Source of the DNA: a cyanobacterium endosymbiont of Rhopalodia gibberula
GTDB lineage: Bacteria; Cyanobacteriota; Cyanobacteriia; Cyanobacteriales; Microcystaceae
Reading direction: 5' to 3'
Length of the DNA: 64,000 bases
Assembly: GCF_003574135.1 (NCBI RefSeq)
Contig: NZ_AP018341.1
Location: 310,001 to 374,000 of the forward strand
Position numbers and translations under genes: made by a program. Below are positions 1-64,000 of this stretch, one piece after another; position 1 is the stretch's first letter, and the number at the start of each line of letters is the position of its first letter. The notes beneath the pieces were generated by a model that was given only the letters and a program-made list of their open reading frames with translations, searched no databases and was not told where the DNA came from.

Positions 1-1483
1 CAATTAATCTCTCTAAAGAGCCAAAAGGTGCGCGGTGAATCATTACTGGACGTTGACGAGTTCCATTTTCTGCTATATACTCTAATTCGAATCGTTGGGG
101 TAAATTATAATCAACTTGAACTGTTCCCAATTGCCATTCTCTTTCCAAAACGTCTTGAAAAATAAAGTCTAATTTAGGACCATAAAAAGCCGCTTCTCCC
201 GGAGCTTCAAAATAGTCCATTTCCAGAGTTTGTACAGCACGACGAATAGCATTTTGAGATTTTTTCCAAGCTTCGTCAGACCCAATATATTTGCCTGAAT
301 CCTCATCTCTGAAACTTAATCTAGCCTTAAAATTATTTAACTGCAAACTCTTAAAGACGGTAAGAATTAAATCAACCACATTGAGGAATTCTGCGTCTAG
401 TTGATCAGGAGTAACGAATAAATGAGAATCATCAACAGTAAACCCACGAACACGGGTTAATCCTCCTAATTCTCCTGATTGTTCATATCGGTAAACTGTA
501 CCAAATTCTGCTAACCGAACCGGTAAGTCGCGGTAGGAACGCAACTCACTTTTATAAATTTGGATATGAAAAGGACAGTTCATTGGTTTAAGAACAAATC
601 CCATTTCTTGCGCTGTTTCCTCAGCATTTTCTGCCATCATAGGAAACATGTCTTTTTTATAATTTTGCCAATGGCCCGAAATTTTGAAGAGATCGGTTCG
701 ACCAATATGAGGGGTTACTACCCCAAGATAACCACGTTTGATTTGTTCGTTCTTCAGAAAATCTTCCAGGGCAAGCCGAATAATAGTTCCTTTAGGAGTC
801 CACAAAGGTAACCCTGGTCCAACAAGGTCAGAAAAAATAAATAACCCTAGTTCTTTACCTAATTTACGGTGATCTCGTCTTAATGATTCTTCCTTTCGTC
901 GTTTATATTCGGCCAGTTGTTCAGGAGTTTCCCAGGCAGTCCCATAAATACGTTGCAGTTGCGCTTTTGTTTCATCCCCTCTCCAATAAGCTCCAGCCAC
1001 ACTTTCGAGATCAAATGCCTGGGGGTGAATATCTCCGGTAGTTTCCATATGGGGACCCGCACAAAGATCCCACCATTGATCTCCTAAATGATAAAGAGTA
1101 ATAGGAGGTTTTAGTCCTTCAAGTATTTCGAGTTTATAGGGTTCTTTGAGGTCGGTAATACGTTTTTTCGCTTCCTCTGGAGTCACCTCTTCGCGGATAA
1201 TGGGGAGTTTACGTTTAATAATTTTAACCATTTCTTTTTTAATGGCCTTGAGGTTCTGTTCGGTAAATGGTTCAGGAATATCAAAGTCATAGTAAAACCC
1301 TGTTTCGGTCCAAGGTCCAATGGTTACTTGCGCTTTAGGGAAAAGTTTCTGAACCGCCATAGCCATAATGTGAGAGGTTGTATGGCGAATACGCTTCACA
1401 TTATCAGACTCACTGGTACGGGGAAGTTTTATGGGAGTTACTTCTTGGGATACTTTAAGGTTAGCAGTCGACTGGTTAACCAT
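1..1483 (-). CDS. thrS: Threonyl-tRNA synthetase, C-terminus cut by window edge
   Basis: Charges tRNA-Thr with threonine in the cytoplasm. Reading the minus strand from ATG at 1483 gives about 494 codons without a stop up to the window edge; full cyanobacterial ThrRS is about 600 residues, so roughly the last 110 (the end of the catalytic core and the anticodon-binding domain) lie outside. The editing domain is visible: the HxxxH motif in HTTSHIMAMA near residues 38-47 and the Cys/His pair in DLCAGPHMETT near 140. The class II core shows PMNCPFHIQIY (motif 2 region) and HRAPFGSLERLI at the very end. The N-terminal TGS domain found in the E. coli enzyme is absent; the protein begins about 35 residues before the editing domain, as I recall for cyanobacterial forms. 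No frameshift is seen. Confidence 0.96.
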   Translation of the reverse strand, partial: MVNQSTANLKVSQEVTPIKLPRTSESDNVKRIRHTTSHIMAMAVQKLFPKAQVTIGPWTETGFYYDFDIPEPFTEQNLKAIKKEMVKIIKRKLPIIREEVTPEEAKKRITDLKEPYKLEILEGLKPPITLYHLGDQWWDLCAGPHMETTGDIHPQAFDLESVAGAYWRGDETKAQLQRIYGTAWETPEQLAEYKRRKEESLRRDHRKLGKELGLFIFSDLVGPGLPLWTPKGTIIRLALEDFLKNEQIKRGYLGVVTPHIGRTDLFKISGHWQNYKKDMFPMMAENAEETAQEMGFVLKPMNCPFHIQIYKSELRSYRDLPVRLAEFGTVYRYEQSGELGGLTRVRGFTVDDSHLFVTPDQLDAEFLNVVDLILTVFKSLQLNNFKARLSFRDEDSGKYIGSDEAWKKSQNAIRRAVQTLEMDYFEAPGEAAFYGPKLDFIFQDVLEREWQLGTVQVDYNLPQRFELEYIAENGTRQRPVMIHRAPFGSLERLI

Positions 1484-2544
1484 TTACTTCATACTCTTTA
1501 TATAATTCTTTATCTAGTTTATTGTGTGTTAGGGAATAGAGAACGTAGGAACGGCTTTAAGTTCATTATTTTGATAGAATTATGATGATGTGAATTCAGC
1601 CGGTTAAATATCAAATTGATAAGCTTCTAAGCTAAAGATCGACAAAAGTTCTTAATCCATAAATCCTCCCTTTGATTAATTTCGATTTTATTGTTAATAC
1701 TTTCTGCTGTTACTTGAGTTGTTATCTGGTCAAAGTAGACACTTATTTTTCAGTTCGATACCTAATTTTTACATCGTCCCAATTATTACACAGTTTTTGG
1801 GCATAGTGAGTAAGCTTTTAGATACTAGTAAGTAAGTTTTAATAATACTGATATCATGTTTTAATTGTCCTTAAAGTATGATAAAGTTTTATGATAGCCG
1901 AACTGTAACAAACACAAGTTATTATAGAATCTGCCCTTTTGAATAAATCGAACTATTCCTAGAGTAGGTATAATTGAAAAATCATAAATAATAAGTTTTT
2001 ATATATTTGTAATCTCATCTCTTAAATTAGACTGAGCATTTGGTGCTGTAGGTGTAAATTACATAAAATATTTAATTTAGCAAAATTTAATTCGAACAAA
2101 ACCATGCTAAAATACATTTTTACATAAAGAAATATCTTTTGGTAAATCTATGATGAGTGATCAAATCTTTGTTTTTAAATTTATAATTTTGTATACTTAA
2201 CACAACAGGTCCTGTAGAATCATTGTTATTTAACATAATTTAGATCAATTATTTGAAATTCAATGAGCTGAAATATAGATTTGAAAAGATAGGATAAGAC
2301 AAGCTAAAAACGTTGTTAATATTTACATTTGTGTATATTATAATTCCCTGTAGTATTGTGATGTAAATATATTACATCAGTATTTAAATTGAAGGGAACT
2401 CTCTTGTTAAATAAATTGATAGGACAAAGTCTAAAAAATATGTCAACCTAACCCTAGTATCTTCTCTTAATTGAAAAGAGAATATGGGTCCATCATTGAA
2501 TAATGATCCAATTGATTATGAGATAAAAACAATACTATCAAAAA
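1484..2544. other. Gene-poor gap between thrS and the ABC ATPase gene
   Basis: Apart from the short relic at 1627-1817, this AT-rich stretch has no convincing gene on either strand. It should contain the thrS promoter and the 3' untranslated region of the ABC ATPase gene, but no promoter or terminator could be assigned with confidence. Confidence 0.6.
1627..1817 (-). pseudogene. Unidentified degraded gene fragment upstream of thrS
   Basis: The minus strand has protein-like sequence in two frames that join with a single shift: KLCNNWDDVKIRYRTEK, then VYFDQITTQVTAESINN and a tail ending REDLWIKNFCRSLA before a stop. Composition (W, D, R, charged and polar residues) is unlike random AT-rich DNA. 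The family is not recognised. It lies just upstream of thrS on the same strand. Likely the 3' end of a broken gene; chance coding-like sequence is the alternative. Confidence 0.4.
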
Positions 2545-3324
2545 TCATAAAATCTGAGATAAAAACTGTTGAGATCTTTCTTCTTGAGGGTTATTAAAAA
2601 ATTCTTCAGGGGTCGCTACTTCAACAATTTTTCCTCTATCCATAAATACTACACGATCAGCTACTTCTTTTGCAAATCCTACTTCATGGGTGACACATAC
2701 CATGGTCATTCCGGAATCAGCTAAACTCCGCATGGTGTCTAACACTTCTTTGATCATCTCCGGATCTAAAGCAGAAGTAGGTTCATCAAATAACATAATC
2801 TTGGGTTGCATGGCTAATGCGCGGGCAATCGCCACCCGCTGCTGTTGTCCTCCTGATAATTGACCTGGATATTTATGAGCCTGTTCAAGAATACCCACCT
2901 TTTCGAGTAATTGCAGGGCTGTCACTTCCGCCTTCTCTTTCTTTTGGTGGCGAACCCAGACGGGAGCTAGAGTAACGTTATTAAGAACTGTTAGATGGGG
3001 AAATAGATTAAATTGCTGGAACACCATTCCCACTTCTCTACGAATAGTTTCAATATTTCTAAGGTCATGGGAAAGTTCCACCCCATCAACAATGATATTA
3101 CCCTTTTGATAAGATTCTAGAGCGTTAAAAGTGCGAATGAAAGTAGATTTCCCTGACCCTGACGGTCCCATAATGACCACCACTTCTTGGGGGTTGACTT
3201 GAAGACTGACCCCTCGCAACACATGAAAGTCATTGTCATACCATTTCTCTACATCTTGAGCAATGATGATAGGTTTTTTTTCAGAACGAAAATATAAATT
3301 GTTATTTTTGACAGATTGAGTCAT
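2545..3324 (-). CDS. Amino-acid ABC transporter ATP-binding protein (GlnQ/BgtA type)
   Basis: Cytoplasmic ATPase subunit that would power polar amino-acid uptake. Motifs are all present (numbered from the upstream ATG at 3378): Walker [10 protein letters not shown] near residue 71, Q-loop in [14 protein letters not shown], signature [15 protein letters not shown] near 174, Walker [14 protein letters not shown] near 195 and the switch histidine in VTHEV. The [14 protein letters not shown] stretch is typical of the polar amino-acid (PAAT) family; the closest cyanobacterial relative I know is BgtA of the basic amino acid/glutamine system. The ATG at 3324 is preferred because the extra N-terminal residues from 3378 look like non-coding drift. 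No binding-protein or permease gene is adjacent, so the subunit is an orphan here and its partners must be elsewhere or lost. Confidence 0.9.
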
Positions 3325-3384
3325 CGATTTTAAGCAGCGATTATTTGTCCTTTTACCACTGTATTGCAAAACTCTCATATTGCA

Positions 3385-3515
3385 AAATTCTCAAACTTTC
3401 ACTGTAAACTCGTTTGAGGACAAAGAACAATACAAAGTGCCAGAACCAAAAAGAGGAATATAAATTGTAGATTAAAATAAAAGCCGACGATCTACCTCTC
3501 GTTGTTTCATCTCAT
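3385..3515 (-). pseudogene. Possible leftover signal peptide of a lost transporter gene
   Basis: Directly upstream of the ABC ATPase and on the same strand, an ATG after a GGAGATGAG purine stretch starts MKQREVDRR. After one frameshift it continues FNLQFIFLFLVLALCIVLC, a good hydrophobic signal or membrane segment, and then stops. One reading is that the substrate-binding/permease gene of this transporter was deleted and only its export signal remains. The call rests on hydrophobicity and position only. Confidence 0.3.
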
Positions 3516-4257
3516 CTCCTAAGAGTGTAGAGAACAAAATAGTCAATAGATGAATTCTAACTCATCACATAGGATAAAACTTTTTATTTATTTTTGTAAA
3601 ATTCTGATCAATTCCATTCCCCAAAATCATAGAACGGCAAGAGCACAATCGCAATTAAGACTTCAACTTTGATTGAACAAGACTCTAAAATTTATAATTA
3701 TTTACTTTTAAGTGCAGGAATATCAATTTTTTTAAAGTTTAAGTCAAGTTATGTTATATCTGCAATGGGATATCGGAAAACAAGATAGTGAGAGGAACAC
3801 AAACGTATCTAATGTAAAAGACATTATAGTGAATATAAAAAATATTATAGTGAAAAGCTAAGCTAAAATTTTATATTTTTACCTACCACTAAATAATAAT
3901 ACACTGTAGACAGCTAGTCAAATTTTTACGATTTTAAACAAAATAACAATCAAGGTATTAATATCATTCTATTTAGAGATAGATAAGAACTTGGTTGAAT
4001 CTAAAATATACAGTTAATTAGAATGAAAAAACAAAATTATAAAGGATAAGTTAAAGCAAAAAATATAAATTTAATATTTTATATATTATCTATTTGACCA
4101 TTACCTACTACTTTTTATTGATTTTTTTATTCAAGAATAAGAATAAAATTGTCACATTACATTTAGAAAAATATATTGAATAATAATAACTTTCTTTATA
4201 AGTAGCCGCCAACATTAGATAATAGAGAAGATAACCGATATCTAACTCATACTTCTC
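3516..4257. other. Gene-poor gap
   Basis: AT-rich sequence with frequent stops in all six frames. No gene, RNA or strong inverted repeat was recognised. The promoter of the small gene at 4258 must lie near its 3' end. Confidence 0.55.
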
Positions 4258-4620
4258 ATGAATACTCCCTTCCTTTCCCCCGAAGACTTACCTCTGCAAA
4301 GTACGACGGACTTCGGACTGCGACGGAAACTTGATGAAATCATCGGTCAATATTTCTACGAATCTTGTGATCGTTCACTCCAGACCTTATTGTCTCAATG
4401 TGGCTGGTATCTTACCAGTTCCTCTAATGTCTTAACTTTGGTGATCACCTGTCCTGATCATTCGACCAATTTACGCATTCTTAAACATATTGCAGCCCTG
4501 GGATTCTATTTAAAAAATTTTACTGAGAACGGAAAAATTCAGATCTATCCCCCTGCTGGCGAAGGAACTTCCTTAAAAATTCCCGTTAAAAAAGGACGAA
4601 TTTATCAAGACTCTCTTTGA
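4258..4620 (+). CDS. Conserved-looking hypothetical protein, 120 aa
   Basis: I do not recognise the family. The 120-residue frame is clean, begins with ATG and has GC-richer, protein-like codon use compared with the flanking 800-1400 bp, which are riddled with stops; this supports a real gene. The protein is probably soluble: no signal peptide or membrane span is seen. It has an alpha/beta-looking pattern (helix around LRRKLDEIIGQYFYES, then strands in WYLTSSSNVLTLVI and GKIQIYPP) and a basic C-terminus. It stands alone, with no co-directional neighbour within 800 bp on either side. Confidence 0.65.
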   Translation: MNTPFLSPEDLPLQSTTDFGLRRKLDEIIGQYFYESCDRSLQTLLSQCGWYLTSSSNVLTLVITCPDHSTNLRILKHIAALGFYLKNFTENGKIQIYPPAGEGTSLKIPVKKGRIYQDSL

Positions 4621-4933
4621 AAGAAAACTCAGTAAGGTGGGCATTGTCCATCTTACATTTAATTCAATTGCTTTTGAGAGTTTACTAAAAACAATTTGGA
4701 CGAGTGGTAAAGAGAATTTCACTAAAATTATTAATACCAAGACTTTGGCGGATAGTTTATGATGATTCGGTTAAACCAGACTATAAAGTAAAAGTTAAAT
4801 TTCAGCTATGTTCAATAGACGATTAAACTAATAATTTTCTCTTCTGGTAACATTCATTTTGATTAATGTACCAAAGGCTTTTCCTCTAATACTGGTAAAA
4901 CATCAATGTAGTGCTTATTTCTAGTTCTTACAA

Positions 4934-5344
4934 TCATTGTATACTTCTCACCTCAGCAAAAGTTTTTGTCATAAAATTACTAATACTTGCCCTTTGATTG
5001 ACAGTTTTTGTTGTAGAGATAACGTTTGAAGTTGTACTAAAAAACAATCATTTACTATGATCAATGGTAATTTCTATGGACACTAACTGGGAATCCTGAT
5101 CTATTGGTCGAACTTAGTCAACAATTCTTATTCCAGCTGAAATTAATAAATTTTTATTGTGGTTGCGTATAGCTATCATATTAAATTCTAGAGATAAATG
5201 TCTATTTTTATTTGCCGGAATCTTTTCTAAAAAGCTATAGCAAGTGAGAATAATAGTTCCTGAATAAATAACCACAGAGTTAGAATTAATAAAATATTCT
5301 TAGTCGAAGTAGTAGCAATGAGCAAAAACTAGAGCAACACCTAA
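4934..5344 (-). pseudogene. Degraded unidentified gene with in-frame stops
   Basis: One minus-strand frame reads for about 135 codons interrupted by three stops: LLGVALVFAHCYYFD / stop / EYFINSNSVVIYSGTIIL ... NLLISAGIRIVD / stop / VRPIDQDSQLVSIEITIDHS / stop / a tail ending KTFAEVRSIQ. All segments stay in the same frame, so point mutations rather than indels broke it. The first part is hydrophobic (a likely membrane segment); the rest looks soluble and beta-rich. The family was not identified. The flanks are non-coding, so the original gene may have been longer. Confidence 0.6.
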
Positions 5345-6091
5345 TAAAAAAATCTCTTATTTAATTAAAATCAAAACCACTATTTAACTAAATATTATAG
5401 ACTCAAAAAACTTTAAGTTTGACATAATCTTGCACTAATTATACCTAAATTTTTAGCAAAAAAATGAGATATAATTAGTTCTAAAATAAATCTAATAATA
5501 GAAAATAGTATTCAAAAATTATAAATTTTTCTGACATTTATTATTTTTAATTTATCTTTAAAAGTAAAAAAAAGATAATTGTTATAAAACAGCAAACAGT
5601 AAGAAATATTTATGTTAGTTAAGTGAAGACAAAGACAATTGTCCCAGTGGAATACTTTCTCTTTTCTTTGATAAAAACTAATGTGACATGACAAATAAAG
5701 TGGGTGAAGATTATTTAGGATTCAGAATCAGCTAGATCATAATTACTATAGTAGACTCGTAATGTTCTGGCTTTTCTCTCTTTAACACTAAGCTTTAAAA
5801 GATTTTCTTCTGGTTTTAGACACTGTATTCCATATTCGGTACATTTCCACTCCGTAGCTTGCTACTTGCTTAATTGTGTATGCAATGGGTTTCTAAATTT
5901 TGGGGCTCATTAAGATGAAATACCCATTAAACTAGACTAAAACAAAGAATATTATCAATTAATTTTTCCCTACCTTCTACATCTTCTATACCTTCTATAC
6001 CTCTGATACTTCTACAATATGGCACAATGGAAGACGTTGGCTACATGATAGTCATGTAAAACTGAATTAACCAAAATTTTAGATAATTTTG
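5345..6091. other. Gap upstream of chlI
   Basis: No gene is recognised; short open frames here are A/T-driven. The last 120 bp carry a 9-bp tandem repeat and should hold the chlI promoter. Confidence 0.5.
5972..6016. repeat. 9-bp imperfect tandem repeat upstream of chlI
   Basis: Five consecutive 9-mers read ACCTTCTAC, ATCTTCTAT, ACCTTCTAT, ACCTCTGAT, ACTTCTACA. The array is pyrimidine-rich on the plus strand and ends 75 bp before the chlI start codon. It may be slippage-generated drift or lie within the leader; no function can be assigned. Confidence 0.55.
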
Positions 6092-7168
6092 ATGACTGCA
6101 ACTCTTGAGGCATCTACGAAAATTCGTCGCGTTGTTTTTCCCTTCACTGCTATTGTTGGCCAAGAAGAGATGAAATTGGCCTTGCTGCTCAACGTCATTG
6201 ACCCTAAAATCGGTGGTGTAATGATTATGGGTGATCGTGGAACTGGAAAATCCACTACTGTTCGTGCATTAGCAGACTTGCTTCCTAAAATTGACGTGGT
6301 AGCTGATGATCCCTTCAACTCTGACCCCAATGATCCTGACTTGATGAGTGATTGCGTTCGTCAACAACTTAGAGAAAATATTCCTCTCCAAGTCGCTAGC
6401 AAAAAAGTTACGATAGTAGATCTTCCTTTGGGAGCCACTGAAGATAGAGTCTGTGGTTCAATCGATATTGAAAAGGCTCTCTCAGAAGGAGTAAAAGCTT
6501 TTGAACCTGGACTCTTGGCTAAAGCAAACCGTGGCATCATCTACGTGGATGAGGTTAACTTGCTCGATGACCATCTTGTAGATGTCCTCCTTGATTCGGC
6601 AGCGAGTGGTTGGAATACAGTGGAGCGGGAGGGTGTTTCTATTCGTCATCCCGCGCGGTTTGTTCTAGTTGGCTCAGGAAACCCAGAAGAAGGGGAATTA
6701 CGACCTCAATTGCTTGATCGTTTTGGAATGCACGCAGAAATTCATACTATAAAGGAACCAGCCTTGAGAGTAAAAATTGTAGAACAACGTTCAGAATTTG
6801 ATAAAGATCCCCAGAAATTTCATAAAGAATATCAACCCCAACAAGAAAAACTGCGAAATCACTTAGTTGAAGCTCAAAAACTCCTAAAACAGGTTAATAT
6901 CGACTATGAATTGCGGGTTAAAGTTTCTGAAGTTTGTTCGGAACTCAATGTGGATGGACTTAGAGGAGACATTGTTACCAACCGTGCTTCTAAAGCATTA
7001 GCTGCCTTTGAAGGGCGGACAGATGTTACTGTAAATGATGTCGGTCGTACTATCGTCTTGTGTTTACGTCACCGACTTCGCAAAGATCCTCTTGAAGCTA
7101 TTGATTCTGGCTATAAAGTTAATCAAACCTTTAATCGAGTGTTTGGTTTAGAAATGGAAGAACATTAA
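6092..7168 (+). CDS. chlI: Magnesium chelatase ATPase subunit I
   Basis: AAA+ subunit that, with ChlD and ChlH, inserts Mg2+ into protoporphyrin IX, the first committed step of chlorophyll synthesis. Length (358 aa) matches the family. Visible motifs: Walker [10 protein letters not shown] near residue 47, the ChlI-specific insert around [17 protein letters not shown], Walker [12 protein letters not shown] near 150, the sensor 1 region [20 protein letters not shown] and the C-terminal helical lid with [24 protein letters not shown] lies one codon upstream, but ATG at 6092 is the natural start. The gene stands alone and appears fully intact. That is notable because ycf4 in this same window is broken, so a chlorophyll-pathway enzyme is being kept in a genome that has lost a photosystem assembly factor. 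Confidence 0.97.
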
Positions 7169-7405
7169 GACGGGATAAAGTATAAATTGAGTGAACTATA
7201 AGAAGTTTGGATCTTTTTTAAGTATGTTCTCCACTACAATAGAATTAGGGAGGTTAGAGGTTTGCAAGTTTTTTATTCTCGTCATGAATTATATGTACCA
7301 CTTCTCATAGTTCCTCCATAATCTTAGTTTAGCTAAATCGAGAAAAATCCGTTAAGATCAAGGTGAATTAGGGAATTGCTTGAACATTGACCTGCTCAAA
7401 GTCCT

Positions 7406-7969
7406 ATGACTTCTGTAATCGCTGTAGAAAAAGAAAAGTTAGAAAATCCTCCGTTAGATATTCACTATTTGGGTGACCGTATTTTACGTAAACCGGCTAA
7501 ACGTGTTGCGAGAGTCGATGACTCCGTGCGCAAATTAGTCAAAGAAATGCTGCAAACTATGTATAGTTCTCATGGAATTGGTTTGGCTGCAACTCAAGTA
7601 GGAATTCATAAACAATTAATTGTTATAGACTGTGTTCCTGATGACCCTACCAATAAACCCGTGGTCTTAATTAATCCTAAGATTACCAGTGTTTCTGAAG
7701 AATTATCCCTATTTGAAGAAGGTTGTTTAAGTATTCCAGGGGTTTATTTAGATGTGACTCGTCCTAAAGTGGTTGAAGTATCTTTTAAAGATGAACAAGG
7801 AAAACCTTGCAAGCGACAAGCAACTGATTTATTAGCACGGGTTATTCAGCATGAAATAGATCACCTTAATGGGGTAATGTTTGTTGATCGAGTTGATAAT
7901 GGTTTAGCACTAACAGAAGCTTTACAAAAAAATGGATTTTCTCCACAAGCTATAGAACCGGTAAAATAA
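7406..7969 (+). CDS. def: Peptide deformylase
   Basis: Fe2+/Zn2+ hydrolase that removes the formyl group from the initiator methionine of new proteins. The three family motifs are present in order: GxGxAAxQ as HGIGLAATQVG near residue 56, EGCLS in EEGCLSIPGVYLD near 110 and the metal-binding HExxH as QHEIDHLNG near 150. Length (187 aa) is normal. The gene follows chlI by 237 bp on the same strand and is followed by a strong inverted repeat at 8206-8254 before the convergent fluC gene. Confidence 0.97.
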   Translation: MTSVIAVEKEKLENPPLDIHYLGDRILRKPAKRVARVDDSVRKLVKEMLQTMYSSHGIGLAATQVGIHKQLIVIDCVPDDPTNKPVVLINPKITSVSEELSLFEEGCLSIPGVYLDVTRPKVVEVSFKDEQGKPCKRQATDLLARVIQHEIDHLNGVMFVDRVDNGLALTEALQKNGFSPQAIEPVK

Positions 7970-8205
7970 CCAATAACTAATTGATTAATACTGTCACTAA
8001 CAGAGAGTAATTTTTGTGCCTTTAATATGAAAGTAGATCATTGTTATTGGGGTTGTTTATTACTGTAATTGTAGGCGTCAGTCCTATCTTTGAACTGTCG
8101 TTACAAGTCTTTAATTGGACCAAATGATCACAAGTAATATTCTGGTTACTAGCACTTCCTCAACGGTTCTTTTTTGTTCGTTGTGCGGAACAGTCAAAAT
8201 AAAAT

Positions 8206-8254
8206 AATCGACACTCTCATCGTTAAGTTAAGTTTAACGATGAGAGTGTCGATT
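8206..8254. terminator. 21-bp perfect stem-loop between convergent def and fluC
   Basis: Arms 8206-8226 and 8234-8254 are exact reverse complements, with a 7-nt loop. The position between the 3' ends of two convergent genes, with A-rich DNA on the left and T/A-rich DNA on the right, fits a bidirectional intrinsic terminator. The stem is longer than a usual terminator stem and has no mismatch. Confidence 0.7.
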
Positions 8255-8302
8255 TATAATAACTCCTGTTTTGCTTTGTAGGTAGTGATTAGAAATTAAT
8301 TT

Positions 8303-8686
8303 TTAAAATCTTTTCATAAAAAAAATAGAAAAAAAAGTTGCAGCAATACCCCAAAATAAACTAGCTAATATATAGCTCAATCCTAGTAAATATTCGTTGT
8401 TTCTTAACAAAAGATGGTTTTCATAAGAAAAAGTAGAAAAAGTAGTAAATCCCCCGCAAAATCCCGTCGCTAACAATAATATCCAACCCGAGTGGAATTG
8501 AAATCTTTCAGTTAGTCCGATAGAAATCCCAAGAATGAAACATCCCACAATGTTGACTGTGAATGTTGCCACAGGAAAGGTATGTTTGATGCCTAATCCA
8601 CTATTAATAATTTGGCTTATAAAATATCGAGAACAACTACCTAAGCCACCCCCTAAGAATACTATTAAAAACTGTAGGAATCTCAT
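8303..8686 (-). CDS. crcB: Fluoride ion channel CrcB/FluC
   Basis: Small inner-membrane protein that lets fluoride leave the cell; the family works as an antiparallel dimer with two pores. The 127-residue sequence has four hydrophobic segments and the family signatures: GGGLGSCSRYFIS near the N-terminus, FTVNIVGCFILG (the conserved Asn) in the second segment and GFCGGFTTFSTFSYE in the third, with the Phe/Thr/Ser track typical of the pore. It is convergent with def and lies 48 bp downstream of rel/spoT on the same strand, so it may be read through from rel. No fluoride riboswitch was recognised. Confidence 0.93.
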   Translation of the reverse strand: MRFLQFLIVFLGGGLGSCSRYFISQIINSGLGIKHTFPVATFTVNIVGCFILGISIGLTERFQFHSGWILLLATGFCGGFTTFSTFSYENHLLLRNNEYLLGLSYILASLFWGIAATFFSIFFMKRF

Positions 8687-8734
8687 TTTTTTCGTCGTTA
8701 ACCTCTAAAACCATCTTTTATTTAAGTACTTTTA

Positions 8735-10975
8735 TCAAAGTTCTACACTATTGACACGGTGAACATTTACGATATCACTCAAATTCCGAATTTGGGTGAT
8801 CACACATTCTAATTGTTGACGATCACGAATATCAATTCGCAAATTAATCATTGCAGGCCGACTACGACTGGTTTTTACCCCAGCATTACGAACATTGATG
8901 TTATTGTCACTAAGACGGGATAAAATATCTTTAAGGATTCCTACACGATCAAGAGCTTCAATAAAAATATCCACGGGATAAGTTTGGTTATATCCATTAT
9001 CTTTTGTTGGATTCCAGCGAACTGGAATCAAGCGATCACCAAGTATATCGTCTATGTTAGAGCACCCTTGACAGTGGATTGAAATACCTCTAGCCCCACT
9101 TGTTACTATACCGATAATGGGTTCTCCAGGCAGGGGGTGACAGCAGCCAGCAATATTGTAAATCAACCCTTCAACGCCCATAATCGGGGATTTATTTTGT
9201 TTAACTGAACATAAAGCAAGAGGAAAAGAGTTGGAAGCTCGAGTTTTATCATCGAAAATTTCTTCTTCTTGAGTATTAACGGTAATTTCTCTAAGTCGGT
9301 TAGCGACTTGGTTGAGGGTAATTTCTCCATACCCCAAAGCTGCTAGTAAGTCCTCAACAGACTGATAATTACAGCGTTCAGCAACACTTTGCATGGGATC
9401 AGATTTAAGCAAAGCATCTAAGCCACTTTTACCTAATTCCTTTTCTAACATCTCGCGTCCTCGGGCAAAATTTTCGTCTCGGTGTGATCTCTTATACCAT
9501 TGACGAATACGATTTCGCGCACTGGGAGTCACTACGAAATTAAGCCAGTCTAAACTAGGATGGGCATTTTTATGGGTAATAATTTCTACAATATCTCCAT
9601 TATTGAGAGGAATATCTAAAACTGACCACTTTTCATTGACTCTTGCTCCTTTCATGTGGTTTCCTACTTCTGTATGAATACTATAAGCAAAATCAACGGG
9701 CGTAGCCCCTCGTGCTAAAGCAACCACATCTCCTTGAGGGGTAAAGACATAAACATCATCATCAAAGAGATTATCTTTAAGAGTATCCACATATTCCTGA
9801 GCATCTTGGAGATCTTTTTGCCATTCAAGAAGTTGACGTAACCAGGTAAATTTTTCATCTTCTTCAGAAAGGGTAGTGTAATGCGACCCTCCTGTCTCCT
9901 TATATTTCCAGTGAGCAGCAATTCCATATTCAGCTATATGGTGCATCTCCAGGGTACGAATTTGTACTTCTAGGGGACGACCCGTTAACCCTACTACCGT
10001 TGTATGAAGAGATTGATAACGGTTGGGTTTGGGCAGTCCAATATAATCCTTAAAACGCCCAGGAATTGGTTTAAACGCATCATGAACTACTGCTAAGGAA
10101 CGATAGCATTCCTCGTTATTTTGGACAATAATCCTCAAGGCAGCAATATCGTAAATTTGATGAAATCCTTTTTGCTGTCGCTGCATCTTATGGTAAATCC
10201 CGTAGAGATGTTTGGGGCGAGCTTGTAAGTCCAACACTCGAATGCCAACACTTTCTAAGCGTTGACGTAGGGTTTCTTTTAGTTTTTCTAAACGGGTTTC
10301 GCGATCACTACGTTTTTCAGCTACTAGGGACTGAATTTCTCGATAGGCTCCTGGTTCTAAATATTTAAATGATAGATCTTCTAAGTCCCACTTCAACCGC
10401 CAAATTCCTAAACGATTTGCTAAGGGAGCAAAAATTTCTCTAGTTTCCAAAGCTATACGTTTTTGCTTTTCTGGTTTAAGGTGTTCTAGGGTTCGCATAT
10501 TGTGTAAGCGATCAGCTAATTTCACCACAATCACCCGAATATCTTTAGCCATTGCTAAGAACATCCGACGGAAATTTTCAGCCTGGTGTTCTGTTTTACT
10601 CGAAAAATTAAATTTAGATAGCTTAGTAACCCCTTCCACTAAGTTTCGTATCTCTTTCCCAAATTGTTCCTCAATTTGTTCTAAGGTAACATCCGTGTCT
10701 TCTACTACGTCATGGAGAAATCCAGCCGCAATCATGGCTTTATCTCCACCCAAATCCCGTAATAGCCCTGCTACAGCGATAGGATGGGCAATATACGGCT
10801 CTCCCGATTTACGGTATTGGCCTTCATGTAGTTGATAGGCAAAATTGAACGCCCGACAGATTAGACCAATATCTTCACTATCTTGATCAGATTGACAGGC
10901 AATGAGACATTGATTCAGCCAGTCAGGGAGAGGTAGTTTAACATGTTTGGGTTCAAGATAAGTGACTAGGTTCAT
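8735..10975 (-). CDS. Bifunctional (p)ppGpp synthetase/hydrolase, RelA/SpoT type
   Basis: Makes and degrades the alarmone (p)ppGpp that controls growth under starvation. Domain order in 746 residues: HD hydrolase (HP...GFLHDVVEDTDVT, residues about 60-160), synthetase (RFKDYIGLPKPNRYQSLHTT near 310-330), TGS (GDVVALARGATPVDFAYSIH near 425), the helical and zinc-finger-like middle region (NIAGCCHPLPGEPIIG) and a C-terminal ACT domain. The basic RFKD (RxKD) motif and the intact HDxxED indicate a dual-function Rel rather than a synthetase-only RelA. All domains are uninterrupted, so stringent signalling appears to be kept despite genome decay. The ATG start sits 11 residues before the conserved N-terminal helix. 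Confidence 0.96.
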   Translation of the reverse strand: MNLVTYLEPKHVKLPLPDWLNQCLIACQSDQDSEDIGLICRAFNFAYQLHEGQYRKSGEPYIAHPIAVAGLLRDLGGDKAMIAAGFLHDVVEDTDVTLEQIEEQFGKEIRNLVEGVTKLSKFNFSSKTEHQAENFRRMFLAMAKDIRVIVVKLADRLHNMRTLEHLKPEKQKRIALETREIFAPLANRLGIWRLKWDLEDLSFKYLEPGAYREIQSLVAEKRSDRETRLEKLKETLRQRLESVGIRVLDLQARPKHLYGIYHKMQRQQKGFHQIYDIAALRIIVQNNEECYRSLAVVHDAFKPIPGRFKDYIGLPKPNRYQSLHTTVVGLTGRPLEVQIRTLEMHHIAEYGIAAHWKYKETGGSHYTTLSEEDEKFTWLRQLLEWQKDLQDAQEYVDTLKDNLFDDDVYVFTPQGDVVALARGATPVDFAYSIHTEVGNHMKGARVNEKWSVLDIPLNNGDIVEIITHKNAHPSLDWLNFVVTPSARNRIRQWYKRSHRDENFARGREMLEKELGKSGLDALLKSDPMQSVAERCNYQSVEDLLAALGYGEITLNQVANRLREITVNTQEEEIFDDKTRASNSFPLALCSVKQNKSPIMGVEGLIYNIAGCCHPLPGEPIIGIVTSGARGISIHCQGCSNIDDILGDRLIPVRWNPTKDNGYNQTYPVDIFIEALDRVGILKDILSRLSDNNINVRNAGVKTSRSRPAMINLRIDIRDRQQLECVITQIRNLSDIVNVHRVNSVEL

Positions 10976-11260
10976 AGAATGGTTAACAGGGCGATAAGAT
11001 ACAGAATCAAGATAAATATAGTAGCCGAAAACAAAATTACTGTAGAAATTAAGGATTAACTACTATTCAACAAAAAAGGTAATCAAAAAGGTGCCCAAAA
11101 TACCAAATGCATATTTTTTTTGTATCTTCTGCAGAAGGACTAACTTAGAAAAATCAATACTTGCTCAAACAGTTTCAGTCTAAAAAAAGATTTAGTACCA
11201 ATGCAATTGACCTCTATGGTTTAATACTATTTAATACATTCTAGCCAGATCCTGTTGTCC

Positions 11261-11620
11261 ATGTTACCGAAACCTCATCAAAAATTCTATCAAGAATTCT
11301 TAGATTCCTTGATCGTGCTCAGAGATCAGGTCATGATGAAAGACATAGACTCGGGACGATTATCCCAGAATTTTCAGGTGGCACAAGAAATTTTCCAAAA
11401 TAAAATTTTAGAATTGACTACTGAGAACTTAGAGAATTCTGCGGTCTCTTCTCGGCAATCTATCCAGACTGAAATCCATCGGATGTTGCGCTTGTTGAGA
11501 ACTGATTTTCTATTTTTACAGTCTTCCCACAAACGAAGGACAACAGAACAACGATTAGAGATTGTACTTAATCACATTGAAAAACTGATAGGTTATTGTC
11601 AAGTTATTTTAAGCAAATAA
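11261..11620 (+). CDS. PatD-like small protein (heterocyst frequency control family)
   Basis: 119-residue, highly helical, soluble protein beginning MLPKPHQKFYQEFLDSL. The pattern in the second half (TEIHRMLRLLRTDFLFLQ, then a short basic linker, then LIGYCQVIL) matches what I remember of the cyanobacterial PatD family. PatD influences heterocyst frequency in Anabaena, but the family also occurs in unicellular strains where its role is unknown. The recognition is from memory of the pattern, not an alignment. ATG 11261 is preferred over TTG two codons upstream. It is convergent with the M16 peptidase gene, with 55 bp between the stop codons. Confidence 0.6.
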   Translation: MLPKPHQKFYQEFLDSLIVLRDQVMMKDIDSGRLSQNFQVAQEIFQNKILELTTENLENSAVSSRQSIQTEIHRMLRLLRTDFLFLQSSHKRRTTEQRLEIVLNHIEKLIGYCQVILSK

Positions 11621-11675
11621 CTTTTTTAAAAAATTATCGGGGAAAAAATACCATTTTTATTCCCCATAATGGACA

Positions 11676-13244
11676 TTATTTCACTTTAGATAAAATACGA
11701 CCAATAGTTCGATTTTCAGGAACAAACGTTTTTTTAGCTACCCGTTTAATATCTGCTGAACTCACTGCTTCAATAGCTGTTAATTGATCAAAAAGATTGC
11801 GCCAACTTCCAGTTTTTACCTCATATTCAATCAATGATCGAGCCATACCTAAGTTAGAGTCAAGCGATCGCACTAAGGCTGCCCTAAGTTGAGTTTTTAC
11901 CCTTTGTAATTCTTGATTGGTGACAAATTCTTTCTTTAATCGTTCAATTTCTTGTTCCAAGGCTTCACCTACCTGGTTAACTGTACCATTAGGGGCAGTC
12001 TGAGCATAAAACAACATTAAATTAGGATATTTATCCCCTGGAAACCCATTAAAACCTTGGGCAACTAAAGCCACTTTTTTCTCTTCAACCAGGGACTTAT
12101 AAAGACGAGAGGTTCGTCCCGAACTTAATAAAGTTGCCATCACTTCATAGACAGCATGATCAGGGTGAGTAATCGCTGGACGATGATATCCTTCAAGATA
12201 CCAGGGTTGGGACGATAATTCCAGGTTAACTTCTTTGGTTTCAGTTTGTTGAGGTTCTACTTCAGTCACTCTTGGTGGTTTAGCTTTAGCCGAATAACGA
12301 CCAAAATAAACTTGGGCTAATTGTTTAACTCGTTTGGGATTTACATCTCCTACAATGGCGAAAGTTAAATTGTTAGCTCCATAGTAAGTTTCGAAAAATT
12401 GCTGTACATCTTCACGAGTAAGGCAAAGAATGTCTTGGTTATAACCAATAACAGGACGTTTATAAGGATGTTTAGTAAAGGCAATATCTAGAAATGCCTC
12501 TACCATTTCACCAATAGGACTATTATCAGTTCTGAGCCGACGTTCTTCCAAAATAACGTCCTGTTCTTTATAAAATTCTCGGAAAACAGGTTCTAAAAAT
12601 CGTTCTGATTCTAACGACATCCAAAGTTCCAGTTTATTCGAAGGAAAACTATAAAAATAGGTTGTCCAATCACTCGAAGTCGCTGCATTCATCCCAACTC
12701 CTCCAGCCGTTTCCACAATTTGACCAAAGGCATTTTGTTGAACGTATTGATTAGCTTCTGTTTGAACTTTTTGAAATTCTTGAGCTAATCGTTCAGCTTC
12801 TTTTATTTTTCCCGCAGCTTGAGCGGCTTTCATTTGAGAAAATAGAGTATCCAGTCGATCCAAAAGAGGCTTTTCTGCTATGTAGTTAGTAGTTCCAATG
12901 TCTTTCGTCCCTTTAAAGGCTAAATGTTCTAAAAAATGGGCTACCCCTGTCTTACCATCAGGTTCATCTACTGCTCCTACATCAGCATAGGTGACGAAAG
13001 ACACCACAGGTGCGTCATGATTTTCCATGACGATGAACCTCATGCCATTATCGAGTTTAAATTCCGTTATTTGTTCAATCGCTCTATTAAGATAAGGTGT
13101 AATTGATTGGCTAGCTATTAAAGTGGAAGAAGTATCAGGAAGTGGTTGAGCAATAACTGGAACACTACTCCACAGAAAAAATAGCAAGCTGAGCGTTGCA
13201 AAAGAATAGCGCATAGGAAGTGATCGAGTTGAAGAGTTTATTAC
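11676..13244 (-). CDS. M16 family zinc metallopeptidase, exported
   Basis: Pitrilysin/processing-protease family enzyme. The inverted zinc motif HxxEH is present as HFLEHLAFKGT about residue 105, preceded by the classic VSFVTYADVGAVDEPDGKTG and followed by the downstream zinc-ligand region EERRLRTDNSPIGEM. A signal peptide is visible at the N-terminus (hydrophobic stretch in SFATLSLLFFLWSSVPVIA), so the enzyme is probably periplasmic or membrane-attached. A roughly 60-residue helical insertion rich in Ala, Gln and Lys (around MKAAQAAGKIKEAERLAQEF) separates the zinc helix from the GVGMNAATSSDWT segment. The C-terminal inactive half is present (GYHRPAITHPDHAVYEVM). Cyanobacteria often carry two M16 genes side by side; only one is seen here. 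Confidence 0.92.
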   Translation of the reverse strand, partial: VINSSTRSLPMRYSFATLSLLFFLWSSVPVIAQPLPDTSSTLIASQSITPYLNRAIEQITEFKLDNGMRFIVMENHDAPVVSFVTYADVGAVDEPDGKTGVAHFLEHLAFKGTKDIGTTNYIAEKPLLDRLDTLFSQMKAAQAAGKIKEAERLAQEFQKVQTEANQYVQQNAFGQIVETAGGVGMNAATSSDWTTYFYSFPSNKLELWMSLESERFLEPVFREFYKEQDVILEERRLRTDNSPIGEMVEAFLDIAFTKHPYKRPVIGYNQDILCLTREDVQQFFETYYGANNLTFAIVGDVNPKRVKQLAQVYFGRYSAKAKPPRVTEVEPQQTETKEVNLELSSQPWYLEGYHRPAITHPDHAVYEVMATLLSSGRTSRLYKSLVEEKKVALVAQGFNGFPGDKYPNLMLFYAQTAPNGTVNQVGEALEQEIERLKKEFVTNQELQRVKTQLRAALVRSLDSNLGMARSLIEYEVKTGSWRNLFDQLTAIEAVSSADIKRVAKKTFVPENRTIGRILSKVK

Positions 13245-13720
13245 CATTGATACCATCAAAGAAAACGACGTTTAGAATCCCCTTTCTAGGATATCGGGAT
13301 TTAAAAATGATAGCAGGGAGTCATAGTGTGATTAAGTCGTCTTTATAAAAAAGGATTATTTTTTACGATGTAAGTCTCTAACAGAGAGCATATACATCAC
13401 AAAATACTTCTGCAAAATCAATACAAAATTTTAATTTTATATCTACCCTATCAGACTTGAATGAGATGTTGCTTTTAGAATCAATCTACTACTTACCCTT
13501 ATCTCAAACTTCTGTTGAACTCACATTTTTAAAAAGTCTCCTCTGTCGCTACCTAGGACACTTGTTTTATATGCTGTGTAAAGGTCAAACCTGAATTTTT
13601 CTCCTCTTCTTTATCTTTCTCTATCATTCTCCAAACCCAAACTAATTTTTGAGTTTACTAGGTAAGTCTTAAAGAAGCAAGATATAATTTGTTACAAAAC
13701 AGATTAGAGAAGATTTTGTA
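13245..13720. other. Divergent intergenic region
   Basis: Separates the M16 peptidase (minus) and a small conserved gene (plus), so it must hold two divergent promoters. No gene or strong repeat was recognised. Confidence 0.5.
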
Positions 13721-14035
13721 ATGAGCAACCCCGTCCTTCATGCCTTTTTCTTAGGCCGAGCTTTTGCTGAAGTCCTTAGCGAAAAAATAGAAGAGAACTT
13801 TACTAATGCCCTCAGCGAATTGGGCAGATTTGACGCAGAACAACGCGAACAACTGCGGCAATTTATTGAGGAAGTACAAACAAGGGCTCAAGTTGATGTT
13901 GCATCAGGAGATACTGTTAACACTACCCCCAGTGAAGATTTTTCGGTCGATTTACAAGAAAGAATAGACAATTTAAGGGCTGAAATTGCTCGTGTTAAAG
14001 CGGAATTAAAAATTTATCGTGCCCAAAAAACATAA
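13721..14035 (+). CDS. Small conserved cyanobacterial protein, 104 aa (possibly DUF6825-like)
   Basis: 104-residue acidic, helical protein starting [21 protein letters not shown] with a long predicted helix or coiled coil at the C-terminus ([20 protein letters not shown]). No signal peptide. The [11 protein letters not shown]...[18 protein letters not shown] pattern resembles a conserved cyanobacterial/plastid family of unknown function; the DUF6825 label is from memory and uncertain. It lies 66 bp upstream of the ABC1 kinase gene on the same strand and may be cotranscribed with it. Confidence 0.75.
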
Positions 14036-14101
14036 TTATTTCTTTATTTATCTAAATTTCTCCCCCTATTGGTCTAAGTTACTCTCAACCCCAAAAATCG
14101 A

Positions 14102-15853
14102 GTGTCTCCCCTGTCCTTCAATGTCAACAGTTCCTATTCCACAAAAACTACTTTAGTCTCTAATGACGTGACCAAGCTAGAAAATACCCATAAATTCCCT
14201 TGGAATCAGGAAAAATACTCTATTAATCGCCGCCGACTAGATATTTGGTGGTTTGTGTTGACCTTAATTACCCAATTTTGGCTCAATGGTAAAAAATGGA
14301 GCTATCGAGGGGGCTATAGTGAAGAAAAAGAGACCGCCCGACGTCAAAAACAAGCGGTGTGGATTAGAGAAAGTTTACTCGACCTCGGACCAACTTTTAT
14401 TAAAATAGGTCAATTATTCTCTACTCGTGCCGATTTATTTTCCGCTGAATATGTTGCGGAACTGTCAAAACTTCAAGATAAAGTTCCGGCTTTCACCTAC
14501 GAACAAGTTATAACTACTATTGAAAGGGATTTTAGGAAACCCCTTCCCAAACTGTTCCATAATTTTGCTCCAATCCCTATAGCAGCAGCTAGTTTAGGTC
14601 AAGTCCATAAAGCTCAACTTCATTCAGGAGAAGAGGTAGTCGTCAAAATTCAACGGCCAGGATTAAAACAACTCTTTACTATTGACCTAGCGATTCTAAA
14701 ACGCATTACCCACTATCTTCAAAACCATCCTCGTTGGAGCAAAGGACGAGACTGGACCGGGATCTATGAAGAATGCTGTCGTATTCTTTGGTTAGAAATT
14801 GATTACCTTAACGAAGGACAAAATGCCGATACCTTTCGTCGTAATTTTCGTGACGAAGATTGGGTTAAAGTCCCCAGAATCTACTGGCGTTACACTTCCC
14901 CCCGTGTTTTAACTCTTGAATATATGCCAGGGATTAAAATTAGCCATTATGAAAAACTTGAAGCAGCCGGATTAAATCGTAAAATCTTAGCAAGACTAGG
15001 AGCAAAAGCTTATTTATACCAATTGCTTAACAGTGGATTTTTCCATGCAGATCCCCATCCGGGAAATATTGCTGTAAGTACTGATGGGTCCTTAATTTTT
15101 TATGATTTTGGCATGATGGGACGTATTAGCGCCAACGTCCGTGAGAAGTTAATGGATGCTTTGTTTGGCATTGTTCAAAAAGATGCTGCTCAAGTGGTCT
15201 CGTCTTTAGTAGCTCTCGATACCTTAAGTCCTGCAGACGACATGGGTCCAGTGCGTCGTTCTATTCAATTCATGCTCGATAATTTCATGGAAAAACCCTT
15301 TGAGGAACAGTCAATTAGTCAAATTAGTGATGATTTGTATGAACTTGTCCATAATCAACCCTTCCGCTTACCCGCAACTTTCACCTTTGTTATCCGCGCA
15401 TTTTTGACTATAGAAGGGATAGGAAAAGGGTTAGATCCAGACTTCAATTTCATGGAGGTGGCACAACCGTTTGCCATGAAGCTTATGACTAATATCAATG
15501 GAAATAGCGGGATTAGTGTTTTAAATGAATTAGGACGACACGCGGTTCAAGTTAGCAATACAGCTTTAGGATTACCACGACAAATTGACGATACAATAAA
15601 AAAGCTGGATCGTGGTGATATCCGCGTAAGAGTACGCTCAGTTGAATCTGATCGTCTATTGCGTCGCTTAGGTATGATACAGATGGGGACTAACTATATT
15701 ATTATAACCAGTGCTTTAGTCATATCTGCAGCCCTTTTATTTGTTAACGGTTCGCTTCTTTTGGCAATAGCCACTGTCATAATAGCATTAGTTCCAGCAT
15801 GGGCTTTATTTCGCTTGCTGCGTCGTCTTGATAGCCTAGATATAACGTTCTAG
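14102..15853 (+). CDS. ABC1/UbiB-family atypical protein kinase-like protein
   Basis: 583 residues. The KxGQ-type ABC1 signature is seen as GPTFIKIGQLFSTRADL, followed by the Ala-rich nucleotide loop AAASLGQVHKA, the kinase lysine in VVVKIQRPG, the catalytic-loop analogue FFHADPHPGNI and the metal motif YDFGMMG. Two hydrophobic segments at the C-terminus (IIITSALVISAALLF and LLLAIATVIIALVPAWALF) suggest membrane anchoring. The family is linked to quinone and membrane-lipid metabolism; the substrate of this member is unknown. The start is GTG at 14102; no ATG lies in a better position. A PP2C phosphatase follows immediately (ATG 44 bp after the stop), which suggests an operon pairing a kinase-like protein and a phosphatase. 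Confidence 0.93.
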   Translation: MSPLSFNVNSSYSTKTTLVSNDVTKLENTHKFPWNQEKYSINRRRLDIWWFVLTLITQFWLNGKKWSYRGGYSEEKETARRQKQAVWIRESLLDLGPTFIKIGQLFSTRADLFSAEYVAELSKLQDKVPAFTYEQVITTIERDFRKPLPKLFHNFAPIPIAAASLGQVHKAQLHSGEEVVVKIQRPGLKQLFTIDLAILKRITHYLQNHPRWSKGRDWTGIYEECCRILWLEIDYLNEGQNADTFRRNFRDEDWVKVPRIYWRYTSPRVLTLEYMPGIKISHYEKLEAAGLNRKILARLGAKAYLYQLLNSGFFHADPHPGNIAVSTDGSLIFYDFGMMGRISANVREKLMDALFGIVQKDAAQVVSSLVALDTLSPADDMGPVRRSIQFMLDNFMEKPFEEQSISQISDDLYELVHNQPFRLPATFTFVIRAFLTIEGIGKGLDPDFNFMEVAQPFAMKLMTNINGNSGISVLNELGRHAVQVSNTALGLPRQIDDTIKKLDRGDIRVRVRSVESDRLLRRLGMIQMGTNYIIITSALVISAALLFVNGSLLLAIATVIIALVPAWALFRLLRRLDSLDITF

Positions 15854-15897
15854 TTTTTGCTTATCACTATTGTAAATTGTTAGTAGCTAACTCACCA

Positions 15898-16683
15898 ATG
15901 ATAAATCGTAGCTTTACGGGTTTGACTGATACGGGTATCGTGCGATCAGTTAACCAAGATAATTTCTACATCGACCCTGGAGGGCGGTTTTTTGTTGTGG
16001 CTGACGGCATGGGAGGCCATGCTGGAGGAGAAGAGGCAAGCCTAATTGCTACCCGAGAGATTCAAGCCTATCTTGAGACTCACTGGGAATCTGATATTCC
16101 TTCTCGTATTCTTCTTGAAGAAGCTTTTTTACAAGCTAATAAAGCAATTCTTACTGATCAACAAGATCATCCTGAACGGGGAGATATGGGGACAACAGCT
16201 TTGGTAGTCATTTTCCGAGATAATCAGCCCTGGCGAGCTCATATTGGAGATTCTCGCCTTTATCGCTTCCGTGACGTTGATCTTGAGCAAATCACAGAGG
16301 ACCATACTTGGGTAGCAAGGGCATTGAAAATGGGTGATATTACCCAAGAACAGGCTACAACTCATCCTTGGCGACACGTTCTTTTTCAATGTTTAGGGCG
16401 TAAGGACGTTAATACTATTGAAATTGCTCATCTGGATGTTCAATCTGGTGATCGCTTATTGTTATGCAGTGATGGATTAACCGAAGAAATCCCTGACGAA
16501 ACCATTCAGCAGCTTTTTAAAAAAGAAAGATCTTGTGAAAGAGTAGCTCAAAATCTAGTAGAAACGGCTAAAGAAGCTGGAGGATCGGATAATATAACAG
16601 TGGTTATTGTTGTTGAAGAGGGAGAAACTAAAAGAGTTAAAGAAGATAATTTTGATCTCAGAGTTGATAGAATAGGTAATTAA
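15898..16683 (+). CDS. PP2C-type Ser/Thr protein phosphatase
   Basis: Soluble metal-dependent phosphatase of about 261 residues, the size of a catalytic-domain-only PPM enzyme. Motifs: VRSVNQDNFYID (motif 1 Asp), FFVVADGMGGHAGGEEAS (motif 2 with the metal-binding Asp and Gly), RDNQPWRAHIGDSRLYRFR, LLCSDGLTEEI and the final GGSDNITVVIV metal motif. All metal-binding aspartates are present, so it should be active. ATG at 15898 (MINRSFTGLTDTG) is chosen over a TTG at 15877, since PP2C homologues start just before this motif. It sits directly behind the ABC1-family gene. A second, larger PP2C-family gene in this window (37.9-38.9 kb) is destroyed. Confidence 0.94.
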   Translation: MINRSFTGLTDTGIVRSVNQDNFYIDPGGRFFVVADGMGGHAGGEEASLIATREIQAYLETHWESDIPSRILLEEAFLQANKAILTDQQDHPERGDMGTTALVVIFRDNQPWRAHIGDSRLYRFRDVDLEQITEDHTWVARALKMGDITQEQATTHPWRHVLFQCLGRKDVNTIEIAHLDVQSGDRLLLCSDGLTEEIPDETIQQLFKKERSCERVAQNLVETAKEAGGSDNITVVIVVEEGETKRVKEDNFDLRVDRIGN

Positions 16684-17346
16684 AATCGACTATAAATTAG
16701 TGTAAATTACTGTTTTCTAATTTCTTTTAAACAAGATCAGGGCAATAATTGTCAATTATTTATGCTGTTAGTTGTTGGACTTGTTTTCCCAAGTCGATGA
16801 ATTTTTTGTTTTAAGTCTTTAAAATGTTTATGACCTTTGTATGGATATTATTTACAAATTTCAGTGGATGGATAACTCTACATAAGCATTGGCATTTTGT
16901 ATCCCTATATTTAAGCGCAATCAAAGTTCGAGCCTACACTGCTTCTATTGGTACTTTCTGAAGTAACTTCTTTGATCAAGACTTTGTTTGCATTAGCTAA
17001 ATCATATTCAAATACCATTCCGAAATTTCATGAGCTTTGACTTAATGATATTTTCCTCTATATTTTTTCTTCGACTTTTCGGAAAATTTCGCAATTCTTC
17101 TCTTTTTTAAATAATCTATCTAGAAACTGTTTTTCTTATTGTAGTTTCTAAGTAATCTCAACTATTACCAAATCTACAATCTTGATAGTTTTCGCTCTTT
17201 TAATTCTGTTGGATGAGTTTTTAGGCAAGCTGGTATCTCATGATTACTACTTTCCTAATCTTAGATTTATTTAAGCTCACCTACTGAATTTTCAAACAGA
17301 GAATCACAAATTGCTATCGTTATTAGTCAATCTTAATGGTCTTTTT
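16684..17346. other. Gap between phosphatase and GNAT gene (convergent)
   Basis: Mostly non-coding, but the minus strand from 17030 to 16760 has protein-like segments (see the separate relic entry). No clear terminator hairpin was found between the two convergent genes. Confidence 0.5.
16760..17030 (-). pseudogene. Possible degraded gene fragment
   Basis: Minus-strand pieces FEYDLANANKVLIKEVTSES, IHPLKFVNNIHTKVINI and a tail NKKFIDLGKQVQQLTA before a stop can be joined only with in-frame stops and a frameshift. Family not recognised. The low number of stops over about 270 bp in an AT-rich gap suggests a relic, but chance is not excluded. Confidence 0.35.
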
Positions 17347-17850
17347 TTATTGACTGTGATGTTGATCATCATTAACCAACTTAGATAAAGTTTTCTCAGT
17401 CACTCGACCTATACGCCAATCAGGTAATATATCAGCCCCCATTTTTTTGTAAAATCCAATAGCGAGACTATTCCAATCCAAAACACTCCACTCTAATCGT
17501 CCTGCTCCTCGTTTGACAGCTAATTGAGCTAAATAAATTAATAAAGATTTTCCAACTCCTTTACGATGATAATCAGGTAAGACAAATAAATCCTCGACAT
17601 AAATTCCTGGTTTAGTTAAAAAGGTAGAATAGTTGGAAAAAAAGACAGAAAATCCTACACACTGAGTTCCCCATTGTGCCACAATGGCTTCTACATAGGG
17701 TCTTTCTCCAAATAAATGTTCCCGCAACATCTCTGCATTTCCTGTTACTTGATGAGAGAGCCTTTCATACTCAGCCAAGGCTTGAATCAACGAAAATAAA
17801 TCTACAACATCTGATGGTTGAGCAGGACGTATTTTGAGATCTTTGTTCAT
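17347..17850 (-). CDS. GNAT-family N-acetyltransferase (diamine acetyltransferase-like)
   Basis: About 167 residues from ATG 17850. The GNAT fold is visible: beta1 LKIRPAQPSDVVDLFSLI, the ...YVEAIVAQWGTQCVGFSVFF strand pair, the acetyl-CoA-binding loop YHRKGVGKSLLIYLAQLA (R/QxxGxG/A type) and the late GFYKKMGADILPDW segment. The EYERLSHQVTG and YVEDLFVLPDYHRKG segments resemble the SAT1-like polyamine/thialysine acetyltransferase group, but substrate cannot be read from sequence. The extra 26 residues possible from 17928 look unrelated and are not included. It lies 127 bp downstream of the sigma factor gene on the same strand. Confidence 0.88.
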   Translation of the reverse strand: MNKDLKIRPAQPSDVVDLFSLIQALAEYERLSHQVTGNAEMLREHLFGERPYVEAIVAQWGTQCVGFSVFFSNYSTFLTKPGIYVEDLFVLPDYHRKGVGKSLLIYLAQLAVKRGAGRLEWSVLDWNSLAIGFYKKMGADILPDWRIGRVTEKTLSKLVNDDQHHSQ

Positions 17851-17977
17851 AAATTTTATTTCGGGCAAAAGTGAACAGTAGCATTTCGAGACTTTTTTTA
17901 TGTTAGCCTTGACTGCTACTTTGTCCACGATAATCTACTAATTCACTGTCAACTATTTAATAACTAATATTTAATAA

Positions 17978-19105
17978 CTAATGTAACCATCCTTTCAAAC
18001 GACGAGCAACTTGGGGACGACGCAATTTCCGCATGGCTTTACTTTGAATTTGACGTACTCGTTCGCGTGAGAGATTAAACATTCCCCCTACCTCTTCCAA
18101 GGTGTGGGGTTGACTCGTGGATAGTCCATAGCGTAGAGAAATTACATCTTTTTCCCGTTCGGTAAGAACATCACTTAACACCGCCGATATTTCATAGCGT
18201 AACATTCCTTCACTCATTTGTTCTTCAGGAAGTTGTAACTCCTGATCTTCAAGTAAGTCCACCAGTTCTGTATCTTCCCCTTTCCCGACGCGATGATTTA
18301 ATGAAAGAGATTGTCTGCGCAATTGGAGTAACTGGCGCAGTTGAGGCGGTGTTATTTCTAACTCCATAGCTAGTTCTTTTTCATTAGGGTTTCGCTGCAA
18401 GTTCTGTTTCAAAACGCGCTGTGCTTTTTTGAGTTTGTTAAGCTTCTCAACAATGTGAATCGGTAAGCGAATTGTCCGTGCATCGTTGGCAATAGTACGA
18501 GTGATGGCTTGACGAATCCACCAATAGGCATAGGTAGAAAACTTGTAGCCTTTATTTGGATCAAATTTTTCAGCTGCCCGATTTAAGCCAATAGCTCCTT
18601 CTTGAATCAGATCTAGAAAAGGAACCCCCCGATTAAGGTAACGTTTTGCAATAGAAACTACTAACCTTAAATTCGAGCGAATCATTTTTCGTTTAGCAGT
18701 ACGTCCTCGATAAAAACGACTTTCAAATTGCCGTTGGACATCAAATCCCATCGCTTCGGCTAATTCCCCTTTGGTCGGAAAACGCTGCAGTTCTTCTTTA
18801 AGCTGTTGACGTTTTTCTTCTGTTTTAACTAAAAATTGAACATTTTTTGCTAATTCAACTTCTTCTTCAGGTTCTAGTAGTGGATAACGTGACATTTCTT
18901 TAAAAAATGCTCCAACAGTGTCATCTGAAACAGCTTTGCGGTATTCATCAGGGTGATGATTGCCCAATTCATTAGATAAGGACGAGAACTCTACTTCAAT
19001 CGCTTGAAAATCGGGATCAACTTGATCAATACTATTCGGCTCAAAAGCTTCTTGAGCTAATGGAGTAGTTAAAGAATGGTCTTGGATCATTTTAGTCATG
19101 TTCAT
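17978..19105 (-). CDS. sigC: Group 2 sigma-70 factor, SigC-like
   Basis: Alternative primary-like sigma factor of RNA polymerase, 375 residues. Region 1.2 reads [16 protein letters not shown], region 2 contains [36 protein letters not shown] and [15 protein letters not shown], and region 4 ends with the helix-turn-helix [19 protein letters not shown]. The AFFKEM..YPLL form of region 1.2, instead of the YLQEIGR form of the housekeeping SigA, is what I associate with cyanobacterial SigC; the assignment to C rather than B, D or E is inference. All regions are intact. In cyanobacteria SigC-type factors act in stationary phase, heat and nitrogen/carbon responses. Confidence 0.88.
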
Positions 19106-19915
19106 AATTCATAAACAGATGAGAATAGGGTGTAAAAAGATCAATAAATTTGGGAACAATAGAGCTATGTACAATGTCAAATGTTGTGTGAGGCTAATCG
19201 TGTCCTTTAATGAAATTTGGAGAAAATATTTAAGGTTGTCTTAAGTAATTACCCCAGATAAACAGCTGTCAAAATAAAAGAAAGTTATGACACCTTAATG
19301 AGAAAGAGGAAGAACTGAGTCTTTATATTTCTCAGTGTGCCCCTATCTTAACTTTGTCAAGATTATTCCTTGGCGAAGGATCATGTCTACTAAGCTACCA
19401 GAATTATTTGAGGTTTCTGTTTGTCTAATTACAAAATGACAAACAGGCAGGTGGAGTCCTGTTATTGTTTTCTGGATACAAAACTTATAACTAGAGAGAC
19501 CTTAACATCTTTAACCCCAGTAATAATCGGGGATATCAGGAAAATTGATAATGATTAACTGGCGTGATTTTTTAGATGTTTATTTTTTTTAGGTTGTAAT
19601 GAAGTTTTGTTACAAAACAATCTAGATTATTTGTAGTTAAATTTTAAAAAAAAATAACAATGGTATATTTTTATACCTTAAATACATCAAGAAAATTTTG
19701 GCATCAGTGGAGATAAGTTTTCGATAGAACTCTGAATCTTTGAAAGAAAAGAGGAAAAGGCAAAGATTAAAGAGGTATATCCAAGTTTACTCACTAGTTT
19801 CATTAGCAGGTTCAGCTTTGCTTGCATGTATAGAATTGTATGAAAAAATAGGTTAATTTTTTCATACAATTCTATTAGGATCGCTATAGTTTACTTTTAA
19901 AAATACTCAATAACT
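19106..19915. other. Divergent gap between sigC and priA
   Basis: No gene recognised. It contains a 20-bp perfect inverted repeat near its priA end (19830-19875) and must hold two promoters. Confidence 0.55.
19830..19875. repeat. 20-bp perfect inverted repeat upstream of priA
   Basis: Arms 19830-19849 and 19856-19875 are exact reverse complements with a 6-nt loop (AGGTTA). The right arm ends 40 bp before the priA ATG. As it lies in a divergent promoter region, it is not an obvious terminator for either flanking gene. Confidence 0.75.
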
Positions 19916-22426
19916 ATGGCTGATAACACGCGCACTTTTATTGCAGCTGAATCGAGATCGCCTTATGAAGTGAGACACTATTCCAAAAAATGGATTGAGG
20001 TGTTGGTCGACTGTCCAGGGGTACAAGGATTATATACTTACCATATTCCTCCAGAATTAAGCCTAAAACCAGGAGATATCCTAAATGTTCCTTTTGGTTC
20101 TCAAATGGTGGGAGGAATTGCTATCCGTTGGGTGACTTCTCTTCCTCGTGATCTTGATCTGCAACGAGTTCGCAATGTAGAAGATGTAATTACAGCAGGG
20201 TTCTTTCCCTCTGGATATTGGGAATTACTTAATCGAGTTGCCCAATATTATTGTACGGATTTGATAAAGGTAATTCGAGGAGCGTTACCACCAGGGTTAT
20301 TGGAGCGATCGCAACGTCGTATTCGTCTAAAATCTGGAATCATACCTCCTAAGGCTGAAACTTTTTGTAGTTCAGTGGCTGGACAAATTTTAAACTTATT
20401 GCGATCGCAAAAAAACGGAGACTACAGTAGTCAATATTTACATCGAGAAGTCAGAGAAGCAGGTCGGGGAATACGAGAATTAATTAAACAGGGTTGGATT
20501 GAAAGTTATCTCGAACCCCCTAAAACAAATCAACCCAAACGACAAAAGGCTGTTACCTTAATGGTTGATCGCTTCCCCACAAACTTGACTAAGCAACAGT
20601 TAGAAGTGTTACAGGTATTGCATCAGCAAGGTGGAGAATGTTGGCTGACCGAATTAGTCAAACTTTGTAACAGAAGTTCTCAAGTGGTGAAAAAGTTAGA
20701 AGAAAAAGGGTGTGTTGTCATTCAATATCAAGAAAAATTAAGGCTATTAGAACAACCTCAAGTGAATAGCGATCACCCGAAACCACTAACTACTTTTCAA
20801 ACAAAAGCCTTGGACGTTATTAAAAGTCTAGAAAGCTATGCAGAAATTTTGTTACATGGTGTAACAGGTTCAGGAAAAACAGAAGTCTATTTACAAGCGA
20901 TTGCTCCCTTATTAAAACAAGGTAAATCTGCCTTAGTTTTAGTTCCCGAAATTGGTTTAACTCCCCAATTAACTGATCGGTTTCGATCTCGTTTTGGAAA
21001 TAAAATTTGTGTTTACCACAGTAATTTATCAAAGGGAGAAAGATATGATACTTGGCGACAAATGTTAACAGGAGAACCTCAAGTTGTTATTGGAACCAGA
21101 TCAGCAATTTTTTCACCCTTACCCAATTTAGGATTAATTATTCTTGACGAAGAACATGATTCTAGTTTCAAACAAACCCAAATTCCACCCACCTATCACG
21201 CACGTAATGTTGCCTTATGGCGAGGAGAAATAGATAATTGTCCAATAGTTTTAGGATCAGCAACTCCTTCATTGGAAACTTGGATAAAAATAGCTAATAC
21301 GGATCAAGATATATCTGTCTCTTCCTCTCCTAATTCTTACTATTTATCTTTACCAGAAAGGATTGAATCTCGTCCGTTACCTCCGGTAGAAATTATAGAC
21401 ATGAGACAAGAATTAAAATTAGGAAATCGTTCTATTTTCAGTTTTTCTTTACAAAACGCTTTAGCTGAGCTAGAAAGCTCAAAAAAACAGGGTATTCTGT
21501 TTATCAACCGTCGGGGACATAGCACTTTTGTTTCCTGTCGGAGTTGCGGTTATGTTTTAGAATGTCCCCATTGTGATGTGTCTTTGTCTTACCATTATGC
21601 TCATGAAGGAGCAACGAAACTACTAAGATGTCATTATTGTAATTATAGTCAAAGTCAACCAAGTCAATGTCCTCAATGTAGTTCTCCTTATTTAAAATTT
21701 TTTGGTAGTGGAACCCAAAAAGTAACCCAAGAATTAACTAAACTGTTTCCTTCTCTACGTCCTTTACGTTTTGATAGTGATACAACAAGAACTAAAGGAT
21801 CTCATCGTAGTTTATTAACTAAATTTTCTCAAGGAAAAGCAGATTTATTAGTAGGAACTCAAATGCTAACAAAAGGGTTAGATCTAGCCCAAATAACTTT
21901 AGTAGGAGTCGTAACGGCAGATGAATTATTACACTTATCTGATTACAGAGCAGCAGAACGGACTTTTCAAACTTTAACTCAAGTGGCAGGAAGGGCAGGA
22001 AGAGGAAATGATCCAGGCCGAGTAATTATCCAAACTTATTCACCTGAACATCCTATTATTCAATCAGTAAGTTCCCATAATTATCAGGACTTTATTAAAA
22101 CTGAATTACCCCAAAGAGAGGCATTAAGTTATCCTCCCTATGGACGATTAATTTTAATTAGATTGAGTGGAACTAATAAAATAGAAGTTCAGCAAACTTC
22201 TCAAGTATTAGGGGATATTTGTCGTGATAAAGTTAGAGAAGATTGTGAGATTTTAGGTCCTACACCAGCAAGTATTATGCGAATAGCTAAACGTTATCGC
22301 TGGCATATTTTATTAAAGTTTAGTCCTAACGCTCAAGTAATTATTCCAGATATTAATGATTTAAAAAAGGTTTGTCCTAAATCAGTTAACTTAACCTTTG
22401 ATATTGATCCATTAAGAATTGATTGA
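19916..22426 (+). CDS. priA: Primosomal replication restart helicase PriA
   Basis: Superfamily 2 3'-5' DNA helicase that reloads the replisome at stalled forks. In 836 residues: an N-terminal DNA-binding region (VLVDCPGVQGLYTYHIPPEL), Walker A LLHGVTGSGKTEVYL near residue 317, the DEEH box in LIILDEEHDSSFKQ near 410, the helicase motif LGSATPSLET, eight zinc-binding cysteines in four CxxC pairs (CRSC, CPHC, CHYC, CPQC) between about 540 and 600, and the C-terminal helicase motifs LVGTQMLTKGLDL and QVAGRAGRG. About 100 residues longer than the E. coli protein, as usual in cyanobacteria. No disruptions; two HIP1 octamers lie inside the gene. Confidence 0.97.
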   Translation: MADNTRTFIAAESRSPYEVRHYSKKWIEVLVDCPGVQGLYTYHIPPELSLKPGDILNVPFGSQMVGGIAIRWVTSLPRDLDLQRVRNVEDVITAGFFPSGYWELLNRVAQYYCTDLIKVIRGALPPGLLERSQRRIRLKSGIIPPKAETFCSSVAGQILNLLRSQKNGDYSSQYLHREVREAGRGIRELIKQGWIESYLEPPKTNQPKRQKAVTLMVDRFPTNLTKQQLEVLQVLHQQGGECWLTELVKLCNRSSQVVKKLEEKGCVVIQYQEKLRLLEQPQVNSDHPKPLTTFQTKALDVIKSLESYAEILLHGVTGSGKTEVYLQAIAPLLKQGKSALVLVPEIGLTPQLTDRFRSRFGNKICVYHSNLSKGERYDTWRQMLTGEPQVVIGTRSAIFSPLPNLGLIILDEEHDSSFKQTQIPPTYHARNVALWRGEIDNCPIVLGSATPSLETWIKIANTDQDISVSSSPNSYYLSLPERIESRPLPPVEIIDMRQELKLGNRSIFSFSLQNALAELESSKKQGILFINRRGHSTFVSCRSCGYVLECPHCDVSLSYHYAHEGATKLLRCHYCNYSQSQPSQCPQCSSPYLKFFGSGTQKVTQELTKLFPSLRPLRFDSDTTRTKGSHRSLLTKFSQGKADLLVGTQMLTKGLDLAQITLVGVVTADELLHLSDYRAAERTFQTLTQVAGRAGRGNDPGRVIIQTYSPEHPIIQSVSSHNYQDFIKTELPQREALSYPPYGRLILIRLSGTNKIEVQQTSQVLGDICRDKVREDCEILGPTPASIMRIAKRYRWHILLKFSPNAQVIIPDINDLKKVCPKSVNLTFDIDPLRID

Positions 22427-24267
22427 AAAATGAAATATATAAATAATTTTAAAGATTAAAAATAAAATTAATTATGGTAACTTTAAGGTTTAATAAAACT
22501 CACTCTATTTAACCCAACTTATTGTCAATAATTTTATTTATTATATGCCACCGTTTCAGATAAATTTTTCTCATACAAAAAATTAATGCAATTATCTTTG
22601 ATAAAATTTTTAAAAGTTATTTAAAAAAACTGATAAACTTGTCTATTTTATGGGTTGTCTAGTTTTATTTATCGTCTAATAGTGAACACCTTGAATTATT
22701 GATAACCAACAAACAATAACCACTATTAGTGTTATGACCATGACACGTTTAGTTGAATCGTAGAATATAGTCTCAATATTGATAAAAAAACTTATTGTAA
22801 AGAACAACTATGAAATAGTCATATCAATACTATTTGACTTTCCTCGTTATTACCTTACCTAATTTTTATGAAGTTTAATCTTGATGTTTCTGGATATTAT
22901 TTAAGTAACAATGCACGACGCATCTCACAAAAAAAATAATTTTAGACAGTTTGTTTATGAAAAAATTACGTACTACTAGTACTTATAGAAATATTTTATT
23001 ATTACATATTCTATTTAAATTTTAAAAATACCATTTTGGTAATTTGTTTAACTTTAAAAGTGCAACTTATAACGTGAAAAATATTTCACCATAAAATACC
23101 CCAGAAACTTCGGATAATATTAAATTTATAAAACTTAATATATAAATATACCAAATGTAATTTTTTCATTTACTGCCTAGTCAATATGGCTCCTCTAGAT
23201 TTTTTACAACATTTTAATATATAAAGACTAAAAGTTTTATATTGTGAGCTTTATAAGCAAAAAAATTGATTGGTATTCAAAATACTTTTTATGCTTATAA
23301 AGCTTATTTAAAATTAGTTTTTTTTAAAAAAACTAGATTAATAATCTTCTTATATAAGAGCTAAAAACACGAATTATCTTGAAACTACATTTAATAAGTT
23401 GTCTTCTGTTAATAAATATACTAACCGATAGTTTTTATGAAAGAAAGTAATTATAAAACTAGCTGAATGATCGTTAAGTACTCCAATATATAGAACAAGA
23501 AATAAATTAAGTATTGCCAATAACAATTACATAAAATTTATGCTATTACTTAGTAAATCTACTTTGAAAACTAGTATTACTAAAAGTTAATCTAAAATAT
23601 CTAATGAATTAATTAACTACTATCCTCTAATCTGTAGATTGGATTATTATAATAATGATCTTGAGTAATTATCTATTACCAAAAGCTTACATACACTACA
23701 AAATGATAAAAAAGTTAATCGAGAGCTAGTTAATATTACTTCAGTTTTTTTTATAAAAAAAAGTATCATTACTAATAATATAAAATAGTAAATTTGGTGT
23801 AGACAAATATTTTACTTAAATTTTTTGCACGAACCTAACTCAATTAAGTTGTCAACTTTTATTTAAAATAATTAAGAATTATTTGCTCTGTTAAGGATTC
23901 TTGTTAAGCAATTATAACTAGAATAACAAGATCATACGAAAGAGCTGTCAAAACTTTTAAGTTTAGAAGTAATGGCTAATTGTAAAACAAAAACAAAATA
24001 AATAAACCTAGAAATAGTTAAGAAAAAAACTACTAATAATTAAATTTTTTACGATTGCTGACTTAAAATTCAATAAATTTTTTTCAATTTTACTTAATAA
24101 CTATTAATATAAGAGAGTAGACTAAAGACTTAATGACTAAATCTTAGATCAGGACTAAGAATTGATTAAGTCTCCTAAGCTCTTAATTAATTTAGTTTAA
24201 TTGTCAGGCAGGTCTGTCGACAAGAAAACCTAGTTGACTATTTGATTTAACCAAAATCTGTTAAAAA
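22427..24267. other. 1.8-kb gene desert
   Basis: Very AT-rich with dense stops in all frames. Apart from a 13-bp inverted repeat (23247-23259 with 23292-23304), no gene, RNA gene or mobile element was recognised. It probably holds former genes decayed beyond recognition. Confidence 0.55.
23247..23304. repeat. 13-bp inverted repeat in the desert
   Basis: AGCTTTATAAGCA at 23247-23259 is the reverse complement of TGCTTATAAAGCT at 23292-23304, with 32 nt between. No neighbouring gene explains it. Confidence 0.5.
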
Positions 24268-25224
24268 ATGGAAATAGAGTTAACCGTAGTAGAAAAAAGT
24301 GATCGTCTTGATCGTTGGTTATCCCAACATTTAAAAGATATCTCCCGATCACATCTCCAAAAACTCATTAAACAAGGTAATGTCCAAATTAACTGTCAAA
24401 TTTGTACCAATAAGAAAACTAAAGTAAATTCAGGCGATCATCTCCTTATCTCTTTTCCTCCTCCTCAACCATTGAATCTTGAACCCGAACCCATTCCACT
24501 CGATATTCTTTATGAAGATGACTCCCTCATTATTATTAACAAACCTGCAGGGTTAGTTGTTCATCCAGCGCCTGGCCATACCACTAGAACATTAGTCCAT
24601 GGCTTATTGTATCATTTCCCTAAATTAGCAGGAATTTCAGGAGTACAACGACCAGGGATTGTACATCGTCTTGATAAAGATACAACAGGAGCGTTAATGG
24701 TAGCAAAGACTGATCATGCCCACCAGCACCTACAAAATCAACTGAAAACAAAAACAGCACAACGAGAGTATTTAGGGGTGGTTTACGGTGTTCCTCATTG
24801 TCATTCACAGGGGAACGTTTCTACTCACGATCACAAGGAGAATGGAACAATTAATTTACCTATTGGTCGTCATCGAGTTGATCGCAAAAAAATGGCAGTA
24901 GTTCCTGTGGAAAAAGGAGGACGCGAAGCGGTCACTCATTGGGAAATGTTAGAAAGGTTAGGAAACTTTACTCTAGTAAAATTTCGCCTAGAAACCGGAC
25001 GCACCCATCAAATACGGGTTCATAGTAGTTATATTGGTCATCCTATTGTGGGTGATCCACTGTATTCCTCTCAAGGATCGGTTGGAGTCAATTTACCAGG
25101 TCAGGCTTTACACGCTCATAAGTTGAGTTTAGAACATCCAGTAACAGCAAAGCGAATTGAGGTGGTCGCTCCTCTTCAAAAAGCTTTTACCAAACTGTTA
25201 ACCACATTGCGTAAACGATGTTAA
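24268..25224 (+). CDS. rluD: RluA/RluD-family pseudouridine synthase
   Basis: Modifies uridines in 23S rRNA (RluD-type targets are in helix 69) during ribosome assembly. The 318 residues show an N-terminal S4 RNA-binding domain (RLDRWLSQHLKDISRSHLQKL) followed by the catalytic domain with the family signature GIVHRLDKDTTGALMVAKT, which contains the catalytic Asp, and the late motif ETGRTHQIRVHSSYIGHPI. The linker ILYEDDSLIIINKPAGLVVHP is typical. Within the RluA family the exact target is inferred from the S4 domain and length, so RluD is likely but not certain. The gene is isolated, with a 1.8-kb desert before it. Confidence 0.9.
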   Translation: MEIELTVVEKSDRLDRWLSQHLKDISRSHLQKLIKQGNVQINCQICTNKKTKVNSGDHLLISFPPPQPLNLEPEPIPLDILYEDDSLIIINKPAGLVVHPAPGHTTRTLVHGLLYHFPKLAGISGVQRPGIVHRLDKDTTGALMVAKTDHAHQHLQNQLKTKTAQREYLGVVYGVPHCHSQGNVSTHDHKENGTINLPIGRHRVDRKKMAVVPVEKGGREAVTHWEMLERLGNFTLVKFRLETGRTHQIRVHSSYIGHPIVGDPLYSSQGSVGVNLPGQALHAHKLSLEHPVTAKRIEVVAPLQKAFTKLLTTLRKRC

Positions 25225-25441
25225 AACACTCTCTGAAAAAGGCAAAAAGTTAGTTTTTTTAAAAACCCTTAAATATAAACAAAATATATTGTCAACCAAA
25301 AATTTTGTTAACTACAACTATCAAAATACTTTTCTTACGTTCTAATTTTCCATATTAATTTCGTCACTTAGCAAAAACTTTATTCCAAAACAAAAAATCA
25401 AGTTATTTTTGAACCTAAAAGTCAACAAAGAACAATATTCT

Positions 25442-25478
25442 AGGCTTTTTATAGATTTTAGAAAAAATCTATAAAGGC
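25442..25478. terminator. Imperfect hairpin downstream of rluD
   Basis: GGCTTTTTATAGATTTT is followed after two bases by AAAAAATCTATAAAGGC, giving a stem of about 15 bp with one wobble and one bulge. At 220 bp past the rluD stop it is far for a terminator, so the role is uncertain. Confidence 0.35.
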
Positions 25479-25947
25479 AAAATCAAGGTATAAATCTAGT
25501 ATTTATCAGAAACAGATAAATTTATTACTTATGTATCGAGAGAAATGAAGCCCTATTGAGTGGTTCCTCAGTTTATAGAAACTATTACCATTTTATAAAA
25601 ATAAAAACCCAATTCTCATGTGATTTTTATACAACAAAATCTAGTTGCTTATCGGCGAGTACTCTCAGGTTAAAAGACCTATAAATAATTAATTTTAGAA
25701 ATTCCTTCTTTAGACTTATCACGCCTTTATTTTACGAGAATACTACCCTATTCTTACTATTCAAAAGTATTCCAAGTATCCTTTGTTCATATCTATTTAG
25801 CATTTTCTTATGTTCTGTCTTAGTCAATGTTATAGGCTATGTTTACTGGATGTCTAATTATAGGATAATATACTGCCCCTATTAAAAAAATAATTAAGAA
25901 TGATGTTAATGAATTATTGGCTAATTTCTTTTTACCTGAAACCATTA

Positions 25948-26280
25948 CTAATGGTATAAAAAAATATTAGACAATCCTAATATAATGGCGTTTATAGGAG
26001 TTAAAGCTAGGTAAATTATTTTAGAAAAAAAATATTTAACAAAACTACCTACCAAACATATTAAGTAACCAAAAATAATTAAATACTTTGCGGTCAGTTC
26101 CTGAAATTCATCTGTAACGATGCTAAAGTTTCGAATGTCAATCTTGAATAAAGTAATGTTCGTAATGTATCTAAATATTAAAAATTTAGACCATAAGGCT
26201 AGACACAGAAAGTTTTTTAAGAGCATAGAGTTTAAAAATTCACAAAGAATATCGTTTGAGTCAACAGATAAACAGCACAC
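25948..26280 (-). CDS. Doubtful hydrophobic open frame, possibly a relic membrane protein
   Basis: 110 codons with two or three hydrophobic stretches (YLIIFGYLICLVGSFVKYFF and IIYLALTPINAIILGLSNIF). No family recognised and no good ribosome-binding site. It overlaps nothing else, and further protein-like hydrophobic sequence continues downstream after a stop (TSFLIIFLIGAVYYPIIR), which suggests the end of a decaying membrane-protein gene rather than a functional one. In AT-rich DNA, hydrophobic open frames also arise by chance. Confidence 0.3.
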   Translation of the reverse strand: MCCLSVDSNDILCEFLNSMLLKNFLCLALWSKFLIFRYITNITLFKIDIRNFSIVTDEFQELTAKYLIIFGYLICLVGSFVKYFFSKIIYLALTPINAIILGLSNIFLYH

Positions 26281-26336
26281 TGAAGCAAGGACATAAAGTT
26301 AAAGTCACTCCAGTCAATAGGGATGGAGAAAATATT

Positions 26337-27704
26337 ATGAGTATCGCCACAATCAACCCAACAACAAGAAAAACCTTAAAAACTTTTGAACCACTGACAG
26401 ACTCAGAAATTGAAGCCAAACTTGCCCTAGCAGACAAAACTTTTAAGGAGTATCGTAAAACGACAATGGCACAACGAAGTCGATGGTTGAACAACGCTGC
26501 TGACATTCTAGAAAAGGACTATCGCGAATTTGCCAAACTAATAACTATAGAAATGGGCAAACCTATCAAAGAGGCAATTGCTGAAACTCAAAAATGTGCC
26601 CTTGTTTGCCGTTTTTATGCTGAAAAAGCCTCTGAATTTCTCAAAGATGTTCCGGTAGCTACCAATGCTAGTCGTAGCTTTGTTCGCTATCAACCTCTGG
26701 GTATAATTTTAGCAGTTATGCCCTGGAATTTTCCTTTTTGGCAAGTCTTTCGCTTTGCGGCACCCGCCTTAATGGCAGGTAATGTAGGTATCCTTAAACA
26801 TGCTTCCAACGTCCCTCAATGCGCCTTAGCCATTGAAGTGATTTTGAAAGCCGCTAAATTTCCGGCAGGAGTATTTCAAACCTTCCTAATAGAAGCTTCC
26901 CAGGTCGAAGCTGTTATGGCTGATGAGCGCGTCAAAGCTGGAACTTTAACTGGAAGTGAACCGGCCGGGGCTAGTTTTGTATCTACAGCCGGTAAAAATA
27001 TAAAAAAAACCGTATTGGAATTGGGGGGGAGTGATCCATTCATTGTTTTAGACAGTGCCGATATTGAAGCCGCTGCCACTGCTGCGGTTACCGCCCGGAT
27101 GATTAACAATGGACAATCGTGTATTGCCGCAAAACGCTTTATCCTAGTCGAGTCAGTAGCTGATCGTTTTGAACAACTTTTGGTAGAAAAGTTTCAAGCC
27201 CTGAAAATGGGTGATCCCATGTCAGAAGAAATAGACGTTGGTCCCTTAGCCACTCCTAGAATTCTTCAAGATATTGATCAACAAGTTAAAGAAACTGTAA
27301 CAAAAGGAGCTAAGATTTTAGTTGGTGGCCAACCCGATCACGATTGTCCTGGAAACTTCTATCCTCCAACTATTTTAAAAAATATTCCTATAGATTCTCC
27401 GGGTTATAGCGATGAATTCTTTGGTCCTGTTGCATTGCTTTTTCATGTTGAAGATATAAACGAAGCTATTGAATTAGCTAACAGTACCGTCTTTGGGTTA
27501 GGAGCTAGTGGTTGGACTAACAATCCTGCAGAACAAGAAAGATTAGTCGAAGAGATCGAAGCTGGATGCGTCTTTATCAATGGACTTGTCAAATCTGACC
27601 CTCGATTGCCGTTTGGGGGCATCAAGCGATCAGGTTACGGGCGAGAATTAAGTATCCAAGGTATTCGAGAATTTGTTAACGTAAAAACTATTTGGATTAA
27701 GTGA
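26337..27704 (+). CDS. gabD: Succinate-semialdehyde dehydrogenase
   Basis: Aldehyde dehydrogenase oxidising succinic semialdehyde to succinate with NAD(P)+. 455 residues from ATG 26337 (MSIATINPTT), matching the length of the characterised cyanobacterial enzyme (Slr0370 type); the upstream 27 codons from 26256 lack family similarity. Visible: MPWNFPFWQVFRFAAPALMA (cofactor/active-site loop), LELGGSDPFIVL (general-base Glu), NNGQSCIAAKRF (catalytic Cys) and EFFGPVALLF near the C-terminus. The next gene downstream encodes a ThDP enzyme of the 2-oxoglutarate decarboxylase type. In Synechococcus sp. PCC 7002 this same enzyme pair (A2770/A2771) replaces 2-oxoglutarate dehydrogenase and closes the TCA cycle, so the context fixes the likely substrate. 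Confidence 0.93.
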   Translation: MSIATINPTTRKTLKTFEPLTDSEIEAKLALADKTFKEYRKTTMAQRSRWLNNAADILEKDYREFAKLITIEMGKPIKEAIAETQKCALVCRFYAEKASEFLKDVPVATNASRSFVRYQPLGIILAVMPWNFPFWQVFRFAAPALMAGNVGILKHASNVPQCALAIEVILKAAKFPAGVFQTFLIEASQVEAVMADERVKAGTLTGSEPAGASFVSTAGKNIKKTVLELGGSDPFIVLDSADIEAAATAAVTARMINNGQSCIAAKRFILVESVADRFEQLLVEKFQALKMGDPMSEEIDVGPLATPRILQDIDQQVKETVTKGAKILVGGQPDHDCPGNFYPPTILKNIPIDSPGYSDEFFGPVALLFHVEDINEAIELANSTVFGLGASGWTNNPAEQERLVEEIEAGCVFINGLVKSDPRLPFGGIKRSGYGRELSIQGIREFVNVKTIWIK

Positions 27705-27874
27705 TTAATGTGGTCACACTGAGCAGTTTACACCAAGTATCTTTAGCTAGTTTGAATAAACATTCCACTGTTATAAAGTCCGAAGGAAGTTCTCAAAAAA
27801 TATCTTCCCTTCGGAAAAGATTATTCAGAGATCACTCATACTAAAATGATTCATCAATCTTGGGGATAGAAATT

Positions 27875-29545
27875 ATGGGGGAACCAACAACAGCTGAATT
27901 ACTGGTTGAATGTCTAGAAAATGAGGGAGTAGAATACATCTTCGGACTTCCTGGGGAAGAAAATCTTCATGTTCTCGAAGCATTGAAGCATTCTTCGATC
28001 AAATTTATCACTACTCGTCATGAACAAGGAGCAGCTTTCATGGCTGACGTATATGGACGATTGACGGGAAATCCAGGAGTATGTTTATCGACTCTTGGCC
28101 CAGGAGCAACCAATTTGATGACAGGAGTAGCTGATGCTAATCTCGATGGCGCGCCATTAGTGGCTATCACAGGACAGGTGGGAACTGATCGTATGCACAT
28201 TGAGTCCCATCAGTATCTAGATTTAGTAGCTATGTTTGCTCCAGTAACCAAATGGAACAAACAGATTGTTCGTCCTAGTATTACACCTGAAATTACTAGA
28301 AAAGCATTTAAAATCGCTAAAAGTGAAAAGCCGGGGGCAGTTCACATTGATTTACCGGAAAATATCGCCGCGATGCCTGCTGTTGGGCATCCTCTTAAGC
28401 GGGATAGTCAGGAAAAAACCTACGCTTCTTATCGTAGTTTAAATTCAGCGGCCATGGCTATTTCTAAAGCCAAAAACCCCTTAATTTTGGTGGGAAATGG
28501 AACCATTCGGGCCCAGGCCAGTGAAGCGTTAACAGAATTCGCCACTACCTTAAATATTCCAGTGGTTAATACCTTCATGGGCAAAGGGGTAGTTCCTTAT
28601 ACTCATCCCTTAGCCTTATGGACTTTAGGGTTACAGCAACGGGATTTAATTAGCTATGCCTTTGAAAAGTGCAGCTTAGTGATAGCCGTGGGGTACGACC
28701 TAATTGAATATTCTCCTAAGAAATGGAACCCTGAGGGGACAACCCCTATTATCCACATTGGCATGGAAGCGGCTGAGATTGATAGCAGTTATATTCCTTT
28801 AGTAGAAGTAGTCGGTGACATTTCTGATTCCTTGATGGATATCCTAAAACGGGCTGATCGCCAAGGAAAATCAACAGAGGTTGTGACAGGTTTACGAAAG
28901 GAAATTGTCGCTGATTATAAACAGTATGCTTATGATGAGGGGTATCCCATCAAACCACAAAAGATTATTTATGATTTGCGTCAGGTGATGGGTCCGAAAG
29001 ATATTGTGATTTCTGATGTGGGAGCGCATAAAATGTGGATTGCCCGTCATTATCACTGTGATACTCCAAATACCTGTTTGATTTCTAACGGATTTGCTGC
29101 CATGGGGATTGCTATCCCGGGGGCGATAGCCGCTAAATTGGTTCACCCTGATAAGAAAGTAGTAGCCGTTACAGGAGACGGCGGATTTATGATGAATTGT
29201 CAGGAATTGGAAACTGCTTTACGAGTCGGAACCTCTTTTGTTACCTTGATTTTTAATGACAATGGTTATGGATTGATAGAATGGAAACAACTTAACCAGT
29301 TTGGAGAATCAGCCTTTATTAGATTTAGCAATCCTGACTTTGTTAAATTTGCTGAAAGTATGGGATTAAAAGGATATCGGGTTGAGTCGGCAGCCGACTT
29401 GATTCCTATTTTAAAGACTGCTTTAGAACAAGATGTTCCTGCAGTTATTGATTGTCCCGTTGATTATGGTGAAAATATTCGTTTCTCCCAAAAGTCAGGA
29501 GATTTAAAATCTAAGATGGGCATAGCCAACTCAAGAAGAGATTAA
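27875..29545 (+). CDS. 2-oxoglutarate decarboxylase (ThDP enzyme, acetolactate synthase-like)
   Basis: ThDP-dependent enzyme of 556 residues. The catalytic Glu lies in EYIFGLPGEENLHVLEAL, the FAD/structural region in ITGQVGTDRMHIESHQYLD and the ThDP-Mg motif is GDGGFMMNCQELETALRVG...NDNGYG (GDG to N spacing about 27). The overall sequence looks like acetolactate synthase large subunits, and this clade was long annotated ilvB. The member of this clade next to succinate-semialdehyde dehydrogenase in Synechococcus 7002 was shown to be 2-oxoglutarate decarboxylase, producing succinic semialdehyde for its partner. Here the same pair is 155-170 bp apart on one strand. ATG 27875 is chosen over TTG 27860. 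Residual acetolactate synthase activity is the alternative. Confidence 0.85.
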   Translation: MGEPTTAELLVECLENEGVEYIFGLPGEENLHVLEALKHSSIKFITTRHEQGAAFMADVYGRLTGNPGVCLSTLGPGATNLMTGVADANLDGAPLVAITGQVGTDRMHIESHQYLDLVAMFAPVTKWNKQIVRPSITPEITRKAFKIAKSEKPGAVHIDLPENIAAMPAVGHPLKRDSQEKTYASYRSLNSAAMAISKAKNPLILVGNGTIRAQASEALTEFATTLNIPVVNTFMGKGVVPYTHPLALWTLGLQQRDLISYAFEKCSLVIAVGYDLIEYSPKKWNPEGTTPIIHIGMEAAEIDSSYIPLVEVVGDISDSLMDILKRADRQGKSTEVVTGLRKEIVADYKQYAYDEGYPIKPQKIIYDLRQVMGPKDIVISDVGAHKMWIARHYHCDTPNTCLISNGFAAMGIAIPGAIAAKLVHPDKKVVAVTGDGGFMMNCQELETALRVGTSFVTLIFNDNGYGLIEWKQLNQFGESAFIRFSNPDFVKFAESMGLKGYRVESAADLIPILKTALEQDVPAVIDCPVDYGENIRFSQKSGDLKSKMGIANSRRD

Positions 29546-29613
29546 AAACCGCTATTTTTCTAGTAAAGTACACTGAGCTTTTATTGTAAAATCACTTTAT
29601 GAATCCACCTATC

Positions 29614-30146
29614 ATGACAAACGGTATTTTTCGTCTGGAAATTTTATGGTCTTGTCACTTCAGTAATACTTGGTGAGAAATGGTAGCCCTAGTAGGGGAA
29701 ATTAGTTTTCTTTTAACTGTACTATCAAGCTATTCTAGGATTAGTCTCTTCGTCGTTAGCAACATTAATATACTTCAATCTATTCCTCAAGAAATAACTT
29801 TTCTATTCTATGGGATTGCAGGTTCGGTTTATGAAATCTGTCTCTGGTTTACTATCATTTTAAACATTGGAGGAGGCTATAACGAATTCAATAAGGAAAT
29901 AGAGCAATTAACCATATTTCGCCAGGGTTTTTCTAGCAAAAATCATTGTATCAAATTTAAAGATATCCAAGCTATACGAACTGATGTTTAATAAGGGTTA
30001 AATGTCAAACAAAAACTCTATGTACGGCTGAAGCAATGTAGAAAAATTCCTCGACTCGCACAGAATAATCCATCTCTCTTTCAAAACTAGAAAACCAGGA
30101 AGCTGAATTAGCTTGTTTTTTGGGGTTTCCCCTCCAGGGCTTATAA
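29614..30146 (+). pseudogene. ycf4: Degraded photosystem I assembly protein Ycf4
   Basis: Ycf4 is a thylakoid protein with two membrane spans needed to assemble photosystem I. The relic reads IFRLEILWSCHFSNTW, stop, then an open stretch with both spans (ISFLLTVLSSYSRISLFVV and ITFLFYGIAGSVYEICLWF), the diagnostic IILNIGGGYNEFNKEIEQ, LTIFRQGFSSKN and IKFKDIQAIRTDV, then a stop. In shifted frames follow GLNVKQKLYVRLKQ and the C-terminal SISLSKLENQEAELACFLG ending PLQGL. All parts of Ycf4 can be matched, but an early stop and at least two frame changes break it. The intact cyclophilin gene follows, the same order as ycf4-ppiB (sll0226-sll0227) in Synechocystis as I recall it. Confidence 0.9.
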
Positions 30147-30177
30147 TAATTGCCAACCCTAATATTAGAAAATTGAA

Positions 30178-30921
30178 ATGAAAAACTTACTACAGCGTTG
30201 GTCAACTATTTTAGCTTGTTTAGTTTTAGTTAGTGGTTTACTTTTAACGGGATGTTCTAATCCGTCGGCGACTTCTTCTGATGCCAATACTAGCGAAGAC
30301 TCAACTCGATCAATGCTGACTGGTCAAGGGAATCAATTAGATATGGACAATTATGTTCCTAGACTTGAAGGCAAAGCAATAGTAGAAATGATTATCAAGG
30401 GCTCTTCCGTTACGATTGAAGTCAATGGAAAAGATGCCCCCGTCACCGCCGGAAACTTCGTTGATTTGGTTAACCGCGGCTTTTACAATGGATTAACTTT
30501 CCATCGGGTAGTTAAAGAACCCCAACCTTTCGTTGCCCAAGGAGGAGATCCCCAAGGAACTGGAACCGGTAGTTTTATTGATCCTGATACAAAGAAAACT
30601 CGTTACATTCCCCTTGAGATTAAGTTCGAAGGAGATAAAAAACCTATCTATGGTAGGGTTCTAGGTCGACAAGGAGCTTCTCTTAAAAAACCTGTAGTAC
30701 TGCCCCACACCCGTGGGGCAGTAGCCATGGCTCGCTCTCAAATGCCTGATACTGCCTCTTCCCAATTCTATTTTGCTCTGTCAGACTTAACTTTTCTTGA
30801 TGGAGACTATGCTGTATTTGCTTATGTCACTGAAGGAATGAATACTGTAGATGGACTTAAACAGGGCGATCATATTGATTCAGCTAAAGTAATTTTTGGA
30901 TTAGAAAACCTAAAACAATAA
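30178..30921 (+). CDS. Cyclophilin-type peptidyl-prolyl isomerase, lipoprotein
   Basis: 247 residues. The N-terminus is a lipoprotein signal: hydrophobic [15 protein letters not shown] with the lipobox cysteine at about residue 26, then a Ser/Thr-rich linker, so the enzyme should be membrane-anchored outside the cytoplasm. The cyclophilin domain shows [40 protein letters not shown] and the active-site segment [20 protein letters not shown]. It lies 31 bp after the ycf4 relic, with which it was probably once cotranscribed; it may now depend on a promoter within the decayed ycf4. The reading frame is intact. Confidence 0.93.
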
Positions 30922-30932
30922 TTCCTAAAATT

Positions 30933-31360
30933 TTAATACTCAAATGCTGATTTGAATGACTCGTTGATGATAGCTTTAGTAAGACCGAGTGTAAAATAGT
31001 CCTGGAGTTTGAGTCCGTTGGCTTATTTAACAGACCGTAGTTCCTGAAAGCCCGCGACTACGCTATTGCTAATTTGCAGGATCCTTATGTTTTAAAGTGA
31101 CAGAAAATTATGGGCAGAAAGAGTAGACAGTAGAGCTATGGTAAAAACGGCATTTGTTCAAGTCTGGTGCTATGTAGATAAAATCCCGCCCTAATCCTAC
31201 CGGAGTATTTTGTGATTCGGATAACTTCCATTGAAAATTTGGACGGAATTATCATTACTGTTTCTCAATTAACAATATTAATTAGAGAGGAAAGATAGCG
31301 TTCTTGTTCTAGAAAAGATGAATTAACGTCCATTGAAATCATTTTTCCTAAGTTAGGATA
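30933..31360 (-). pseudogene. Degraded unidentified gene, multiple breaks
   Basis: Minus strand. One frame reads KMISMDVNSSFLEQERYLSS, a single stop, then SKFSMEVIRITKYSGRIRAG ... TRLEQMPFLP and a stop. In another frame it resumes as SNSVVAGFQELRSVK, a stop, and ANGLKLQDYFTLGLTKAIIN ending ESFKSAFEY. The pieces follow in order over about 430 bp and are clearly protein-like and soluble. The family is not recognised. It is convergent with the cyclophilin gene. Confidence 0.6.
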
Positions 31361-31551
31361 TTGAACTGTTTAAACATTTTATACATCACGGTTTATTTCT
31401 TATTGCAAGAAAGCATTTCTTAATTTGATTAGCTACGATTGTATTGTGGACTTATATCTTAGACAATGACATCGCCGTGCTGTTTTCATAGATTTGTAAA
31501 ATCTAAACTACGCAAATCAGTTTTATCGATTCTACTTCGACAGAAATCTTT

Positions 31552-31601
31552 CATCTAGTCTCTCAAGAATAGGGTATACCCTATTCTTGAGAGACTAGAT
31601 G
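31552..31601. repeat. 50-bp perfect palindrome
   Basis: Positions 31552-31576 are the exact reverse complement of 31577-31601, with no spacer; the centre reads AGGGTATACCCT. As RNA it would fold into a 23-bp stem with a minimal loop. It is about 190 bp from a pseudogene and 520 bp from ppk, so it is not an obvious terminator of an intact gene. Confidence 0.85.
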
Positions 31602-32122
31602 GTTCTGTATTATACATCATTGTTCAAAAGTCCTTTAGAAAGCTATATTAAAAAGGACTTCAAGCAACTACTTGTCATATACAAAAGATGAAGAGAAAGC
31701 TTAGTTAAACTGATTTATAAAATTCTATTACATAGATATTTTTAAATTAAAATGGTTGACGACAAACCTTAAATTATCTCTTGGACTGAACATTTAGCAC
31801 ACCGAAGTATTCAAGATAATTTTGTTGACTTTTTTGCTTAACTGATTGCTTATATTTTTTTGCAAAAAAACCTTTTCTTGATTTATGAGAATAAAATAGA
31901 CTAGTTTTTTCTACCATTATTTTAAAATAACTATTGGTGGTTTTTATTGTTAAGGGTTATTATTTCAGATAATCATTAACTTTGTTGTTTCTTAATTTAA
32001 GTTACACTTAAGCGCTCCTGATTATAGATATGACGTTGAGAGAACAAGTTTAATATAAAATCAAAGGCAATAACTCCTATACCAAAATTAGTTTGTGTGT
32101 CTTCTGTGTACTTTAGAAAATT

Positions 32123-34309
32123 ATGTCCCAAGCCAATGTAGTCAACAATATCTTTAACCTTAAAGATCCTCAATACTATTTTAATCGAGAACTAAGCTGG
32201 CTAGAATTCAATTATCGAGTTTTACACGAGGCATTAGACGAACGAACTCCACTTCTAGAACGCCTAAAATTTACCGCAATTTTTAGCTCTAACCTTGATG
32301 AATTCTTTATGGTTCGTGTAGCAGGGTTAAAACAACAAGTAGCTGCTGGTGTAAGTAAATTAACTCCTGATGGTCGTACTCCTTCTCAACAGTTAATTGA
32401 TATTGGTGATCGTCTTCGTCCCCTAGTTAGACAGCAGGATCATCTATTTGAATATACCCTCAAAAATCTTTTAATTGCTCAAGGAATTTACTTAATCAAC
32501 TATGTCGATCTCGATCAAGAACAACGTACTTATCTCCATCAATATTTTGATGATTATATATTTCCAGTACTAACACCATTAGCAGTTGATCCGAGTCATC
32601 CTTTTCCTTATATCTCCAACTTAAGTCTAAATTTAGCAGTTGTAGTTCGTGAACCTAACACGGCAAAAGAACACTTTGCAAGAGTTAAAGTTCCTCAAGT
32701 GCTTCCCCGTTTTGTCGCATTGCCTAAGGAACTACGCCATCAAGAAGATGAGCAGACTGCTATCTGGACAGGAGTTCCTCTTGAACAAGTGATCGCCCAT
32801 AACTTGGAGGCTTTGTTTCCAGGAATGATTGTACAAGAATGTCATCCCTTTCGTTTAACTCGCAATGCGGATTTATCGGTGGAAGAGGATGAAGCTGATG
32901 ATCTCTTATTAGCCATAGAACAGGAACTTCGCAAACGTCATGTAGGTAAATCTGCAGTTCGTTTAGAAATCCATGCTTCTACTCCCAGTAACATTCGGGA
33001 ACGACTGATAAAAGATTTAGTTTTAGATGAAATTGATGTCTACCATATCGACGGATTACTAGGACTCAAAGACTTATTTTATTTTATGTTCATTCCTCGT
33101 CCTGATCTTAAAGAGAAACCTTGGAGTGCAGTTATTCCTGATCCTTTACAACGAATCAAACAAGTTGTTAATGACAGTGAGGATGGCATAATCCAACAGG
33201 AAGGAGAGAATATTTTTTCCCTAATTCGCAATTCTGATTTGTTAGTTCATCACCCCTATTATTCTTTTAGTGCTTCTGTTGAAGAATTTATTACCCAAGC
33301 TGCTTATGACCCTAATGTTTTAACAATTAAGATAACTCTGTATCGTACTTCTGGCGATTCTCCTATTGTCAATGCTTTAATTGCGGCAGCAGAAAATGGT
33401 AAACAAGTAGCAGCTTTAGTAGAATTAAAAGCTAGATTTGATGAAGAAAATAATATTCTTTGGGCGCGACGCTTAGAACAATCCGGAGTCCATGTTGTTT
33501 ATGGATTAGCGGGACTCAAAATCCATACTAAAGTAGTCTTAGTAGTGCGACAGGAAAATAATAAAATTCGGCGTTATGTCCATATTGGAACAGGAAATTA
33601 CAATTATAAAACTGCTAAACTATACACCGATTTAGGTTTATTAAGTTGTCGAGAAGAACTGGGGGCTGATTTAACAGATTTATTTAATTTTCTCACAGGA
33701 TATTCTCGTCAGAAATCCTACCGAAAATTGTTAGTTGCTCCCGTCAATATGCGTGATCGCATGATAGAAATGATTTATCGTGAAGCAGAAAATTGTAAAA
33801 ATGGAGAAAGTAGCCGCATTGTAGCTAAAATGAACGCCTTAGTTGATCCCCAGATGATTAGAACTCTCTACGAAGCTTCCCAAGCAGGAGTAAAAATTGA
33901 CTTGATTGTCCGGGGAATTTGTTGTCTACGTCCAGGAGTTAAAGGTATTAGTGACAATATTAACGTTATTAGCATTATAGGTCGCTTTTTAGAACATTCA
34001 CGAATTTTTTATTTTCATAATGGTGGAGAAGAAAAAATATATATCGGGAGTGCAGACTGGATGACTCGTAATCTTTCTCGTCGGGTTGAAGCCATAACTC
34101 CTATTGAGGATCCATCAATTATGCAAGAATTACAAGAAATCTTGGGAATTATGCTAGCCGATAATCGTCACGCTTGGGAATTACAGTCTGATGGTAGTTA
34201 TATTCAAAGACATCCTGGGGAAAATTGTCGAGAACAGGGTGCGCACGAAATTTTCATGAAAATGGCATTAAACAGTCAACATAAAGAAATAACTGAACAT
34301 AGAGGTTAA
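32123..34309 (+). CDS. ppk: Polyphosphate kinase 1
   Basis: Makes polyphosphate from ATP. 728 residues with the PPK1 order: helical N-domain (YFNRELSWLEFNYRVLHEA and SNLDEFFMVRVAGLK), head domain, then two phospholipase-D-like C domains. The autophosphorylated histidine is in YVHIGTGNYNYKTA near residue 486; the Arg-rich ATP-binding parts LTIKITLYRTSGDS and VALVELKARFDEENN are present, and the second C domain shows LIVRGICCLRPG and YIGSADWMTRNLSRRVE. Full length with no breaks. It is convergent with murF, 46 bp between stops. Confidence 0.97.
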   Translation: MSQANVVNNIFNLKDPQYYFNRELSWLEFNYRVLHEALDERTPLLERLKFTAIFSSNLDEFFMVRVAGLKQQVAAGVSKLTPDGRTPSQQLIDIGDRLRPLVRQQDHLFEYTLKNLLIAQGIYLINYVDLDQEQRTYLHQYFDDYIFPVLTPLAVDPSHPFPYISNLSLNLAVVVREPNTAKEHFARVKVPQVLPRFVALPKELRHQEDEQTAIWTGVPLEQVIAHNLEALFPGMIVQECHPFRLTRNADLSVEEDEADDLLLAIEQELRKRHVGKSAVRLEIHASTPSNIRERLIKDLVLDEIDVYHIDGLLGLKDLFYFMFIPRPDLKEKPWSAVIPDPLQRIKQVVNDSEDGIIQQEGENIFSLIRNSDLLVHHPYYSFSASVEEFITQAAYDPNVLTIKITLYRTSGDSPIVNALIAAAENGKQVAALVELKARFDEENNILWARRLEQSGVHVVYGLAGLKIHTKVVLVVRQENNKIRRYVHIGTGNYNYKTAKLYTDLGLLSCREELGADLTDLFNFLTGYSRQKSYRKLLVAPVNMRDRMIEMIYREAENCKNGESSRIVAKMNALVDPQMIRTLYEASQAGVKIDLIVRGICCLRPGVKGISDNINVISIIGRFLEHSRIFYFHNGGEEKIYIGSADWMTRNLSRRVEAITPIEDPSIMQELQEILGIMLADNRHAWELQSDGSYIQRHPGENCREQGAHEIFMKMALNSQHKEITEHRG

Positions 34310-34355
34310 CAGTTATTGTCCTTTGTTATGAAGCGCAACAAAGCCAATAGACAGT

Positions 34356-35726
34356 CTATGATTTAACCATTAACTGTTCCCGAAACTTTTCTACCACTAG
34401 GTTTAATCCGACAGAATTAGAGGCTTTAAAAAGTAAGCGATCACCCGGTTCGACAATTTCTTTTAATCGTTCAATGAGTTCCTGATGGGTAGAGATGCAA
34501 TCAGTGATAACACCTAGTGCGCCTTGGATAATTTCCTCTGCTTCAGGATCATTGACCAACACTAACAAATGATCAACCTCCACCTCCTTCACCATTTTTC
34601 CAATTTCACGGTGGAATTGTGTTGATTGTTCTCCTAATTCCTTCATAGTTCCTAGAATCGCTAGATGTCGTTTGCCAGGAATTTCTTTCAACAAATTTAG
34701 AGCCGCTTTCATAGACTCTAATCCAGCATTATAGGTCTCATCAAGAATGATAATGTCACCTGACAATTGATATTGTCGAGAACGTCCTTCAGGTAAATAA
34801 ACCTCAACTCCTTGAGTTAAAGGAGTACAATCGAAACCCAGACATTTGGCTACAACCAAAGCCCCTAAATAATTTAAAGCATTATGACGACCTGGTAACG
34901 GTAGAGGGAAATTCATTCCTTCTACCTGTAAAGTTTGGGAATCAATTAATTTTCCCATTATATCTCCTCCTTCAAGCCCATAAGTAATGGTTTTTCCTGA
35001 CCAAACTTTCTTTGCCGTTTGAATTAAAAGAGTATTATCGTGATTGAGAATAGCAAGTCCATCTTTAGACATTTGAGCTAGTAATTCACACTTGGCTTGG
35101 GCGATTGCCTCTTTTGAGCCTAGTCGCCCAATATGAGCTGTTCCCACATTTGTAATCAGTCCAATGGTAGGACGGGCTACTTGAGTCAGTAAAGCAATCT
35201 CCCCTAAAGCTCGCATGCCCATTTCAATCACCACATAATTCTGATCAGTTGTTATATCTAATAAAGTCTTAGGAACACCAATTTCATTATTGTAATTACT
35301 TTGAGTTTTGTGTACCTTCCCCTGTGTTCTCAAGACAGCAGCAATTAATTCTTTTGTAGTTGTTTTGCCAACTGAACCTGTGACAGCTATCACAGGAATA
35401 TCAACTTGATTACGCCACCAATGAGCAATTTGTTGATAAGCAACTAAAGTATCTTTGACTTTAAACTGTGGTATTTTCTTGCTTAAATTTACTGGTAAAT
35501 AGTGATCCACAATCAGAGCTACTGCTCCTTTTGCTATTGCATCTTCTGCGAATTTATGCCCATCAAAATTGCTTCCTCTTAATGCTAAAAATACTTCTCC
35601 TTTTTCAATTAAGCGGCTATCTGTATTGATTCCTTTAGCTTTTTCATCAAAAATAAAGTCAAAAACTTTGTCTAAATTACTTTCAAATAAATCAAAAAAG
35701 TTACTGAGATAAATTTGGAATGACAT
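34356..35726 (-). CDS. murF: UDP-MurNAc-tripeptide:D-Ala-D-Ala ligase
   Basis: Last cytoplasmic step of the peptidoglycan precursor: adds D-Ala-D-Ala to UDP-MurNAc-tripeptide using ATP. 456 residues from ATG 35726 (MSFQIYLSNFF). The N-domain substrate loop is GINTDSRLIEKGEVFLALRG, the P-loop is VTGSVGKTTTKELIAAVL near residue 117, the central domain shows QSNYNNEIGVPKTLL and EMGMRALGEI, and the C-domain has ILDETYNAGLESMKAAL. Intact. Peptidoglycan synthesis therefore seems retained, consistent with wecB and lpt genes elsewhere in the window. Confidence 0.96.
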   Translation of the reverse strand: MSFQIYLSNFFDLFESNLDKVFDFIFDEKAKGINTDSRLIEKGEVFLALRGSNFDGHKFAEDAIAKGAVALIVDHYLPVNLSKKIPQFKVKDTLVAYQQIAHWWRNQVDIPVIAVTGSVGKTTTKELIAAVLRTQGKVHKTQSNYNNEIGVPKTLLDITTDQNYVVIEMGMRALGEIALLTQVARPTIGLITNVGTAHIGRLGSKEAIAQAKCELLAQMSKDGLAILNHDNTLLIQTAKKVWSGKTITYGLEGGDIMGKLIDSQTLQVEGMNFPLPLPGRHNALNYLGALVVAKCLGFDCTPLTQGVEVYLPEGRSRQYQLSGDIIILDETYNAGLESMKAALNLLKEIPGKRHLAILGTMKELGEQSTQFHREIGKMVKEVEVDHLLVLVNDPEAEEIIQGALGVITDCISTHQELIERLKEIVEPGDRLLFKASNSVGLNLVVEKFREQLMVKS

Positions 35727-35753
35727 AATATTTAACTTAAACTCTTTTATCAC

Positions 35754-36963
35754 AAAAATGAACTAAAATTTGGTTATGTTACAGTACCATAAATCACTTT
35801 AGTATATATCTTGCTTTAGCTATAGTTAGGATACTGTGATAGTAAATTTAATAAATCTAATTGGTATCTAAATCATGTTAGAAAGCTTAATGTTATCACA
35901 ATAACTATCTAATTTCAAATGTTCTGAATCAGTAATAGAGATAATTTAACAAGCAGGTTATTTACAAATTAATTCTCCTGAGCGGCTGTTCGGCTATTTC
36001 CTGAATTGTTACTATTATATAGTAATCAACCGTTGGTAGATAAAGCATCAACCATAAGATTATATTCTTAACCTAATCAGTCTGTTTGAAAATTTAGCGG
36101 AATTTTGTAGTGGTTTTTGCTATGCCACCAATTAAATTTACTTTCTAGTTAAAAACTTTAGTAAATTTATTATATTTACTAAATTTCAACAGTTAGTGAA
36201 CATGATTAATCCTAAAAGCACCAACAACTAACTAATCCGTCAGCAATCTCGTCCATTGTTATTCATTATTTCTAAAATTATTTTTTATCGACAGACGATG
36301 TACGTATCAAGCACGATACAGAATTTTACTTATAAGGTTGGGATGGCTCAACTAATACCACTTCCTAGAATTTGGTTAACGACACTAAAATATTTATTTG
36401 TCAAATCCAAAATTCTACGCTTTCAATAGAGCTAAGTTCTGCTTTGAAACAATTTGAGTTAGAAAAGTCATGAGACAGACTTTCATAACTCAAATTATTT
36501 TTAACCAAATTCTTAAACAATTTCAATGGGATATATATGAGTATTTGATTATCCGTTTATAACTTTCAATATACAAAAGATTGATTCAAAAAACTTTCCA
36601 TAACCTCTTCCAAAATGCTCTAACTGAATACAACTATCAAAAGCCCAATGAATAACCCAATGAATTTTTAATGATACAAATATCGAGTCAATTATTAAAT
36701 CTTCTTGTCGTTAAAAGCAGCCGGTGGCTGGAAGACTATGTTTTTACTGATATGGTGTCTGGTTTAGGAGTTACTAGAAACATTGATACTTTGATTAAAG
36801 GCAGTAGTATTTTTCCTTTTGGAAAAGTGGATTTAACTGCTCTAATCTAAATAAAATTGCATTCAAATGAAATCGAGTTAGGTTATAACAACATTAGAGA
36901 ACATAATTGACTTTGACGATATTTTTAATCCCTTCTTCTGTTCAGAATAAGGAAAAGTTTGCT
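35754..36963. other. Gap between murF and the alpha/beta hydrolase
   Basis: Divergent promoters expected. Two protein-like stretches occur on the plus strand: about 36231-36428 (RPLLFIISKIIFYRQTMYV to KYLFVKSKILRFQ, no ATG upstream) and the 59-codon frame at 36671-36850. The rest appears non-coding. Confidence 0.45.
36671..36850 (+). CDS. Unrecognised 59-aa open frame, possibly a gene remnant
   Basis: ATG 36671 to TAA 36850 encodes MIQISSQLLNLLVVKSSRWL ... DYVFTDMVSGLGVTRNIDTL ... SSIFPFGKVDLTALI. The second half has a balanced, protein-like composition (W, D, G, P, charged residues) unusual for chance frames in this AT-rich DNA. No family was recognised and it may be the C-terminus of a larger, now degraded protein. 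It lies 114 bp before the alpha/beta hydrolase region on the same strand. Confidence 0.4.
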   Translation: MIQISSQLLNLLVVKSSRWLEDYVFTDMVSGLGVTRNIDTLIKGSSIFPFGKVDLTALI

Positions 36964-37024
36964 ATGATTTTAAAGTTTTCTATCTGGGAAAGTCTAACTG
37001 ATTATCAACCCTACACAGTCGACA

Positions 37025-37816
37025 ATGAGGTTACTTTATCCAAAATCCTCAACATCACCAGAAATTCCTTTATTTATCTATTTACCAGGAATGGATGGAA
37101 CAGGGAAGTTGCTACATCGACAAGTTAAAAAATTGAGTCAATTTTTTAAGGTTTGTTGTTTATCAATTCCCCGAGATGATTGTAGCAACTGGAATACTTT
37201 AGTTTCTCAAACCATTAGCTTAATTGAAAAAGAACTCAAGCATCATTCTCAATTTTCCTCTGTTTATTTATGTGGAGAATCTTTTGGAGGATGTTTAGCG
37301 ATAAAACTTGCTCTGAAGTCTCCTGAGTTAATCAAAAAAATGATTTTAATCAATCCTGCTTCATCTTTTACACAACGTCCTTTATTAAGTTGGGGAAGTG
37401 AATTAATTAAATGGGTGCCAGACATTCTACATCAAACTTCAACCCTAGGATTTTTACCCTTTTTAGCAGCTTTAGGCAGAATGGAAACAAAGGATTATAA
37501 TGCTTTACTAAAAGCGATGCAGTCAGTTCCTCCATTAGTAGTTAGTTATCGACTGAGGTTGTTACGAGATTTCAACGTTGATGAAGCACAATTAAAACAG
37601 TTAACTCAACCTATTCTAACCGTCGCTAGTGATAGCGATTATCTATTACCGTCTGTCGCTGAAGGGAAACGATTAGTCAGCTGTTTACCTAATAGTAACT
37701 TAGTAGTTCTGCCTGATAGTGGACATGCTTGTTTATTGGAAACTGAAGTTGATTTAACTAAACTACTTCAAAAGTATAATTTTTTACCACTCAAAACAAC
37801 AGCCCATGAACAATAA
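37025..37816 (+). CDS. Alpha/beta-fold hydrolase with a probable 5' frameshift
   Basis: 263-residue serine hydrolase. The oxyanion region is PLFIYLPGMDGTGKLLHRQ, the nucleophile elbow LCGESFGGCLAIKLA (GxSxG), the acid in TVASDSDYLLP and the catalytic His in LPDSGHACLLE. It resembles small cyanobacterial/plastid hydrolases related to the esterase domain of phytyl ester synthases; substrate unknown. Just upstream, from ATG 36964, another frame reads ILKFSIWESLTDYQPYTVDNE, which looks like the natural N-terminus of this family; it runs out of frame at about 37022-37030. Either translation re-starts at 37025 and the shortened enzyme still works, or this is an early pseudogene. All catalytic residues are intact. 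Confidence 0.8.
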   Translation: MRLLYPKSSTSPEIPLFIYLPGMDGTGKLLHRQVKKLSQFFKVCCLSIPRDDCSNWNTLVSQTISLIEKELKHHSQFSSVYLCGESFGGCLAIKLALKSPELIKKMILINPASSFTQRPLLSWGSELIKWVPDILHQTSTLGFLPFLAALGRMETKDYNALLKAMQSVPPLVVSYRLRLLRDFNVDEAQLKQLTQPILTVASDSDYLLPSVAEGKRLVSCLPNSNLVVLPDSGHACLLETEVDLTKLLQKYNFLPLKTTAHEQ

Positions 37817-37874
37817 GGCTGATAGGACTTATTAGTTCCTAGTCATTATTGGATATCTTAATATCAAGAAAACA

Positions 37875-38870
37875 TTAGGGAGGAGAAATATCCAAAGGTT
37901 CGATAAGAATTTGAGCACTTTTAGGTTTATGAGATAGTCTTGTAAGGTATGCAACTGCTGCGACCACTATTAACTCTGAAACCATGACCGACAGTAACAG
38001 GATAATAAGCTGTGATACCAACTCAGATTTTTACATTAAAATCTAATTGTTCAAAAGTGAAAGTTCTCTGTACCAGGCATTTCTTTTATTTTAAAAGGGT
38101 TTATTTTGATATATTCGTGTCAAAGTGGACTAGATATAGACTTTTTAATTACAACTACCGAAAGAGAAGTTGTTTGATTATCAAGGATAAATTACACTCT
38201 AACTAAAACAACAGCAATAGTGGTATTATCATCATGTTTATTCCGCTTAGTTACCACTGTCAATACAATCACTCCTCTTTTATCATTAAATATCGGATTC
38301 TCCTCGCACAATAGGAAAAATTTTGCTATTTTAGCACTGCTCAACGTGAACATAATTACTTAATCCATCAAAAGACAATAAAAAAATATAATCTTCATCA
38401 AGAATTAACCTATTCAAACTAGGATACGAAAATCTAGAATCACTCATCCCTGATACTTGTCTTAAAGCTCCCATGTCTAGATAGTCAATAGCTTCTCAGC
38501 AAAATTATAGATAAGCTAACTTTGCGCGAGACTAGGTCATCATTGAATGGCTACTTGATAATAACTAGTGGGGGCAATATGGTAAATTTACAAAAGTCTG
38601 CCATATCAGCCGAATACATTTTATAACCTGAAACAAGGCTTATCATTATAGTAATTTTCATGTGTTGGTATCATTTAAAATCTTTGTTTTGACCTATGTA
38701 AATCAACAAAGTTAATAACTTGTGTGAGTGTCTCAAGGAACTTTTTCTTTCCTTTTATTAGTTTTTTAAGGAAAGCATAACAACCATCTTTATTTTGATA
38801 ACGCTTTGTCCCAATAACAGTACTAGTAAGGGTGTGATATCTAATATTTGTACCATTGTTCATATTAACA
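37875..38870 (-). pseudogene. Degraded PP2C-family phosphatase with C-terminal membrane segment
   Basis: Pieces of the phosphatase appear in order on the minus strand: TVIGTKRYQNKDGCYAF (the usual xxG..R..NED motif, 38675-38863), then NDDLVSRKVSLS, YLDMGALRQVSGMSDSRF, LDEDYIFLLSFDGLSNYVHV (the SDGLSDY motif), ENPIFNDKRGVIVLTVV, the metal motif HDDNTTIAVVLVRV and a final hydrophobic VMVSELIVVAAVAYL with tail LSHKPKSAQILIEPLD. Stops and frame changes separate them, and the central catalytic part (ADGMGGH region) is missing. It matches a family of multi-domain cyanobacterial PP2C proteins with a C-terminal span. Further N-terminal fragments may extend to about 39130 (QFTHGQLGERINYRTQQRF). Confidence 0.75.
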
Positions 38871-39235
38871 GCTATAATTCATAAGATATTTTCGTAAAAA
38901 ATTTCATATTTTTGTGGTAGATTACAGACTTCTCATGAAAGATTTACTATTTAAACAAGGGCTGTTTATGATAAAAATAGTCAATAGTTTCTTAGGTATG
39001 TAATTGTGTAATAGTAGTACGAATCTTTGTTGAGTCCTATAATTTATACGCTCTCCTAATTGACCGTGAGTAAATTGAGATTGAGCAAACTTGATACCAT
39101 TTCTTTAATGTTTCAAGGTTGCCACAAGTTAACGGTTGACTGATACCAATTCAATTGTTTGGGGAGACTGCTATTAAGTCACACTCTTTCAAGTTTCGGA
39201 AGAAGAGTTATATCAACTGATTTGTCATTACTATC

Positions 39236-39277
39236 GAGATAAACATCACTTTATTAAAATAAAGTGATGTTTATCTC
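39236..39277. repeat. 20-bp perfect inverted repeat, 2-bp centre
   Basis: Arms 39236-39255 and 39258-39277 are exact reverse complements and are followed on the plus strand by TTTTAAG. It lies upstream of the PP2C relic, more than 1 kb from any intact gene, so a terminator role for a living gene is not evident. Confidence 0.75.
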
Positions 39278-40106
39278 TTTTAAGTCCTACAATTTCTGAT
39301 TCTTTATTATCTAGTTCATTGTTATCTAGCTTTAAGATTTCTAGGTCTTTATTATAGATTTATAGAGTTTAAATTTTCTCTCTCTATATTTTTTATAGAA
39401 TTAAAATAGCTATAAATTCGAAAGAGATAAAGACAATATAAAAATAACTTTAAGTAATTACGGACACAATTTTTAATTTTTTTGTTTTTTTGATAAGTGA
39501 TGGTTCTCAGTTAACTATGTAACTGTATAGAATTTATTCTAGTTTCCTAATGCTGCTGAGTAATACTCAGCTATATAAGTACCGTAAACGTGACTGTAAT
39601 AAACTATTTTTCCTCAAAATCGTGCTTTATAGTTAGCATTGGAATATTAGAGCCGTAAAATTTTGCACGATAGCAATATTTTTTCTGGATAACTAAGAAT
39701 AAAAAATACCTTTTTATAGAAAACCTTTATCATGATACTGACGTAAATTTTAAGTAGGATAAGGACTTTCAAAATAAAAAAAAGGCTAAAAAAATAAAAA
39801 AATATAATCTATTTAACTTTATCTTCATTAAGATTAACCAATAAATTTGAAACAACTAAGCTATAATAAAATATCTAAACAGCTATTTTAGCACAATCAT
39901 TAGCATGAGTTTAGAATTCTATAAACATGAATTTTAAGCCTTTCTACAGTAATATAGAGTCGCTGAGAAATGGCGGCATCAATATGACCATTGATAAAAC
40001 TGTAGAACTTGTAATTCTGTTTTAGTCAAAGGATATTATCAAAATAATTTTTAATATGATTCTTCCTGACGGAAATTGCTCAAAAAAGCTAAACAAAAAG
40101 AACTTC

Positions 40107-40157
40107 TACTTGGTATTGTATGTTATTTTTATTACAAATAACATACAATACCAAGTA
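40107..40157. repeat. 22-bp perfect inverted repeat, 7-nt loop
   Basis: Arms 40107-40128 and 40136-40157 are exact reverse complements (left arm TACTTGGTATTGTATGTTAT...). The nearest intact gene is dusB, whose stop is 540 bp away. It is one of several long hairpins in this window that lie in otherwise degenerate DNA. Confidence 0.75.
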
Positions 40158-40693
40158 AACTAATCTGATGAGTTGTTTTGAAAGCTTCAAGCTGCCAACA
40201 CTTTTAACTTTATTCTTATGAAGAGTTAGGATAAGGATTTTCATCTTTGATTGCTCTTTTTGAGCAATTTTATAGAATATGGAAAACTTAATGCAATCTA
40301 ATCCTTTTAACCATAAATCAATAATAGCAGTATTAATACTGTGTTTCATACAACAACACAAGTTATTCTCTATTATTAGACAATTATTATACCAGAATGA
40401 TTTCTTCATACTATGTTTAGTATCTATTCTTAGTAGAGTCAGTAAATTTGTAAAGGTTAATTTATTCTTCTCAAAAAAAATAATATAAATTTAATTTGCT
40501 ATTTAATTTAAGCTTTTTTTATAAAAAAACTTATGTGAATAAATCTTTAATACTATCTACTGCCGATACTTTTCTATTGTTGACATCTTAACCTATATAC
40601 CGAAACTTATAGCCTCAAATAGTAATATATATATTTACAAATCTTACAGGTATTAGAAATTACTATTTACAAGCAAAAAATAGCAATGTTAAG

Positions 40694-41701
40694 TTAATTT
40701 TTTCTATAAAATTCAAGAGCTTTATCTAATATCTGATTTCCCTGCTCAATAGTTTCAATACGAGAGACGCGGTCGCGCAACTCGGATGCTCTTGGAAATC
40801 CCTTACAATACCAAGCTAGATGCTTTCGTGATTGATAAATTCCTCGTTGTCCCTTATATTCCCATAAATTATTAAGATGTTCTTTTGCACATTCTAGCCG
40901 TTGTTTTGGAGTTGGAGAAAGTTTTTGAATTCCTGTTTGTAAAAAATAATCAATTTCTCCGACTAGAAATGGATAACCTAATGTTCCTCGTGAACACATA
41001 ACTCCATCTGCTCCCGTAATTTCTAAACACTTAATAGCTGATTCCACTGAAAAAATATCTCCATTAGCAATAATAGGAATACTTAATACCTCTTTAACTT
41101 TAGTGATCCATTCCCATTTTGCTTTTCCATTATATCCTTGAGCACGAGTCCTACCATGAATTGTGATCATTGCTGCTCCAGAATCTTCCATTCTTTTTGC
41201 AAAATCAAGGATGTTAATTTCTTGATCACTCCAGCCAATACGAGTTTTAACGGTAACAGGGACTTTAACAGATTTCACCACCTTTTTGACAATTGCTTGA
41301 GCAATATCTGGTTGACGAAGTAGAGAAGATCCGCCTCCTTTTTTAGTTATTTTATTCACGGGACACCCCATATTTATATCAATAGTTTGTGCTCCTTCTT
41401 TCACAGATTCTTGAGCAGCTTCTGCTAGAAAATCGGGACGAGAGTCGAATAGTTGAATACTAATTGGCTGTTCATCCTTATCAATTCCCATAAGTTTTGG
41501 TATTTGTTTTAAATAATGAATTTCTGTAGCATTGATCATCTCAGTATATATCATAGATTGAGGCGCATATCGCCTAACTAAACGACGAAATACTAAATCT
41601 GTAACTCCAGACAAGGGAGACTGAAACACGCGACTTTTTACTTCCAATGATCCAATTTTTAAAGGGGATGATAATTTTTGTTTTAGATAATTAGATAACA
41701 T
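40694..41701 (-). CDS. dusB: tRNA-dihydrouridine synthase, DusB type
   Basis: FMN enzyme that reduces uridine in the tRNA D-loop. 335 residues: the TIM-barrel start SRVFQSPLSGVTDLVFRRL, IQLFDSRPDFLAEAA, the catalytic cysteine in IDINMGCPVNKITKKGGGSS, TVKTRIGWSDQEINILDFA, the conserved His in MITIHGRTRAQGYNGKAKW and IIANGDIFSVESA, then the helical C-domain ending in the KHLAWYCKG segment. Length and the N-terminal LKIGSLEVKSRVFQSPLSG favour the DusB subgroup common in cyanobacteria. Intact and isolated. Confidence 0.95.
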   Translation of the reverse strand: MLSNYLKQKLSSPLKIGSLEVKSRVFQSPLSGVTDLVFRRLVRRYAPQSMIYTEMINATEIHYLKQIPKLMGIDKDEQPISIQLFDSRPDFLAEAAQESVKEGAQTIDINMGCPVNKITKKGGGSSLLRQPDIAQAIVKKVVKSVKVPVTVKTRIGWSDQEINILDFAKRMEDSGAAMITIHGRTRAQGYNGKAKWEWITKVKEVLSIPIIANGDIFSVESAIKCLEITGADGVMCSRGTLGYPFLVGEIDYFLQTGIQKLSPTPKQRLECAKEHLNNLWEYKGQRGIYQSRKHLAWYCKGFPRASELRDRVSRIETIEQGNQILDKALEFYRKN

Positions 41702-43518
41702 TTTATTTTAAGGTAAGTTTAAAGAATAAAGCTTTTCTATACTGAGTGTCATAAATGAGTATCTCATGACTTCTAAAAGTCTTATCCTAACTTTACTCCT
41801 TGAAAGGTAATACTTTTAAATTTTGCCTATTATAACTTGTTATAGTTAGTATAAGGGATCTATATATAATTATTATGGATATATTCCACAGCTTACTTTA
41901 TTAAAAATATCTTGATTTTAAATCCTAAAGTAGAAAAAAATCGCAGCTAAACATTTTAAAAATTATTAAAGCTAATCAAATTTTTTAAAAAAAAGTAGAA
42001 AATACTCTTGATGAAGTAGTTGCTACTGTCTTAGCTTCATGCTTAGTAGAGTCTAACCTAATCTCTAAGTAAAAAGTTTTTTATTAGTCTATATCGAAGA
42101 TTATCAAAATATTTTATCTTATGTTTTGTCAAACACCTTATTGGAAACTTAATATCGATGTTCTTTATTTCTATATCGTTGAGATTAACTTTAGTAAAGA
42201 AATTTAAAAATTTAATATTAACTTAGGTTTGATTGCTGTGCCAGGAACATTAGTTGCAACTTTTGAGGTACACTAACAGCCAGAAAATACTTCTTTTATA
42301 GAGTAGTTAAACTTGAGATTAACCATGCTGTAAATGTTTATCAAGTAATCTTTGGCAAAATTTATTGTCCTAATCTAGGTTTTAACAACAAAATTAAACA
42401 AAATATGCCAAAAAATTTGCAAATACTATCAAAAGTATTGCTTAAACTAGGAAGTTAAAGTTTTTATCCAAGAAAATTTGCTCATTAGTTGCTTAAATAT
42501 TTTTCTAGTAGATATTATGTGATTTAAGAAAATATTAGTAATTATAAAGTAAGTTAAAAAACTTAATAAATAAACCATTGGAGTTGCAAATTATTAATAA
42601 ACTCTATTTTTATCTTAATCTTAGTGATTTTAAGTATAAAACTAAACAAGATAGCTATATAAAAGACTATAATAGTTATGTTTATATCATCTCTATAGAA
42701 ATGATATTTTTTTTAAAAAAAAACTAAATTAATTATCAATTTTAACTAAAAGAGACGATAAATAAATTGGATATTAATCGTACTATTACTAATAGTGATG
42801 GACATGCTTTTAACAGCACTACTATTACATTTAGAAGTAATCTTACGTCATTTTTAAATATAGGAGTTATATTAAATAATATGCTTTGGGAAGCAGACTT
42901 AAATCTTTTGTGGTTTCACCTATTATCTTTCAATCACCGTACTTCCTTAATCAGGTCTCACACAATTATCCTTAGAGAAGGAAACCCTAACAATATCTTA
43001 GAATCATAGTAAAATCATGTTAAAACTGCTATTTTACAAGTAAGTTCCGATTTACTCGACTTCGGATGTTTCTTTGATGAAGCCATAATCCATCCATGGT
43101 TTAACCCGAGAACTTAGAACAATTAGTCCTACTAAAGGCGACACAAATTATCTAATCAACATAACCAAATATGCTGTTTTGAAAAGTTCGTGTGTTTCAA
43201 TATACTGCTTATGACACAATGGCTACCATTGTTGATCCTCAGCGGTCCGGACTTATGTTTGATTGAAATAACTGCCTATTAAACCAATAATAAATTGTGA
43301 TACCTAACTTAGGTCGAAAGCTTCTGCCGACATTTCTGTTAGACTACTCTGGAACAGTAATAGGAGATTTTCTTTATCTTCGGACGATTTTCTCTTTTAT
43401 AGAAAATAATGTAACTTATATAGCTAAAGAGTCAAGATCAAAAAAACATTATGATTCCTTCAGTTTAATTTAGCTGACGAGGTCATCATCGGTTCTACTC
43501 AAATTTTTGATAAATACT
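41702..43518. other. 1.8-kb gap with scattered protein-like fragments
   Basis: No intact gene. Plus-strand fragments that look like former coding sequence include about 42301-42460 (EINHAVNVYQVIFGKIYCPN to LQILSKVLLKLGS, ending at a stop), the 80-codon frame 42767-43009 and SSDLLDFGCFFDEAIIHPWF near 43050-43110. None could be assigned to a family, and they may belong to one or more dead genes. The tolC promoter should lie at the right end. Confidence 0.45.
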
Positions 43519-45207
43519 ATGTTTGTTTTACGTTTGTGTGTGAGTATAAGTGCAGGTATTTTTCTGTCCTTAGTCTGGAGAGTATCGGTGGCGACACAAG
43601 TACCGTCATCTTCTGTCAAAACTCACGATGGAACTTCGGTGACCTCTCAGGGAACTTCTTTGTTATCCACCAATAGGCGAATGCTGGTGAAGAAGGCGAA
43701 CCCTCATGTGGCCGACATCCAGCAGATAAAACAATCCATTTCAAAACAAACATCATCAACCATCAAGGAATTTTCTACTCAGGTTAGTGTTGATTTAATA
43801 GATTTATTAAATATCCCCAACTCTGTTGATCACTCTTCGTCCATATCAAAAAACTTGTTATCAAACAAACTTAACCCAGGTGGCAATCCCTTATTGTTTC
43901 CTACCAAACCCTCAGAGGTAGAGACCGCCATTAGTCAACCAATTACCTTAGACCAAGCTATTTCCCTGGCATTACATAATAATAGGGAACTCCAAGCCTC
44001 TCGTATTGAACTAGAAGAGCGTCGGGCCCGTTTAAAGGTCGAACAAGCAGATTTGTTTCCTACAATAGATATTGGGGCTAGTGCCGTACGGTTTAGAAAT
44101 GATCGAGTATTCGGTGGTGGTACAAATCAACTCGGAAATTTAATTCCTGAAGAAACAAGTGCTGAAACTTTTACGGATCTTCGAGCTTTAGCAACCCTTA
44201 ATTATATTATTTACAGTGGGGGTGAACGGTCAGCTCAAATTACACGGGCTCAACGAGAAGTCCGTAACCAAGAGCTAGAAGTAGAGCGGATTTCTGAACA
44301 AACCCGCTTTGAATCTACTGATCGTTATTATCGGTTACAAAACGCCGATGCTCAGGTTGCCATTGCCCAAGCGGCGGTAGAAGATGCCAATCAAAGTTTA
44401 CGGGACGCTCGATTATTAGAACAAGCTGGGTTAGGAACAAGATTTGATGTTTTGCGGGCTGAAGGGGACTTAGCTACAGCTAATCAAGGGTTAACCCGTG
44501 CAATCGCAGAACAGCGAACTGCAAGACGCAGTCTGGCCGAATTTCTAAGTGTAGGACAGCACATTCAATTAACAGCAGTAGATGAGATCTCCGAAGCAGG
44601 GACTTGGACAATGACCCTTGATGAAACCATTGTCCGTGCCTATAAAAATCGCGCTGAGTTAGAACAACAATTAGTACGACGAGAAATTAGTCAACAAGAT
44701 CGTGACATTGCTCTGTCAGAAATTAGACCCCAGGTTAGTTTTCTTGCAGAATATGATGCACGTGACAACTTAGATGATGGCGTTCCTGTTCTTATGGACT
44801 GGACATTTGAGGCACGGGTTCGCTGGCGGATTTTTGATGGAGGGAAAGCCTTCGCACGAGCCAGACGAGCTGAACGGAATATAGACTTAGCCAATACCAA
44901 TTTTGCTAAACAACGTAATGCTATTCGTCTTGAGGTAGAAGAAGCTTATTATAACCTTATTGCAAATCGAGAAAATATCACCAGTACCCGCAAGAACGTT
45001 GAAATTTTTACAGAGGCCCTCAGACTAGCTCGGTTACGATTTCAAGCGGGGGTTGGAACCCAAACTGATGTCATTGATGCTCAACGAGATCTCACAGATG
45101 CACGGGGGCGTTTTTTACAGGCAGTTATTGGCTATAATCAATCTCTCAATGCTTTACAACGTTCAGTTAGTAACTTACCTGATAATGGACTGTTTGAGGC
45201 ACGTTGA
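43519..45207 (+). CDS. TolC-family outer membrane efflux/secretion protein
   Basis: Trimeric outer-membrane channel with a periplasmic alpha-barrel, used by type I secretion and drug efflux. About 562 residues from ATG 43519 (MFVLRLCVSISAGIFLSLVW, a signal peptide). A 100-residue Ser/Thr-rich linker precedes the two TolC repeats: first TLDQAISLALHNNRELQASR...TIDIGASAVRF, second TLDETIVRAYKNRAELEQQ...RPQVSFLAEYDARDN. Conserved GLGTRFDVLRAEGDLATA and GVGTQTDVIDAQRDLTDARG end the long helices, as expected. In cyanobacteria a single TolC homologue usually serves all exporters. TTG 43507 is a possible but less likely start. The AGCS relic follows about 200 bp downstream. Confidence 0.93.
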   Translation: MFVLRLCVSISAGIFLSLVWRVSVATQVPSSSVKTHDGTSVTSQGTSLLSTNRRMLVKKANPHVADIQQIKQSISKQTSSTIKEFSTQVSVDLIDLLNIPNSVDHSSSISKNLLSNKLNPGGNPLLFPTKPSEVETAISQPITLDQAISLALHNNRELQASRIELEERRARLKVEQADLFPTIDIGASAVRFRNDRVFGGGTNQLGNLIPEETSAETFTDLRALATLNYIIYSGGERSAQITRAQREVRNQELEVERISEQTRFESTDRYYRLQNADAQVAIAQAAVEDANQSLRDARLLEQAGLGTRFDVLRAEGDLATANQGLTRAIAEQRTARRSLAEFLSVGQHIQLTAVDEISEAGTWTMTLDETIVRAYKNRAELEQQLVRREISQQDRDIALSEIRPQVSFLAEYDARDNLDDGVPVLMDWTFEARVRWRIFDGGKAFARARRAERNIDLANTNFAKQRNAIRLEVEEAYYNLIANRENITSTRKNVEIFTEALRLARLRFQAGVGTQTDVIDAQRDLTDARGRFLQAVIGYNQSLNALQRSVSNLPDNGLFEAR

Positions 45208-45410
45208 TTCCAGACAATTCTCTGTTTTCTGGCCCTTGAAATATTGTAGGGACAATTTATATGTTTCTACATTTAATTTATCTCTACATATTAAGTTAGG
45301 ATCTTTCACAGAAAAATTAATTTTTGAAATTGTGAATCGTTTTTTTATCAAATTGATTCAGCTCTTTTCTCGTTTTGTACATAATTATTGAACAGATACT
45401 TTTCTTTGAA

Positions 45411-46734
45411 ATTAGAGGAGTTTCCTTAGTTATTCTCTGAGTATTAGTTGGGGTAATTTTTTGTACTCTACGAACGGAATTTATTGATATTCAGAGGTTT
45501 AAAGACGCTGTCGACATTGCCCTAGATCGATAGGACTATATCCAAGAGAACTCAAAGGGAGAATTAACTTCTTTCTTTCAGGCTTTAGCAACTACTTTAT
45601 ATGCCAGTGTAGAACTAGGAAATATTACTGGGATGGCTATTGCGATCCAACCCAGAGAGCCAGAGGCAGTGTTTTGGATGACCTATAAAGGCAATTTTGG
45701 AAATATAAACTAAATTTATCAAATGTACCTTAGGGCTGAAATATTACATTGTTTATTCTGATGGCACGGTAGTTGGTGGACCGATATACTATTGCATGAC
45801 AGGTTAAATACATTAGGTCAAGCTCAATTGGATAAGATTTTAGCAATTATTTATGGAGTTGCTGGAATTGGGTCAGTTATAGAGGCGGGGAATATGTTCC
45901 AGTCTAATCAATCATTTGCTGTATTAGCCACAATCATTACACAGTTATAAGTATATAATTAGGCTTATAGTCTGAGTTTGGCGGCATTAGCTATATTAGC
46001 ATCGTCACCAGTAAATTAGTCCGAGCAATGGTTGGAGTTTACATTTTACATTTTCAGCTGTGGGTGTTAGAAGTGAATTTTTCAGCGATTCCCAGTCCAT
46101 TTTTATGGTTCATGAGGTTTTTTCTCCTCAGTCTATTGAGGGAAACTGATAAGGGCTTTGGGTCAAGGAGTCCTGCAGTGCCTTTTTTAATGGAGCCGGG
46201 TTTGGGATCAGCGGCGATTGCCCATTCAGTGGACAAGACTTAAAGACCTATTCGAGAGAGAATTATTTCCATCTCAGAGCCGTTTGTTGATACGGTGATT
46301 ATCTGTAATTTAACGGTATTAGTTATCATAATGACAGGAATCTATAGTGACGTAGTGGGAGTAACTATTTATTAGTGGTTCAGTTCTAGCCGTGCTAGCT
46401 TTTGGTTAAGTCATTAATTGAGTTCCTTTTGTTTTAGCTAGGTTATGGGTCTGTTTGCCTTTTCAAGGATGATCACTTGGTGTTATTACGGCGAAAGATG
46501 TTGGGCTTATGTTTTCGGAGAATCGAATCGTCGTACCTTTAAAATTATGTTCCTGATTTTTATCTTTATGGGATCTATTATTAATTTAGAAGTCGTAGTA
46601 AATATTAGTAACATAATGTTATTAACCTTAGTTATTGCTAATATCCTGGATTGTATTTCTTTTTAAGAAAAGTATCTAAAAACTTACAAAAATATTGGCA
46701 AAATTTTAAGTTTAAAGAGATTAAAGTTAAATGA
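45411..46734 (+). pseudogene. Degraded AGCS sodium:alanine/glycine symporter
   Basis: AGCS family members import alanine or glycine with Na+ across the inner membrane. Family landmarks appear in order on the plus strand but in several frames with stops: RTEFIDIQRFKDAVDIAL, FFQALATTLYASVELGNITG, MAIAIQPREPEAVFWMT, a damaged version of the DGTVxGGPMYY motif (45760-45800), EAGNMFQSNQSFAVL, VNFSAIPSPFLW, LGSAAIAHSVDKT, RERIISISEPFVDTVIICN, FAFSRMITWCYYGERCWAYV and the C-terminal KVSKNLQKYWQNFKF tail. Essentially the whole gene is traceable. The open frames at 46028-46243 and 46445-46666 are fragments of it. Confidence 0.9.
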
Positions 46735-46744
46735 TTCTCGCAAA

Positions 46745-47085
46745 GAAAAGATATTTACGCTATTTTAGTCGCTGCATCCAGTAACAATGTTTTAATTGTT
46801 TGATTAAAAGATTCTGATCTCACCAAAATGAACCAATAATTTCCTGGGACTTCTTTGATATGTAAGTTATTTAAATAAGTTTTATAAGGTTTAATTTGCT
46901 AAGAGGTTCTGTTAAGCCCTTTTTTAGAATAAACAATGTAGGAATCTCAATAGACTCAGTCAATCCTGCCCATTTCATCACATCTTCAAAAATTCAGTTG
47001 CAGGACTGTACTACAAGTTGACTGCGCCATTTACCTTCGTCTTTTTCTATTCCTAATTGTAATTTTGTTGCGCATGTCACAGTAA
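46745..47085 (-). pseudogene. Degraded alpha/beta hydrolase C-terminal half
   Basis: Minus strand: KLQLGIEKDEGKWRSQLVVQ, an in-frame stop, FEDVMKWAGLTESIEIPTLF, ILKKGLTEPLSKLN, then a frame change and LNNLHIKEVPGNYWFILV followed by SESFNQTIKTLLLDAATKI. The IPTLFILKKG segment followed by a histidine-lacking GNYWFILV step resembles the strand 7-8 region of alpha/beta hydrolases; the family assignment is tentative. The upstream half of the gene is not recognisable. Confidence 0.5.
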
Positions 47086-47196
47086 AAGTGTTTTTTTTCC
47101 TCAGTTCCATTCTAAATAATATATATGAATATCTAATAAATTTACAGTTTTACGAACAAATATTTTTCACTATAAACAGATTTATTAGATAATAAT

Positions 47197-48006
47197 TTAG
47201 GATACAATACCCTGTACTAAGGGCTTAAAAAAGGGAACTAATTCAGGTTGACTAGCTACTAAACAAGGAAAAGGTTTTTCTCCATAATCATGACCGATCT
47301 TAAGCGGAAAAATGGGGTCATCATTCAAAGAGACAAAAACTCCACCTGCACCTCTAAGAATAACCCAAACCGCTGCAATATCCCAAATTTTGGGAGTTGC
47401 TTCTACTCCTCCTAATGCTGCTCCACAGGCTACTAATGAAATGTTATAACTAGCGACTCCAATCATACGAATTTTACACGGAAAAGGTTGTCTAAGAATT
47501 TCAATACTACGGGTACACAGATTGAAAAGATGACTTTTGCTAGGCCGGTCTGAACCAGTATGAATTTTTACTCCATTTGAATAAGATCCTTCAGGTCCAT
47601 TTATTCCGGTTTCCCCATACCAATATCCATGAAAAGATTGCTGAAGTTGAGGAAAATGAACAAAGCCAAAAACAGGAGTTCCTTGATACAATAATCCCAG
47701 AGAAATACCCCAAATTGGGATACCTCGCGTGAAATTAGTGGTTCCATCAATCGGGTCAATGATCCAACACCAGTCTGTTCCAGGAAAGATATGAGTGGTT
47801 TCTTCAGTAAGAACCCCATGTTTAGGAAATTTAGCAGTGATCGCCGCCCGAATGGTTTGATCAGTCCAATGATCAGCTTGGGTAACTAAAGAACCATCGT
47901 CCTTCTGTGTCGGGGACACTTGACCGACATAAGCCACTAAATGATGTCCAAGTTTTTGGGTTATCGTCCGACAAAACGTTAAGATCTCGTGCCAAAATTG
48001 TTCCAT
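47197..48006 (-). CDS. Inositol-monophosphatase-family phosphatase
   Basis: Mg2+-dependent, Li+-sensitive-type phosphatase of 269 residues from ATG 48006 (MEQFWHEILTFCR). Metal motif 1 is WCWIIDPIDGTTNFTRGIP; the Glu pair is in HGVLTEETTHIFPG; motif 2 is PKIWDIAAVWVILRGAGG. Substrates in this family include inositol phosphates, histidinol phosphate, fructose-1,6-bisphosphate and PAP; sequence alone does not choose. The extra 25 residues possible from 48081 are hydrophobic but unlike the family and probably not translated. No operon partner. Confidence 0.92.
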   Translation of the reverse strand: MEQFWHEILTFCRTITQKLGHHLVAYVGQVSPTQKDDGSLVTQADHWTDQTIRAAITAKFPKHGVLTEETTHIFPGTDWCWIIDPIDGTTNFTRGIPIWGISLGLLYQGTPVFGFVHFPQLQQSFHGYWYGETGINGPEGSYSNGVKIHTGSDRPSKSHLFNLCTRSIEILRQPFPCKIRMIGVASYNISLVACGAALGGVEATPKIWDIAAVWVILRGAGGVFVSLNDDPIFPLKIGHDYGEKPFPCLVASQPELVPFFKPLVQGIVS

Positions 48007-48336
48007 ATTCAACTGAAGGATAAGAGGGTAACAATAGAATCTCACCCTTAAAAGATATAGGAATATAACTCGATAAAGCAAGTTTTTTGATTCCGAGTTC
48101 CCAAGATCAAAGGCAGATAAGTTTAATAAGTTGTCCTCAGATAGAATTTTGACAAAAGTGTTATGCTAGTGGGCGATCAGATCTTTATTAGAAATTTTTT
48201 CTATATAAGACAAGATAAGGCAGGGAATTTAAATCCATCTGAACCCAAAATTATCAAGACTTAACTTTTGGGATCGATACTACCCGTAAAATTTTTTTTT
48301 GTAGATGAAACTTTAAGATATTAATGAGATAAGAAA

Positions 48337-48534
48337 ATGTTATCAACCTCAACTAGCAAAGCTGCCATTATCCGTAATTATATTCTTCTTTCTCTAGTTG
48401 TTATGATTTTGGGGGTGGGATTAACGGATATTTTCAAAAATCCTGGTAGAGTTGGACAAAAAGATCGGATTGATAATTATGTCCGTTACATCAATGCCGG
48501 GTTTGTTGCTCAAACGCAAAAATTAGGACGTTGA
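48337..48534 (+). CDS. Small single-span membrane protein, 65 aa
   Basis: ATG start, one hydrophobic segment (NYILLSLVVMILGVGLTDIF, residues about 15-34) and a polar C-terminal tail NPGRVGQKDRIDNYVRYINA. Composition is balanced and codon use protein-like compared with the degenerate flanks, so it is likely a real cyanobacterial small membrane protein. I do not recognise the family. It is divergent from the inositol-monophosphatase-type gene. Confidence 0.65.
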   Translation: MLSTSTSKAAIIRNYILLSLVVMILGVGLTDIFKNPGRVGQKDRIDNYVRYINAGFVAQTQKLGR

Positions 48535-49101
48535 TACTTCGTCGTTAAGCTCGCATTAGCAATATTTTTTGGCTAAATGTGTCTAGGAAACCGATATCGA
48601 TAAGTTCTTCCACTGAGCTTTTTCTCGTCAGTGTGAGAACCACGACTAGGACACTCTTGAATGGAATTACCTTCTGCTTTTTAACCTGTATGTAAGTGCG
48701 ACTTACCAAACTCTACGGATGACAACCTACTTTATATAGGCAAATAAACATTTCACTTCTATCATTTTAGGAGTAATTTTTTAAAAAAATCTGCTTTTTA
48801 CTTTTTTTTTGTTAAAGTGAAAACTAATTATTGTACTTACTTTTATTTTTTACATCTATATTTTTTCTGAAGTAATAATTTTTATAGTTTAAATTAAACT
48901 ATTATTCTTTATAGATTTATACATATATTAGCTACCAATAAATAACCAAGTTATTCTTTAAGAGCTTTTAAATATATTTAATTTTTGTATCAAGTTATTT
49001 TTATTAAGCTATTTTGATAATTTCAATATCTTTTTTTTTATGATCTATCTAGAAATTTATAAAATATTGTATTTTCTGATGTCTTCATAATAAGCTAGGA
49101 T

Positions 49102-49135
49102 AAACATTATCTATACAATTAGATAGATAATGTTT
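49102..49135. repeat. 12-bp inverted repeat with a 10-nt loop
   Basis: AAACATTATCTA (49102-49113) pairs with TAGATAATGTTT (49124-49135), and one further pair extends the stem inward. It is isolated in non-coding DNA, 570 bp from the nearest gene. Confidence 0.45.
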
Positions 49136-49514
49136 CTGTCTTTTTTCGTTATAAAGTTGATTTTTAGTTTCGAGTCAACTTTGATAATATTTTTCCTTCT
49201 AATTACGGTAGCTGAATTTTTAAGCAATTCATCATCTAATGATTGTTTTTTAAAAACTACTTTTCTACTCAATAGCAATTTTTAATTGTGTTGTTTTTAA
49301 TCAAAGTCATGGAAAAACTGACTAACTATATCTTAATTAACAACTCAATCAATAACTATATTGAGATCTATGAAATTCTAAAAATATTAACTCCACAAAT
49401 ATTATTTAATTTTCAATCGATAGTTTTAATTTAGTTTCAACCATCTTAATAAGAAGAGGATACTACTTATACTCGGATATATTTTATTAATTTTCAAATT
49501 TTTATTAGTTTATT

Positions 49515-49800
49515 TATTAACCAATAAATTATCCATATCTACACAATTACTTGTCTAGATCTATGATTTTATTGTCTTAATTTTACAAATAAAAAAACGA
49601 TGTAACAAGCATTCCAATTAATATAATATTCTTTTCTTAATTATTATAATATCCCCCATGAGATCGTTTCTCTTTAGTTGCTCTGGTATACCGGCAAGTT
49701 ATAGCTAGATCAACTCCAGTTTCACCAACAAAAATTAAATATGAAAGTTTGAGTTGTCTAAATATCTTTAAACACTCCCATTAATTTCTATTAGGTTTCT
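49515..49800 (-). mobile_element. Degraded IS630-family transposase (relic 1)
   Basis: Minus strand, one frame: LKIFRQLKLSYLIFVGETGV then DLAITCRYTRATKEKRSHGG, a stop, EKNIILIGMLVTSFFYL, and in another frame CVDMDNLLVNK. This is the central DDE region of IS630 transposases (consensus LVFIDETGVNLAMTRRYxRAPxGxRAHG, then KNVTLIGAL, then MDNLxxHK). The first Asp of the triad is changed to Gly. N- and C-terminal parts and terminal repeats were not found. Confidence 0.8.
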
Positions 49801-50064
49801 AAAAAAATCAGTGATGGGTCTCCCTTTTTAATTTTTTTAAAAAAATTAAAATTTTATGGAAAGCAATTACTCGAGAAGATTTAGACTAGCATTATAAAGT
49901 CTATTGAGAAATATTTTATAGCTTAAAAAAGTCAGAAAATATTTAACGAAAGCGCCATCATTCCACCGTTAAATTCTTCAAATCTCAAAGAAATCTAGAG
50001 AATTGTTAGCTAAAACCCTAATAATAATCTATGATTAATACGTTTAGCCCCAATCTGGTGAAGC

Positions 50065-52707
50065 ATGCAGCCTCATTTGTATCCCAAACGCCTCTACCAG
50101 TGGCTCGCTTCGAGTAACTTTGGGCTCAGTACCACCGATCCTCGTTATGCTTTATTAGAAGCCTGTTTGATCGGATTTCTTTCAGCCTTAGCCGCTCTTA
50201 TTCTTAAAGTAGGGGTCGGTTGGTTAGGAGGGTTGCGAGTAAGTCTAGCCAATCAATTTGGGGCTATCTGGGTACTTCCCTTTGGAGGCCTAATTTTAGG
50301 ATTGGTATCGGGATGGTTGATAGAACAAGTTTCTATTACTGCTGCAGGAGGTGGTATTGCCCAAGTCAAAGCTTCGTTAGCCCGCTATCCTGTCCCATTA
50401 TCTCTACGGGTTGTTCTAGTTAAATTAATTGGTACGATTATGGTCTTGGGGGCGGGGTTGACCCTAGGTCGTCGTGCCCCCACAGTCCATATTGGAGCGG
50501 CTTTAGCGGCACAATTGAGCAGTTGGGTTCCCACTTCTCCTGAACATCGACGACAAATGATTGCTGCCGGGGCTGCTGCGGGACTAGCTGCTGGATTTAG
50601 TACTCCGATTGCTGGAGTTTTATTTGTAGTTGAAGAGTTGATGCGCGATGTTTCTGGTCTAACTCTACAAACCGCCATTGTTGCTTCATTTGTGGGGGCT
50701 GTTGTCTCTTTAATTCTTCAGTCAGCATCTCTATCATTTTCGTCTTCCCTTTTAAATCTGCCTGATATTAGTTTTTCAGCTTCTGAAATTCCTTTTTACC
50801 TATTATTGGGGATTCTAGCCGGAATATTGGGCTCACTTTTTAAACGGGGACTTCTGTTTAGTTTGACCGTACAGAATCGTCTTAATTTACCTTTACCTTG
50901 GCGAATCGGATTAGTTGGGATGATCTCTGGGGGGATCGTTGCTATCTTACCTCCTTTTTTTCAAGATAATGCAGGATTAAGAACTTTTTTAGTTACGGGT
51001 GAATTGAGTGGCGACAAAATTCTTTTAGCCTTTGTTGCTCATTTTTTCTTAACTATACTAGCCTATAGTTCCAATGCTCCGGGGGGACTTTTTGCCCCTG
51101 CTTTAGTCTTGGGATCCGCCCTAGGCTATTTAGTAGGAGATTTTGAGGAATTTCTGACAGGAACGGGGGCCGAATCTACTTATGCTTTGGCAGGAATGGG
51201 AGGCTTTTTTACTGCAGTAGTCCGGGTTCCAGTAACGGCTATTGTTATTGTTTTTGAATTAAATACAGATTTTAATATCGTTCTTCCTTTAATGGTGACT
51301 TGTGCGGTTTCTTACGTGGTAGCCGAGAGTGTATCACGAGGATCTTTATACGAAGACATGCTTAAGACTAAGGGAATTTACATTAATGAAGTAGCAACGG
51401 CGCAAGATTTTTTGTCTCAATGGACTGCAGCCGATGTTATGCAGCCCAAGGTAGAAAGTTTACTTAGTCATTTAACCCTCGAAGAAGTTTTTCAAGCGAT
51501 GTCTATATCAAGTCATCGCGGCTTTCCAGTGATGGAGAACGGCAAATTAGTAGGAATTATTACTCAAACTGATTTGGCCAACTCAGCTCAATATTCACCG
51601 GACACATGTCTTAGAGATTTCATGACCCCACGCCCGATTACAGTTTCGGCCGATGCTTTTCTAAGTGATGTTCTTTATATACTTAATAGACATCGATTAT
51701 CGCGTCTTCCGGTAACAGAAGGGACAAAATTAGTAGGAATTATTACCCGTACTGATATTATTCGTGTAGAGGCTAATAAACTTGAAGGTCATGATTCTCA
51801 AGGAAATGAATCCTTGCGAGAACCGTCTTATATTGTCTATCAAACCCGCGCTCCAGCAATTGGAGAGGGACGTATCTTATTACCTTTGGCTAACCTAGAT
51901 AGTGCGACGGCTTTGTTTCAAATTGGAGCAGCGATCGCAACTCAGAAACAATCGGAATTAGAATGTTTACAGATAATTAAAGTTCCAAAACACAGTAATC
52001 CCGCCCAAACCTCTCTGAAAAACCAACCTTATCGCCAATTACTCCAACACCTGGAAAGATTAGGCAGGCATCAACATCTTCCGGTTCACACTCAAATTCG
52101 GGTTGCGCATAATATTGCCCAAGCTATTTTAGAAACAATCCGTGACCGCCATATTAACTTGATGATTTTGGAATGGACTGAAGATACCCGGACTCCTGGA
52201 GCGGTTTTTGGACATGTAGTAGATTTTTTGATTCGTAAAGCCCCTTGTGAGTTAGTTTTAGTCAAACTGGGTGATTACAATGATGTCTATCCTTATAATC
52301 TAGATAAAGATGCTACCTGGTTAATTCCTATCGCCGGAGGACCCAATGCTCAACGGGCTATGGAGTTACTCCCTGGACTGACTAGGTTATATAATCGTTC
52401 ACGATCGCCAATTATTTGGTTGTGTAAGGTATTCTCCCCCGATGGCAATTTTCCTGACTACCAAGCTTTAGAACAAACTGCTCAAGAGTTAAAACGAACT
52501 CTTAATCGCCTTGTCATTCCTTTACCCATTCGTTCCCAGTCAGTAGCTGATGCGGTGGTTCATTTAGCAACCGCCGAGACCTGCGACGTAGTTATGTTAG
52601 GGGTCAGTCGTGAGGGTCTGTTAGAACAGGTGATACATGGTAATCTTCCCAAAACAATCGCTCGGCAAGTCCACAGTACCGTTATCTTAGTTCGAGATGC
52701 ATTGTAG
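50065..52707 (+). CDS. CLC-family chloride channel with CBS pair and UspA-like domain
   Basis: 880-residue inner-membrane protein. The CLC membrane domain (about 25-440) has the selectivity motifs AAGGGIAQVKASLA, GLTLGRRAPTVHIGAALA and SNAPGGLFAPALVLGSALG. Two CBS repeats follow (TAADVMQPKVESLL... and LRDFMTPRPITVSADAF..., about 455-570), then a universal-stress-like C-terminal region (about 610-880). In exchangers such as CLC-ec1 the second motif is GREGP and its Glu gates transport; here the site is Arg, as I believe it is in related cyanobacterial proteins, suggesting channel-like or altered coupling. CBS and USP domains suggest control by adenine nucleotides. The reading frame is intact, the longest in the window. 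Confidence 0.92.
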   Translation: MQPHLYPKRLYQWLASSNFGLSTTDPRYALLEACLIGFLSALAALILKVGVGWLGGLRVSLANQFGAIWVLPFGGLILGLVSGWLIEQVSITAAGGGIAQVKASLARYPVPLSLRVVLVKLIGTIMVLGAGLTLGRRAPTVHIGAALAAQLSSWVPTSPEHRRQMIAAGAAAGLAAGFSTPIAGVLFVVEELMRDVSGLTLQTAIVASFVGAVVSLILQSASLSFSSSLLNLPDISFSASEIPFYLLLGILAGILGSLFKRGLLFSLTVQNRLNLPLPWRIGLVGMISGGIVAILPPFFQDNAGLRTFLVTGELSGDKILLAFVAHFFLTILAYSSNAPGGLFAPALVLGSALGYLVGDFEEFLTGTGAESTYALAGMGGFFTAVVRVPVTAIVIVFELNTDFNIVLPLMVTCAVSYVVAESVSRGSLYEDMLKTKGIYINEVATAQDFLSQWTAADVMQPKVESLLSHLTLEEVFQAMSISSHRGFPVMENGKLVGIITQTDLANSAQYSPDTCLRDFMTPRPITVSADAFLSDVLYILNRHRLSRLPVTEGTKLVGIITRTDIIRVEANKLEGHDSQGNESLREPSYIVYQTRAPAIGEGRILLPLANLDSATALFQIGAAIATQKQSELECLQIIKVPKHSNPAQTSLKNQPYRQLLQHLERLGRHQHLPVHTQIRVAHNIAQAILETIRDRHINLMILEWTEDTRTPGAVFGHVVDFLIRKAPCELVLVKLGDYNDVYPYNLDKDATWLIPIAGGPNAQRAMELLPGLTRLYNRSRSPIIWLCKVFSPDGNFPDYQALEQTAQELKRTLNRLVIPLPIRSQSVADAVVHLATAETCDVVMLGVSREGLLEQVIHGNLPKTIARQVHSTVILVRDAL

Positions 52708-53230
52708 GATCAGTCCGCTGCAAAAAAATTTAAAGATATATGGAAAATCTACCTTAAATTCATGTAAATTAAATCTTTTTTGGTATAGAAATGACTTAGT
52801 GGACAACCTATACTGAGAAAAATAATCCCATGAAAAGGTAATATTGGATTTTAAATCATGCCAATAATCACTTAACCTTATCAACCCACTATTTATTTTC
52901 CTTTTACCACCTGGTTAATTTCTATTGCTAGAATACCTAATTTTCAACGGGATATGAAGTTACTCCCTTGTTAGGACTATTTGGCTTGAGAGAGAAAATA
53001 GACTCCCAGATCTCTCTAAAAACAATGAAAAGTTTGATTTTGAAGAACTCCAGAGCAAATACACCCTAGTACTAGTGTATTATTGGTCAATAAAGTATTA
53101 AGTAAGGTGCATTATGCTAATTTTTATGATGACAATCATAAACTAAAATCAAATCAAAGTGAGTAAGTTCTCGGTGCATTATACCACGCTAACAGCAGGT
53201 CTGCTCTTCAAGAGTAAACTGATCTCCTCT
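52708..53230. other. Convergent gap between the CLC gene and nadK
   Basis: 520 bp without a recognisable gene. A short inverted repeat around the CTAGTACTAG core near 53070 is weak. No clear terminator was identified. Confidence 0.45.
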
Positions 53231-54151
53231 TCACCCTCGATGGTTGTTGTCATAGTGGATTCTCGTTCCAGCCCATTGGAGTTTTTCCCGTAAGGTTTGA
53301 TAGAAAGAATAATTCTTTTGAAGAATAATAAATTTAGCTACACATTCAGCCATATGAACCCTCACCCATTGTCCCGGCCAAATGGACGTAGCTAGAGCTC
53401 CATCAGTCCACAACTTAGTATTTAATTCAAAGTCCCCCAAAGACCAAATATCTACTACAGACCGAGGGGGAATAATAATGGGACGACTAGCCAAACTTAG
53501 GGGACAAATGGGGGTAACAGCGATCGCATCCATACCTGGATGAACAATAGGTCCATTAGCTGAAGCAGTATAACACGTTGATCCCGTAGGAGTTGCGACC
53601 AATAGACCATCCCCTTGATATTGATCCACCACTTCTCCATCGAGTTCCATTTCTAAAACTGCTGTGGGCATCCGATCAATACTTGCGGGTTTGACACACA
53701 TTTCATTCAGACAATAAAATTGTTCACTACTGGGGATTGGGTTGGTCTTATCTCCTTCGAATAAACAGGCTTCTAACATCATGCGTTGTTGTACCGCATA
53801 GCGATCTCCTAACAAACGAGCCCAAACGTTTTCTATATCCTGAAATAACTCAAAGGGTTCAGTGAGAAAGCCTAAATGTCCCCCCACATTTACCGCCAAG
53901 ATAGGGATATTTTCTGGTGCCAACTGTCGTGCTGCGGTCAATATGGTTCCATCTCCTCCTAAAATGATGGCTAAATCAATTTTTTCGGTAACAGAAGATA
54001 AAAACACAGGGTATGGATTGTCTTTAATGCCACTAGGACCCATCAAGACTTTACAGTTGCGGGCTTCGAGTTGTCGGGCACAGGTTTGAGCCCATGATTT
54101 ACTTTGGGCATCTGCAGCTTTATGAGCAATAATTACTTGTTTAAGTTCCAC
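53231..54151 (-). CDS. nadK: NAD+ kinase
   Basis: Phosphorylates NAD+ to NADP+. 306 residues with the family motifs: the ATP/NAD site LAIILGGDGTILTAARQLA, NVGGHLGFLTE, YLNEM-type CLNEMCVKPASIDRM, and the NAD-binding loop GDGLLVATPTGSTCYTASAN, followed by PICPLSLASRPIIIPP. Cyanobacteria generally carry two nadK paralogues; which one this is cannot be decided from the window. Intact. Confidence 0.96.
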   Translation of the reverse strand: MELKQVIIAHKAADAQSKSWAQTCARQLEARNCKVLMGPSGIKDNPYPVFLSSVTEKIDLAIILGGDGTILTAARQLAPENIPILAVNVGGHLGFLTEPFELFQDIENVWARLLGDRYAVQQRMMLEACLFEGDKTNPIPSSEQFYCLNEMCVKPASIDRMPTAVLEMELDGEVVDQYQGDGLLVATPTGSTCYTASANGPIVHPGMDAIAVTPICPLSLASRPIIIPPRSVVDIWSLGDFELNTKLWTDGALATSIWPGQWVRVHMAECVAKFIILQKNYSFYQTLREKLQWAGTRIHYDNNHRG

Positions 54152-55404
54152 GTTAGTTGAGTTTAACCGCTACTTTTTCCCTCAACTTACCGAGGGATTC
54201 CTAAACCTTACTTTCCCTATCATTGTATCTAATCAAGTTATCTATGAGATCACTCAGTGTATTAGACTTGACCAATAGCCAATTTAATTGAGTAGCTTAT
54301 GATAATAATAGTAGATAAAAAGCTGATTATATTCTCATCAGTTGTTACTCAATCGGTATATTGATTTAGCTCTCTATAATTCTGTTATTCTCGAGTTTAC
54401 AAGCATTTTTGATTTTTAATTAAAAGTTTTCAATAGAGTTAAAATCAGGGGTGAGGAGATAAAAATACGACCTTTACTCCTATAAATTCCATCGTTCTCT
54501 AATCTTCTATTGTTCTATAAGCCGGTAAATTATCCATAAGCACATGAGCCTCACTCTGAAATGTGTCTGTACTCCTGTTTCAAAATTCAGAAAAGCTTCT
54601 TTATTTTATTCATCATTCAAAAGCAAAAGTTGCTAAAAAGACTGATTTAGCAAACGCTCTAATTAACGTAATATCTACTTCTGGACTATGAGTATATTTT
54701 AGATAAGCTCATTTTCTTTCAGTTATTCTGACAAAGTGATGAGTCATGGCCAGTTCGTACTCCGGGTTTGTAAATAAAAACTAGATCTGAAAGTTTTAGT
54801 TATTCAAGTGTCGTCAAACATTTTTACTCCAAAGTTCAAACTCTATCTATGTTAAGTCCTAAGGCATGAAGTGTTTTTGGGGCCAAGCTAAGTTTTTGAA
54901 TAAAATAAAGCATGACAAAGATATTGACTTTAACATCTATTGTCTCATTTAAATAAGTACCGATCTCTTGGAGAGTTGTATAGTTGTTTTACAACTTAGC
55001 AATTGTTCTACATCAATTAGAGAAAATTTTTCTCGGTAATAAGAGAATAGTTCTATGCTTTTTATCGCTTTATAATGTTTAAGCAGACAATCGATAGAAT
55101 TATAACCGACTTGAAAAAGCTCTGATAATCTTAGTGTTGATTGATTGACTCTGTTAATTTTAGCGCTGATTGGTTGATATTATTGTTGATTTCTATGATC
55201 TTAGCGAGAATATCTATAGATTTCAGTTTTATTCTTTGGCATAACTCACATTTTCGTATTTTTCACGTTCATCTATACAGATGAAAACAACTACAACGCT
55301 AAAGTATTCATTGAGAACGACTTTTGACAAGAGGGGCAACCTCATTATCGACCTCTCCTAATACTATAGAATCAAGAAGCCAACACTATCTCTTAATAAT
55401 TTCA
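54152..55404. other. Gap between nadK and wecB with an IS630 relic
   Basis: Most of this divergent region is the degraded transposase at 54420-55150. The wecB promoter must be in the last 250 bp. Confidence 0.55.
54420..55150 (-). mobile_element. Degraded IS630-family transposase (relic 2, near full length)
   Basis: Minus-strand pieces in order and in changing frames: LSRLFQVGYNSIDCLLKHYK (N-terminal helix-turn-helix), TTLQEIGTYLNETIDVKVNI, LSLAPKTLHALGL, LKLSDLVFIYKPGV (the DETG motif, now YKPG), AHVLMDNLPAYRTIED, MEFIGVKVVFLSPHP and, after a shift, DFNSIENF (consensus YSPDFNPIEN). Many stops lie between. It shares the LKLSxL(V/I)F(I/V) stretch with relic 1, so both may come from the same element. 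No clear terminal inverted repeats or target duplication could be seen. Confidence 0.85.
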
Positions 55405-56523
55405 GTGCCTTACTCTATTTGTATTACCCTAGGAACTCGTCCTGAAGCAATTAAACTTGCTCCTGTGATCAAAAAATTTCGTCAATCGCCGGCGTTTAAG
55501 ACTCATGTTGTCCTTACTGGACAACATAGGGAAATGGTGGAACAGGTGATGAAATTGTTTGAATTTGAATTGGAAGGTGATCACAATCTCAAAATTATGC
55601 AGCCGCGTCAAACCCTCACTGATATTACTTACCGCAGTTTACAAGGGTTAGAAGCTATTTTTAAAAAAATCCAACCACAATTAGTCATGGTTCAAGGAGA
55701 CACCACCACTGCTTTTGCCGCTACATTAGCAGCGTTTTATCAGCAAATCCCTATTGGACATGTTGAAGCGGGATTACGCACTGATAATATTTATAATCCT
55801 TTTCCTGAAGAAGCTAACCGCCGTCTAATTTCCCAACTTGCTCAATTACATTTTGCCCCCACTCAATTAGCTGTAGAAAATCTTAAGCGTTCAGGAGTCA
55901 CAGGCGAAATCCATCTCACAGGTAATACAGTAATTGATGCTTTATTAACAGTTGCCAAGAAACAGCAAACTTTTAACATTGAAGGGTTAGATACTAATAA
56001 TTATCGATTGTTAATTACAACAGTTCACCGACGAGAAAATTGGGGTCAACCTTTACAAGATATTCTCGCTAGTCTTCGTCTTATTTTAGATAAGTATCCT
56101 GATACGATTTTATTATTGCCAATGCACCGCAACCCAGTAGTTAGAGAACCAATTCAAAAAGCATTAAATAAGCATCCAAGAGTTTTCTTAACTGAACCTT
56201 TAGGCTATGGAGAATTAGTTGTTGCGATTCAGAATTGTTATCTATTATTGACAGACTCAGGTGGATTACAAGAAGAAGCCCCTAGTTTAGGTAAACCTGT
56301 TTTAGTCTTAAGAGAGACTACTGAACGTCCTGAAGCTATCGAAGCAGGAACTGCTAAGTTAGTGGGTACTAATTCTCAGAATATCCTAACAGAAGTGAGT
56401 AAATTATTGAGTAGTAAAAATGCTTATAAAAAAATGGCTAATGCGATTAATCCTTTTGGCGATGGGAAAGCAAGTGATCGTATTTTAGAGATCGTACAAC
56501 GTTATTTAGAAGAAAAGTATTAA
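55405..56523 (+). CDS. wecB: UDP-N-acetylglucosamine 2-epimerase (non-hydrolysing)
   Basis: Interconverts UDP-GlcNAc and UDP-ManNAc for surface polysaccharides. Motifs: ITLGTRPEAIKLAPVIKKF at the N-terminus, VVLTGQHREMVEQVM, VQGDTTTAFAATLAAFYQ, GHVEAGLRTDNIYNPFPEEA, TVHRRENWG and the UDP-binding LTDSGGLQEEAPSLGKPVL with the following RETTERPEAIEAGT. GTG 55405 (VPYSICITLG) gives about 372 residues, the family's usual length; upstream TTG 55324 would add an unrelated 27 residues. No sugar-dehydrogenase or transferase partner lies nearby, so the downstream glycan is unknown. Confidence 0.95.
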   Translation: MPYSICITLGTRPEAIKLAPVIKKFRQSPAFKTHVVLTGQHREMVEQVMKLFEFELEGDHNLKIMQPRQTLTDITYRSLQGLEAIFKKIQPQLVMVQGDTTTAFAATLAAFYQQIPIGHVEAGLRTDNIYNPFPEEANRRLISQLAQLHFAPTQLAVENLKRSGVTGEIHLTGNTVIDALLTVAKKQQTFNIEGLDTNNYRLLITTVHRRENWGQPLQDILASLRLILDKYPDTILLLPMHRNPVVREPIQKALNKHPRVFLTEPLGYGELVVAIQNCYLLLTDSGGLQEEAPSLGKPVLVLRETTERPEAIEAGTAKLVGTNSQNILTEVSKLLSSKNAYKKMANAINPFGDGKASDRILEIVQRYLEEKY

Positions 56524-57178
56524 CGATTTTTACTAAGCATTGGCTAAATAATAATCATTAACATTAATAATTATTATTTTGTCATAATTAAATAATGAGG
56601 GTACTATAGACTGTAATTGTTAGTATTTATTAAAAAAAATAACAATTTTTTAAAAAAAGTAAAAAAACAAATCACTTAATCATTAGTTAATTTGTACAGC
56701 ATCTAATCAATATTCTTCTTCTAAGAAGAAATTAATGAAGAAATCGCAGTATAAAAAACCGCTTATAAAAAATGTCCAAATAACATTCTAAGTTAAAATT
56801 AATTTTTAAAAATATCGTTGTTACTCAGCAGAAGATATAAAAAATAGAGATCATATTTACTGTAGTACAATATAAATTTGTTAGATTATCTTTATTTCTT
56901 AGAAAAGAAGTAAGGATAATTAATTAAATCAGTATAAGGAAAACATAAAAAAGTCCATAAATTTCTATTTAAATAAAATTGGTTTCAATACTTTAGATTT
57001 TTATCTAAAAAAGCAAAAAAATAAAAAATAACTCATAAAATATAGTAAAGTCAAGGATACACAAAAGTTTTTATTCTTTATCAAGAAAAATAATATCCTT
57101 ATTAGGAATAAATGGCTCAATTATGAAAGAACTAACGTTTATAAGCAAAATAATGAGTTATACGCGTTAATAGTGATG

Positions 57179-57645
57179 AATGACTAGAGAGAACTTTAGG
57201 GATATCAAGCAAGAAAGAAATAAACTAAAATAAACATCTAAAAATAGAAAGTTTTATCTAGATAAATCTAATAATAGAGACAATGATCCATACGGATATT
57301 ATCCTAAATAAGGGAAATACTATCCATATAATTTATGAAAATTTGTAAAAATAAAAGAGTAGAAACTATTTATATTAGTGCTTTAAGAAAGTGAAAAATC
57401 TTCACTTTTTTAACTGTTGATAAGAAGAAATAAAGATTGATCTGAAGCTTAGTTATTTAAAAGTTTAATTACTCCGTCAGAATTAGGATAGATCCCTAAA
57501 TAATACGACTTCTCATAAGAAAGAAACCATCAGGAAAATAGTAGAAGAAGCTAGAGGTGAACTATAGTAACTCCTATCCTACTCTCTAGATTTGAACGAA
57601 ATATAGATTCGGTGGTCTATTGTAAAAACTTTGAGTAAACAAATA
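57179..57645 (+). mobile_element. Degraded IS630-family transposase (relic 3, different subgroup)
   Basis: Plus strand, mixed frames with stops: KFYLDKSNNRDNDPYGYYPK (consensus YxDESGIDNRxxYxYGYxPKG), KNKRVETIYISALRK and KIFTFLTVDKK (RTERVxxIxALRxxKIFAPLTV), NNTTSHKKETIRKIVEEARG (DNATFHKxxxIRxIVEEAG), then LLSYSLDLNEI, stop, IRWSIVKTLSKQ (PSYSPDLNEIEHWWxVLKxWMKQ). The order and spacing fit a single transposase gene. Its motif wording differs from relics 1 and 2, so it derives from another element. Confidence 0.85.
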
Positions 57646-57700
57646 TTAACTAAATTTTAAATAGCTAGATAAGAAGTAGAAAAAAGAACATAGGAGAAGA

Positions 57701-57727
57701 ATTTTATCAAATTAAATTTGATAAAAT
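57701..57727. repeat. 27-bp palindrome behind IS630 relic 3
   Basis: ATTTTATCAAATT (57701-57713) and its exact complement at 57715-57727 flank a single A. It lies about 55 bp past the recognisable transposase end, so it might be part of the old element's end or a terminator. Confidence 0.5.
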
Positions 57728-58670
57728 ATCAGAAATATACTTTTTTTTTAATTTTATCTATAATTACTAACTTAGAACGTACTAATAATTGAGTAGTTAA
57801 AAATCTAAAATTATTCTCTATCTTTATAGACAAGTTGGAGATAAATCTCTAAAATATATGCTTATTTTACCCCTATTTAAGGATCAGATAAATTAACAGT
57901 ATTTTGTTAACAACTTTATGTTAACCATCTTAATTGATAAAGCAAGAGGGAGAAACTATGGAAAATCATTAAAGGTGATAATAATTCAATAGTCTTAATC
58001 AAGAAGTTTATTTTTTAGAAAAAATAAAACCATTATTGTCTAATTTTAAAGCTGACTATAGAGAATGGTAAGTTATTTTAAATTTAAAAATCATTTATTG
58101 AACTAAGCTTATCATTGAATACCAAAAGTATAAATTTAGCTTGTTTATCAAACCTAACACAATTTAATTAATATTAAGAATTTTTGTAAGATCAGCTATG
58201 TAACTGTAGTTATTTTTTAAAAAATTAGCGGTCTATAAAAATAGTTAAAATTTCCAACAGAAAAATTGAAGAAAATATGTCTTTAGACTCAAGATTTTAA
58301 AAAATATTTTTATTATAAAAAATAAAAAAGATAAAGAATTTACACTCCATAAAATCTCCAAAATCCCTAAATCTTATTTTTATAGAAATAAGATTTAATT
58401 CATTCAATGAATAACAATTTCACTCATTTGAACATTGCTTCCTAACTTATAAACAGTGATCACTATTTTGACACCTAGTATAGACATGCAGCTATTAGAT
58501 GTTTTCCTTCTAAAAGGGGTGCTCAAAACAAAGGACTTTAAATAAAATAGGGCACGACGGGATACCCAATAATTAAAGTCTGCCTAATGTTTTTGCAACT
58601 TTCGAACCAACTCGTTGTTTTTATCCCTATAATCGAATCAATAATCTTGAACCACTAGACTAGAAGAGCA

Positions 58671-59159
58671 ATGTTATCCGTTCCGGTATTAACGCCCAAA
58701 TATTCCTTAAAAGTTTTAGAGAGTGTTCTCGCCCTAATGATAGGAATCTTGAGCATTAAAGGGACATCCCTAAACGCAGTTGCCCAAACCCCATCCTCCA
58801 ACAGTCCCCTAACCGTTCGTGCTGATATTCAAGAAGCCAACTCGGAAACGGGCGTTGTCACCGCTAGGGGTAATGTGCAAATTTTTTATCCTGCCCGCCA
58901 AATTCAAGGAACTGCCGCCCAAGCACAATATTTTAGTCGAGAACGTCGTCTGGTTTTAACAGGCAACGTTTACGTCTTACAAGAAGGCAATAGTATGCGA
59001 GCAGAAATCATGACTTATCTCATTGATGAAGGAAGATTTATTGCCACGCCAGAATCTAGCGAGCAAGTTGAATCTATCTATCTTGTCACTGAAAACGAAG
59101 AAGGTCCCCCTGCCCCTGCATCCGTAACTCCTGCCCCTCCTTTAAACCCAACCCCTTGA
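58671..59159 (+). CDS. lptA: LptA/OstA-like periplasmic LPS transport protein
   Basis: 162 residues with an N-terminal export signal (LESVLALMIGILSIKGTSL, then AVAQTP) and an OstA-type beta-jellyroll: LTVRADIQEANSETGVVTAR, GNVQIFYPARQIQGTAAQAQ, RRLVLTGNVYVLQEGNSMRA. The C-terminus is Pro/Ala-rich. LptA bridges the inner-membrane LptBFG complex and outer-membrane LptD. LptB and an LptF/G-type permease follow directly (101 bp, then 21 bp), so the gene order itself supports the call. No break is seen. Confidence 0.88.
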   Translation: MLSVPVLTPKYSLKVLESVLALMIGILSIKGTSLNAVAQTPSSNSPLTVRADIQEANSETGVVTARGNVQIFYPARQIQGTAAQAQYFSRERRLVLTGNVYVLQEGNSMRAEIMTYLIDEGRFIATPESSEQVESIYLVTENEEGPPAPASVTPAPPLNPTP

Positions 59160-59259
59160 CCCCCACTCTTAAATCCCCGATCGGCAATTGATATAGTTGT
59201 GATTTTTGATAAGGTATCTTTCTGAAATTTCTAAATTAGCGACTTCTGAATTTAATATA

Positions 59260-59988
59260 ATGACACTCGTTTTAGATAACATTCATAAATCTTACGGAAA
59301 ACGCTTCGTCGTTAATCGAGTTAACTTACAAGTAGCCCCTGGGGAAATTGTTGGACTCCTTGGTCCTAATGGAGCGGGCAAAACTACTACCTTTTATATT
59401 GCGACAGGGTTAATTAGACCTAATACGGGTAGAGTGTGGCTTTATCAACAAGATATTACTACTTTGTCTCTCAATAAAAGAGCGCGGTTAGGAATCGGTT
59501 ACATGACTCAACAGGCTAGTATTTTCCGCCATTTGAGTGTTCGCGAAAACATTCACTTAGCTTTAGAACAAACTGAAGTTCCTTTTCGCCAACGGGCGAA
59601 CCGTCTGCATCAACTTATGGAAGAATTTCGTCTAGAGAAAATTGCTAATACTCAAGGATCTCAAGTCTCCGGGGGAGAACGACGGCGCACAGAACTCGCT
59701 AGAGCCTTAGCCGTAGGACTCAATGGCCCCGAATTTCTGTTATTAGATGAGCCTTTTGCTGGAGTTGATCCAATCGCGGTTTCGGAAATCCAGACTTTGA
59801 TCGCTCAATTACGTGATCGCAATATAGGTATCCTGATTACCGACCATAATGTCCGAGAAACTCTTGCTATCACTAATCGTGCATATATCATGCGTGACGG
59901 TCAGATTCTAGCTGCTGGTAGTGCTGAAGAACTTTATACCAATAATTTAGTACGACAGTATTATCTAGGAGAAAACTTCCAATTATAA
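59260..59988 (+). CDS. lptB: LPS export ABC transporter ATP-binding protein LptB
   Basis: Cytoplasmic ATPase that extracts LPS from the inner membrane. From ATG 59260 (MTLVLDNIHKSYGKRFVVN) it has 242 residues, the usual LptB length; the frame upstream to 59206 is unrelated. Walker A is GLLGPNGAGKTTTFYIATG, the Q-loop GYMTQQASIFRHLSV, the signature VSGGERRRTELARAL, Walker B FLLLDEPFAGVDP and the switch ITDHNVRETL. The GYMTQQASIFRHLSVREN and DHNVRETL segments are diagnostic for LptB. Flanked by lptA and the LptF/G gene on the same strand, an evident operon. Confidence 0.96.
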   Translation: MTLVLDNIHKSYGKRFVVNRVNLQVAPGEIVGLLGPNGAGKTTTFYIATGLIRPNTGRVWLYQQDITTLSLNKRARLGIGYMTQQASIFRHLSVRENIHLALEQTEVPFRQRANRLHQLMEEFRLEKIANTQGSQVSGGERRRTELARALAVGLNGPEFLLLDEPFAGVDPIAVSEIQTLIAQLRDRNIGILITDHNVRETLAITNRAYIMRDGQILAAGSAEELYTNNLVRQYYLGENFQL

Positions 59989-60009
59989 CGAAAATAACTT
60001 AAAATCACC

Positions 60010-61188
60010 ATGAATATGGGGCAATTTAAATTAAAAAAGGTTAATTTGGGACTTCCTGGTTTATCCATTATGGATCGCTATCTTTTTATGGAGATTTTAT
60101 TACCTTTTCTTTTTGGAATGGGGATTTTCACCTCATTAGGTATTGCGATCGGAACTTTATTTGATCTGGTGCGCCGTGTCACAGAATCGGGTTTATTGCT
60201 TACCGTAGCCCTAAAGATTCTGGCGCTGAAAATGCCTGGTTTCGTTGTTCTGGCTTTTCCAATGGCCATGTTATTGGCAGCTTTAATGGCTTATAGTCGT
60301 CTATCTAGCGATAGTGAATTAATTGCCATGAGGAGTTTAGGAGTCAGTATTTACCGCTTAGTAATTCCTTCAGTGTTCTTTAGCTTAATAGTGACAGGAT
60401 GTGCCTTTGTAGTGAACGATTGGATCGCCCCAGTAGCTACCCACGAAGCGGCTGTAACTCTAGAAAAGGCTATTAACCAAGAACGCCCTAATTTTACAGA
60501 ACGAAATATTGTTTATCCCGAATACCGTACCATTCAACAGGAAAACGGAAAAGAAGCGACTATTTTAAGCCGTCTATTCTATGCGGAGGAGTTTAATGGG
60601 AAACAAATGCGAGGACTGACGATCCTTGATCGCACCCAGGAAGGTGTAAACCAAATTGTCACGTCTCAGTCGGCAACATGGAATATTTTGACTAATACCT
60701 GGGATTTTTTCAACGGAACAATTTATTTAATTGCCCCTGATGGTTCATATCGTAATATTGTCCGGTTTCAACATCAACAATTAGCTTTACCCCGTGCCCC
60801 TTTAGATTTAGCAAATCGTCGTCAAAACTTTACGGAAATGAGTATTCGTGAGACTAAAGAATATTTAGAAGTTATGAAACTCAGTGGTAATGAAAAACGG
60901 GTTCGTAAGGTACAAGTTCGCATCCAAGAAAAGTATGCTCTTCCCTTTGTTTGTGTAGTGTTTGGGTTAGTGGGAGCAGCGATAGGGGTTAGACCGCAAA
61001 ATACTAATCGAGCCACCAGTTTTGGAATTTGTGTTGGGTTAATTTTTGGCTATTATCTTCTTTCTTTCGTCACTAGTTCTTTAGGAATTTGGGGAATTTT
61101 TACTCCATTTTTAGCAGCTTGGACTCCTAATATTTTAGGACTGAGTGTTGGAGGACTATTACTAGTGCAATCAGCCCATATAAGATAG
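60010..61188 (+). CDS. LptF/LptG-family permease (YjgP/YjgQ)
   Basis: Inner-membrane subunit of the LPS exporter, 392 residues. Three N-terminal spans (LLPFLFGMGIFTSLGIAIG, VALKILALKMPGFVVLAFPM, LVIPSVFFSLIVTGCAFVV), a large periplasmic beta domain (about 140-290), then three C-terminal spans (FVCVVFGLVGAAIGVRPQN, ICVGLIFGYYLLSFVTSS, FLAAWTPNILGLSVGG). The GR/ASSDSELIAMRSLGVS cytoplasmic coupling helix, where LptB docks, is present. Cyanobacteria commonly have one such protein, presumably working as a homodimer; F versus G cannot be chosen. Third gene of the lpt operon. Confidence 0.93.
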   Translation: MNMGQFKLKKVNLGLPGLSIMDRYLFMEILLPFLFGMGIFTSLGIAIGTLFDLVRRVTESGLLLTVALKILALKMPGFVVLAFPMAMLLAALMAYSRLSSDSELIAMRSLGVSIYRLVIPSVFFSLIVTGCAFVVNDWIAPVATHEAAVTLEKAINQERPNFTERNIVYPEYRTIQQENGKEATILSRLFYAEEFNGKQMRGLTILDRTQEGVNQIVTSQSATWNILTNTWDFFNGTIYLIAPDGSYRNIVRFQHQQLALPRAPLDLANRRQNFTEMSIRETKEYLEVMKLSGNEKRVRKVQVRIQEKYALPFVCVVFGLVGAAIGVRPQNTNRATSFGICVGLIFGYYLLSFVTSSLGIWGIFTPFLAAWTPNILGLSVGGLLLVQSAHIR

Positions 61189-61728
61189 TTAGAATAAAAA
61201 AAAATGATATTCAAGATTTTTATTAAAGAAAAAGTTGGCAAAATCTCAATAATTCCTTTTATTTCAGAAGAAGAAACTTTAGATGTTGCAATGTTTAACA
61301 GTCAAAACTTGAGTTTAAATTAGTAAGAGTTACTTATTAATACAGTTAACGTAAAAATAAGAAGTAATTATTAACAATAAATGGTAAAAAACTAAGATAT
61401 AGGGCTATATAAAAAAGTATAATTTATAGAAAATAATTGCGAATGACATCATAAAAGAAAAAGAAAAGTTCTTTATGAAAGAACTAGAGAATGTTGGCTT
61501 ATTCATTCTTTAGAATTAGAATTAACACAAAAATTATGGATATTGACATTAGTAGACGAACCTTTATGTAATAAGTTGTTATTAATAAATTTAAAATTTA
61601 ACTTATTATCGTCTGTCAAACTTTCTTGAAATTTTTAGGAGGGTGTGATAATTGTATTTAACTTGAATATAGCTATTTACTTAAATAGGTTTAAATCAAT
61701 AGCTAAAAGGTAAAAATTTTATTTTCAA
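61189..61728. other. Convergent gap between lptF and the ABC ATPase
   Basis: A plus-strand stretch 61477-61628 reads RECWLIHSLELELTQKLWIL then LVDEPLCNKLLLINL without a stop for about 50 codons but lacks an ATG; it may be the end of a dead gene. No terminator hairpin was identified. Confidence 0.4.
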
Positions 61729-62706
61729 TTAAATACTACTAGTTTGAAAAAGATGACCAATGACTTCTTCTATAGGAGGGTCAGTTATATTAAGGTCAAT
61801 GACCTCCAATGTATCTAGAATATGAGTAATCATAGTGATTAAATTTTCTCGTTCAACTAAAAACCTAACCACTTGTCCATCAACGGTTTCAATATTCCCA
61901 TAGCTAGCTAATTGATCAGTTGAAATAGAGTCGGCTAATTCTACATTTACCTGTCGATAAGGGGTAAATTTAGCGAAAATTTTATCTAAATCTCCATCGT
62001 AAATTAATTGTCCTTGATGAATCAATAAGACCCGTTTACATAAAGCCGTAATATCAGCCATATAATGACTGGTTAACAGAATTGTTGCTTGATACCGTTG
62101 ATTATAATCCAGTAAAAATTTCCTGATCGCAGCTTGAGCATTGACATCTAATCCTAAAGTCGGTTCATCTAAAAATAATACTTGGGGATAATGTAAAAGA
62201 GCAGCTAATAATTCAGCTTTCATCCGTTCTCCTAAAGATAGTTTACGAACAGGCTGGGTTAGTTTTTCTTCAATTGATAGCATTTGGGACAATTCTTGTA
62301 GTCGTTGTTTAAAGATTTTGTCGGGAATTTTATAGACTGCTCCGTTAATCCTTAACGAATCTAGTGTAGGTAAATCCCATAATAATTGCTGTTTTTGTCC
62401 CATCACTAAACTAGTTTTTTGTAGAAACTGGGGTTGGCGACGAAAGGGAATATACCCCGCAATTCTTACCTTTCCTTCTGAAGGATGAATTAGTCCAGTA
62501 AGCATCTTTAGAGTGGTGGTTTTTCCTGCACCATTAGCTCCAAGAAACCCAACTATTTCCCCCGGTTCAATAGTGAATGAGATATCTTTAACAGCTTCTA
62601 CTTGTCGGTAAGTTCGATTAAAAAAATGGGATAATGTCCCTTTAATTCCAGGTTTTTTAACAGGGATAGAGTAGGTTTTACCCAGATTTTCTACAATAAT
62701 TGACAT
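61729..62706 (-). CDS. ABC-2 type transporter ATP-binding protein
   Basis: 325-residue ATPase of the drug/polysaccharide/lipid exporter (ABC-2) group. Walker A is GFLGANGAGKTTTLKMLTG, the signature is the divergent LSLGERMKAELLAAL (LSxGE), Walker B VLFLDEPTLGLDVNAQ and the switch LLTSHYMADI. The ...LSHFFNRTYRQVEAVKDISF N-terminus and the roughly 80-residue C-terminal extension are typical of a family whose permeases are encoded next to it; none lies downstream here, where the gap separates it from lptF. It is preceded on the same strand by the HpnA-like epimerase, 29 bp away, so both may be one transcript. Cargo unknown. Confidence 0.9.
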   Translation of the reverse strand: MSIIVENLGKTYSIPVKKPGIKGTLSHFFNRTYRQVEAVKDISFTIEPGEIVGFLGANGAGKTTTLKMLTGLIHPSEGKVRIAGYIPFRRQPQFLQKTSLVMGQKQQLLWDLPTLDSLRINGAVYKIPDKIFKQRLQELSQMLSIEEKLTQPVRKLSLGERMKAELLAALLHYPQVLFLDEPTLGLDVNAQAAIRKFLLDYNQRYQATILLTSHYMADITALCKRVLLIHQGQLIYDGDLDKIFAKFTPYRQVNVELADSISTDQLASYGNIETVDGQVVRFLVERENLITMITHILDTLEVIDLNITDPPIEEVIGHLFQTSSI

Positions 62707-62735
62707 TATAATTAGAATTGATAATTGTTGAACTT

Positions 62736-63722
62736 CTAGGAATATCCATGGTTAACAAACCAGGTAACAGCATCTTGTAAGGCTTGTTTAACCGATGATT
62801 GAGGTAATCCTAATTCCTTGACCGCTTTGGTTCCATCGTAATACATTGGAAACTGAGACATTTGTACTCCATCTAGGGCTAGAGATGGAGATCTTCCCAG
62901 GGGAGCCAACAGAGATTCTTCGATCCAAGCGATAGTTAAAGGTAGCCAAAGAGGAACAGTTTGCTGGGGAGCATTGAATCGAGTAATCGTGGCTAATTCT
63001 TCTAATAGACCTTTGAAGCTTAAATTTTTGTGTCCCAAGATGTAACGTTCCCCCGATTTCCCTTTTTCTAAGGCTAATAAATGACCCCAGGCCACATCTC
63101 GCACGTCAATTAAATTCAACCCTGTATCTACATAAGCGGGCATTTGACGGCGTAAAAATCTCAAGATGATACTTCCCGTTGGGGTAGGTTTAATGTCCCA
63201 TGGTCCGATAGGGGTACTGGGATTGACAATGACTATATCTTGACCATTTTGGACAGCTTTATAAGCCTCTTGTTCAGCCCAATATTTTGATTTTTTGTAG
63301 TGACCAACTAATTTCTCTACTGGACTTTGATAAGTTTCATTAATGATTTGACCGAACTTTCCTACACCAATGGCGGCGACGGAACTTGTATAAACCGTGC
63401 GTTCAATTCTAGCTTGACGGGCGGCTTCTAGAATTGAACGAGTTCCCAAAACATTACTTTGATAGAGTTGGCGGCGATCTTTTTGATAAAGAGAATAGTG
63501 AGCTGCAACGTGAAAAAGTATGTGAGTTCCTCGCATTTTTGCAGCCAAGTCGGAGTCATTTAGATCGCCTTCCACCTGTTCAACATCTAGCTCTTTAAGG
63601 TTATCTAAACAACTTTGGGGACGTACTAATGCTCGTACTTGATGACCTTGTTGTAATAACAACCGAACTAGGTTTGCGCCGATAAATCCCGTTCCTCCTG
63701 TAATAAATGCCTTAATTGTCAT
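62736..63722 (-). CDS. NAD-dependent epimerase/dehydratase, HpnA-like (hopanoid-associated)
   Basis: Extended short-chain dehydrogenase of 328 residues. The Rossmann motif is AFITGGTGFIGANLVRLL, the acidic loop VEGDLNDSDLAAKM, the catalytic Ser region TVYTSSVAAIGV and the YxxxK pair in GHYKKSKYWAEQEA; IVNPSTPIGPWDIKPTPTG is characteristic of the HpnA subgroup, proposed to act in hopanoid side-chain sugar chemistry. Hopanoid or other sugar-nucleotide substrate is inference. It begins at ATG 63722 and runs without breaks; the ABC-2 ATPase gene follows 29 bp later. Confidence 0.87.
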   Translation of the reverse strand: MTIKAFITGGTGFIGANLVRLLLQQGHQVRALVRPQSCLDNLKELDVEQVEGDLNDSDLAAKMRGTHILFHVAAHYSLYQKDRRQLYQSNVLGTRSILEAARQARIERTVYTSSVAAIGVGKFGQIINETYQSPVEKLVGHYKKSKYWAEQEAYKAVQNGQDIVIVNPSTPIGPWDIKPTPTGSIILRFLRRQMPAYVDTGLNLIDVRDVAWGHLLALEKGKSGERYILGHKNLSFKGLLEELATITRFNAPQQTVPLWLPLTIAWIEESLLAPLGRSPSLALDGVQMSQFPMYYDGTKAVKELGLPQSSVKQALQDAVTWFVNHGYS

Positions 63723-64000
63723 TTTCGAAGTAAATTTTTTGTAATTAAATGTACTTTGACTTTTAATTGCTTAGATAAGTATAATCAGCGAGAGACTTTT
63801 TGTAAACAAAACATTAAGCTAGAATGTGTTAAGCAAACTCTGTCTTGTTGGATAAAAACTAAAGTTTTTATCATGCAGAAAATAATGCTGAATAATCCTT
63901 ATCCGTAATTTCTAAATATACTACTTATTGAATAATTTTACGAACTACCTTTAAGCTTTCAGTATTTAACCAGTTCTTGGATGTCTAACTTGCAAATAAA

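Follow-up and report, generated by a model that had tools for sequence, protein, structure and literature searches.

A decayed ycf4 next to an undamaged cyclophilin gene on the chromosome of the Rhopalodia gibberula spheroid body

The ycf4 locus and its surroundings

The DNA analysed here, referred to as the window, is a stretch of 64,000 nucleotides (G000:C1:310001-374000) from the genome of the nitrogen-fixing cyanobacterial spheroid body of the diatom Rhopalodia gibberula (RgSB, genome G000), which consists of one contig of 3,020,309 bp, the length also published for the RgSB chromosome (PMC5638926, PMC11131595 Table 1). On its plus strand, the remains of ycf4, a photosystem I (PSI) assembly gene, lie between a gene for a thiamine-pyrophosphate-dependent enzyme and a gene for a cyclophilin (Table 1). 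The Ycf4 profile PF02392 matches across the lesions of this relic, at window positions 29626-30066, with 135.1 bits (E 2.9e-39) against a curated cut-off of 34.7 bits, and one TGA and two TAA codons are found inside the match. A chance match is excluded, since the open piece at 29680-29991 gives 100.8 bits by itself. Because no continuous open frame spans the length of the profile, being interrupted by the TGA, a TAATAA, and one frameshift, the locus has to be regarded as a ycf4 pseudogene and not as a ycf4 gene.

The lesions were scored against the intact ycf4 of strain SU2 (G002) as reference. In this alignment, the ATG at 29614 pairs with Met-6 of the SU2 protein, the first ATG being found at 29599, and the old stop codon corresponds to 30144-30146. 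The sequence-only reading had placed a ycf4 pseudogene at 29614-30146, and the SU2 alignment confirms these coordinates exactly. As it had also stated, the GGGYNEFNKE core and the C-terminus LENQEAELACFLG are still legible, the former in the same frame as the start. The C-terminal LENQEAELACFLGFPLQGL lies in a different frame from start and core, after the single frameshift; the announced early stop and frame changes were thus recovered, with two reading frames involved instead of three. A profile search of the chromosome gave one ycf4 match and hence no second copy (G000 does not include the plasmid of about 6 kb that has been described for RgSB), and the relic DNA found no match in a plasmid collection. 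From its sequence, the locus is almost certainly a plain ycf4 pseudogene that decayed in place in the RgSB chromosome.

Table 1. Features of the ycf4 locus in window coordinates
Feature	Position	Strand	Basis and occurrence
TPP-dependent enzyme, acetolactate-synthase-like	27860..29545	+	Pfam; tblastn in fetched stretches
ycf4 pseudogene	29614..30146	+	From the SU2 Met-6 position to the old stop; PF02392 profile and alignment to SU2
6-nt in-frame deletion	about 29623	+	RgSB compared with SU2
W28 to TGA stop	29674..29676	+	RgSB; none in G001 or G003; G004 not reliably alignable here
Open piece of 103 aa with the GGGYNEFNKE core	29680..29991	+	PF02392, 100.8 bits, profile positions 22-127
Junction of 12-nt in-frame deletion	29959..29961	+	Present in RgSB, G001, and G003, lacking in G004
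TAATAA, codons 137-138	29989..29994	+	Second TAA (codon 138; GAA in SU2) common to RgSB, G001, and G003, not G004
1-nt deletion (-1 frameshift) near codon 156, moving the C-terminus to another frame	30046..30047	+	RgSB only
TATAAT over the old ycf4 stop, possible -10 element	30142..30147	+	36 nt before cyclophilin; four of four symbionts
Cyclophilin-type peptidyl-prolyl isomerase gene, intact, 247 aa	30178..30921	+	PF00160, E 2.2e-38; dN/dS 0.13-0.21 among symbionts

Three further symbiont genomes serve for comparison, namely G003, the spheroid body of Epithemia turgida (EtSB), G001, probably from E. clementina, and G004, probably the symbiont of the marine E. pelagica, the last two assignments being inferred. 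Intact relatives include SU2, PCC 8801 (G006), G005, and G013, the last of these being, like G021, apparently UCYN-A-like. The cyclophilin gene behind the relic is clean, as the sequence-only reading had it, and comes behind ycf4, intact or decayed, in each of the eight genomes aligned, 32 nt separating the two genes in SU2. The description of an old neighbour therefore holds on this side, the upstream neighbour varying between genomes: the acetolactate-synthase-like gene is found there in RgSB, G001, and G004 and in none of the other five, a pseudouridine synthase gene takes its place in EtSB, and other genes do so in SU2 and PCC 8801. The presence of the acetolactate-synthase-like gene 5' of the relic is thus an arrangement common to three symbionts. 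A search of genome contigs with the cyclophilin protein gave no spheroid-body record among the matches listed (80 loci).

Over the window as a whole, 28 larger open reading frames are listed, which amount to about 55% of its length (GC 35%), the edge frame 2-1483 on the minus strand being left out. Outside these larger frames, 57 stop-to-stop pieces of at least 55 aa were counted; 20 of them were run against Pfam, of which 17 remained unmatched and three matched CrcB, DUF6825, and a sodium:alanine symporter. The DUF6825 frame (13688-14032, plus strand, 115 aa stop to stop), missing from the list of frames of at least 110 aa, covers the whole of this family of unknown function (E 1.6e-36). The symporter piece (46442-46663, plus strand, 74 aa stop to stop) matches positions 297-366 of the 392 positions of PF01235 (E 9.4e-13) and is probably another pseudogene. 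A search of the window with Rfam at gathering scores found nothing.

Common scars and loss of coding constraint

When 39 genomes, RgSB included, were searched with PF02392, ycf4 was uninterrupted in 34, broken in three (RgSB, G001, and EtSB), and without a match in two (G004 and G007). Genome G007 is 78% complete and its psaA and psaB are intact, so that the absence of ycf4 is put down to genome incompleteness. As a control, psaA, psaB, and ycf4 are all intact in the small genomes G013 and G021.

Two lesions of the relic, the 12-nt deletion and the TAA at codon 138, are common to RgSB, G001, and EtSB and therefore predate the split of these three symbionts; in addition, G001 and EtSB have in common a TAG at codon 186. 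Judged from these scars, the break in ycf4 is not young within the RgSB lineage, which renders doubtful the earlier suggestion that PSI was given up recently. Since the same deletion and the same TAA recur in two other single-contig genomes, the break in RgSB is not an assembly error. A living gene whose lesions stem from sequencing or assembly, for which nothing beyond the general possibility of such errors speaks, is extremely unlikely, all the more as the substitutions are without codon-position bias and the core genes of PSI have been disrupted as well.

The relic of G004 is homologous to that of RgSB (blastn E 2.9e-34), yet falls below Pfam detection. In the alignment it has no 5' part (about codons 1-26), and its codons 27-120 align at 0.54-0.60 identity, which is near noise and was used only as an indication that the region is degraded. 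By contrast, the G004 relic is alignable at both sites of the common lesions and carries neither the 12-nt deletion nor the TAA at codon 138. No identical ycf4 lesion was found in all four symbionts: codon 33 is a stop in G001 (TAA) and G004 (TGA), and codon 38 bears an indel in EtSB (-1) and G004 (-2), but these are different lesions at positions where the G004 alignment is poor, and for both reasons they were not counted as common. The first visible lesions that RgSB, G001, and EtSB have in common thus probably arose after their split from G004.

Besides its inactivating lesions, the relic has lost coding constraint. Among RgSB, G001, and EtSB, the dN/dS of ycf4 amounts to 0.69, 0.80, and 0.72, compared with 0.04, 0.12, and 0.12 among three free-living genes, and with 0.15, 0.21, and 0.13 for the neighbouring cyclophilin gene of the same three symbionts. 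In the same line, the variable columns of codons 27-120 are spread over the codon positions as 34/35/34 in the symbionts versus 19/7/49 in the free-living trio, the third-position excess thereby being absent from the relics. Nevertheless, the relic values of 0.69-0.80 stay below 1, which counts against a gene dead since before the split and leaves room for some coding life after it or for a bias of estimation. One could also imagine that a truncated Ycf4, such as the 103-aa piece with its legible core and high profile score, is still made and functional. This is very improbable, as codons 1-137 show a dN/dS of 0.57-0.90 among the three relics, the variable sites of codons 27-120 are even over the codon positions, G001 and EtSB carry other stops and frameshifts within the stretch of this piece, G004 has lost the 5' part, and none of this would help a PSI whose core genes are themselves disrupted.

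The 3' third of the relic

Between RgSB, G001, and EtSB, variable columns are rarer in codons 121-188 (42 of 191) than in codons 27-120 (103 of 281), a gradient with a Fisher p of 0.00077 and a one-sided block-permutation p of 0.0015 that is absent from the free-living trio (56 of 204 versus 75 of 282, p 0.84). However, the split point was picked after seeing the data, and the G001-EtSB pair alone gives a weak gradient (p 0.052). Within the 3' part, variation is distributed as 19/10/13 over the codon positions, hence without third-position excess, so that any constraint on it would be of non-coding nature. The four symbionts agree over the block AGGGCTTATAATRATTGCCAACC (R being either A or G) except at one base.

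One explanation would be that the 3' third has been kept as promoter and leader of the cyclophilin gene: in the free-living SU2 the two genes may form a single transcript, and after the death of ycf4 the cyclophilin gene would have been transcribed from the old ycf4 end. In favour of such a role, a TATAAT is found at -36 relative to the cyclophilin start codon in all four symbionts and within 250 nt in none of four intact relatives (G002, G005, G006, and G013), while further upstream G004 has lost the 5' part of the alignment (about codons 1-26) and the DNA of EtSB is different. Nevertheless, the four symbionts share descent, and the hexamer is common here, with 42 occurrences on the plus strand of the 64-kb window. 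Besides, a consensus promoter scan of 29540-30260 listed no site at the TATAAT; its one site, compared with 2.4 on average in shuffles, lies inside ycf4 (29831-29858). Codons 318-473 of the rbcL relic are equally conserved in the same three symbionts (394 to 417 of 467 identical), a gene that may have died later, and the ycf3 relic gave 0.69-0.82. A promoter role of the 3' third is therefore rather unlikely and only a lead, the TATAAT being perhaps a promoter element.

Loss of photosynthesis genes and comparison with other symbionts

The sequence-only reading took the broken ycf4 as direct evidence that PSI had been given up. Loss of ycf4 alone as a demonstration of PSI loss was rejected: a dead ycf4 is in itself no proof, because a cyanobacterium is able to assemble PSI in the absence of Ycf4. 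Ycf4 was reported to be non-essential for PSI in a cyanobacterium and in tobacco (PMC6015050), the tobacco part being disputed by a later tobacco knockout (PMC9638951), which is in turn disputed in a review (PMC11449065). The loss itself is nonetheless borne out by other genes. In RgSB, psaA/psaB are present as broken fragments only, psaD and ycf3 are broken, D1/D2 gave no match, and a single, broken fragment represents the phycobiliprotein family. RgSB is thus without functional PSI or PSII core genes in the families covered (psaA/B, psaD, and D1/D2), and, as far as gene content tells, PSI is gone from it. Regarding the other symbionts, broken fragments of psaA/psaB are found in G001 and no match in EtSB and G004; psaD is unmatched in all three; ycf3 is broken in G001 and EtSB; and fragments of D1/D2 and of the phycobiliprotein family occur in G001 and EtSB, both being unmatched in G004. 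The ycf3 search of G004 found no clear relic; its matches were all weak, lay in long open frames, and were taken for other TPR proteins.

Further information on the order of these losses comes from rbcL, which has decayed to a relic in each of the four symbionts, with lesions that mostly differ between them. The RgSB relic is comparable only from about codon 268 on, and in this part no lesion is common to RgSB, G001, and EtSB; in addition, G001 and EtSB have none in common over the whole gene, which is nearly full length in EtSB (its 473 codons contain three stop columns, along with five indels). The photosynthesis genes were therefore apparently not all dead at once, and ycf4 was probably dead before rbcL in the RgSB/G001/EtSB group. 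The G004 rbcL has 24 stop columns, many of them where tblastn detects no rbcL. An identical TAA at codon 219 is found in G001 and G004, EtSB having CGA and RgSB being deleted there; this stop was read as a coincidence, although it speaks against two separate losses. As G004 has no match or no clear relic for psaA/B, psaD, and ycf3, these genes provide no test of sharing with it, and a chlP search likewise gave no clear relic in G004.

Since the G004 relic is without both scars of the other three at alignable sites, and no lesion is common to all four, two losses of ycf4 are possible. It is conceivable, if on balance doubtful, that the last common ancestor of G004 and the RgSB/EtSB/G001 group still had a living ycf4, and perhaps PSI, which would imply at least two losses among diatom spheroid bodies, the symbiont having been acquired either once, while still photosynthetic, or twice. 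Either ycf4 died twice in this way, or its first inactivation left no scar that can be seen (promoter, start, or missense), or later decay hid the scar. As for the course of events, selection on PSI would presumably have lapsed in a symbiont living on host carbon, and ycf4 would have been inactivated along the stem lineage leading to RgSB, EtSB, and G001, after which stops and frameshifts would have accumulated separately in each lineage at a roughly neutral pace. That the relic is still there may be due to the slowness of deletion, and perhaps also to an adjoining gene that is still needed.

Since it has already been published that RgSB lost PSI, the finding is largely known and its main claim adds little. 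RgSB was reported to hold 286 pseudogenes and zero functional PSI or PSII genes (PMC5638926), its pseudogenes being counted as 99 elsewhere (PMC11131595), and ycf4 may well be among the 286 listed. The main texts of PMC2246100 and PMC5638926, whose pseudogene lists sit in supplements, do not contain the word ycf4, nor does that of PMC12903740 contain ycf. Among the titles listed in literature searches for ycf4, none deals with the spheroid-body gene. What the common scars may offer is a clock, with the death of ycf4 placed before the RgSB/EtSB/G001 split and the comparable rbcL without a common lesion. Such scars could serve to test whether photosynthesis was lost jointly or separately in the symbionts of marine and freshwater diatoms, and would so have a bearing on whether there was a single acquisition or more than one, a point described as open in PMC12903740.

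Compared with known systems, RgSB resembles the other spheroid bodies of rhopalodiacean diatoms, for which loss of PSI and PSII genes has been described (PMC2246100, PMC5638926, PMC12903740), including psbC and psbD pseudogenes in that of R. gibba (PMC2246100). In SU2 and PCC 8801, the same gene lies directly 5' of the same cyclophilin gene, but as uninterrupted frames (188 aa in SU2) with a dN/dS of 0.04 between the two. The UCYN-A-like G013 and G021 likewise have small genomes and belong to the same family as RgSB, and G013 gave no D1/D2 or phycobiliprotein match; unlike RgSB, both keep psaA/psaB and ycf4 intact, in line with the reported retention of PSI by UCYN-A (PMC11070190).
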